Shown here: in pieces, positions 1-41,524 of the stretch | How positions within the stretch are numbered: the first letter of the stretch is position 1 | How the letters are laid out: the number at the start of each line of letters is the position of its first letter | Assembly: GCA_903970615.1 (NCBI GenBank) | Contig: CAJCJH010000075.1 | Coordinates: 1-41,524 of the forward strand | From: Rhodospirillales bacterium | GTDB taxonomy: Bacteria; Pseudomonadota; Gammaproteobacteria; Nevskiales; Nevskiaceae | Direction: 5' to 3' | DNA: 41,524 bases | Notes under the pieces: model-generated | Told to the model about the DNA's origin: nothing | Databases searched by the model: none | Seen by the model: the letters and a program-made list of their open reading frames with translations, nothing else | Made by a program: the position numbers and the translations under genes

Positions 1-570
1 TGCCAGAGCCAGTCGATATCTCCCGACAAGCTGCGCTCCGCTCAGTCCGTCAGCGTAAGCCCAAATGTGAAGGTTGCCAGCACTGCTTCCTACTTGGGCC
101 GTGCGCAATTATGGGGAGGCGTACTTGGTAGTGCGGTCGGCGCAATAGCCGGCCAGGCTGCCAACAAGGATGTTCCCGATCAGATCAAGCTTTACCTCGC
201 GCAACAGAACATCGATCCTGGGCAGATTGTTCGTGCGGAATTTCAAAAAGGTCTGCGGGCAGACCCAAGGTTTGCCAATCGAGTCGTAGACGTTGGAAGC
301 GCTCACTTTGAACTCAATGTTTTCATCTACGGATTGACCGAGAGTGGCCCATTTTCTTCGGGCTACAAACCTTGGCTGTCAGTGCAGGCCACGCTGATCG
401 ATGCTTCTGGGAAAACCGTATGGCAAGGCAAAAACTGGGTCGGCGCCCATAGCGATATCGCTGAAGTTCCGTTTGATCAGTATTTTGCTGACCCTGCGAC
501 ATTCCGGAACGCGCTGACAATCGCCGCCGACGAAGTTACACGATCGCTCCTTAAGGACATGGGAAATTAA
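1..570 (+). CDS. Hypothetical lipoprotein-like protein (5' end outside window)
   Basis: The reading frame is open from base 1, so the gene starts upstream of the window; the GTG at 67 is probably internal. The first visible codon is a Cys followed by QSQS, which would fit the acylated +1 Cys of a lipobox, but the signal peptide lies outside the window, so this is inference. A Gly/Ala-rich stretch beginning GGVLGSAVGAIAG (visible residues 39-51 of 189) resembles a glycine zipper, as seen in outer-membrane-associated lipoproteins. The rest is soluble-looking, with a beta-rich middle (LSVQATLIDASGKTVWQG) like many small periplasmic lipoproteins. No specific family recognised and no function assigned. 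Confidence 0.6.
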   Translation, partial: CQSQSISPDKLRSAQSVSVSPNVKVASTASYLGRAQLWGGVLGSAVGAIAGQAANKDVPDQIKLYLAQQNIDPGQIVRAEFQKGLRADPRFANRVVDVGSAHFELNVFIYGLTESGPFSSGYKPWLSVQATLIDASGKTVWQGKNWVGAHSDIAEVPFDQYFADPATFRNALTIAADEVTRSLLKDMGN

Positions 571-597
571 GGCATAAGTTTTATAGCGGATTCGCTG

Positions 598-870
598 ATG
601 GCTGAAGCCGATCCGACCTGTAGTAGGGCATGGCGTAGGCTGGGCATCGTCCCGGCGCTCGCCTCGGCGAGCCGTGTCAGGCAATCCGCGCAACGTCTCG
701 TGGTCGAGGGTGGCAGCTACGCGGAAGCAGCGCGAATAAATCAAGGTTTAGTAGCGCAGCAGCAAGCGCATAACGATCAGATCGAGGCGCTTGCACAACG
801 CTCAGTGGTCTCCACATTGACCGCTGCGGCGATGCACTCTACCGTCGCGCGATCCATTTCCAGAATGTAG
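598..870 (+). CDS. Doubtful small hypothetical ORF (90 aa)
   Basis: An ATG-initiated frame of 90 codons lies between the lipoprotein-like gene and the ABC exporter. Its TAG stop (868-870) falls two bases before the exporter ATG, a spacing that would suit translational coupling. The N-terminal third is Arg/Ala-rich and unconvincing; the C-terminal part (SYAEAARINQGLVAQQQ) looks like a plausible soluble helix. There is no Shine-Dalgarno sequence before the ATG and no family is recognised. It could be a real short gene with a misplaced start, the remnant of a decayed gene, or a chance frame in GC-rich DNA. Confidence 0.3.
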   Translation: MAEADPTCSRAWRRLGIVPALASASRVRQSAQRLVVEGGSYAEAARINQGLVAQQQAHNDQIEALAQRSVVSTLTAAAMHSTVARSISRM

Positions 871-872
871 CC

Positions 873-2684
873 ATGAACGCTTCGATTGATTCCACCGCAA
901 ACGCAGTTGCCGCCGTGGCCAGCGCAGAAACGCCGCGCGCAAAATTGCCGGCGCGGCGTCTGTCCGATTTGAGCGGGCTTTGGCCGTTCCTGCGGCCGTA
1001 TCGCGGCAAAATTCTGTTGGCGTTCGTATTGCTGTGCGCCGCGTCCGCGACGATGCTGACGGTGCCGCTGGCGCTGCGCGATCTGATCGATCACGGCTTC
1101 GTTGCCGGCAGCGCGATCAACTCGCATTTCATCGGGCTGTTCGGCGTTGCCTTGCTATGGGGATTTCTGGTCGCGGGCCGTTTCTATGTCGTCAGCTGGA
1201 TCGGCGAGCGCGTGACCGCCGATCTGCGCAGCGCGGTGTATTCGCGCACGCTGACCCAGTCGCCGGAATTTTTCGAGACCACCAAGACCGGCGAAGTTGT
1301 GTCGCGCCTGACCGCCGACACTACGCTGGTGCAGACCGTGGTCGGCTCGTCGATTTCGATGGGCCTGCGCAGCAGTTTTCAGTTCGTCGGCGGCATGGTG
1401 ATGCTCGCCGTGACCAGCCTGAAGCTGTTTGCGATCATCCTCGTGCTGCTGCTGGTGGTGGTGCTGCCGCTGATCGCGGTGGGCCGCGGCGTCAAGCGTT
1501 TGTCGCGCGAATCGCAGGATCGGATTGCGGATACCTCTGCGGTCGCCGGCGAAATTCTCAACGCGATTCCCACGGTGCAGGCGTTCACGCACGAGCAGTT
1601 TGAAATCGACCGTTACGATCGCTCGGTCGAGCAGAGTTTTGTGTCAGCCATCCGCCGCACGCAACTGCGCGCCGGAATGTCCGCGGGCATCATTACCGGC
1701 GTTTTCGGCGCCATCGTTTTTGTGCTGTGGCTGGGTGCGCAGTCGGTCGTGGCTGGCAGCATGACGGCGGGCGATCTGGCCTCGTTTATCGTGTATGCCG
1801 GTTTGACTGCGGGTGGCGTTGGCGTGGTGGCCGAAGTCTGGGGCGATGTGATGCGCGCTGCCGGCGCAACCGGCCGATTGATGGAACTGCTCGCCGCCGA
1901 GCCCGTGATCCGCAAACCCGCCATGCCGGAAAAATTGCCGGAATCGCGGCTCGCCAGCGTGCGCTTCGAGCAGGTGCGTTTCCACTATCCGTCGCGCCCG
2001 AAAACCGCAGCGCTCGATGGCGTCAGCCTCGATATCCGCGAGGGCGAAACCGTCGCGCTGGTCGGCCCGAGCGGTGCGGGCAAGACGACGATGTTCCAGC
2101 TGCTGCTGCGTTTTTATGATGTCGCCGGCGGTGCGATTCGCATCAACGGCATCGATATCCGCAAGCTCGATCCGGCTGAATTGCGCAGTCATATCGGCAT
2201 CGTGCCGCAGGATGCGGTGATTTTTTCGGCGGATGCTTTCGAGAACATCCGCTATGGCCGCGCCGATGCCAGCGATGCCGAAGTGATCGAAGCGGCGCGC
2301 ACCGCGCGTGCGGATGAATTCATCGTGCGCCTGCCGGAAGGCTACAAGACGTTTCTCGGCGAACGCGGCGTGCGGTTATCCGGCGGCCAGCGTCAGCGCA
2401 TTGCCATCGCGCGCGCGGTGCTGAAGAATCCGCCGCTGTTGCTGCTCGACGAAGCCACCAGTGCGCTCGACGCCGAGAGCGAAGCGCTGGTGCAGCGCGG
2501 TCTGGAAGCGGCCATGCAGAATCGCACCACGCTGATCATCGCGCATCGCTTGTCGACGGTGCAGCGCGCCGATCGGTTGGTGGTGATGGAAGACGGCCGC
2601 ATCGTCGAAATCGGCACGCCTGCGGAATTGAAGCGCAATGGTGGCCTGTACGCGCGGCTCGCGAGCCTGCAACTGGCCAGCTGA
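873..2684 (+). CDS. MsbA-type ABC exporter, fused permease and ATPase
   Basis: A 603-residue half-transporter of the ABCB/MsbA exporter class, expected to act as a dimer in the inner membrane and export lipids or hydrophobic compounds using ATP. The N-terminal part (about 45-330) has the six-helix exporter membrane domain, starting at PYRGKILLAFVLLCAAS. The ATPase domain carries Walker A GPSGAGKTT at 398-406, signature LSGGQRQR at 502-509, Walker B ending in D526-E527 with the D-loop SALD, and the switch His at 558, so it looks catalytically intact. The length is close to MsbA (about 580), with an extra Ala-rich cytoplasmic N-terminus of about 30 residues. Substrate is unknown: no lpxK or kdsB lies next to it, so it should not be named msbA. 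No clear Shine-Dalgarno sequence precedes the ATG. Confidence 0.9.
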   Translation: MNASIDSTANAVAAVASAETPRAKLPARRLSDLSGLWPFLRPYRGKILLAFVLLCAASATMLTVPLALRDLIDHGFVAGSAINSHFIGLFGVALLWGFLVAGRFYVVSWIGERVTADLRSAVYSRTLTQSPEFFETTKTGEVVSRLTADTTLVQTVVGSSISMGLRSSFQFVGGMVMLAVTSLKLFAIILVLLLVVVLPLIAVGRGVKRLSRESQDRIADTSAVAGEILNAIPTVQAFTHEQFEIDRYDRSVEQSFVSAIRRTQLRAGMSAGIITGVFGAIVFVLWLGAQSVVAGSMTAGDLASFIVYAGLTAGGVGVVAEVWGDVMRAAGATGRLMELLAAEPVIRKPAMPEKLPESRLASVRFEQVRFHYPSRPKTAALDGVSLDIREGETVALVGPSGAGKTTMFQLLLRFYDVAGGAIRINGIDIRKLDPAELRSHIGIVPQDAVIFSADAFENIRYGRADASDAEVIEAARTARADEFIVRLPEGYKTFLGERGVRLSGGQRQRIAIARAVLKNPPLLLLDEATSALDAESEALVQRGLEAAMQNRTTLIIAHRLSTVQRADRLVVMEDGRIVEIGTPAELKRNGGLYARLASLQLAS

Positions 2685-2793
2685 ATTGCCGTCGGCGTCG
2701 GCAAATGTAGATATCAGCAAATGCTGGGCTTCAGGCGTTTTAATGAAGGTTACGGCAATCTGCGATGACGCCAGCTTGCGTCGCTAGTGTCAG

Positions 2794-3243
2794 TTATTCT
2801 CCAGCCGGCGGAATCGCGGGAGCGGGCTCCGCGGCGGGCGGCGGCGCGGTTGTCGGTGTGGCCGAATCGGTGCTCGATTCGGCTTCTGCCGGCGGTTTTG
2901 GCGCGCAGGCGTTCATTGCCAGACCGCGGATTTTTGCCGGCATCAGCGCTTCGTGCGCGCTGTAATAATCGAAGCCGATCTGCTTCTGCAGTTTATTGAT
3001 CGCGCACTCGCAGGAATCGAAAATGGGTTGCAGGCTCGACGCGGCGTTGTCAAAAAAATCCGGCGGCAATTCATCTTCGTTGGTCATCGTCAGGTAAGCC
3101 TGCGCAACGCTGTCGCGCGCGCTTTGCTTGCAGGCTTCGGCGGCTTCGGTCCTGGCTTCGGGCGGCCACGGCACCAGTTCCGCAGCAGTTGCCGATTCGG
3201 CGAAAATCATTACGAGAGCGGAGAAAATAATCGATCGAAGCAT
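2794..3243 (-). CDS. Small secreted hypothetical protein, Cys- and Pro-rich
   Basis: A 149-residue product, convergent with the ABC exporter. Residues 1-20 form a credible Sec signal peptide (MLRSIIFSALVMIFAESATA, cleavage likely before AEL). The mature part is helical and polar with four Cys (38, 78, 80, 113), including a CxC pair in FDSCECAIN; they may form disulfides in the periplasm. The last 35 residues are a low-complexity Pro/Ala/Thr tail, probably disordered. I do not recognise the family. The pattern of Cys, the signal peptide and coding-like composition support a real gene, though no function can be proposed. Confidence 0.65.
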   Translation of the reverse strand: MLRSIIFSALVMIFAESATAAELVPWPPEARTEAAEACKQSARDSVAQAYLTMTNEDELPPDFFDNAASSLQPIFDSCECAINKLQKQIGFDYYSAHEALMPAKIRGLAMNACAPKPPAEAESSTDSATPTTAPPPAAEPAPAIPPAGE

Positions 3244-3553
3244 AAGGATTTCTCAAAGTAGGCCGAAAGCTTAGCGCCAGTGCGTGGATTTGGCGTGACT
3301 TTCAACTCCATCTAACAGTGGCAGACGCGTCGGTGTGCGCTGCGTGCGCCACTTGAGACTGCGGCAGCAGTTTATCGTGCGATGGACGCGTGCGGCCAGC
3401 AGCATTGTCGTGCGATGGCCCGGCGACTGGTTCGGCGCAGGCGCAAGCACGAAGCGCGGCTTTGATCGATCAATCGGGGATTATCCGGCGATTATTTTTC
3501 GCTTCAAGCGCTGCGGTGATCGAACCGGATTCGGTGCCCGTGTACGATGTCGC
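3244..3553. other. Divergent intergenic region, 310 bp
   Basis: This gap separates the minus-strand secreted protein from the flavin reductase and must hold both promoters. The frame of the flavin reductase stays open back to 3335, but that extension is Arg-rich and unlike the family, so I regard it as non-coding. An 11-base direct repeat, TCGTGCGATGG, occurs at 3375-3385 and 3407-3417 and could be a regulator site. A -10-like TACGAT (3543-3548) lies just before the ATG at 3554, without an obvious -35. Confidence 0.4.
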
Positions 3554-4558
3554 ATGAGTGCTGAATCCTTCGACGCCAACGAATTCCGCCGCGCGCTCGG
3601 CAGTTTCGCCACTGGCGTGACCATCATTACTACGCGCGACACGGATGGCGTTGCGGCCGGGTTGACGGTGAACAGTTTCAATTCGGTTTCGCTGAATCCG
3701 CCGCTGGTGCTGTGGAGTCTTTCGACCGGCTCGCAAAGCCTGCCGGCATTCCAGTCGGCGCCGCACTGGGCGGTGCATGTTCTGGCCGCTGATCAGCATC
3801 ATCTTTCCGGCCGCTTCGCCACGCGCGGCAAGGATAAATTTGCCGGGCTGGAAACCGATGCCGGCATCGGCGCAGTGCCGCTGCTACACGGGTGCATGGC
3901 GCGGTTCCAGTGCCGCACTGCGTTTCAATACGAAGGCGGCGATCACGTTATTTTTATCGGCGAAGTGTTGTCATTCGATTACAAAAACGCTGCGCCGCTG
4001 GTGTTTCATGGCGGCCGCTACGCACACGCCACAGTGCGCGACCCGCTCGACTTACAGCGCGCTGCGAGTGCCGGCACGGGCATCATCGATGACGATTTTC
4101 TCGGCACTCAGTTGAGTCGAAATCATTTCCGGTTCTTCGGGCAATTGCGCCGCGCGCTGGCCGAGTTACAGCTCAGCGAGGAAGATTTTTATCTACTCGC
4201 AGCGCTCGCCGATCAGCCGGGCGCGAGCGAAGCCGAACTCGGCGAAAGCCTTGCCGGGATTGTCGATGTCGATGCCCGTGCGGTATCGGCATCGCTGATG
4301 CGGCGCGGATGGATTCAGGCAACGTCGAGCGATCAAAACCGCTACGAACTCACTGCCGCAGGGCGTGCAATGGCCGTGCGCGTCGCCAATCTCGCCAGAG
4401 CGCTGGAGCAGCAAATTCTGCTGCGCCTGAATCCGGGCGAGGCGGCAGCGCTGAAATCGCTATTGGCGCGGCTGCAGAATGTGATCGACCCGGCCGCCCG
4501 TGCGCTGTGGCAGGAAAAATCTGCGGCGGAGGAAATCGCACCGGCGGCACGTCAATAA
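3554..4558 (+). CDS. Flavin reductase with C-terminal MarR-like domain
   Basis: 334 residues from the ATG at 3554, chosen because homology starts at once (FDANEFRRALGSFATGVTIIT) and upstream sequence is non-coding. Residues 8-165 are a flavin reductase-like FMN-binding split barrel, with the family motifs SFATGVTIIT, LTVNSFNSVSLNPPL and GDHVIFIGEV. Residues about 185-320 look like a MarR-type winged helix (LSEEDFYLLAALAD, then ELTAAGRAM). This two-domain layout matches the reductase C1 of Acinetobacter p-hydroxyphenylacetate hydroxylase, where the MarR-like tail binds the aromatic substrate and relieves autoinhibition of NADH-dependent flavin reduction. By analogy this enzyme may supply reduced flavin to a two-component monooxygenase, but no oxygenase gene lies nearby, so the partner is unknown. 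Confidence 0.85.
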   Translation: MSAESFDANEFRRALGSFATGVTIITTRDTDGVAAGLTVNSFNSVSLNPPLVLWSLSTGSQSLPAFQSAPHWAVHVLAADQHHLSGRFATRGKDKFAGLETDAGIGAVPLLHGCMARFQCRTAFQYEGGDHVIFIGEVLSFDYKNAAPLVFHGGRYAHATVRDPLDLQRAASAGTGIIDDDFLGTQLSRNHFRFFGQLRRALAELQLSEEDFYLLAALADQPGASEAELGESLAGIVDVDARAVSASLMRRGWIQATSSDQNRYELTAAGRAMAVRVANLARALEQQILLRLNPGEAAALKSLLARLQNVIDPAARALWQEKSAAEEIAPAARQ

Positions 4559-4654
4559 GTGCCAGTGGCTTGTCGAATCGTGATCGAGCTCCAATCGAAC
4601 TCTGCCAGCCAGTTTGCAAGCCCCGGCGCCGCAACAAAAATTTGCGCGCCGTGG

Positions 4655-4683
4655 TTGTGTCGAAAATACCGCGCCGCTATACT
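4655..4683 (+). promoter_or_regulatory. Sigma70-type promoter of the initiator tRNA / rimP operon
   Basis: TTGTGT (4655-4660) and TATACT (4678-4683) are separated by exactly 17 bases, close to the sigma70 consensus. The expected start near 4690 lies a few bases before the mature tRNA 5' end, with a GC-rich discriminator typical of stable-RNA promoters. No other comparable pair was seen between the flavin reductase and the tRNA. Confidence 0.7.
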
Positions 4684-4697
4684 GTTCGACTTCGCGG

Positions 4698-4774
<77 letters not shown>

Positions 4775-4795
4775 ACAACTGGTTGCAGTACCAGG

Positions 4796-4816
4796 GGCCC
4801 CGCGAGGGCCTTTTTT
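4796..4816 (+). terminator. Intrinsic terminator/attenuator between tRNA and rimP
   Basis: GGCCC (4796-4800) pairs with GGGCC (4806-4810) over loop CGCGA, followed directly by six T (4811-4816). It would release the tRNA precursor while letting part of transcription run on into rimP-nusA, as described for the E. coli metY-nusA region. The stem is short (5 bp) but all G:C. Confidence 0.7.
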
Positions 4817-4928
4817 ATTGGTCGTTCCGGGCCTCGAAGTTGCCAGTGGGCATCGTTGATCCGGCGCCGCTTGGTCAGGTTTGAGCAGGCGTGTTCAGGA
4901 TTCAGAGTGCCCGCTTGCGGAGGGAAAT

Positions 4929-5459
4929 TTGGCAGTAGTGAGCAACAGATTGAATGACTTGCTGGAGCCGGTCGTCGCCGACCTGGGCTATGAGCTGGTT
5001 TTGCTCGAATTCAACCCCTACAAGGGTGGCGCGACGCTGCGCCTGTATATCGATATCGCTGCCTCCGCGCGGGTCGATGTGGCTGAAAATGATAGCGATG
5101 CCGAGGCAGGCATCAAGCTGGAAGATTGCGAACGTGTGAGCCGCGAAGTGGCGGCGCTGCTGGATGTCGAAGACGCCATTCAGCAGGCCTATCGGCTGGA
5201 AGTGTCCTCGCCGGGGCTCGACCGGCCACTGGTGAAGCCGGCGCATTTTCAGCGGTTTGCAGGCGAGGAAGCGAAGGTGCAGATGTTGGTGCCGCAGAAC
5301 GGGCGCAAACGCTTTCAGGGCGTGATCGCCGGATGTGATGTCGAGTCGGTGGTTCTCGAAGCACCCGAGGGCCGCTATGTGTTGCCGCTGGCCGATATCG
5401 AGCGGGCGCGGCTGGTACCTAATTTTGCCCCCACATTGAATCCAGGAAAAACGGGCTGA
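4929..5459 (+). CDS. rimP: Ribosome maturation factor RimP
   Basis: RimP acts in assembly of the 30S subunit, binding with uS12 during maturation. The protein shows the conserved core: YELVLLEF near the N-terminus, EDCERVSREVAALLDVED, and the family signature LEVSSPGLDRPL, then a C-terminal SH3-like domain ending ADIERARLVPNF. I chose the TTG at 4929 because GGAGGG (4919-4924) sits at proper distance; the GTG at 4938 gives almost the same protein (173 instead of 176 residues) and also fits homologues. The frame is open to a TTG at 4881, which is less likely. An acidic insertion (AENDSDAEAG) before EDCERV makes it longer than E. coli RimP (about 150). Its stop overlaps the nusA ATG by one base. 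Confidence 0.93.
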   Translation: MAVVSNRLNDLLEPVVADLGYELVLLEFNPYKGGATLRLYIDIAASARVDVAENDSDAEAGIKLEDCERVSREVAALLDVEDAIQQAYRLEVSSPGLDRPLVKPAHFQRFAGEEAKVQMLVPQNGRKRFQGVIAGCDVESVVLEAPEGRYVLPLADIERARLVPNFAPTLNPGKTG

Positions 5460-6958
5460 TGAACAACAAAGATCTCCTGCAGATGGCAGAAGTCCTGTCG
5501 AACGAGAAGGGCGTTGACCAGGAAGTGGTGTTCGACGCGCTCGAAGCCGCGCTCGCCTCGGCCAGCAAGGAACACTACGGTGCCGACTGGGACATCCGCG
5601 TCTCGATCGACCGCAAGAGCGGCGAATACGAAACCTTCCGCGTCTGGACGGTGCTTGACGATGAAGACGAAAACTTTGAAACGCCGGTGCGACAGATTCT
5701 ACTTGCGCGTGCGCAGATGGACGATCCGGAGGCCAAGGTCGGCGACGTGCGCGAACAGGCGCTGCCGTCGATCGAATTCGGCCGCATCGCCGCGCAGAAA
5801 GCCAAGCAGGTGATTTTCCAGCGCGTGCGCGATGCCGAGCGTGCGCGCACCGTGGAAGCGTTCCAGGATCGCGTTGGCGAACTGATGACCGGTATCGTCA
5901 AGCGCATGGAGCGTGGTGCGGTGATCGTTGATCTCGGCGGTACCACCGAAGCCATCATTCCGCGCGAGCATGTGGTGCCGCGCGAACCGCTGCGTCCAGG
6001 CGATCGGGTGCGCGGCTATCTTTACGAAGTCAGCCCGCAGCTGCGCGGCCCGCAATTGTTCCTGAGCCGCACGTCGCCGAAATTCCTGATGGAGCTGTTC
6101 AAGCTCGAAGTGCCGGAAATCGCGCAGGGCTTGATCGAAATCAAGGGCGCAGCACGCGATCCCGGCTTGCGCGCGAAGATTGCGGTGCAGGCCAAGGACA
6201 AGCGTATCGATCCGGTCGGTGCCTGCGTCGGCATGCGCGGATCGCGCGTGCAGAGTGTATCCAACGAACTCGCTGGCGAGCGTGTCGACATCGTGCCGTG
6301 GGACGAAAACATTGCGCAGTTCGTCATCAACGCGATGGCCCCGGCAGAAGTGGAGTCGATCATCGTCGATGAAGAAGCGCATGCGATGGCGATCGCTGTC
6401 GCGGAAGAAAAGCTGGCACAGGCGATCGGCCGTGGCGGCCAGAACGTGCGCCTCGCTTCCGAACTCACCGGCTGGGTGCTGAATGTGATGACGGCGACCG
6501 AGGCCGAGAGCAAGAAGGATCAGGAAAACCAGGCGGTTCTGCAGCTTTTCATGGAGCAGCTGGATGTCGACGCCGATATCGCTTCGATCCTGATGCAGGA
6601 AGGCTTTGCTTCTGTCGAAGAAGTGGCTTACGTGCCGGCCGAGGAATTGCTCGGCATCGCGGAATTCGACGAGCAGGTGGTCGAGGAACTCCGCAACCGT
6701 GCGCGCGATGTGCTGATGAACAAGGCACTCGCCAAGGCCGACGAAGCTGCGTCCGCAAAGCCGGCGGCCGATCTGCTTGCAGTGTCCGGTGTCGACGAAG
6801 AACTCGGCTATAAGCTGGCCGCAGCCGGTGTCGTCACCAAGGAAGATCTGGCCGATCTTGCGACCGACGAACTGCTCGAAAAAATCCCCCATCTCGATGA
6901 AGCCGCAGCCCAGCAGTTGATCATGACTGCGCGTGGTTTCAGCACTCAACAAGCTTAA
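5459..6958 (+). CDS. nusA: Transcription termination/antitermination factor NusA
   Basis: NusA binds RNA polymerase and modulates pausing, termination and antitermination. The 499 residues match E. coli NusA (495) in length and order: N-terminal RNAP-binding domain, S1 domain (about 135-200, GIVKRMERGAVIVDLGGTTEA), two KH domains (about 205-345, including VGACVGMRGSRVQSV and AIGRGGQNVRLASEL) and two C-terminal acidic repeats of the NusA_C type (about 365-430 and 440-495). The acidic repeats mark the gammaproteobacterial form. ATG overlaps the rimP stop by one base, implying coupled translation. Confidence 0.97.
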   Translation: MNNKDLLQMAEVLSNEKGVDQEVVFDALEAALASASKEHYGADWDIRVSIDRKSGEYETFRVWTVLDDEDENFETPVRQILLARAQMDDPEAKVGDVREQALPSIEFGRIAAQKAKQVIFQRVRDAERARTVEAFQDRVGELMTGIVKRMERGAVIVDLGGTTEAIIPREHVVPREPLRPGDRVRGYLYEVSPQLRGPQLFLSRTSPKFLMELFKLEVPEIAQGLIEIKGAARDPGLRAKIAVQAKDKRIDPVGACVGMRGSRVQSVSNELAGERVDIVPWDENIAQFVINAMAPAEVESIIVDEEAHAMAIAVAEEKLAQAIGRGGQNVRLASELTGWVLNVMTATEAESKKDQENQAVLQLFMEQLDVDADIASILMQEGFASVEEVAYVPAEELLGIAEFDEQVVEELRNRARDVLMNKALAKADEAASAKPAADLLAVSGVDEELGYKLAAAGVVTKEDLADLATDELLEKIPHLDEAAAQQLIMTARGFSTQQA

Positions 6959-6971
6959 TTAAAGAGTCCGA

Positions 6972-9572
6972 ATGAGCACACTGACGGTATCCGATCTGGC
7001 AGCCGAGCTGCATAAGCCGGTGCCCGAAATGCTTGCGCAGTTGAAGCTGGCAGGTGTGGCCGTGGCGAATGAAAAATCGCCGGTGAGTCCCACCGACAAA
7101 CTGGCGCTGCTGGCGCATCTGCAAAAGACGGCGCGTTCGTCCACCGTGCTGAATACCGGCAATCCCGGGCGCATTACCTTGAAGCGCAAGGAAACCACCG
7201 AACTGAAACTCGGTGGCGGCCGCGGTGCGCCGGCCAAGACCGTGAGCATCGAAGTACGCAAGCGCCGTACGTACGTCAAGAGCGACGAAGCTGAAAATAC
7301 CGACGAGGCCGCCGAGGCCGCGATCGAAGCCGCCGAAGCCGCCGCACAGGCGCAGCGTGAAGCTGCCGCGCATGCCGCCGCCGAAGCCGAGGCGCGGCGC
7401 GTGCAGGAAGAAGCCGCGCGCAAGCTGCGCGAAGAGGAAATGCAGCGTCAGCAGGCCGAGGCCGAAGCTTCGCAGGCGCAGCAGGCCGAGCATCAGGAAC
7501 GGCTGAAAAGCGATCCGATTTATCGCGCCCGCATGGAGGCCGAATCCTCGCGCAAGCGGGCGGCTGAAAATCTGCGCCGCGCGACTGAAGTGCGCATCGT
7601 TCCAACGCTTGCGCCAACGCCGCAGCCGGCGGCGAAGAAGCAGCCGGACAAGGAGCGCGCCGCGCCGCGCGGCGGCCGCAACGAATTACATCTGGGCGAA
7701 GGCAAGGGCGCGCGCCGCGAGAAGAAATCGAAGAAGCCGAGCGGCCAGATTCGTGTCGACAATCTGCATGTGTTCGAGAAGCCGACCGCGCCGGTGGTGC
7801 GTGAAGTCGAAGTGCCGGAAGCGATCACCGTGGGCGAATTGGCCAACCGCATGGCGGTGAAGGCCACCGAACTCATCAAGGTGATGATGAAGAACGGCAT
7901 GATGGCGACGATCAACCAGACCATCGACCAGGACACGGCGATGCTGATGGTCGAGGAACTCGGCCACAAGGGCCGCGCGGTCAAGGACAGCGATGCCGAA
8001 GAAGGCTTGATACAGGCTGTCGCCGGCGACACCAACAAGGATTTGCCGACCGAGCCGCGACCGCCAGTGGTCACCATCATGGGCCATGTCGATCACGGCA
8101 AAACTTCGCTGCTGGATTACATCCGCAAGACGCGCGTCGCCGCGGGCGAAGCCGGCGGCATTACACAACACATTGGCGCTTATCATGTGACCACGCCGAA
8201 GGGCGTTATCACTTTCCTCGATACACCGGGCCACGCTGCGTTTACGCGGATGCGCGCGCGGGGTGCGCAGATCACCGATATCGTCATTCTGGTGGTGGCC
8301 GGCGACGATGGCGTCAAGCCACAAACCAAGGAAGCGATCCAGCACGCCAAGGCTGCGAAGGCGCCGATCATCGTCGCGGTGACCAAGATCGACAAACCCG
8401 GCGTCGACATGCAGCGCGTCAAGAACGAGCTGGTGAAGGAAGAAGTGATTCCGGAAGAATACGGCGGCGACGTGCAGTTCGTCGGCGTGTCGTCATTGAC
8501 CGGCGCTGGCATCGATACCTTGCTCGATGCGATTCTGCTGCAAGCCGAAGTGCTGGAATTGACCTCACCGATCGATGGTTCCGCGCGTGGAACCATCGTC
8601 GAATCCTCGCTGGAAAAAGGCCGCGGTCCGGTCGCCACCGTGCTGGTGCGAGCCGGTATTCTGCGGCAGGGCGACATCATTCTCACCGGCCCGTATTTCG
8701 GCCGCGTGCGCGCGATGTTCGACGAAGCCGGAAAGCCGATCAAGGAAGCTGGCCCGTCGATTCCGGTCGCGGTGCTGGGTCTTTCCGGTGCGCCCGATGT
8801 CGGCGACGATGTGGTTGTCGTCGCCGATGAACGCAAGGCGCGCGAACTCGCCGAACTGCGCGAAATCAAGCTGCGCGAAGCCAAGCTGGCGTCGTCGCAG
8901 GCGGTGCGCATGGATCAGGTGTTCTCGCGCATGGGCGATGGCGAGCACAAGGTGCTCAACCTGATGATCAAGGCGGACGTGCAGGGCAGCGCCGAAGCGC
9001 TCACCGAAAGCTTGCGCAAGATGCCGAGCGCCGAGGTCAAGATCAACGTGGTGTCGAGCGCGGTCGGCGGCATCAGCGAATCGGATGTCGATCTGGCACT
9101 GGCTTCGCGCGCCATCATCATTGGCTTCAATGTCCGTGCCGATAGCGTTGCGCGCCGTCGCATTCAGGACAACGGCGTCGATATGCGTTATTACAGCATC
9201 ATCTACGAAGTGCTGGATGATGTGGCGAGCGCGGTTTCCGGCCTGCTCGGCACCGAAACGCGCGAGCAGATCGTCGGTGTGGCGCAGGTGCGCGATGTGT
9301 TCCGTTCGTCCAAGCTCGGCAACATTGCTGGCTGCCTGGTGATGGATGGCGAAGTGCGTCGCGGCTTGCCGATCCGCGTGCTGCGCAACAACACCGTGAT
9401 CTACGAAGGCGAGCTTGAAAGCCTGCGGCGCTTCAAGGACGACGTCAACAAGGTCGAAGCTGGCACCGAATGCGGCATCGGCGTGAAGAATTACAACGAT
9501 GTCAAACCCGGCGATCAGATCGAGTGCTTCGAGCGCGTGGAAGTGAAGCGCACGGTGAAGGCGGAGGCGTAA
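6972..9572 (+). CDS. infB: Translation initiation factor IF-2
   Basis: The GTPase that places fMet-tRNA on the 30S P site and promotes subunit joining. 866 residues, similar to E. coli IF2-alpha (890). Order: an N-terminal IF2_N-like segment ([11 protein letters not shown]), a long Ala/Glu/Arg-rich coiled linker (about 110-215), a second IF2_N segment ([23 protein letters not shown]), then the G domain with P-loop GHVDHGKT at 371-378, G2 [10 protein letters not shown] and G3 DTPGH. The G4 motif reads T471-K-I-D rather than NKID as in E. coli IF2. Domains II, III and the fMet-binding C-terminal domain ([14 protein letters not shown]) are intact. It lies 13 bases after nusA, in the same operon. 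Confidence 0.97.
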
Positions 9573-9588
9573 GCTTTCCGCCGCGCCG

Positions 9589-10023
9589 ATGCCGAAAGAA
9601 TATCCCCGCGCCGCACGCCTCGCGCCGCAATTGCAGCGCGAATTGACCGAGCTGATCCGCGATGAACTGACCGATCCGCGCATCGGCCAGATCACGGTGA
9701 CGCATGTCGATTGCTCGCCGGATTTGCGCAACGCCAAGGTTTCGGTCAGCTCCTTCGGCGACGATGAACAACTGCGCATTTCGGTGAAAGTGCTCGAAGG
9801 TGCCGCGATGCGGTTGCGGCGCTCGCTCGGTTCGCGGCTGAAAATGCGCTACACGCCGCAACTGCGTTTCGTCGCCGACATGGCGCTGCGCGAAGGCGAT
9901 CGCATCAGCGGCTTGATCCGCGCCGCCACCGCACGCGATCTTGCCCAGCCCGTGCAGCCGGCGCTGATTCCGGCAGGCGACCCCGGTGAAAAATCGAGTG
10001 AAGAACCGTCGCCGAAAAAGTGA
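9589..10023 (+). CDS. rbfA: 30S ribosome-binding factor RbfA
   Basis: RbfA helps late 30S maturation and cold adaptation by acting on the 5' region of 16S rRNA. The 144-residue product has the KH-like fold motifs: PRAARLAPQLQRELTELIRDE, LTDPRIGQITVTHVDCSPDLRNAKV, and LRRSLGSRLKMRYTPQLRF. The last 25 residues (after RDLAQPVQPA) are a Pro/Glu/Lys tail beyond the conserved core. It starts 16 bases after infB and its end overlaps the start of truB. Confidence 0.95.
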   Translation: MPKEYPRAARLAPQLQRELTELIRDELTDPRIGQITVTHVDCSPDLRNAKVSVSSFGDDEQLRISVKVLEGAAMRLRRSLGSRLKMRYTPQLRFVADMALREGDRISGLIRAATARDLAQPVQPALIPAGDPGEKSSEEPSPKK

Positions 10024-11005
10024 GGGCAGAAGTGAGCGCCGCGCCGTCGATGGCGTGCTGTTGCTCGACAAACCTGCCGGCCTGACCTCGAACGCCGCGC
10101 TGCAAAGGGTGAAGCGGCTTTTCGGTGCGGAAAAAGCCGGGCACACCGGCAGTCTCGATCCGCTCGCAACCGGCCTGCTGCCGATCTGTTTCGGCCAAGC
10201 CACCAAACTTTCCGCGCATCTGCTCGACGCCGATAAGCGCTATCGCGCCAGCGTCCGGCTCGGCATCAAAACCAACACCGGCGATGCCGATGGCAAGCCG
10301 ATCGCACAATCGATTCCGGCGGCCACGCGCGATGTGTTCGAGGCGCTGATCCCGCAATTTCTCGGCGCGATCCGCCAGGTTCCGCCGATGTTCTCGGCGA
10401 TCAAACGCGATGGCTTGAAACTCTACAAACTCGCGCGCGACGGTATTGAAATCGAACGCGAGTCGCGCGAGGTTTTCATTCACGAACTGCAATTGACCGC
10501 GTTCAATGGCGACACCTTCGAGTTTGAAGTGCGCTGCTCCAAAGGCACTTATGTGCGCACGCTGGCGGAAGACTGGGCCGCCGCCGCCGGCGAATTCGCG
10601 CACCTGACGACGTTGCGGCGCCTCGGCCTTGGCCGCTTCGACGAACGCGCGATGATCGATCTGCAAACTCTCGAAGATTGTGCCGACGCCGCGACGCGAT
10701 GCCGCCAGTTTCTGCAGCCGATGTTGATTCTGCTCGAACATTGGCCGCGTGTTGCGGTCACGCCGATCGAAGCGCGGCAACTGCGCGCCGGCATTCCGAT
10801 CGCTATTTACGCCAGCTTGCCGACCGGCTTGCTATGCGTCGTTGATGACGCGGGATGGCTGATTTCACTGGCCGAATACGACGGTGAGGGCCTGTTGCTG
10901 CCGCGCCGCTGGCTTGGCCGCGAAGCGGCTGAAGCAATCGCACCAACGCCGCCGCGGCAAGAATGTTCGGCGCTACCAGTTGTGGCAAAAGTCGGCGCCA
11001 GCTAA
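9986..11005 (+). CDS. truB: tRNA pseudouridine-55 synthase TruB
   Basis: Makes the universal pseudouridine 55 in the T loop of tRNAs. The N-terminal catalytic domain carries GVLLLDKPAGLTSN and the active-site motif GHTGSLDPLATGLLP with catalytic Asp58, followed by YRASVRLGIKTNTGDADG and the RNA-contact segment CSKGTYVRTLAEDW. A C-terminal PUA-like domain of the gamma type follows (from about 250). Starts are GTG only: I give 9986 (339 aa), overlapping rbfA by 38 bases; the in-frame GTG at 9998 (335 aa) is equally possible. The stop TAA forms part of the putative -10 box of the rpsO promoter. Confidence 0.95.
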   Translation: MKNRVKNRRRKSEGRSERRAVDGVLLLDKPAGLTSNAALQRVKRLFGAEKAGHTGSLDPLATGLLPICFGQATKLSAHLLDADKRYRASVRLGIKTNTGDADGKPIAQSIPAATRDVFEALIPQFLGAIRQVPPMFSAIKRDGLKLYKLARDGIEIERESREVFIHELQLTAFNGDTFEFEVRCSKGTYVRTLAEDWAAAAGEFAHLTTLRRLGLGRFDERAMIDLQTLEDCADAATRCRQFLQPMLILLEHWPRVAVTPIEARQLRAGIPIAIYASLPTGLLCVVDDAGWLISLAEYDGEGLLLPRRWLGREAAEAIAPTPPRQECSALPVVAKVGAS

Positions 11006-11008
11006 AAT
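10980..11008 (+). promoter_or_regulatory. Putative rpsO promoter inside the end of truB
   Basis: TTGTGG (10980-10985) and TAAAAT (11003-11008) with a 17-base spacer. The -10 box includes the truB stop codon. A start near 11015 gives a leader of about 45 bases before rpsO, with TGGAG (11050-11054) as ribosome binding site. E. coli rpsO also has its own promoter at this place. Confidence 0.55.
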
Positions 11009-11059
11009 AGCTTGTTAACCCCTCGAATATCACCCGAATATCATTATCTGGAGCTGTAA

Positions 11060-11329
11060 ATGCCGTTGTCCGTTGATCAAAAACGCGCCGTTGTCGAAAA
11101 ATTCCAGCGCGCAAAAGCCGATACCGGTTCGCCGGAAGTTCAAGTTGCCCTGCTGACCGAGCGCATCAACAGCCTCGGCGGCCACTTCGAAGCGAACAAG
11201 AAAGACCATCATTCGCGCCGCGGTCTGCTGAAGATGGTCAACCAGCGCCGCACGTTGCTCGATTATTTGAAACGGGAAGACGAGAGCCGCTACAGCAAGC
11301 TCATCACCGATCTCGGACTGCGCCGTTAA
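11060..11329 (+). CDS. rpsO: 30S ribosomal protein uS15
   Basis: uS15 is a primary binder of the 16S rRNA central domain. 89 residues including Met, the standard length. All of the family is present: an N-terminal helix ([31 protein letters not shown]), the conserved loop [16 protein letters not shown] and the C-terminal helix [17 protein letters not shown] Shine-Dalgarno sequence TGGAG precedes the ATG. In E. coli the protein represses its own mRNA by trapping a pseudoknot in the leader; the leader here has a 9-base direct repeat CGAATATCA (11024-11032, 11035-11043), but I did not resolve a pseudoknot. Confidence 0.98.
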
Positions 11330-11345
11330 GGCGCAGTTTTCGTTT
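11318..11345 (+). terminator. Intrinsic terminator overlapping the rpsO stop codon
   Basis: CTGCGCC (11318-11324) pairs perfectly with GGCGCAG (11330-11336) over loop GTTAA, which contains the TAA stop; TTTTCGTTT follows. The stem therefore starts within the last coding codons of rpsO. It should separate most rpsO messages from pnp, as the rpsO terminator does in E. coli. Confidence 0.8.
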
Positions 11346-11390
11346 GCCCTTCCCAAAATAATCAATAAATAAATCAATCGAGCCTATCCA

Positions 11391-13508
11391 ATGGTCAATA
11401 ACGACGCATATCCCGTCGCTCCCATCAAAAAAACCTTCCGCTACGGCGAACACGAAGTCACGTTTGAAACCGGCGCTATCGCGCGCCAGGCTTCGGCCAC
11501 CGTTATCGTCACGGTCGATCAGACGGTCGTGATGGTGACGGTCGTCGCCAAGAAGGAAGCCAAAGCCGGTCAGGATTTCTTCCCGCTGACGGTCGATTAC
11601 ATGGAGCGCACCTATGCCGGCGGCCGCATTCCCGGCGGCTTCTTCAAGCGCGAAGGTCGCCCGACCGAAAAGGAAACGCTCACCTCGCGGCTGATCGATC
11701 GCCCGCTGCGTCCGCTGTTCCCGGAAGGCTTCTACAACGAAATTCAGGTCGTGGCGATGGTGATGTCGCTGAGCCCGCAGGTTTCGGGCGATATCCCGGC
11801 GCTGCTCGGCGCGTCCTGCGCGATGTCCCTCGCCGGTGTGCCGTTCCAAGGGCCGATCGGTGCAGCGCGCATTGGGTACGCCAATGGCGCTTACATCCTC
11901 AATCCATCCGAAAAGCAGCTCGAAACTTCGCAGCTTGATCTGGTGGTTGCCGGCACCCGCGACGCGGTGCTGATGGTCGAATCCGAAGCGGATCAATTGT
12001 CCGAAGAAGTGATGCTCGGCGCGGTGTTGTTCGGGCATGAGCAGATGCAGGCGGCGATCAAGGCGATCAACGAACTGGTAGCCGAAGCCGGCAAGCCGAA
12101 GTGGGATTGGCAGCCGTCCGAATCCGCGCACGAGCTGGTCAGCGCGATCGGCGCGTATGAATCGGAAGTGGTCAAGGCTTACGGCATCGCCGACAAGCAT
12201 TCGCGGCGCGATCAGTTGGCGATCGTGCGCGCTCAGGCGACCGAAGCGCTGGCCGGCGGCGAGCAGCCGAAGTTTGATGGTGCGAAAGTCAAAACCGCGT
12301 TCGAGGAACTGGAATCGCGCGTGGTGCGCAATCGCATCCTCGATGGTCAGCCGCGTATCGATGGCCGCGACAACAAGACCGTTCGCGGCTTATCCATGGG
12401 CGTCGGCGTGCTGCCGCGCACGCATGGTTCGGCGATCTTCACGCGCGGCGAAACGCAGGTGCTGGCGGTGGCGACACTCGGCACCGGCAAGGATGCGCAG
12501 CTGATCGACGATGTCGGCGGTGAATACCGCGAGCAGTTCATGCTGCACTACAACTTTCCCCCGTATTGCGTTGGTGAAACCGGCCGTCTGAATGCGCCGA
12601 AGCGCCGCGAAATCGGCCACGGACGTCTCGCCAAACGCGGCGTCGCCGCAGTGATGCCGGATCTGGAAAAGGATTTTCCGTATGTCGTCCGCATCGTCGC
12701 GGAAGTCACGGAATCGAACGGTTCCAGCTCGATGGCGAGCACCTGCGCGGCCAGCTTGGCGCTAATGGACGCAGGCGTGCCGATCAAGGCGCCGGTAGCC
12801 GGCGTTGCGATGGGTCTCATCAAGGAAGGCGAGCGCTGGGCCGTGCTCACCGACATTCTCGGCGACGAAGATCATCTCGGCGACATGGATTTCAAGGTCA
12901 CCGGTACCACCAGCGGAGTTACCGCGCTGCAGATGGATATCAAGATCACCGGCATCACCGGCGAGATCATGAAGGCCGCGCTGGAGCAGGCCAAGGCCGG
13001 CCGTCTGCACATCCTCGAATCGATGGTCAAGGTGATCGACAAGCCGCGTTCGGAGATGTCCGAATTCGCGCCGCGCATCACCACCATCAAGGTTCATCCG
13101 GACAAGATCCGCGACATCATCGGCAAGGGCGGCGTCACCATTCGCGCGATCACCGAAGAAACCGGCACCAGCATCGATATCGATGACGACGGCACCGTGC
13201 GTATCGCTGCAGTTGATGGCGATGCTGCGAAGGCTGCCATCGCGCGCATCGAGGCGCTGACGCGCGATGTGCAGGTCGGCGAAGTTTACGAAGGCAAGGT
13301 TGCCAAGCTGATGGATTTCGGCGCGTTCGTGACGATCCTGCCGGGCAAGGATGGCCTCGTACACATCTCGCAGATTTCGGACAAGCGCGTCGAAAGCGTT
13401 TCCGACGAACTCAGCGAAGGCCAGACAGTGCGCGTGAAAGTGCTGGAGATCGATCGTCAGGGCCGCATTCGCCTGTCGATGAAATCGATCGACGTCGCGG
13501 CTTCGTAA
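11391..13508 (+). CDS. pnp: Polyribonucleotide nucleotidyltransferase (PNPase)
   Basis: Phosphorolytic 3'-5' exoribonuclease and degradosome component. 705 residues, as usual. Two RNase PH-like domains: the first begins [20 protein letters not shown] and contains [20 protein letters not shown]; the second holds [14 protein letters not shown] and the catalytic-region motifs [11 protein letters not shown] and [18 protein letters not shown] domain ([21 protein letters not shown], about 565-620) and an S1 domain ([23 protein letters not shown]) close the protein. It starts 61 bases after rpsO in an AT-rich spacer. The stop codon is part of a small tandem repeat. Confidence 0.97.
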
Positions 13509-13532
13509 TCGCTTGTAAGTAATCGCTTGTAA
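13506..13532 (+). repeat. 13-base tandem direct repeat on the pnp stop codon
   Basis: TAATCGCTTGTAA occurs at 13506-13518 and again at 13520-13532, one base apart. The first copy begins with the pnp stop codon. It looks like a recent slippage duplication; each copy also provides extra stop codons. Confidence 0.75.
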
Positions 13533-13651
13533 ATCCGGTAGCCGTTGATCGGCCGGCTGACTTTCGAGCTTGATGTCGGAAGTCAGTTGCTGCACAATCT
13601 TGGCGCTCGTTGCACCGCTAGCCGCTTCAAAGCAGAGCAGCGTCCGCAACT

Positions 13652-13689
13652 CACCTAAAAAGAACCCCCGGTATTCTGGGGGTAAGGTG
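13652..13689 (-). terminator. Terminator for the phaR (minus-strand) transcript
   Basis: ACCCCC (13664-13669) pairs with GGGGGT (13678-13683) over an 8-base loop. Read on the minus strand the stem is followed by TCTTTTT, a proper U tract. An outer stem, CACCT (13652-13656) with AGGTG (13685-13689), encloses it. It lies about 270 bases past the phaR stop. Confidence 0.55.
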
Positions 13690-13851
13690 CGAGAAAGGCT
13701 TATCGCCTTTCTGGAGGAGGTTTCCGGCAGCGCGCTATTAAAATTCTTTCAGCGCTGTTTGATCGATCGTTGTTGCACTGCACTATAGATCGGCCAATCT
13801 AAGGGCGTCAATCAAACGCGATCAAGTTTATTTTCAGGTAATTCAAACACC

Positions 13852-13886
13852 TGGCGAAATTTAGAGACTTGCATCACATTTCGCCA
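13852..13886. repeat. 9-base inverted repeat TGGCGAAAT / ATTTCGCCA
   Basis: Perfect arms at 13852-13860 and 13878-13886 with a 17-base AT-rich spacer, just past the 3' end of phaR. It may form an RNA hairpin or a protein binding site. No T tract follows on either strand. Confidence 0.55.
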
Positions 13887-13954
13887 AGTGATTTTGCGCA
13901 ATATAGGATGACCCGCAAATAGCGCTGCCGCAGTATCTGCAGCAATCGACAGGC

Positions 13955-14449
13955 TTATTCGTCGCTCTTGCCATGCAACGGATTTATGGCCTTAGCACGC
14001 GACAGGCTCTTCAAAAATTCCTTGCGTACCGAGCGCCAGATCGGCACTTGCTTGTCGGCCAGTTCCTTCAGCCGCTGCACCGGGTGCGTCGCAGCCTGGC
14101 CGAGCAAGCCCTTGAGCTGATCGCTGAAATGCTGCTGCTGTTCGAGATACAGCTGCATCGACATTTCCAGGTAACGGCTGATGCTGGTCTGCATCGGATC
14201 GCCATACACGCGGATGATGTGCGTCAGCAAATCCGAACTGAAAATCGGATTGCCGCCCTCTTCCTGCTCGGCAATCACCTGCAGCAAAATGCTACGCGTA
14301 ATGTCTTCCCGCGTACGCTTGTCCTCGACGCGAAATTTCACATTGCCCAGCACCAGCTGCCGCACTTCTTCGAGCGTGATGTAGCGGCTGACGTTGGTGT
14401 CGTACAAGCGCCGGTTCGGATATTTTTTGATGATGCGGATATCGTTCAT
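13955..14449 (-). CDS. phaR: PhaR-type polyhydroxyalkanoate synthesis repressor
   Basis: PhaR proteins bind DNA and PHA granules and repress phasin genes and phaR itself. The start at 14449 is set by the conserved N-terminus MNDIRIIKKYPNRRLYDT (PHB/PHA accumulation regulator DNA-binding domain), followed by YITLEEVRQLVLGNVKFRV and a C-terminal PHB_acc region (MQTSISRYLEMSMQLYLEQQ). 164 residues, a normal size. The ten residues upstream of this Met are unlike the family. It is the last gene of the queF operon, 48 bases after gluQ. No PHA synthase or phasin gene is in the window, so it may act on distant genes or have a wider role. Confidence 0.9.
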   Translation of the reverse strand: MNDIRIIKKYPNRRLYDTNVSRYITLEEVRQLVLGNVKFRVEDKRTREDITRSILLQVIAEQEEGGNPIFSSDLLTHIIRVYGDPMQTSISRYLEMSMQLYLEQQQHFSDQLKGLLGQAATHPVQRLKELADKQVPIWRSVRKEFLKSLSRAKAINPLHGKSDE

Positions 14450-14497
14450 GCGATTCGGATATGACGAGCGCCGCAGCATGCCAGATGCGAGCGCTGC

Positions 14498-15412
14498 TCA
14501 CCAACTCGGGACGTTCGCCATCAACCGACCCGATTTATCGGCAATCGTTGCCGCCAGCCGGGGAATGTCCCAGGCCGTGCAAGCCCATTGCAGGATTTCC
14601 GCCGCGGCTGCACCTTGCAGTGATGCCGGCGGTTGCTGGCCCAGCGCGGTCAGTCCAGCGAGCAGATTTTCGCTGACGGAACGCCGATCAACCGATTCGG
14701 CATGATTCTGCTTGCTCAGTTTACGGCCGTACTGATCGAGCAAGACGGGAACGTGCAGGTAAGCCGGTTGCCGCAGATCGAGCAGCTGTTGCAGGTAACG
14801 CTGCCGAAAACTGGAGCCGATCAAATCCGCACCGCGCACCACTTCGGTAATACCCTGCGCCTGCTCATCCACCACGCAGGCCAGCTGATAGCTGATCTGG
14901 CCATCCGCGCGACGCACGATGAAATCGCCAACTTCCTGCGCCAGCGCGCGAACCAGAAGTCCCTGACAAGCATCTTCAAACTGCAAGGAAATATCGGCAA
15001 CGGCTAACCTGACGGCCTTGCCCAGCAGATTTTTTGATTGACCGCGGCAAGTCCCGGCGTAAACCGCGCCGTCGATAGCTGCAATCGAGGTCTGTGCCAA
15101 TTGCGCGCGGGTACATCCGCAAGCGTACAGAGGTTGGCGGGCCAGCAGTTGTTCAAAAGCAGCTTCGTATTCTTCGATATGCGCGCTTTGCCGTCGCGGC
15201 GTTTCGTCCCAGAGCAGACCATGCGCTTCGAGCTGGCGCAGAATCGTGTCGCAATGCTCAGGGCGGCAACGCGCCTGATCCAGATCGTCGATCCGCAACA
15301 ACCACGTCCCGCCAGCCGCGCGCGCTTGCAGAAAACTGGCCAGCGCCGTCAGCATCGAACCCGCATGCAGCGGCCCGGAAGGAGTGGGTGCGAAGCGTCC
15401 GCGATAGCGCAT
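14498..15412 (-). CDS. gluQ: Glutamyl-Q tRNA(Asp) synthetase
   Basis: A truncated GluRS paralogue that attaches glutamate to queuosine 34 of tRNA-Asp. 304 residues, close to E. coli YadB/GluQ. The HIGH-like motif is in APTPSGPLHAGS (8-19), the KMSKS-like motif in RKLSKQN. The Cys/Tyr zinc site is visible as CGCTR then YAGTC. The anticodon-binding domain of GluRS is absent, the defining feature of the family. It starts 8 bases after the deoxyinosine glycosylase gene and shares the operon with queF, which serves an earlier step of the same modification. Confidence 0.94.
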   Translation of the reverse strand: MRYRGRFAPTPSGPLHAGSMLTALASFLQARAAGGTWLLRIDDLDQARCRPEHCDTILRQLEAHGLLWDETPRRQSAHIEEYEAAFEQLLARQPLYACGCTRAQLAQTSIAAIDGAVYAGTCRGQSKNLLGKAVRLAVADISLQFEDACQGLLVRALAQEVGDFIVRRADGQISYQLACVVDEQAQGITEVVRGADLIGSSFRQRYLQQLLDLRQPAYLHVPVLLDQYGRKLSKQNHAESVDRRSVSENLLAGLTALGQQPPASLQGAAAAEILQWACTAWDIPRLAATIADKSGRLMANVPSW

Positions 15413-15420
15413 CGGCAGCG

Positions 15421-16008
15421 CTATAAAAACTTCGGCGGAACGATTGCCCGCGAATGAATTTCAGGCGGATTCGAGACGATCATCGCAGCAGACGATTCCA
15501 GTGAAATTCCATCTCGCGCAATCACGCGCCAAGCCGCCAGCTTTTGCGCAAACGACATACCCGCATGTGCCGGGCTGGTCGAAGGCAGGCGTTGATAGTC
15601 CAATCCGGATGCGTCGAGTCGCGGCAACACGTCGCGCTGAAAAGTTTCCGCAGCCTTGGCGCCGTTGAAGAACACCCGGCGTATTTTGGGGTGGCGCCGA
15701 AAGAACGTCGAAAAATCGTTGGCGATAGCAGACGAAGCTTCGATGTCGGAATCGAGACTGCCGGGCCGAAAGCAGGACGCCAGCACATCCCACAAGGCAA
15801 TGCCTTGCGATTGCAAAATGCTCAGCCTTTCAGCGTAAGGCAGCTGCGGATGCGCGCCGAAAAGCTCGCCCTGAATCTGCCAGAACGCATTGCGCGGGTG
15901 GGCGTAATACTGCTGCGCCCGCAGCGACGCCTGGCCCGGCATGCTGCCGAGAATCAGCACGCTCGCGTTGGTATCGGCGACCGCTGCGAGGCATTGCGCT
16001 TGCGACAT
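15421..16008 (-). CDS. DNA-deoxyinosine (hypoxanthine) glycosylase, UDG superfamily
   Basis: Removes hypoxanthine that arises in DNA by adenine deamination. The product (195 aa) has the uracil-DNA glycosylase fold signature VLILGSMPG at residues 17-25, then QYYAHPRNAFW, the motif carrying the Asn implicated in catalysis in family 6 enzymes. FNGAKAAETF and LPSTSPAHAGMS are further family motifs. The last 25 or so residues (after KLAAWRVIARDG) extend beyond the usual end. It lies 10 bases after the ceramidase-like gene in the queF operon; a link between DNA deamination repair and tRNA modification is not known to me. Confidence 0.88.
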   Translation of the reverse strand: MSQAQCLAAVADTNASVLILGSMPGQASLRAQQYYAHPRNAFWQIQGELFGAHPQLPYAERLSILQSQGIALWDVLASCFRPGSLDSDIEASSAIANDFSTFFRRHPKIRRVFFNGAKAAETFQRDVLPRLDASGLDYQRLPSTSPAHAGMSFAQKLAAWRVIARDGISLESSAAMIVSNPPEIHSRAIVPPKFL

Positions 16009-16018
16009 GGCGCCCGCG

Positions 16019-16687
16019 CTAGGCCAGCGCTTTTGCCGCCGCTGCGCGGATCATCGCTGCGGCGACCAGGCTCAGCGTCACTGCGTTCAGGCAGTGCCAC
16101 AACCAGTGCGTACCGAGCGGAAAATGGCTGCACCAGACTTGATCGTTGGTGCGCAAAATCAGCGAGATCAGAAATACGCCCGCAGCGATGAAGAAGGTCA
16201 GCGCCTGCGGCTGACGTTTGATCGCCAGCGTCGCGCCCATCAGCAAAATGCCGAGCAGCGCCGGGAAGTAGCGGGTCGAACCGTTGAAGGCATCGGCAGG
16301 AAAAATCTGCCCGAGTGCGGCGCCGAACAGCCAAAATCCTGGCAGGCCCAGCAGCGCGAATTTCCATTGCAGGCCGAGGAAATAACGCAGGAAACAGACG
16401 ATGTAGAAGTAAATAAAAATGCCGATGAAAAGTACATCGAGAATTTCGGCCCAGACCACGGCGAAGCTGTGATAAGCCGTGCTGCCGAAGCCGATCAGCG
16501 CGATCAAAACCGGCAGCGCCTGCAAGCTCGCCGGAACCGACCGGCCGGCGTAAGCGCGCCGCAGCAATTGCCACAGCAAAAATGCGGCGATGAAGAACGC
16601 CAGATTGCTCAGCGCATTGACGGGTTCGGCGAATAAACCGGGGCCGAGGCGCTCGCAGTATTCGTCCCGTGGCGCGCTCAGGTTCAT
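16019..16687 (-). CDS. Ceramidase-family (CREST) integral membrane protein
   Basis: A 222-residue protein with about seven hydrophobic segments. It carries the alkaline ceramidase/CREST hydrolase motifs: YCER near residue 11, EPVNALSNLAFF, a GSTAYHS motif with a presumed metal-binding His and catalytic Ser, AEILDVLFI with a conserved Asp, and GTHWLWHCLNA with two His near the C-terminus. These residues form the zinc site of the superfamily, so it may be an active amide hydrolase on a membrane lipid. Bacterial members are rarely characterised and no sphingolipid gene is in the window, so the substrate is unknown. Only three bases separate it from queF. Confidence 0.85.
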   Translation of the reverse strand: MNLSAPRDEYCERLGPGLFAEPVNALSNLAFFIAAFLLWQLLRRAYAGRSVPASLQALPVLIALIGFGSTAYHSFAVVWAEILDVLFIGIFIYFYIVCFLRYFLGLQWKFALLGLPGFWLFGAALGQIFPADAFNGSTRYFPALLGILLMGATLAIKRQPQALTFFIAAGVFLISLILRTNDQVWCSHFPLGTHWLWHCLNAVTLSLVAAAMIRAAAAKALA

Positions 16688-16690
16688 CGA

Positions 16691-17116
16691 TCAATGATTC
16701 TTGAAACCATCCCAGTTCGCCGGCGGCAAATTCACCGGCGGATCGAATTTCGGTACCCAGCCCGTCGCGCGATGCTCGGCGACAACATGCGTATAAATGC
16801 CGCCGCGCACGAACCAGTCGGCGGTCAGGCGCATGAAGCGCGGCTGTGTGATCCCGGCGAGATCGTTCAGCAGACGATTCGTCACCGCCTCATGGAATGC
16901 GCCTTCATTGCGAAAGCTCCACAGATAAAGCTTCAGCGATTTCAGCTCGACGCAAAGCGCTTCCGGAATGTATTCCAGATACAACGTGGCGAAATCCGGC
17001 TGGCCGGTTTTGGGGCACAGACAAGTGAATTCCGGCATCCGCATGCGAATGACGAAATCGCGCTCTGGATTCGGGTTGGCGAAGGTTTCGAGCTGTTTGC
17101 TGGGGAGGGTCGACAT
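16691..17116 (-). CDS. queF: NADPH-dependent 7-cyano-7-deazaguanine reductase (type I QueF)
   Basis: Reduces preQ0 to preQ1 in queuosine synthesis. I start it at [12 protein letters not shown] (141 aa); the longer frame upstream is Arg/Ala-rich and not conserved. The active-site motif [13 protein letters not shown] is clear, with catalytic Cys34 and Asp41, and [14 protein letters not shown] is the family QueF motif. Its length marks the short, unimodular class (Bacillus YkvM type) rather than the 280-residue E. coli type. It is the first gene of a five-gene minus-strand operon and is divergent from smc across 168 bases. Confidence 0.95.
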
Positions 17117-17284
17117 GGCGTTCCAAAGGTTTCGGGATATTGTGCCACGCGGCTCCAGCCCGGCTGCTGCTCGCCGCGGCCGCTGCAAACTGGCGGCCAC
17201 AATCCTTTACACTTCGTTTTTGGTCGAACACCCCGCAAACACGACGCCCGGCCCGAGTGCTGCGCGCGATACCCACCAGCCTTC

Positions 17285-20200
17285 ATGCGCCTGTCCGGAA
17301 TAAAACTCGCCGGTTTCAAATCGTTCGTTGATCCAAGCCATCTGCCGCTGCCCGGCAATCTCACGTCGGTGGTCGGGCCGAATGGCTGCGGCAAATCCAA
17401 CATCATCGACGCGGTGCGCTGGGTGCTGGGTGAAACCAGCATCAAGAACCTGCGCGGAGCGGATTCCGAAGATGTGATCTTCAACGGCTCGCGTACGCGC
17501 AAGCCCGCGGGACGCGCCAGCGTCGAATTGCAATTCGATAATAGCGACCAGCAAATCACCGGGCCGTATGCCGCTTACACCGATATCGCGGTGAAGCGCG
17601 AACTCACGCGCGACGGCGGCTCGCAGTATTACCTCAACGGCGCCAAGTGCCTCAAGCGTGACGTGACCGACCTGTTTCTCGGCACCGGCCTCGGCGGCAA
17701 AAATCAGTACGCGATCATCGAGCAGGGCATGGTCTCGCGCATGGTCGAAGCCAAGCCCGAGGAACTTCGCCATTGGCTCGAAGAAGCCGCCGGCATATCG
17801 AAATACAAGGAACGGCGCCGCGAAACCGAATCGCGCATCCGCGGCGCGCGCGAGAATTTATCGCGCTTGAACGATCTGGAATCCGAACTGCGCAGCCGCC
17901 TTGAAGTGCTGGCGCGGCAGGCAGCCGATGCGGAGAAATACAAGAATTTCAAGGAGCAGGAACGGCGTCTGAAAGCGGAACTGCTGCTGCTGCGCTTGCG
18001 CGCGTTGAATGCGCAAGCGCAGGCGCATGAGGCGAGCATCTCCGATCTCGAACGCGCGCTCGACAGCGCCAAAACCGCGGTACTCGAAGCCGAGCAGATT
18101 CGCGCGCAAAGCGAAGCCGCGCAGCGCGATGCAAGCACGCTGCTAAACGCCGAGCAAGGCCAGGTTTACGAAGCCGAGGCCGCTCTCGCGCGTCACGAGC
18201 AGGCGCTGGCGCATGCGCGCGAAATGCAAAGCCTGCGGCAGCGCGAACTGGATCGGCTCGAATCGCAGCTGGCCGAATTGGCGCGTCGCCGCGAGGCCGA
18301 AGAACTGCGTCAGCAATCGCTCACCGAAGCGGCGGCGCTGGCGCAATCGCGCGTCGTCGAAATGGAAACGCAGGAAGCCGTAGCACAGCAGAGTTTGATC
18401 CGCGCCGAGCAGACTTTGGCCGACGAGCAGCAGCGCTGGGAAGAATTTTCGCAGCGCTCGCAGGCGCCGCTGCTCGAAGCCGAAGGCGAGCGCGTGCGTG
18501 TGCAGGGCTTGGAGCGCGCCGCCGTGCAGTTCGAAGAACGCCTGCGCCGTTTGCAAACCGAGCGCGGCAGCCTCGACATCACGCCGATTCAAGCCTCGCT
18601 GTTCGATGCCGACAACGAATTAGCCACGCTCGAAACGCAGCTCAGCGAATCGCAAGGAAAGCTGCAGATCGCCGACGGTGAACTGCAAGGTCTGCGCGAT
18701 CAGCGCGCCGAGCTGGAAAAAACGCTACATGCCTCACGCCAGATGCTGGCGGATGTGCGCGGCCGTCAGGGTTCGCTGGAAACCTTGCAGCAGGCCGCGC
18801 TTCGCCAAGACGACGCCGAACATGCGGCCTGGCTACGCCGCAGCGGTTTCGCTGATCTGCCGCGGCTGGCGGCGAAGCTCGCGGTCGAGGCCGGTTGGGA
18901 ATCCGCCGTCGAGCATGTCATCGCGTTCTGGCTGCAGGCGCCGTTGGTTAACGCCGGGCAATTGCCGTCACAGCCGCCCGCACTGAACGACTTGCCGAAA
19001 AGCGGTGCGGCCTTGCTGTTGGCTGATCAGGGCGCGGATCGCGGCGCAGACCAAAGTGCGGCGCACGAGGCCAATCGACTCGCGGCCAAAGTCAGCGGAC
19101 CTGTGGCGCTGACCGAACTGCTGTACGGCATTTATCTCGCCGACGACGCCGATTCATTCGAGCGCATCGCGCGCGATCTGCGTCCCGGCGAATCGGTCAT
19201 CAATCGTGATGGCGTCTGGCGCGGTATCGGCTGGTCGCGTTATCCGAGCCGCGATCCGGATCATTCCGGCGTGATCGCGCGCGGCCGTATGCTCAAGCAA
19301 TTGAAGGCGCAGATGGCGGAAATCGCCAACAGTGTCGCGGCGAGTGAAACCGCGCTGGCGGAATTGCGTGCGCAGCAGGCGCAAAAGGAAAACGATCGGC
19401 GCGCGCTGGCGCAGATGTTCGATCAGTCGCGCGGACGTCAGGCGCAACGATTGGCGCATCGTCAGGCGCAAGCGGTGCGGCTCGAACAAACACAATCCCG
19501 CCAGCGCGCGCTGACGCAGGAAATCGACACGCTCACCGCACAGCACACCCAGCAAACCCAGGAACTCGAAGCCACGCGCGCGCGCTTGATCGAACTCGAA
19601 CGCACCGCCGACGCGCTACGCAATGAACGGGTTGAACGCAATCGCTCGCTCGTGAGCGCCCGCGAAACGGTGCAGGCCGCTCGTGCCGGTTTGCAGCGCA
19701 GTGCGCAGGTGCGCGGTCAGGCGCAGGTTCATCTGGCGGCACAAACTAGTGCGCTCGGCGCGGTCACGCAGGCGCTGGCGTCGCTGGCCGAGCAGAGTGA
19801 ATCGCTGGCCGCACAACGCGCTGCTGGTGAGTCCGCCGGTCTCGATTTTGAACAGCCGATTTTGTTGCAAACCGCCGAAGCGGAAGCGGCGCGCGGAGTG
19901 GTGCGGGCGGCGCGCGAGCGTTTGCGCTTGGCGCGCGAGCAGTTGATCGTGCTTGAAACAGGTTTAAGCGAAGCGGTGCGCCGTTTGCGCGAATGCGAAT
20001 CCAGCCGCGAGATTGCGCGCGAGCATTTGCAGCAATCGCGCCTGGAGTTCGAAAATCTGCGCGCTCGCCGGGAGGCGCTCGATGCGCAGTTCGTCGAAAC
20101 CGGCTTTGAACATGCGGAGCTGGCGCAAGGGCTCGACGAGCGTTCCGAAGTCGCCGCCTGGGAAGAAGAACTCGCGCGTGTGATGCGCCGCATCGAACGG

Positions 20201-20850
20201 CTCGGCGCGATCAATCTTGCCGCGATTCAGGAGCTGGACGAAGCGCGTACGCGCGAGGCTTATCTCGCCGCCCAACATGCCGACGTCGCCGATGCGCTGG
20301 CAACGCTCGAAGATGCGATGCGCAAGCTGGATCACGAAACCGAGTCGCGTTTCAAGGAAACCTTCGACACCGTCAACGGTATTTTCAAGGCGCGATTCCC
20401 GCAGCTGTTCGGCGGCGGCGAGGCGTATCTGGAATTGACCGGCGACGATCTGCTCGAAACCGGCATTCGCGTGATGGCGCGTCCGCCGGGCAAGCGCAAT
20501 TCCACCATTCAACTGTTATCCGGCGGCGAGAAAGCGATGACGGCGGTGGCGCTGCTGCTCGGCCTGTTCCAGCTCAACCCGGCGCCGTTCTGCCTGATGG
20601 ACGAAGTCGATGCGCCGCTCGACGATGCCAACGTCGGCCGGTTTTGCGAAGTGGTGCGGGAAATGGCACAAAATGTCCAATTCATTATCATTACGCACAA
20701 CAAGATCACGATGGAGCTGGCCGAGCAGTTGCACGGCGTGACGATGCAGGAGCCGGGTGTGTCGCGGCTGGTGAGTGTCGATGTCAAGCAGGCGGTGCAG
20801 CTGGCCGGTGTGGCGGAAGTCCCCAATCACGCGGCGAAGGCGGAAGCGAT

Positions 20851-20854
<4 letters not shown>
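17285..20854 (+). CDS. smc: Chromosome segregation/condensation ATPase SMC
   Basis: SMC forms the core of the bacterial condensin that compacts and segregates the chromosome, with ScpA and ScpB encoded near 30.1-31.9 kb. The start is fixed by MRLSGIKLAGFKSFVDP at 17285, giving 1189 residues, the usual size; the frame runs open to 16694 but that part is antisense to queF. Walker A GPNGCGKSN is at 31-39, the ABC signature LSGGEKAM at 1078-1085 and Walker B ends at D1106-E1107. Two long Glu/Gln/Arg-rich coiled coils flank a hinge at about 515-650. A 168-bp divergent region upstream has only a weak -10-like TACACT (17208-17213). Confidence 0.97.
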
Positions 20855-23830
<2,976 letters not shown>

Positions 23831-23888
23831 CGGCATGAAAGCGGCATAATCCAGTCAATAAAAATCAATTTCGTAAAAGGGAATATTT

Positions 23889-25043
23889 TTGATTGCGCTG
23901 AATTATGTGCCTAGCCTGGCGGGGCCATCTTGGAATTTCGATCGCCGGGCTGTTCGTCTGGATGCTCGAATTTTGACGAAGATTGCGAAAGTGGGGAAGC
24001 ATCTGCTGCGCGTTGCCCTGGTTGCCGCGCTGCTGTTTGCTTGCGCGAGAGATTGGCCGGAAAGCGCTTTGCGCGTCGAGATCGAAAGCTTGCCGGACTT
24101 CAACTATCTCGCCGCCGCCGACGGCCTGCGCATCGAGAATCGTTATTCAGAAGCGCTGCTGGTGGTCGAAACCGGCTATCTGTATGCGCCCGCGGCAATG
24201 CAGCCGCAATTGCTGGACGAACACGCGCAGATCGAGGCCGAGCGCGATAGTCTGCTGCGCCGCGTGCGCGAAGTCGGGTACGGCGCCTTGACCGGGCAGG
24301 GCAGCAGCAACGAAGCGCTAGCGGGCGCTGTGGCGTCGGATTTACTCGTGGTCGGCGATTTCCGCGATCTGACGATTCAAGGCCTGCATGCGGTTCGCGG
24401 CGAGGCCACCGACGATACGATCATGGCCTTGTCCGCCGCCGGCATAGGCTTCACCTTCGCACCGGAAGTGGACTGGGGTGTCGCCCTACTGAAGTTCGCG
24501 CGGCGCGCCAGTGCGCTGACCGACAATTTCGCCAGGAGCATTGCCAGGCTGGCGCGGCGCGCACTGCAAATGCACAGCAAGGACGAGCTGATGCAGGTCG
24601 GCAACGATGTAGCGGAGCTTTCGCGCAACGCCAAACCTGCCGCGGCCATCGGCATATTGCGGCATGTGGACGATCCCGAAATGCTGCATCGCGCCGCCTG
24701 GTTTTCGGGCGAGCCCGGCGGCGCCTTGACCTTGTGGCTGGGTGAAGACAAGGCGCTGCAATGGCTCAAGACTGCGGATGCCGGCAGCGATCATTGGCTG
24801 CTGCGCGCCGGCCGTAAAGGCCGTGCGGGCATCGACCTGCTCGCCGCCAATGGCAGCGTTTTCGCGCAGCCGCATTTCCTGCTGGGACTGCTGAAAGGTT
24901 TCTACAAAGGCAATGTGCCGGCGCTGCTGGAGGGCTGGATCGCGGAGTATGCCGAGGCGATTATCGGCGTGATCTGCGGCTGGCTGCTATACGAACTGGT
25001 GCTGTTGATTGCGGCTGTCGCGCCCGCGCGGAAGCGTGCATGA
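23889..25043 (+). CDS. Unrecognised membrane protein, 384 aa
   Basis: The frame starts at TTG 23889 with AAGGGA (23877-23882) at good distance. A downstream TTG at 23974 would put the start nearer the first membrane segment. There is one hydrophobic segment near residues 38-52 (HLLRVALVAALLFACA) and one at the C-terminus (about 358-377, IIGVICGWLLYELVLLIAAV), separated by some 300 soluble, Ala/Leu-rich helical residues that would lie in the periplasm. The middle reads like helical repeats (FARSIARLARRALQM, DVAELSRNAKPAAAIGIL). I do not recognise the family. It sits alone between ligA and a diguanylate cyclase on the same strand. Confidence 0.75.
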   Translation: MIALNYVPSLAGPSWNFDRRAVRLDARILTKIAKVGKHLLRVALVAALLFACARDWPESALRVEIESLPDFNYLAAADGLRIENRYSEALLVVETGYLYAPAAMQPQLLDEHAQIEAERDSLLRRVREVGYGALTGQGSSNEALAGAVASDLLVVGDFRDLTIQGLHAVRGEATDDTIMALSAAGIGFTFAPEVDWGVALLKFARRASALTDNFARSIARLARRALQMHSKDELMQVGNDVAELSRNAKPAAAIGILRHVDDPEMLHRAAWFSGEPGGALTLWLGEDKALQWLKTADAGSDHWLLRAGRKGRAGIDLLAANGSVFAQPHFLLGLLKGFYKGNVPALLEGWIAEYAEAIIGVICGWLLYELVLLIAAVAPARKRA

Positions 25044-25091
25044 ATGCCCGGCTTCGATCACCCGATTGAATGATGGGCATTGATCGGTGGC

Positions 25092-25111
25092 ATCAAGCTG
25101 ATATCAAGCTG
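25092..25111 (+). repeat. Direct repeat ATCAAGCTG upstream of the diguanylate cyclase
   Basis: Two copies of ATCAAGCTG at 25092-25100 and 25103-25111, an 11-base period matching one helical turn, followed by a third partial unit (GCATCAA). The 221-base region before the cyclase gene contains no other feature I can support. It may be a regulator site. Confidence 0.35.
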
Positions 25112-25264
25112 GCATCAATGATAATCAGGAATAGATTGCTCATCCGCCGTCATCCCGCCAGCCGTGCAGCTCAAGCTAAAGCCGGCCAAGCGCTTTAAGA
25201 TGTCGATGGCTGTTATGGCGCGAATGCCGCCGTTCACCTGGATGGCCCTTCGGCGCGAACCACG

Positions 25265-26404
25265 ATGCAAGAACTTTCGACCCGCAAGCTGACGCTGTCG
25301 TATGTGATTGCGCTGACCATCATCGCATCGCTCAGCCTGTCGTCCAGCCTTACTTTCAGCCGTGTGCTCAAGCAGCACCAAGGCTCGGCCGCTTTAATCA
25401 ATATCTGTGGACGTCAGGGCATGCTGTCGCAGCGCATCGCCAGCCTGGCGAGCCAGCTGGCCTTGGGCGATGAGTCGGTGCGTACGGATCTGATCAGCGC
25501 GATCGATCAGCTCGAAACGGCCGCGCACGATCTCGCCTATGGCGACGGCAAGGATCTGCCCGAACTTTCGCCGAGGGTGAGGTCGATCTATTTTGAAGGC
25601 AGCCATCCGCTGTATCAGCAGATCACCGATTACCTCAAACTCGCGCGCCGGATTGCCGGCATGAAAGCCGGCGATCCCGCGCTGCGCAACGAACTGGCGC
25701 CGCTGCTCGAAGCCGCGCGCAAACCGCTGTTCACCGGTTTCGATGTGGTGGTCGGCCTGCGCGAACTCGAAAGCGAAGATCGGCTGTCGTATCTGCAATG
25801 GATTCAGGCGATGACGCTCGCCGGCACGTTGGCCACGCTGGCGGTGGAAGCAATCCTGATCTTCCGGCCGATGATCCGCCGCATCGCCGAATATGCAAAG
25901 AATCTGCTGCTGCTGGCGACCACCGATCCGCTCACCGGCCTGCTCAACCGGCGCAGTTTCATGTCGCGCGCGGCCAGCGAAATCATGCGGCGTCAGCGTA
26001 TGCCCGGCCCGATGACGGCGATGATGGTGGACGCCGATCACTTCAAGAAAGTCAACGATACTTATGGCCACGATGCCGGCGATGCGGTGCTGAAAGCGCT
26101 GGCAACGGCGCTGCAAAACGGCATACGTGAGACCGACATCCTCGCGCGTTTCGGCGGTGAGGAATTTGCGCTGCTGCTGCCGGGCGTGGATGTCGATGGC
26201 GCTTGCGAACTTGCCGGACGCCTGCTGCGCGAGATCGCTGCCTTGGTGATCTGGATGGATCAAAAACCGATCCGCTTTACCGTCAGCATCGGCGTTGCCG
26301 GCGCGGGTGAAAAAGCCGCAATCGACCTGATGCTGAAAAGCGCGGATGAAGCCTTGTATCTGGCGAAAACCAGCGGCCGCAATCGGTGGATGGTGGCGCC
26401 TTAG
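25265..26404 (+). CDS. Membrane-bound diguanylate cyclase with PilJ-type sensor
   Basis: Makes the second messenger c-di-GMP from two GTP. The 379 residues comprise a first membrane helix (about 10-30), a periplasmic PilJ/NarX-like sensor helix bundle with its typical start LINICGRQGMLSQRIASLA, a second membrane helix (about 183-205) and a GGDEF domain (about 215-377). The active-site motif is GGEEF (297-301), a functional variant. The inhibitory I-site RETD (288-291) lies five residues before it, as required for product feedback. The gene is monocistronic, ending before convergent bolA. The sensed signal is unknown; the PilJ-like domain hints at envelope or surface cues. Confidence 0.93.
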   Translation: MQELSTRKLTLSYVIALTIIASLSLSSSLTFSRVLKQHQGSAALINICGRQGMLSQRIASLASQLALGDESVRTDLISAIDQLETAAHDLAYGDGKDLPELSPRVRSIYFEGSHPLYQQITDYLKLARRIAGMKAGDPALRNELAPLLEAARKPLFTGFDVVVGLRELESEDRLSYLQWIQAMTLAGTLATLAVEAILIFRPMIRRIAEYAKNLLLLATTDPLTGLLNRRSFMSRAASEIMRRQRMPGPMTAMMVDADHFKKVNDTYGHDAGDAVLKALATALQNGIRETDILARFGGEEFALLLPGVDVDGACELAGRLLREIAALVIWMDQKPIRFTVSIGVAGAGEKAAIDLMLKSADEALYLAKTSGRNRWMVAP

Positions 26405-26419
26405 CGCAATCGCTGGCGC

Positions 26420-26437
26420 GCCGGAATCGAATCCGGC
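26420..26437. terminator. Hairpin between convergent diguanylate cyclase and bolA
   Basis: GCCGGA (26420-26425) pairs with TCCGGC (26432-26437) over ATCGAA. It lies between two converging genes and could stop transcription both ways, but no strong T tract follows directly on either strand. Confidence 0.35.
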
Positions 26438-26458
26438 AAGTCGATTTTGACGAGGCGC

Positions 26459-26743
26459 TCAGCGCGTTAGCGTAGTGAGTTCCTCGGGCGTGCGCGCGGT
26501 GATCGAGAGCGCGTGAATCTCGCCACCCATTTGTGCCGCCAGCGCGTCGTAAACCATGCGATGCCGCGCGATCAGCGGCCGCCCGCTGAATTTTTCGGCG
26601 ACGATATGAACGCGGAAATGACCGCCGCCACTTGCCGCCGCACCGGCGTGGCCGGCGTGCGCAGCGCTGTCGTCAAAAATTTCCAGGCTGAGCGGCTGGA
26701 GTTGCGTTTCCAGCGCGCTACGGAGCTTCTCGATTCGGCTGCT
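26459..26743 (-). CDS. bolA: BolA family protein
   Basis: BolA proteins bind Fe-S clusters with monothiol glutaredoxins and act in stress and morphology control. Starting at MSSRIEKLRS gives 94 residues. The family core is visible: FRVHIVAEKFSGRPLIARHRMVYDAL, with the conserved RHR and VY, and the end HALSITARTPEE as in E. coli BolA. A small His/Gly/Ala-rich insertion (AAHAGHAGAAASGGG) precedes the core. The start lies inside the 3' end of yciB (26-base overlap), so the two are co-transcribed. Confidence 0.88.
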   Translation of the reverse strand, partial: SSRIEKLRSALETQLQPLSLEIFDDSAAHAGHAGAAASGGGHFRVHIVAEKFSGRPLIARHRMVYDALAAQMGGEIHALSITARTPEELTTLTR

Positions 26744-27269
26744 CATCAGACAGATATTTTCCCAGGAATGGCGCATGCAAAAGAATGAAGGCGAAGATCA
26801 TCAGACTGAAGCCGTAGAGCTTGAAATTCACCCAGACCGCGTCGCTGTAGTTGCGTGCGATGAACAGGTTCAAGCCAGCGCACAGCGCGAAGAAAATCGC
26901 CCAGGACAAATTCACCCGGCGCCAGATATTTTCCGGCAGCCGGATCGAGCTTTCGCCGAGGCGCGCCATCATCACGCGTTTGCCGATGAACTGGCTGCCG
27001 AGCAGAACCAGCGAAAATACGCCGTAAATCAGCGACAGTTTCAGCTTGAGGAATTCCGGATCGTGCAGCCACAACGTCAGGCCGCCGAACACCACGGCGC
27101 TGGCGGCGACGAACATCTGGCTTTTGCGCAGCTGGCGCGTGCGCAGCCAGCTGACCATCAACATCACCAGACTGACCGCGATCAGCACGCCGGTGGCGAC
27201 ATAAAAATCGTAGAGCTTGTACGCCGCGTAAAACGCCAGCGCGGGAATGAAATCGATCAGCAAATCCAT
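26718..27269 (-). CDS. yciB: Inner membrane-spanning protein YciB (septation protein A)
   Basis: A 183-residue protein with five hydrophobic segments. It matches YciB/IspZ: MDLLIDFIPALAFYAAYKLYD at the start, SLIYGVFSLVLLGSQFIGK in the middle and RRVNLSWAIFFALCAGLNLFIA with VWVNFKLYG near the end. In enterobacteria it interacts with elongation and division proteins, and its loss affects the envelope. It is transcribed with bolA, which it overlaps. Confidence 0.94.
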   Translation of the reverse strand: MDLLIDFIPALAFYAAYKLYDFYVATGVLIAVSLVMLMVSWLRTRQLRKSQMFVAASAVVFGGLTLWLHDPEFLKLKLSLIYGVFSLVLLGSQFIGKRVMMARLGESSIRLPENIWRRVNLSWAIFFALCAGLNLFIARNYSDAVWVNFKLYGFSLMIFAFILLHAPFLGKYLSDEQPNREAP

Positions 27270-27517
27270 GAGGTTTTAGAGCTTTGCGCGACCGGCGCGC
27301 AGATGATTTTCGGTGACGATATGGTAACCGGCGCTGTCGCGCGGCACACGCCGGCTCGAATCCGCGACAATGGCCGCCCGTCGGAACTTGTTGCTGCCGG
27401 CATCGGTCCGCAAGGCGGCGTCGAAGCGGGTTTCGCCGCGGCGCCGGATGATGCATCGACGCGGCAATTTTCACCTTCAATCCATCGCAACCCCACAGCA
27501 ACCGAATTTGATTCCGC

Positions 27518-28150
27518 ATGGCTGAATGGCTGCAACTGCACCCGATCGATCCGCAGCGGCGCTTTCTGACGCGTGCGGTCGAGTGCGTGCGCGCTGGCGG
27601 CGTGATCGCGTATCCCACCGATTCCTGTTACGCGCTCGGCTGCCAGCTGGGCGACAAGGATGCGGTGGAGCGCATCCGTGCGATCCGCCAGTTTGAAAAG
27701 CAGCATCTGCTGACGCTGGTATGCCGCGATCTTTCCGAAATCGCAACCTATGCGCGGGTCGACAACTGGCAATATCGCCTGTTGAAAACACTGACGCCTG
27801 GCCCGTATACCTTTGTGCTGGAAGCGACCAAGGAACTGCCGCGCCGGGTGCTGCACGAGAAGCGCAAAACCATCGGAATCCGCGTGCCGGATCATCGCGT
27901 GGTGCAGACACTGCTCGAACTGCTCGGCGAGCCGATTCTCAGCTGCACGCTGCAATTCCCGCGCGAATCACAGCCGGTGAACGATCCCAACGAAGTGCGT
28001 GCGCGGCTCGATCGACAAGTCGATCTGGTGCTCGATGGCGGTGCCTGCGGTCTGGTGCCGACCACGATCGTCGATGTCACCGGCGACGCGCCGCTGCTGA
28101 TCCGCGCCGGGCTGGGCGATGTGGCCGCGCTCGGAATCGAAAGCGGCTAG
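27518..28150 (+). CDS. yciO: YciO, YrdC/Sua5-family RNA-binding protein
   Basis: A 210-residue member of the YrdC/Sua5 fold, closest to E. coli YciO along its length: HPIDPQRR, GGVIAYPTDSCYALGCQLGDKDA, TLVCRDLSEIATYA, TPGPYTFVLEATKELPRR and EKRKTIGIRVPDH. The first of these builds the dsRNA and nucleotide pocket. True TsaC/Sua5 enzymes make threonylcarbamoyl-AMP for the t6A modification of tRNA; whether YciO does the same in cells is unsettled. It begins a plus-strand group leading to trpS, scpAB and rluB. In many relatives an rnm (PHP domain) gene lies upstream; none is here. Confidence 0.93.
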   Translation: MAEWLQLHPIDPQRRFLTRAVECVRAGGVIAYPTDSCYALGCQLGDKDAVERIRAIRQFEKQHLLTLVCRDLSEIATYARVDNWQYRLLKTLTPGPYTFVLEATKELPRRVLHEKRKTIGIRVPDHRVVQTLLELLGEPILSCTLQFPRESQPVNDPNEVRARLDRQVDLVLDGGACGLVPTTIVDVTGDAPLLIRAGLGDVAALGIESG

Positions 28151-28310
28151 ACCATATCTCGCAAACGACGGTACCCAGTATTTTGCGCGCCATCCGCACG
28201 CAAGCGTCCTCCGTTTGCTTTGCGCGTGAGACGAGTTGTGCTTGCGCTACGCTCAGCCGTGCGTGCTGCGGCAGTCAATCGCGTCATCAACACAAATCGT
28301 TTTCACGCAG

Positions 28311-28349
28311 GCCCGCGCAAGGGCGCGGGCACCGGGCCGCCGTTATAAT
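28311..28349 (+). promoter_or_regulatory. Strong GC hairpin and consensus -10 box before the M50-like gene
   Basis: TATAAT (28344-28349) is a perfect -10 box ending six bases before the ATG at 28356, so a transcript from it would be almost leaderless. No good -35 is seen; its place is occupied by a perfect 8-bp palindrome, GCCCGCGC (28311-28318) and GCGCGGGC (28323-28330) around AAGG. That palindrome may be a terminator-like stem after yciO (it lacks a T tract) or an operator. Confidence 0.4.
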
Positions 28350-28355
28350 GCCGCG

Positions 28356-29036
28356 ATGTCTTCCCTCACTCTTGTTCAGCGTCTGGCGATTTACGCGCTG
28401 CCGCTGATTCTGGCGCTCACCGTGCGTGAAATGGTGCGCGGCCGCGTGGCGTACTGGCTCGGCGACAACAGCGGCGCACAGGCTGGCCGCCTCAGCCTCA
28501 ATCCGCTGAATCATGTCGATCCGCTCGGCACCTTGCTGTTGCCGGGCTTGATGCTCGCGCTCAGTTCGAGCGGTCTCGGCGGCATTCTTTTCGGCTGGCC
28601 GAAATTGATCCCGATCGATCTGCGCCGCTTCCGCGATCCGCGCCGCGATCTCGGCCTGATCGCCGTTTCCGGCCTCGGCGCCAATCTGCTGATGGCCTTC
28701 ATCTGGGGCGTGCTGCTGAAAATCACCATGATCCAGGGCGGCGATGCCGATGAAGGCATCTGGCTCGGCATGCGTTTGATGTCGGTTGCCGGCATCACCC
28801 TCAACGCCGGTTTCTTCGTCATCAACCTGCTGCCGATTCCGCCGTTCGATGGCGGCCGTGTACTGCTGAGTTTGCTGCCGCCGCGTCAGGCCGAAAAGCT
28901 GGCGGCGATCGAGCCGTACACGTTTTTCATTCTGCTGGCGCTGATGGTGACCAATCTGATCAGCGTGATTCTGGTGCCGCCGATGCAGCTCGTCGTCAGC
29001 ATCATCGCCGCCGTGCTGTCGCTGAACGACGCCTGA
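28356..29036 (+). CDS. M50 (site-2 protease) family membrane protein lacking HExxH
   Basis: 226 residues from ATG 28356. It has the architecture of the small M50B/rhomboid-like S2P proteins usually found beside yciO and trpS: about five membrane segments, the conserved GRLSLNPLNHVDPLGTLLLPG and the C-terminal NLLPIPPFDGG with Asp165, normally the third zinc ligand. However, where the family has HExxH in the first membrane segment, this protein has R24-E25-M-V-R28; both zinc-binding His are Arg, while the Glu is kept. Each change needs a single base (CAT/CAC to CGT/CGC). It is thus probably proteolytically dead, or binds its metal in another way. The intact frame and motifs elsewhere argue against random decay. 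Confidence 0.88.
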   Translation: MSSLTLVQRLAIYALPLILALTVREMVRGRVAYWLGDNSGAQAGRLSLNPLNHVDPLGTLLLPGLMLALSSSGLGGILFGWPKLIPIDLRRFRDPRRDLGLIAVSGLGANLLMAFIWGVLLKITMIQGGDADEGIWLGMRLMSVAGITLNAGFFVINLLPIPPFDGGRVLLSLLPPRQAEKLAAIEPYTFFILLALMVTNLISVILVPPMQLVVSIIAAVLSLNDA

Positions 29037-29093
29037 GTCCGCGCGCATGAGCGAGCCTTTCAAATCTGCAGCAAATTTTTTACTAATTCCCTC

Positions 29094-30104
29094 GTGACTC
29101 CATCGTCATCAACGCGCCCTGTCGTGCTCTCCGGCATCCAGCCTTCCGGCCGGCTCACGCTCGGCAATTATCTCGGCGCGATCAAGAACTGGCTGCCGCT
29201 GTCGGCCACTTACGATTGCTATTACATGCTGGTGGATTTGCACGCGATCACTGTGCGGCAGGAACCGGCGATTCTGCGCGAGCGTTGTTACGAATTCCTA
29301 GCGCTGTATATCGCCTGCGGACTTGATCCCGCCAACAACACACTGTTCGTGCAAAGCCATGTGCCGGCGCATGCGCGGCTCGCATGGATACTCAACTGCT
29401 ACACGCAATTCGGCGAGCTGAGCCGGATGACGCAGTTCAAGGACAAGAGCGCCAAGCATGTCGATAACATCAACGCCGGCCTGTTCGATTATCCGGTGCT
29501 GATGGCGGCAGACATCCTGTTGTACCAAGCCGCGCAGGTGCCGGTCGGCGACGACCAGAAGCAGCACCTGGAACTCACGCGCGATATCGCGCTGCGTTTC
29601 AACAATCTTTACGGCAACGTCTTCAAAGTGCCGGAGCCGATGATCCCGCCGGTCGGCGCGCGCATCATGGGTTTGCAGGAACCGACCGGCAAAATGAGCA
29701 AGTCGGACGACGCCGAAACCAACGCGCTGTATCTGCTCGATCCGCCGGACACGATCGTGCGCAAGATCAAGCGCGCGGTGACGGATATGGACAACAGCGT
29801 GCGCTTCTCCATCGCCGAAAAGCCTGGCGTGTCGAATCTTTTATCGATCTTGTCTGCGACCACGGGCGAAGCCATTCCAGCGCTCGAAAGCCGCTTTGCA
29901 GGGCAAGGTTACGGCGCGTTCAAATCCGCAGTTGCCGATGCGGTGGTCGAATGTCTCAAGCCCGTGCAAGCGAAGTATCACGACATCCGCGAAGACCGCG
30001 AAGGCCTGCGCCGCGTATTGCAGGATGGCGCGCATCGCGCATCCGCACGCGCCGATGCCACGCTGAAAAACGTCCACGAAGTGCTCGGCTTCATTCCCGA
30101 ATGA
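29094..30104 (+). CDS. trpS: Tryptophanyl-tRNA synthetase
   Basis: Charges tRNA-Trp; class I synthetase. 336 residues from a GTG start, similar to E. coli TrpS (334). The HIGH-equivalent is TLGN (22-25) in [15 protein letters not shown] and the KMSKS loop is at 200-204 ([12 protein letters not shown]). Other family motifs are MLVDLHAIT and [16 protein letters not shown]. Its stop overlaps the scpA ATG as ATGA, so the two are coupled. Confidence 0.97.
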
Positions 30105-30970
30105 ACGCAGTCGCGGATGTTGCCGAAACCAATGCAACGGAAGCTGGCGTAACGGAGACCAGCGCAACGCCCGAAGCGAAGATGCCGCGCGTGCGTGGCG
30201 AAGCGCTCACCGAGTTGCCGCACGATCTCTACATTCCGCCGGATGCGCTGGAAGTTTTTCTCGATGCGTTTGAAGGTCCGCTCGATCTGTTGCTGTATCT
30301 GATCCGCAAACAGAACATCGACATCCTCGATATTCCGGTGCTGAAAATCACCCAGCAGTACATGAACTACATCGCGCTGATGCAGAGCCTGCGCTGGGAA
30401 CTCGCCGCCGAATATCTGGTGATGGCGGCATGGCTGGCTGAAATCAAATCGCGCATTCTGCTGCCGCGGCCGCCGTCGGTTGAGGAAGAAGTCGGCGACC
30501 CGCGCATGGAACTGGTGCGGCGTTTGCAGGAATACGAACGCTTCAAAACGGCCGCCGAAGCGCTCGATGCGCTGCCGCGTGCGGGCCGCGAAATCTTCAT
30601 CGCACAAGCGCGGCCGGAACGCCGCACCAGCGATGCGCCGCTGCCGGTGCCCGGTTTGCGCGAGCTGATGCTGGCGTTCCGCGACGTGCTGCTGCGCGCC
30701 GAAATGTTCAGCAAGCACAGCGTGCAGCGCGAGCCGCTTTCTGTGCGTGAACGCATGAGCCATATTCTCGATCGCATCAAAACCGGCCCGCTGCGTTTCG
30801 AGCAGTTGATCGATCTTGCAGAAGGTCATGCCGGCGTTGTGGTCTGCCTGCTGGCGGTGCTGGAATTGGTGAAAGGCCACCTGCTGGAAATCGCCCAGAC
30901 CGCGCCCTTCGCCGCACTCACGCTCGGCGCGCCGCAAGCGGCTGAAAGCGCGATCGAAGCCGCGGCCTGA
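30101..30970 (+). CDS. scpA: Segregation and condensation protein A (kleisin)
   Basis: The kleisin that bridges the two SMC heads and binds ScpB. The start at 30101 overlaps the trpS stop; the frame upstream is antisense-like within trpS. 289 residues: a variable N-terminal tail (about 45 residues), then the core motif [23 protein letters not shown], the helix [24 protein letters not shown], and a C-terminal winged helix ([17 protein letters not shown]). Its partners smc (17.3 kb) and scpB (next gene) are in the window. Confidence 0.95.
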
Positions 30971-30990
30971 TCGCAAGCTGATCGAAATTT

Positions 30991-31863
30991 ATGGACGAAT
31001 CCGCCATCCAAATTGCAGAAGACACCGCGCCCGCATCGAGTGTTGATCTCGACGCCTCCGCGCGCATCGTCGAAGCGCTGCTACTGGCGGCAGACGGCCC
31101 GCTGTCGCTCGACGCGCTGCAACGCTTCGTCGGCGCGGAGCTCAATCTCAGCCGTAAGGATCTGCGCGATGCGCTGCTGCGATTGAGTGAACGCTATGCC
31201 GATTCCGCCGCACAACTGTGCGAAGTCGCCAGCGGCTGGCGCCTGCAAGTGCGGCCCGAGTTCGGCGAATGGGTGAGCCGTCTGTGGCAGGAAAAGCCGC
31301 CGAAATATTCGCGCGCCGCGCTCGAAACGCTGGCGCTGGTGGTCTATCGCCAGCCGATCACGCGCGGCGAAATCGAAGACATCCGCGGCGTCGCCGTCTC
31401 CACCAACATCCTGCGCACGCTGCTCGAACGCGGCTGGGTGCGCGAAGTTGGCGTGAAGGAATCGCCCGGCCGGCCATCGCTGTACGGCACCACCTCGCAG
31501 TTTCTCGATGACTTCAATCTGAAATCGCTGGATCAGTTGCCAGCCTTGCCCGAGATCAAGGATCTGGAACAACTCGAAGCGGCGATGAACAAGCTCGGCC
31601 TTGCGACTGAGTTGACGCCGGCGAAGCTTGCCGAGAACGCGAATGAAGGCACCGATAAAAATGCCGATAAAGATGCCAAGAAAACCGTGATCGCCGATGA
31701 CGCAAGCGTGATCGAAGCTGCTGCCGAAACGCTGGCGACGGAAGATGCGGCTCACGAGCACGCGAGCGACGACTTCAATCAGTCGCCAGCCAGCGACGAT
31801 GTCGAAGCCAGCCATCCCGAAAGCGATTCCGAAACTCCGCATTCCGAAGACGCGTCGCTCTGA
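30991..31863 (+). CDS. scpB: Segregation and condensation protein B
   Basis: ScpB dimers bind ScpA and complete the SMC condensin. 290 residues with two winged-helix domains: ARIVEALLLAADGPLSLDALQRF at about 18-40 and ALETLALVVYRQPITRGEIEDIRGV with RGWVREVGVKESPGRPSLYGTT further on. From about residue 205 the protein ends in an acidic, Asp/Glu/Ser-rich disordered tail (KNADKDAKKT, then HPESDSETPHSED), which makes it longer than Bacillus ScpB (about 200). It lies 20 bases after scpA. Confidence 0.94.
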   Translation: MDESAIQIAEDTAPASSVDLDASARIVEALLLAADGPLSLDALQRFVGAELNLSRKDLRDALLRLSERYADSAAQLCEVASGWRLQVRPEFGEWVSRLWQEKPPKYSRAALETLALVVYRQPITRGEIEDIRGVAVSTNILRTLLERGWVREVGVKESPGRPSLYGTTSQFLDDFNLKSLDQLPALPEIKDLEQLEAAMNKLGLATELTPAKLAENANEGTDKNADKDAKKTVIADDASVIEAAAETLATEDAAHEHASDDFNQSPASDDVEASHPESDSETPHSEDASL

Positions 31864-31865
31864 CG

Positions 31866-32804
31866 ATGACGGACGCGCGTATCCAGAAAGTCCTTGCCGA
31901 AGCTGGTGTCGCCTCGCGCCGCGCGGTCGAAAAGCTGATCGCCGAAGGCCGCGTCAAGGTCAATGGCGAAGTTGCAACGCCCGGCCAGAAAGTCAGGCTC
32001 GAAGATCGCGTGCAGGTGGATGGCCGCGGTGTGCGGCTGGCGAAAGTGGCGGAAGTGACACGCGTGCTGCTGTACAAAAAGCGCGTCGGCGAGTTGGTGA
32101 CGCGCGACGATCCCGAAGGCCGCAAAACCGTCTTCAGGAAATTGCCGGAACTGGAGAACGGCCGCTGGATCGCCGTCGGCCGTCTCGACCTCAACACGTC
32201 CGGCCTGCTGCTGCTGACCAACGATGGCGAACTCGCGCGGCGGCTGACGCATCCGAGTTTTGAGCTCGAACGCGAATACGCCGTGCGCGTGCTCGGCGAC
32301 ATGAACGATGACGTGCTGGAGCGCCTGCGCAAAGGCGTGCGGCTCGACGATGGCATGGCACACTTCGACAGCATCGAACGCGGCGACAACGAAGATGGCG
32401 AAGGCGCGAATCAATGGTGGCGTGTCACGCTCAAGGAAGGCCGCAACCGCGAAGTGCGGCGCTTGTTCGAGTCGCAACGCCTGCAAGTCAGCCGCCTGAT
32501 TCGCGTGCGCTATGGCCCGGTCACTCTCGGCCACGGCGTCAAGTCCAGCGGATACCGCGAACTCACCGCTGATGAAATGCGTGCCCTGCGTGCCGCGGTA
32601 AAACTGGAAACGGCCGCGGACCTGAAGAAAGCCGCGCCGCGCCGCCGCCCGCGCGATGCCGCCGTGCGCAATGCAGATGTCGAAGTGAGTGCTGCGCCAA
32701 CCGCCAAGCCCGCACGCTCAGCCGGCAAGGTTCGGCCGCCAAAAGTGGAGCGCAATCTCAAGCCCGCAGGCTGGAAGGGCTATCGGGCGAGGAAGCCGAG
32801 CTAA
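31866..32804 (+). CDS. rluB: 23S rRNA pseudouridine-2605 synthase RluB
   Basis: A RsuA-family pseudouridine synthase. 312 residues: an N-terminal S4 RNA-binding domain (ARIQKVLAEAGVASRRAVEKLI), then the catalytic domain with GRLDLNTSGLLLLTNDGELA, catalytic Asp108, and the motif EGRNREVRRLFESQRLQVSRLIRVRYG. The C-terminus is a basic, Arg/Lys/Pro-rich tail as in other RluB proteins. It begins two bases after scpB. RluE and RsuA are shorter and lack this tail, so RluB is the best assignment, supported by its place beside scpAB. Confidence 0.92.
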   Translation: MTDARIQKVLAEAGVASRRAVEKLIAEGRVKVNGEVATPGQKVRLEDRVQVDGRGVRLAKVAEVTRVLLYKKRVGELVTRDDPEGRKTVFRKLPELENGRWIAVGRLDLNTSGLLLLTNDGELARRLTHPSFELEREYAVRVLGDMNDDVLERLRKGVRLDDGMAHFDSIERGDNEDGEGANQWWRVTLKEGRNREVRRLFESQRLQVSRLIRVRYGPVTLGHGVKSSGYRELTADEMRALRAAVKLETAADLKKAAPRRRPRDAAVRNADVEVSAAPTAKPARSAGKVRPPKVERNLKPAGWKGYRARKPS

Positions 32805-32890
32805 GATCAACTCATCAAACGATTCACTTTGCTTAAACTATTGAGCGAAAATAACGAAAGAGATATCTGGTTTGGGGCATCTTGTTTGTA

Positions 32891-32914
32891 GTCGCCCTTA
32901 TTGGGGTGACTTTT
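32891..32914 (+). terminator. Possible terminator after rluB
   Basis: GTCGCCC (32891-32897) pairs with GGGTGAC (32904-32910), with one G-T pair, over a six-base loop, followed by TTTT. It lies 87 bases after the rluB stop and would end the yciO-rluB group. The T tract is short. Confidence 0.4.
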
Positions 32915-33069
32915 GAGCAAAAGCGCTGCGATATTTGCAATTCGAGGGACGTTAATCCCGGCGATGGATAATCATCGGACATAGCATTGGTCTGGTCCGC
33001 GTAGCCAGATGAAGCCCGCCTGCTCTGCGTCGATCAGGGGTCGGTCGTCTCAACCAATCGGAGACTGTG

Positions 33070-33474
33070 ATGGCAAAGATCACCGGAATCGGCGGAGTGT
33101 TCCTGAAGTGCAAGGGCGATCGCGCGGCGCTGGCGGCGTGGTACCAGCAGCATCTGGGCATGCCGCTGGAAGATTTCGGCGGTGCCATTCTCCGCTGGCC
33201 GGACGACAAGGCGGAAGACCGCGGCCTGACGGTGTGGCATCTGGCGGGCAAGGACAGCCAATGGTTCAGCCCGAGCGAGTCTGCCTTCATGATCAACTAC
33301 CGGGTGGACAATCTCGATGAACTGCTGACGCAGCTGCGCGCGGCGGGTGTAGCTGTGGTTGCCGGCCCGGAGTCGCACGAGAACGGCAAGTTCGCCTGGA
33401 TCATGGACCCGGATGGCAACAAGGTGGAGCTTTGGGAACCGATGCGCTGGGATGAGAAGAACAAGGGTGCGTGA
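33070..33474 (+). CDS. VOC-family (glyoxalase-fold) protein
   Basis: A 134-residue protein of the vicinal oxygen chelate superfamily, with two beta-alpha-beta-beta-beta units: KITGIGGVFLKCKGDRAALA with WYQQHLGMPLEDFGGAILRW, then FMINYRVDNLDELLTQLRAAG and the closing motif WIMDPDGNKVELWEP, whose Glu is a usual metal ligand. Members include glyoxalase I, bleomycin-binding proteins and ring-cleaving dioxygenases, so the substrate cannot be named. I prefer the ATG at 33070 to the GTG three bases earlier; CGGAGAC (33059-33065) is the likely ribosome binding site. It stands alone between rluB and the TPR array. Confidence 0.88.
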   Translation: MAKITGIGGVFLKCKGDRAALAAWYQQHLGMPLEDFGGAILRWPDDKAEDRGLTVWHLAGKDSQWFSPSESAFMINYRVDNLDELLTQLRAAGVAVVAGPESHENGKFAWIMDPDGNKVELWEPMRWDEKNKGA

Positions 33475-33849
33475 AGCCCTTGCCGATGCCGCCTGACAAT
33501 GTACAAATGGCGTTGCTGCAATTCCGCAAGGAATGATGGCTTGCTCTCGCCACGGATTTCGCAAGCGCCCAATCTGAGCCGGCGCCCTCTGCGGCTACGC
33601 ACAGGCATAGGTAACTTCAACATCCTCGCTACGTCCGCTGAAGGCAATGGTATTTGCCGTATTCGCTGGCATAATTCGGATCGATAATCACCGGGTGCCT
33701 CCGCTACGGATGGCAGTGACCCAGGCTGACACTCAAAAATTCGGCGTTGGGGATCAGGGTTCGGGCATGAGCGGAAAGCCGTTGCGATTACTGATGCCCG
33801 CGTCGATACCGATGAGTATCGCTGCGGTCGAGTTGCGGACGCGGCTGGC
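33475..33849. other. Gap before the TolB/TPR array, 375 bp
   Basis: No full gene is evident. The region contains the inverted remnant at 33495-33548 and a plus-strand frame (33647-33853, 68 codons from GTG) whose TGA overlaps the GTG of the first array gene as GTGA. I see no strong promoter pair, though the array must be transcribed from here or from further upstream. The minus strand is open from 33860 into the VOC gene, but apart from the remnant it shows no family motif. Confidence 0.4.
33495..33548 (-). pseudogene. Inverted remnant of a TolB/TPR gene 5' end
   Basis: Read on the minus strand these 54 bases encode ESKPSFLAELQQRHLYIV. The first array gene encodes NAKPSFFAELQRRHVYKV at its start, 13 of 18 identical, with clear DNA similarity too. 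After this the similarity stops and no membrane segment follows; the sequence runs into the VOC gene, and no start codon sits in the right place. It looks like a truncated, decayed extra copy in the opposite direction, abutting the array. Confidence 0.6.
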
Positions 33850-35691
33850 GTGAACGCCAAGCCCTCGTTCTTCGCGGAACTGCAGCGTCGCCACGTCTAC
33901 AAGGTCGGCGCGATGTACGCCGTCGCCGGCTGGCTGCTGGTGCAGGTCATCACGCAGGTGTTTCCAATCTTCGAGATCTCCGCACTGGTGCAGCGTATTC
34001 TGGTGCTCGCGATCATCACCGGCTTTCCGGTGGCGCCGGCGCTGGCCTGGCTGTTCGACATCACGCCGGAGGGCATCGTCAGAACCGGGGGGCTGCCCGC
34101 GAGCGGCGAGAGCCCGGCTGCGGTTCGGGAGCGGCGCGGTACCGACCGCAAGCTCAACTACGTGCTGGCTTCCCTGCTGCTGATGGCACTCGGATACTTC
34201 ATAGCAGAGCGCCTCGGCTACATCCGCGGTGGCGCGCCGCCGCAAGCGGGCGAGGAGAAGTCGATCGCCGTGCTGCCGTTCGCCAACATGTCGGGCGACG
34301 CTGCCAACGATTATTTTTCCGACGGCATCAGCGAGCAGATTCTCGACGTGCTGGCGTGTGTGCCGGGCCTGCACGTCGCCGCGCGAACGTCCTCGTTCTC
34401 GTTCAAGGGCAAGACGGTGGAGGTGCCCGACATCGCCCGCGCCCTGAACGTGCGTGTGGTGCTGGAGGGCAGCGTGCGCAAGCAGGACGACCGCGTACGT
34501 GTGACCGCGCAGTTGATCGACGCCGCCACCGGCTTCCACCTTTGGTCGGAGACCTACGACCGCCAGCTACACGATATTTTCGCGATCCAGGACGAGATTG
34601 CCACGGCGATCGGCGACGAGTTGAAGGTGAAGCTCGGCGACGCGCGCGCGGAGGGCCAGCACCGCGCCGGAACCGCGAACCTGCAGGCCTACGATTGGTA
34701 CTTGCGCGGCATCGCCCTGTGGTCGCAACGGACCCACGAGACGATCGGCCAAGTGATCCACGCTTTCGAACAGGCGACGGCTACCGATCCGCAGTATGCG
34801 CAGGGATATGCCGGCCTGGCACTGGCCTACTCCGTCGCCGGCGATTACAGCAATCGAATCTCCTACAGCGATAGCACCGCGTATGCGCGAGATGCTGCCG
34901 AGCGTGCGATCGCGCTCGACCCGACGCTGCCTGAGCCTTATGCAGCACTCGGCGTCATCGCGCAGCGCGAGGTGCGCCGTGACACGTCGGCCGCATTGTT
35001 ACGGCGTTCGATTGCGCTGGGCCCTTCGTTCGCTACGGCATACCAGTGGCTGGGAACGCTGCTATCGAGCAGTGGCGATCTGGCGGGTGGCTTGGAGATG
35101 CTGGAACGCGCAAGTGCGCTCGATCCGCGCTCCCCGATCGTGTCCCAGAACCATTCGTTCGCACTGCAGGCGCTCGGCCGCTACGCCGATTCGAAAGCGC
35201 TGTGCGAGCACCCCCTGGATGTCGACCCGGACTACGAGGTTTGTCTGGAAGACGTGGGCATGGATGAGCTGCTGCTCGGTCAGTACGATCAGGCGCGCGC
35301 GACGCTGCAGCACTTGGCGGCAGTGCAGAATCCCAGTGCTGCCGGGCAGGGTAACGAGCTGGTCGCGGCGCTCACCGGGCATGGCGACCGGCATGCGCTG
35401 GCGCTGCGCTACGCCAGCTTGGCGCTCGACAGTGAAAACGAGCCGGGTAGCGGTAACGCACTGGAGGCTTACAACATCCCGGCCTTGCTGGTACTGCTGG
35501 GCGAGCACGATCTGGCGCTGGATTTCCTGGAGCGCCTTGCCGGCTTCGCTGGAGGAACCGCGGACTGGGCAATCGTGCTGCCCGCGCTCGATCCCATCCG
35601 CTGCGAGCCACGCTTCATTGCCATCGTGCAGCGCCTCAAAATGCACGATCCGCATGCGGAGAAAGTCTGCGCCGGCAGGGTGTTGCAATGA
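33850..35691 (+). CDS. TolB-like/TPR membrane protein, array copy 1
   Basis: 613 residues from a GTG. Three membrane segments lie in the first 120 residues (about 18-38, 47-68, 103-119) after a short basic start, KPSFFAELQRRHVYKV. Residues 137-265 form a TolB-N/FlgO-like domain of the COG5616 type: KSIAVLPFANMSGD, DYFSDGISEQIL, VVLEGSVRK, HLWSETYDR, DIFAIQDEIA. TPR-like repeats follow from about 278 (AYDWYLRGIALWSQ, LPEPYAALGVIAQ, AYQWLGTLLSSSGDL). It belongs to the SDG subtype with copy 3. The soluble part is probably periplasmic or cytoplasmic scaffold; the family has no settled function. Its TGA overlaps the next ATG (ATGA). Confidence 0.88.
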   Translation: MNAKPSFFAELQRRHVYKVGAMYAVAGWLLVQVITQVFPIFEISALVQRILVLAIITGFPVAPALAWLFDITPEGIVRTGGLPASGESPAAVRERRGTDRKLNYVLASLLLMALGYFIAERLGYIRGGAPPQAGEEKSIAVLPFANMSGDAANDYFSDGISEQILDVLACVPGLHVAARTSSFSFKGKTVEVPDIARALNVRVVLEGSVRKQDDRVRVTAQLIDAATGFHLWSETYDRQLHDIFAIQDEIATAIGDELKVKLGDARAEGQHRAGTANLQAYDWYLRGIALWSQRTHETIGQVIHAFEQATATDPQYAQGYAGLALAYSVAGDYSNRISYSDSTAYARDAAERAIALDPTLPEPYAALGVIAQREVRRDTSAALLRRSIALGPSFATAYQWLGTLLSSSGDLAGGLEMLERASALDPRSPIVSQNHSFALQALGRYADSKALCEHPLDVDPDYEVCLEDVGMDELLLGQYDQARATLQHLAAVQNPSAAGQGNELVAALTGHGDRHALALRYASLALDSENEPGSGNALEAYNIPALLVLLGEHDLALDFLERLAGFAGGTADWAIVLPALDPIRCEPRFIAIVQRLKMHDPHAEKVCAGRVLQ

Positions 35692-37766
35692 GCCAGCCAT
35701 CGCTCATGGTTTCGTTTTTTGGCGAACTGCAGCGCCGCCACGTCTACAAGGTCGGCGCGATGTACGCGGTGGCCGGCTGGCTGCTGGTGCAGGTGATCAC
35801 GCAGGTGTTTCCGATCTATGACATCAGCGCGCATGTTCAGCGTGTGTTCGTCGGCGTGATCGTCGCGGGCTTTCCGGTCGCGGTGGTGCTGGCCTGGCTG
35901 TTCGACATCACGCCTGCGGGCATCGTGAGAACCGAAAGCCTGCCCGCAAGCGGCGAAAGCCCGGCTGCGGTTCGGGAGCGGCGTGGCACAGATCGAAAAC
36001 TCAACTATGTGCTGGGTGCGCTGCTGGTCATCGGCATCGGCTATGTCGTGCTCGAACACGCGCTGCTGAGTCGCCCCGCTGACGCGCCAGCCGTGGCCGC
36101 AGCACAAGACAAATCCATTGCCGTACTGCCGTTCGAGAACCTCTCCGACGACAAGGCCAACGCCTATTTCGCCGAAGGCATTCAGGACGAAATCCTGACC
36201 CGGCTTGCGAAAATCGGCGCGCTCAAGGTGATCGCACGCACCTCGACACAGGCGCTTGCGGCCAAGCCGGGCAACCTGGCCGAGATCGCCAAGCAGCTCG
36301 GTGTCGTCAATATCGTTGAAGGCAGCGTGCAGAAAGTCGGCGATGCCGTCCACATCAACATCCAGCTGATCAAGGCCGCCGACGAAAGCCATCTCTGGGC
36401 GGAAAGCTACAACCGCCGGCTTGATGACGTGTTTGCGGTCGAAGGCGAGGTGGCGCAGACCGTGGCCGACACGCTCAACGCGAAGCTCAGCGGACTGGAG
36501 CAGCAAGCGGTGACAGCGCGACCGACGACCAATCCAGCTGCCTATGAGGCCTATGCGCGCGGCCGTGCGATCGAGACCGCAGCGTTTGATATGCCGCACG
36601 AAGCCAACGCACTGGCGGCCTACGAGGAGGCCGTGCAGCTTGATCCGAATTTCGCCCAAGCCTGGGCCGACATCGGCAGCGTCGCCAGCCTTCTGTATTT
36701 CAACGGAGAGAGCATTGCGCCGGATTTCGTCCGCAAAGCCGCGGAGACGGCGATGGCGCTCAATCCGCAGCTTGGCGAAGCCTGGCGCGCGCAAGGCGAT
36801 TACCGCTACCACGTACTGCGCGATATGGCGGGCGCCGTGCCGTTGTATGAGAAGGCGCAGCAGCTATTGCCCAACGACGCGCGCGTCCATGTCGCGTTGG
36901 CGAGAGTGAATCGTCGGCTGGGAAATTGGCAGGAGTCGCTCGCGCACATGCGCGCCGGCGCGGTGCTTGACCCGTCGAATGTGCCATTGCTGGACGAAGA
37001 GAGCGATCAGCTCCTTTTCTACCTGCGCCGCTTCGACGAGGAACGCGATGTGCTGAGCCACGCACTGAAGCTGGCACCCGGCGATACTGACGCCATCGCC
37101 GCGATGGCGCTGCTGGAGCAGGCGGATGGCCATCTCGATGCCGCTGCCGGCTGGGTATCGCAACTGCCGCCGCACTACGACGTGGCCGGCTGGTATAACT
37201 ACGCGCCGCTGAACCAATACACGTATGAGCGCCGCAACGACAAGGTAATCGAGCTGGCTGAGGCCAGTCTGCCGCCGGGCGAAGGACCGCTGCCGTTGAA
37301 TAGCGCGCTCTACATCGCGATCATGCTCGCGCAAGCGCAGATGCGCTCCGGTCACGCCGACGCCGCACGCGCGACGTATTTGCGCGTCATCCGCTCGATC
37401 AAGCCGACCGCCGACACCCCGGTGCGGATCGACGATGAAGTCGAGTTGAATACCTTGGCGCTGGCCTATGCGGGTATCGGCGACAAGGCCGCCGCTCAGG
37501 ACGCGAGTGCACGCGCGCTGGACGCTTACCGCGACGATGCGATCAACCACGCCGCCAGCGAGATCGGCAAGGCGATCGTCGACATCGAGACCGGCAATCG
37601 CGAAGCCGCGATCGCCGCACTGCCGCATCTGCTGCAAGTCCCTGCCGGTCTTACCGTCGGCCTGCTCAAGCTGGACCCGGTGTGGGATGCCATCCGCGAT
37701 GATCCGCGCGTACAGAAGTTGATCGCCGATCACGCGCCGGCTGCCGAAGCGGGGATGAAACCATGA
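35688..37766 (+). CDS. TolB-like/TPR membrane protein, array copy 2
   Basis: 692 residues. The N-terminal membrane module is almost the same as in copies 1 and 4 (YKVGAMYAVAGWLLVQVITQ), ending in LPASGESPAAVRERR and a third membrane segment (LNYVLGALLVIGIGYVVLEH). The TolB-like domain starts at KSIAVLPFENLSDD (142) and is of the second subtype, shared with copy 4: YFAEGIQDEILTRLAKIGALKVIARTST, NIVEGSVQK, HINIQLI. The TPR part runs from about 280 to 600 and is the longest of the complete copies (PNFAQAWADIGSVASL, PQLGEAWRAQGDYRY). No enzyme motif is visible. It overlaps both neighbours by four bases. Confidence 0.88.
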   Translation: MSQPSLMVSFFGELQRRHVYKVGAMYAVAGWLLVQVITQVFPIYDISAHVQRVFVGVIVAGFPVAVVLAWLFDITPAGIVRTESLPASGESPAAVRERRGTDRKLNYVLGALLVIGIGYVVLEHALLSRPADAPAVAAAQDKSIAVLPFENLSDDKANAYFAEGIQDEILTRLAKIGALKVIARTSTQALAAKPGNLAEIAKQLGVVNIVEGSVQKVGDAVHINIQLIKAADESHLWAESYNRRLDDVFAVEGEVAQTVADTLNAKLSGLEQQAVTARPTTNPAAYEAYARGRAIETAAFDMPHEANALAAYEEAVQLDPNFAQAWADIGSVASLLYFNGESIAPDFVRKAAETAMALNPQLGEAWRAQGDYRYHVLRDMAGAVPLYEKAQQLLPNDARVHVALARVNRRLGNWQESLAHMRAGAVLDPSNVPLLDEESDQLLFYLRRFDEERDVLSHALKLAPGDTDAIAAMALLEQADGHLDAAAGWVSQLPPHYDVAGWYNYAPLNQYTYERRNDKVIELAEASLPPGEGPLPLNSALYIAIMLAQAQMRSGHADAARATYLRVIRSIKPTADTPVRIDDEVELNTLALAYAGIGDKAAAQDASARALDAYRDDAINHAASEIGKAIVDIETGNREAAIAALPHLLQVPAGLTVGLLKLDPVWDAIRDDPRVQKLIADHAPAAEAGMKP

Positions 37767-39550
37767 GCATCAAGCCCTCCTTCTTCGCCGAACTCCAGCG
37801 CCGCCACGTCTCCAAGGTCGGCGCGATGTATGCCGTGGCTGGCTGGCTGCTGGTGCAGGTCGCCACCCAGGTATTTCCGTTCTTCGAGGTGTCGAATGCG
37901 GCGGTGCGATGGGTGGTGATCGCGGTGATCGCCGGCTTCCCCGTCGCGCTGGTGCTGGCCTGGATTTTCGATCTCACACCGCAGGGCCTCGTGCGTACCG
38001 CGGACGTTCCGGCGAGCGGCGAAAGTCCGGCAACCCAGAAGCAGCGGCGTGGCATGGATCGCCGGCTCAATTACCTGCTCGGTAGCCTGCTCCTGCTCAG
38101 CCTTGGCTATCTGGTACTGGATCACACACTGCTGCGGCGCGCCACATCTGGCGATGGCAATGACGGCTCGATCGCCGTGCTGCCGCTGGCCAATACCAGC
38201 GGCGATCCGGCCAACGAGTATTTCTCCGATGGTCTTTCGGAAGAACTGATCGCCGTGCTGGCGAAGATTCCGCATCTCAAGTTGATCGGCCGCAGTTCCT
38301 CGTTCCAGTTCAAGAACCAGTCCGTGGATAGCCGCAGCATCGGCGAAAAGCTCGGCGTGGCGAACCTGCTCGAAGGCAGCGTGCGCCGGCAGGGCGAGCG
38401 CGTGCGCATCGTCGCCGAGCTGATCCGTGCTGCGGACGGCCGCGAGCTGTGGTCGGAGACCTACGATCGTGAGCTGAAGGATGTGTTCGCGGTGCAGAGC
38501 GAAATCGCCGCCGCGGTCGCCGACCAACTCAAGCTGCATCTGCTCGGCGATGTCGGCGCGCCGCGCGCGGCCTCGACCACACAGAACCTCGAAGCCCACA
38601 ACGCGCTGCTGCAGGGCGATTTCCATTTCGCGCGACTGACGCCGGAAGACTCGCACAAGGCGATCGAGTACTACGACGAAGCCATCCGCCTCGACCCCGG
38701 TTACGCGCTGGCCTATGCGCGGCTCTCCATCGCCTGGCGCTTTCTGGCGGCGAGCTACCTGGAGGGTGCGGAAGTCGACGAGGGCTACGCGCACGCGCGC
38801 CGCGCCGCCGAGCAGGCGCTCACACTGGCACCCGATCTGGCCCAAGGGCACGAAGCGCTGGGCGGGCTGCGCCTGACGCCCGATCTGGACTTCGCCGCCG
38901 CTGAAACCGAACTGCGCCGCGCCGTCGAGCTGGCGCCCGCTCTTGCCGGCGCAAGGCAAGTGCTGGCCTATGTGCTGGCTGCGCAAGGGCGCTACGCCGA
39001 GGCCGAAGCCGCATTCCGCCGCGCGATCGAGCTCGATCCGCTGTTGGTCGTGACACAGGTCAACCTGGCGCGCATGCTGGTTGCGCTCGGCCGGCTGGAC
39101 GAAGCCGAAGCTTTGCTGAGTCACACGATCGCCCAGCAACCCACTGCCTTTCACCAGTACGTCCACCTGGTGACGATTGATCTGCTGCGCCACGATGTCG
39201 CCGCCGCAGCCCGCGACGCCGAGCGCGAGCATCCCGGCTTCTGGCTCGACTTCGAACGCGCGCTGGTGAAGCAGGCGCAAGGCGACCCCCACGCCGCCGC
39301 CGCCGCGCTGCAGGACTTCATCGCCAAGCATCAGGACACCGGCGCCTTCCAGATCGCCGAGTTGTACGCGCTGCGCAAGGAGCCGGACAAGGTGTTCGAG
39401 TGGCTCGATCGCTCCCTTCAGGTGCATGACTCCGGCCTCACGCAACTGGTCACGATGCCCTTCGTCGATGCCTACAAGTCCGACCCGCGCTTCATCGCGC
39501 TGTGCCGCAAACTGAAGATCGATCCGGCCGTACTGGCGGAGCTGCCATGA
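37763..39550 (+). CDS. TolB-like/TPR membrane protein, array copy 3
   Basis: 595 residues. The membrane module is the most divergent of the four (SKVGAMYAVAGWLLVQVATQVFPFFEVS, WIFDLTPQGLVRTADVPASGESPATQKQ). The TolB-like domain begins at GSIAVLPLANTSGD (135), lacking the Lys found before SIAVLPF in the others, and is of the SDG subtype like copy 1: EYFSDGLSEELI, LLEGSVRRQGERVRI, LWSETYDRELKDVFAVQSEIA. TPR repeats follow from about 273, well formed (AIEYYDEAIRLDPGYALAYARLS, YAEAEAAFRRAIELDP). Starts in an ATGA overlap with copy 2 and ends in one with copy 4. Confidence 0.88.
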   Translation: MSIKPSFFAELQRRHVSKVGAMYAVAGWLLVQVATQVFPFFEVSNAAVRWVVIAVIAGFPVALVLAWIFDLTPQGLVRTADVPASGESPATQKQRRGMDRRLNYLLGSLLLLSLGYLVLDHTLLRRATSGDGNDGSIAVLPLANTSGDPANEYFSDGLSEELIAVLAKIPHLKLIGRSSSFQFKNQSVDSRSIGEKLGVANLLEGSVRRQGERVRIVAELIRAADGRELWSETYDRELKDVFAVQSEIAAAVADQLKLHLLGDVGAPRAASTTQNLEAHNALLQGDFHFARLTPEDSHKAIEYYDEAIRLDPGYALAYARLSIAWRFLAASYLEGAEVDEGYAHARRAAEQALTLAPDLAQGHEALGGLRLTPDLDFAAAETELRRAVELAPALAGARQVLAYVLAAQGRYAEAEAAFRRAIELDPLLVVTQVNLARMLVALGRLDEAEALLSHTIAQQPTAFHQYVHLVTIDLLRHDVAAAARDAEREHPGFWLDFERALVKQAQGDPHAAAAALQDFIAKHQDTGAFQIAELYALRKEPDKVFEWLDRSLQVHDSGLTQLVTMPFVDAYKSDPRFIALCRKLKIDPAVLAELP

Positions 39551-41524
39551 ACGCACCGACGGCCCGGCCCTCGTTCTTCGCCGAACTTCAGCGCCGCAAC
39601 GTCTACAAGGTCGGCGCGATGTACGCGGTGGCCGGCTGGCTGCTGGTGCAGGTCATCACGCAGGTGTTTCCGATCTACGAGATCAGCACGCACGTGCAGC
39701 GAATCTTCGTGGGCCTGATCGTCGCAGGCTTCCCGATTGCGCTGGTGCTGGCCTGGCTGTTCGACATCACGCCTGCGGGCATCGTGAGAACCGAAAGCCT
39801 GCCCGCAAGCGGCGAAAGCCCGGCCGCGGTTCGCGAGCGGCGCAGTGCCGATCGCAAGCTCAACTACGTGCTCGGTGCACTGCTTGTCATCGGCATCGGC
39901 TACGTCATCCTCGATCACAGCCTGCTGCGCCGCTCTGCCGAAGCGCGAGTCACCGATGCGGCGAGCGACAAGTCGATCGCGGTGCTGCCGTTCGAGAATC
40001 TCTCCGACGACAAGGCCAATGGTTACTTCGCGGTCGGCATCCAGGACGAGATCCTGACGCGGCTGGCGAAGATTGGCGCACTCAAGGTGGTGTCGCGCAC
40101 ATCCACCGAGCAGTTCGCCAGCCATCCGGGCAATCTGTCAGATATCGCCGGCAAGCTGGGCGTGGCCAACATCGTCGAAGGCACCGTGCAGAAGGCCGGC
40201 GAGGCGGTGCACATCAACGTACAGTTGATCCGTGCGGCGACCGACGAGCATCTCTGGGCCGAGACTTACGACCGCAAGCTGGACAACATCTTCGGCGTCG
40301 AGGGCGAGGTCGCCGGTGCCATCGCCGATGCCCTCAAGGCGCGGCTCAACGGCAATGAACGTACCGAGCTGGCGAGCAAGCCGACGCTGAACGCCGAAGC
40401 CTACGACTTCTACCTGCGCGGCCTGAGCGATTACCGCCGGGTCTTCGGGGTCGAAGACCTGCTGTCCGCGTCCGCCAATTTCGCCGAGGCGGTCAAGCGC
40501 GATCCGAATTTCATGCAGGCATGGGCCTACCGCTCGGTCACCGATGGTCTGATCTACTTCCAGGCCATCGACCACAGCGCGGCGCGTCTGGAAGCCGCAC
40601 GCCGGGGTGCCGAGCGTGCGATGCAGCTTGCGCCGGAGTCTCCCGAGGCCTGGATCGCGCGCGGCGAGTTCCTGTATCGCACGCTGGATTTCGACGGTGC
40701 CCGCACCGCCCTGGGCGAGGCGCTCAAGCGTCAGCCCAACAATGCGGAGGCTCTCGCGGAGCTGGGCTATGTCGAGCGCCGCGCCGGCCATTACGAACTG
40801 GCCATCGAGCGCCTGCAGCAGGTGCTGCAGGTTGATCCGGGAAATCTCAGAGACCTCACCGGTTTGGGCGAGACCCTGATGTTTGTCGGCCGGCCGGCCG
40901 AAGCGCGCCTCTGGGTCGACAAGGCCTTGGCACTGCGGCCGGGCGATGTTTCTGCAACCGTACTCAAGGCCTTGACCTATCTGTACGAGGGCAATCTGGA
41001 TGTTGCCGGCGCCTTGCTCGACCCGATGCCGCTGCAGCTCGCCGACTATTTCAAACTGCAAACGCAAGTCCAGCTGCGCGACTACCGCCGCGATTTCCAC
41101 GCCGGCGCCAGCGCCATCCAGGCCCTGCTGTCAGCGCCGGACTTCGCTCTCGATGGGCTCACCGCGCAATGCTATCCGTTGCTGGCTTGGAACCAGCGCT
41201 GGGCCGGGGACGAGAACGCCGCGCAGGCTACGTTCAGGGAAGCTCGAGACAAGCTGCGCGCCCTGCGCGAACGTCTGGGCGACAACGGTTACATTGCCTC
41301 CAGCCTGGCCCTGATCGAAGCCGGTCTTGGCGACGCGCAGGCCGCCGAACGCGAAGGACGGCTGGGTGTGGAGCTGCCCGGCAAGGACCAGTTCAATCGC
41401 GCCGGCCAGCTCACGATTCTGGCCCAGGCACTGGCCCTGTCCGACCGGCGCGACGCGGCGTTTGCCGTCCTCCACGAGCTGGTGGCCAACCCGGTTGGCG
41501 AGAGCGCTGCCGATCTGCGCCTGT
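39547..41524 (+). CDS. TolB-like/TPR membrane protein, array copy 4 (3' end outside window)
   Basis: The ATG at 39547 overlaps the copy 3 stop as ATGA; the frame stays open to the last base, giving 659 codons with no stop, so the gene continues past the window. The order is the same: basic start RPSFFAELQRRNVYKV, three membrane segments in the first 120 residues, TolB-like domain from KSIAVLPFENLSDD (142) of the copy 2 subtype (YFAVGIQDEILTRLAKIGALKVVSRTST, NIVEGTVQK), and TPR repeats from about 281 (PNFMQAWAYRSVTDG, PNNAEALAELGYVERRAGHYELAIERL). Bases 39743-39824 are identical to 35884-35965 of copy 2. Further copies may follow. Confidence 0.86.
   Translation, partial: MNAPTARPSFFAELQRRNVYKVGAMYAVAGWLLVQVITQVFPIYEISTHVQRIFVGLIVAGFPIALVLAWLFDITPAGIVRTESLPASGESPAAVRERRSADRKLNYVLGALLVIGIGYVILDHSLLRRSAEARVTDAASDKSIAVLPFENLSDDKANGYFAVGIQDEILTRLAKIGALKVVSRTSTEQFASHPGNLSDIAGKLGVANIVEGTVQKAGEAVHINVQLIRAATDEHLWAETYDRKLDNIFGVEGEVAGAIADALKARLNGNERTELASKPTLNAEAYDFYLRGLSDYRRVFGVEDLLSASANFAEAVKRDPNFMQAWAYRSVTDGLIYFQAIDHSAARLEAARRGAERAMQLAPESPEAWIARGEFLYRTLDFDGARTALGEALKRQPNNAEALAELGYVERRAGHYELAIERLQQVLQVDPGNLRDLTGLGETLMFVGRPAEARLWVDKALALRPGDVSATVLKALTYLYEGNLDVAGALLDPMPLQLADYFKLQTQVQLRDYRRDFHAGASAIQALLSAPDFALDGLTAQCYPLLAWNQRWAGDENAAQATFREARDKLRALRERLGDNGYIASSLALIEAGLGDAQAAEREGRLGVELPGKDQFNRAGQLTILAQALALSDRRDAAFAVLHELVANPVGESAADLRL

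Follow-up and report, generated by a model that had tools for sequence, protein, structure and literature searches.

The window analysed here is the whole of contig C75, 41,524 bases in length, from a host whose genus is probably Nevskia; comparisons within the genus refer to that genus. At its 3′ end lie the four overlapping paralogous genes reported in the first-pass annotation, and the list of open reading frames matches that description (Table 1). At all three junctions the start codon overlaps the preceding stop by four bases in an ATGA, as had been proposed, the start of copy 2 having been assigned by hand. Since the window is the complete contig, copy 4 is truncated. The count of four genes holds for the window but is only a lower bound, as the genome contains more. 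Elsewhere in this genome, contigs C69 and C82 carry one additional full copy of 688 aa and two fragments, one covering the C-terminal 103 aa of a further copy and one about 70 codons from an N terminus; because both fragments could come from one gene, the genome total is at least six. Five TolB matches were found in this genome, all on genes with the membrane hairpin. Short N-terminal remnants are seen at array ends (C69:10014-10082 and G017:C12:720343-720441). Three genes are called 5′ of the array, ScpB-, RluB- and glyoxalase-like as judged by eye. A promoter scan of positions 33400-41524 found none, and the same region has four terminator-like sites where 4.5 would be expected.

Table 1. 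Features of the array in contig C75.
Feature	Positions	Strand	Evidence
Copy 1, subtype A, 613 aa, GTG start	33850..35691	+	ORF, TolB and TPR trees
Copy 1 membrane anchor: two-helix hairpin, cytoplasmic loop, third helix	33856..34212	+	Profile match, exchange analysis
Copy 1 TolB-like/CadC-like alpha/beta domain	34240..34635	+	
Copy 1 TPR region	34636..35688	+	Pfam
ATGA overlap, copies 1/2	35688..35691	+	
Copy 2, subtype B, 692 aa	35688..37766	+	ORF, trees, AlphaFold2 model
Copy 2 membrane anchor	35706..36059	+	Profile match, model
Copy 2 TolB-like/CadC-like alpha/beta domain	36087..36488	+	Also structure comparison
Copy 2 TPR region	36489..37763	+	Pfam, model
ATGA overlap, copies 2/3	37763..37766	+	
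Copy 3, subtype A, 595 aa	37763..39550	+	ORF, trees, AlphaFold2 model
Copy 3 membrane anchor	37772..38125	+	Profile match, model
Copy 3 TolB-like/CadC-like alpha/beta domain	38153..38542	+	
Copy 3 TPR region	38543..39547	+	Pfam, model
ATGA overlap, copies 3/4	39547..39550	+	
Copy 4, subtype B, 659 codons to contig end, 3′ open	39547..41524	+	ORF, TolB tree
Copy 4 membrane anchor	39565..39918	+	Profile match
Copy 4 TolB-like/CadC-like alpha/beta domain	39946..40347	+	
Copy 4 TPR region, incomplete	40348..41523	+	Pfam

AlphaFold2 models of copies 2 and 3 (mean pLDDT 86.6 and 85.0, pTM 0.77 and 0.58, respectively) start with three long helices at the N terminus, followed by an alpha/beta domain and then helical repeats, which is the order that had been read from the sequence. 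The helices of copy 2 span residues 19-44, 48-72 and 92-126, with a loop at 74-91 of low confidence. The assignment to a TolB-N/FlgO-like domain with TPRs stands only in part: Pfam TPR models score above their cut-offs in all four copies, but the two domain models fall below theirs. For TolB_N (PF04052, cut-off 22.4 bits) copy 1 scores 14.5 and copies 2-4 are unlisted, while for FlgO (PF17680, gathering score 22.6) copies 1, 2 and 4 score 14.3, 13.7 and 16.9 bits and copy 3 is unlisted. No beta-propeller model, as in the TolB of Tol-Pal, is among the Pfam matches of any copy. A sequence search of solved structures was swamped by TPR proteins. The fold predicted for the periplasmic part of copy 2 matches that of the CadC sensor (3ly7), a periplasmic alpha/beta domain followed by TPRs of the CadC/ToxR type, with a TM-score of 0.71 by target length and, for model residues 140-461, a Z of 20.9 and an rmsd of 3.8 over 301 residues, though many TPR-only chains equal CadC's score in that comparison. 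Neither the winged-helix domain (PF00486) nor the class III cyclase domain (PF00211) is among the Pfam matches of the four copies at E up to 1, and no output domain was found in them by Pfam. Each copy was also searched against PADLOC-DB 2.0.0 (E up to 0.01) with no family matched, and a defence system was rejected as a candidate.

For the comparison within the genus we analysed 74 of its 85 TolB-bearing places, namely those in the fetched loci and the window; the genomes are mainly draft assemblies. Copies 1 and 3 share the motifs YFSDG and LWSETYDR, and copies 2 and 4 share GIQDEILTRLAKIGALKV and HIN(I/V)QLI, as first described, and the sensors are two old subtypes, here termed A and B. A single change separates them in the TolB tree (74 rows, of which 20 A and 43 B were labelled by motif; support 100) and again in the TPR tree (64 rows; support 98). 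The TolB tree result uses motif labels only; elsewhere seven genes were given a type on grounds other than the main motifs, six of those by hand after the TolB tree had been viewed, and four genes of no type were excluded from the A/B counts. Sorting of the genes by loop pattern left 21 of 74 unclassed and serves as illustration only. Every hairpin match in the genus shares its reading frame with a TolB-bearing gene, save for matches cut by contig ends, short remnants and fragments, as judged by comparing TolB and hairpin matches genus-wide; the hairpin as a stand-alone partner gene was rejected on these grounds. The close translational packing extends across the genus, with 18 of 32 junctions being exactly four-base overlaps, for starts as assigned, and an in-frame start codon overlapping the preceding stop at 26 of 32.

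The alternation of subtypes in the window had been attributed to duplication of a two-gene unit, perhaps encoding an A/B heterodimer. Some features of gene order would fit this: A-then-B neighbours occur 11 times against 6.6 under shuffled order (84/5000 shuffles as high), B is the last subtype in 13 of the 14 runs that are fully typed, although contig ends cut several runs short, and the pair formed by copies 3 and 4 is kept in one other genome, G017, where the members of a coupled gene pair group with them in the TolB tree (support 95 and 99). Most runs, however, do not alternate. The ABAB pattern is found only in the window's run among the 14, and other arrays in the genus read AABAABB, AAABABB or BB, with single genes too. 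Moreover, copies 1 and 3 are separated by a far deeper split than copies 2 and 4, and each has nearer relatives in other genomes, copy 1 grouping with genes of G013 and G005 (support 97, TolB tree). A recent two-gene duplication is disfavoured by both the TolB and TPR trees, and we regard it as very improbable.

Separate trees for the three regions, the check proposed at the outset, gave the membrane region a history different from that of the TolB and TPR regions. The anchor tree ignores the subtypes (18 changes against a shuffle mean of 19.5), and forcing A as a clade upon it is rejected by the AU test (p = 8e-8). Anchor identity between A and B genes is 0.712 at the same locus (35 pairs), 0.595 elsewhere in the same genome (56) and 0.523 between genomes (944); the corresponding values are 0.455, 0.423 and 0.438 for the TolB domain and 0.221, 0.241 and 0.234 for the TPR region. 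None of 1000 shuffles gave as high a same-locus excess for the anchor, while that for TolB was very small (0.018; 4/1000 shuffles as high). Fourfold sites gave the same picture, with 0.688 versus 0.589 for the anchor and 0.578 versus 0.560 for TolB. Copy 1 and its nearest TolB relative are 78% identical in the TolB domain and 42% in the anchor. Of the nine genomes, six show the effect clearly, whereas it is small in G006 and absent in G001 and G007; on omitting the four related genomes G002, G005, G010 and G013 it fell to 0.634 versus 0.530, with 71/1000 shuffles as high. Gene 7 in the arrays of G002 and G010 has retained its own anchor. Neighbouring genes of an array, whether A or B, have thus had their anchors exchanged or homogenised. 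That neighbours have alike anchors and differing outer halves is suggestive, though no proof, of proteins working as a matched set.

Much of this pattern would be produced by function-free local gene conversion alone, in which the similar 5′ ends of tandem genes recombine, selection keeps the sensors distinct and the likeness of the anchors has no functional meaning. The effect is strongest within the locus and reaches synonymous sites, and recombination would leave N-terminal remnants at array ends such as those observed. The TolB domains of B genes, however, are more alike at baseline than their anchors (0.688 against 0.530) yet stay at 0.696 within loci, that is, without homogenisation, so that the tract limit is not merely where the DNA is most similar. 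The similarity of the anchors also stops at about codon 120, where the linker leads into the sensor. We consider purely neutral conversion somewhat unlikely. Outside the genus 50 genes were tested, two being dropped as unclassifiable. The 34 hairpin genes showed no overall excess of anchor over TolB (−0.011; 1384/2000), with TolB more alike than the anchor in L089 and L151, and the exchange pattern in the single loci L154 and L152. The 14 cyclase genes, mostly from locus L080, are alike in their N-terminal part (excess 0.226; 8/2000).

In loci of relatives the same TolB/TPR region lies behind a class III cyclase (PF00211), a protein kinase (PF00069) or a TIR domain (PF13676). One locus, L085, has three cyclase-type genes followed by three hairpin-type genes, with four-base overlaps linking the hairpin genes to one another and to the last of the cyclase genes. 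In genome G008 a single chain of 908 aa has a cyclase and the hairpin followed by a GIQDEIL-type domain and TPRs, an arrangement that also places the N terminus of the hairpin in the cytoplasm. The effector scan across the 85 places in the genus covered PF00211, and in four of them, from G008 and G016 only, the open frame also contains a match (E up to 1e-6). A profile search of the array's own genome found no effector-bearing relative among its five TolB matches, and partnership with such a relative in the same genome was rejected; the two class III cyclases of this genome lie on contigs other than the array's. A membrane-tethered transcription factor adjoining the array, as in a co-component pair, was not found in the window, which ends at 41524, and the array's partner or output was not found.

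Our proposal, to which we give a little less than even credence, is that the products are output-less receptors matched through a shared anchor, their function being putative. They would be inner-membrane receptors with a CadC-type periplasmic sensor, the alpha/beta domain and a TPR superhelix, in which a two-helix hairpin in the membrane, then a short cytoplasmic loop and one more membrane helix take the place of a DNA-binding, cyclase or kinase domain. The anchor may serve as the interface for signalling or assembly: array members, co-produced by coupled translation, would meet through it as mixed complexes or, alternatively, pass their signals to a single partner in the cytoplasm or membrane that they have in common, such that different periplasmic signals lead to a single output. 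A stricter form, which we think rather unlikely, has the hairpin, loop and third helix as an array-specific assembly key, giving each array a private hetero-oligomeric receptor with interchangeable periplasmic sensors, conversion matching the keys while the sensors are reshuffled; new sensor combinations could then arise without breaking assembly. The proteins might instead be periplasmic scaffolds or chaperones, inner-membrane TPR platforms for envelope assembly or transport, for example of TonB-dependent receptors. The lack of an output domain in the four copies would suit such a role, as would the arrays of G002 and G010, where the same strand carries a TonB-dependent receptor gene that ends about 180 bases ahead of the array start (confirmed by Pfam in L119, by eye in L121, L114 and L123). 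Unrelated genes adjoin other arrays, however, and relatives carry the same region on signalling domains; we judge a scaffold unlikely.

We found nothing on such arrays in the literature, including that on COG5616 with TolB, in a search where subscription journals are thinly covered. The array shares with CadC, a one-component regulator, the periplasmic alpha/beta domain followed by TPR-like helices (excerpts of PMC9214523), but lacks the winged-helix domain and has three membrane helices rather than one and a longer TPR region. Like the co-component systems ToxR/ToxS and VtrA/VtrC it has membrane-tethered periplasmic partners encoded by overlapping genes (same excerpts), though here there is no transcription factor and the members are mutual paralogues, up to seven or more. 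In Campylobacter, Tlp2, Tlp3 and Tlp4 are likewise paralogues with the same signalling part, divergent periplasmic sensors and differing trees; their shared part is, as excerpted in PMC9769880, a known cytoplasmic signalling domain, whereas that of the array is a putative module of membrane hairpin, loop and helix. If our receptor reading holds, the array would resemble chemoreceptors in so far as varied outer sensors sit on a shared inner module, here cut down to the membrane anchor, and exchange between neighbours would be a natural experiment marking the part that must match. It would also offer a lead into a large, functionally blank family of TolB-like/TPR proteins, namely what the hairpin touches, starting from the natural cyclase-hairpin fusion. 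Copies 1 and 3 match the TolB/TPR part of TIGR04510 (NCBIfam), a putative peptide modification system cyclase, at only 47.2 and 55.9 bits against a cut-off of 400, the cyclase part being missing. The window's copies likewise differ from the class III cyclases with periplasmic TolB/TPR regions (L080, L085, L089, L090, L118, L143-L145) in having no cyclase domain; the sensor is the same in both, and the cyclase of L118 has the same hairpin as well.

The four paralogues, copies 1 to 4, follow one another on the plus strand and are joined by three ATGA overlaps, so that the run of overlapping frames described in the first-pass annotation is borne out. The genome is a draft (3.17 Mb in 126 contigs) and, as the window is contig C75 in its entirety, copy 4 is cut. 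Further copies, for which that annotation had advised a search of the same genome, are present on two other contigs. C69 terminates in an additional copy of 688 residues, upstream of which the last 103 residues of another copy overlap it by four bases, and C82 terminates in about 70 N-terminal codons of a copy. Since the partial genes on C69 and C82 are possibly one gene, the genome holds at least six copies of the family. A 23-codon remnant of the family lies downstream of the 688-residue copy. Elsewhere in the genome there is a 2659-codon open frame with many TPR matches.

Positions of the array genes and other features (L, fetched loci; G, genomes of the genus, G000 being the source genome; C, contigs; L031, array site on C69)
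Feature	Position	Strand	Remark
Copy 1	33850-35691	+	reading frame
Copy 2	35688-37766	+	reading frame
Copy 3	37763-39550	+	reading frame
Copy 4	39547-41524	+	reading frame, cut
Long TPR frame	G000:C9:852-7823
Array pair	L138:3025-9130
Array site	L124:4705-11450
Array site	L031:9063-12163
Array after TonB-dependent receptor gene	L119:2443-4814		Pfam, this locus only
Array after TonB-dependent receptor gene	L121:3399-5747
Array after TonB-dependent receptor gene	L114:3374-5897
Array after TonB-dependent receptor gene	L123:8750-11212
N-terminal remnant	L031:9978-10088	-
N-terminal remnant	G017:C12:720343-720441
Winged-helix/FG-GAP frame	L103:5930-6571	-	G007
TIR fusion	L097:297-2819
Cyclase-hairpin chain	L118:5581-8307	-	G008

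In the predicted models, made for copies 2 and 3, the chain opens with a short N-terminal helix and continues with two membrane helices, a loop of low confidence and a long third helix; the alpha/beta (TolB-like) domain comes next and helical repeats come last. Pfam recognises the TPRs above its cut-off and TolB_N/FlgO only below it. Among the best Foldseek matches to the copy 2 model is the CadC periplasmic domain (3ly7; TM-score 0.71 by target length, rmsd 5.0, 333 columns), which VIA-align superposes on model residues 140-461 with Z 20.9 and rmsd 3.8 over 301 residues. TPR-only chains give similar Z values, and the likeness to CadC therefore rests on the match across both domains.

The family occupies 85 TolB-bearing places in 16 of the 18 genomes of the genus; 74 genes from 13 genomes were sampled, the other 11 places lying outside the fetched loci. 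Subtypes A (copies 1 and 3; motif SDG, about 580-620 residues) and B (copies 2 and 4; motif QDEIL, about 675-715 residues) are separated by a single change in the TolB tree (20 A, 43 B and 11 unlabelled rows) and likewise in the TPR tree (64 rows, with a long-branch warning), which upholds the two subtypes proposed from the sequence. In the TolB tree each of copies 3 and 4 is joined to one member of a coupled gene pair in G017 (starred, 95 and 99) and copy 1 groups with G013 and G005 genes (starred, 97); copy 2 falls in no starred set. Starred sets of the TPR tree hold copy 3 (100), copy 1 (100) and, in a set of five rows, copy 2 (97).

The separate region trees that had been recommended reveal a different history for the membrane anchor (the first ~118 codons, a helical hairpin, loop and third helix). 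Its tree requires 18 A/B changes, against one in the others and a shuffled mean of 19.5 (133 and 138 of 500 shuffles were as low), and A as a clade is rejected (p 8e-8). A-B anchor identity is 0.640 within genomes (91 pairs) versus 0.523 between them (944 pairs), an excess reached in 0 of 1000 shuffles, and the corresponding TolB values are 0.435 and 0.438; the difference dwindles near codon 120. Anchor likeness is concentrated within loci, with A-B identities of 0.712 in the same locus, 0.595 elsewhere in the same genome and 0.523 in other genomes. Copy 1 shares 78.3% of its TolB domain and 41.7% of its anchor with G013_C109a_1, and 78% of its anchor with copy 4. The anchor of copy 4 finds its best DNA match in copy 2 (87.8%), ahead of its TolB orthologue G017_C10_2 (80.3%; TolB identity 88.7%), and in G002 genes 5 (A) and 6 (B) agree at 93% of bases in the anchor and 59% in TolB.

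Fourfold sites show the same trend. The effect is clear in six of the nine genomes having both subtypes (G000, G002, G005, G010, G013 and G017, with G005 contributing two pairs only), slight in G006 and absent in G001 and G007. In the same-locus test 3 of 1000 shuffles were as high when G002 and G010 were removed, and 71 of 1000 when G005 and G013 were removed as well; TolB has a tiny same-locus excess (0.018; 4 of 1000 shuffles). In the G002 and G010 arrays the final gene retains an anchor of its own, and hairpin genes outside the genus show no such excess overall. Some family genes at L124 (G005) have partly or mostly lost the hairpin, TolB matches keeping 3-24 or 3-31 of the anchor nearby, through either decay or assembly error.

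The sensors are the varying parts of these proteins and the anchor is the part made alike. Campylobacter Tlp2-4 combine identical signalling domains with divergent sensors (PMC9769880), the same split into a common part and varied sensors as in the array proteins. VtrA/VtrC and relatives are membrane-tethered periplasmic partners from overlapping genes (PMC9214523), and two operon-encoded TPR proteins of Vibrio vulnificus bind one another through their TPRs (PMC12282931). Because of these parallels we infer that the anchor may serve as an assembly or signalling interface; the chief rival explanation is that local gene conversion without any function made the anchors alike.

Over the 32 junctions in the genus, the exact four-base overlap occurs at 18, with starts as assigned, and an in-frame start overlapping the stop at 26. 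Neighbours are AB at 11, BA at 5, AA at 4 and BB at 8; the remaining four include a gene without an assigned type. When the count is confined to the 14 runs typed throughout, AB occurs 11 times against 6.6 expected (84 of 5000 shuffles), beside BA 4, AA 4 and BB 8. The L138 pair sits between genes for a ketol-acid reductoisomerase and a CDP-alcohol phosphatidyltransferase (Pfam); by eye, a similar reductoisomerase lies on one side of the L124 array and a similar phosphatidyltransferase on the other side of that on C69, so this site between ilvC-like and pssA-like genes is apparently conserved. Arrays of four related genomes start ~180 bases past a TonB-dependent receptor gene. Short N-terminal remnants directly follow the last complete gene at L031 and in G017, and a frame with a winged-helix domain and then FG-GAP repeats adjoins an array in G007.

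A search seeded with copy 2 yielded 37 loci, among them contigs labelled Chthoniobacterales on which the TolB/TPR region is placed after class III cyclases; L080 has a run of five such cyclase genes and L085 mixes cyclase-type with hairpin genes. Pfam confirms a protein kinase with this region in L081 and a TIR fusion in an Opitutia-labelled record, L082 and L098 being kinase-like by eye only. Among 299 genomes of the phylum, a hairpin profile trained on the genus matches three, including the source genome (E up to 1e-12). A profile that combines hairpin and TolB matches, at 1e-20, 24 of the 229 genomes in the class, in many of them by its TolB part only. Other Gammaproteobacteria also carry hairpin genes in runs, of eight at L151, four at L152 and two at L154. 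Cyclase-bearing relatives are also present in the genus (L143 and L118 in G008, L144 and L145 in G016), and that at L118 joins class III cyclase, hairpin, B-type TolB-like domain and TPR in a single chain of 908 residues.
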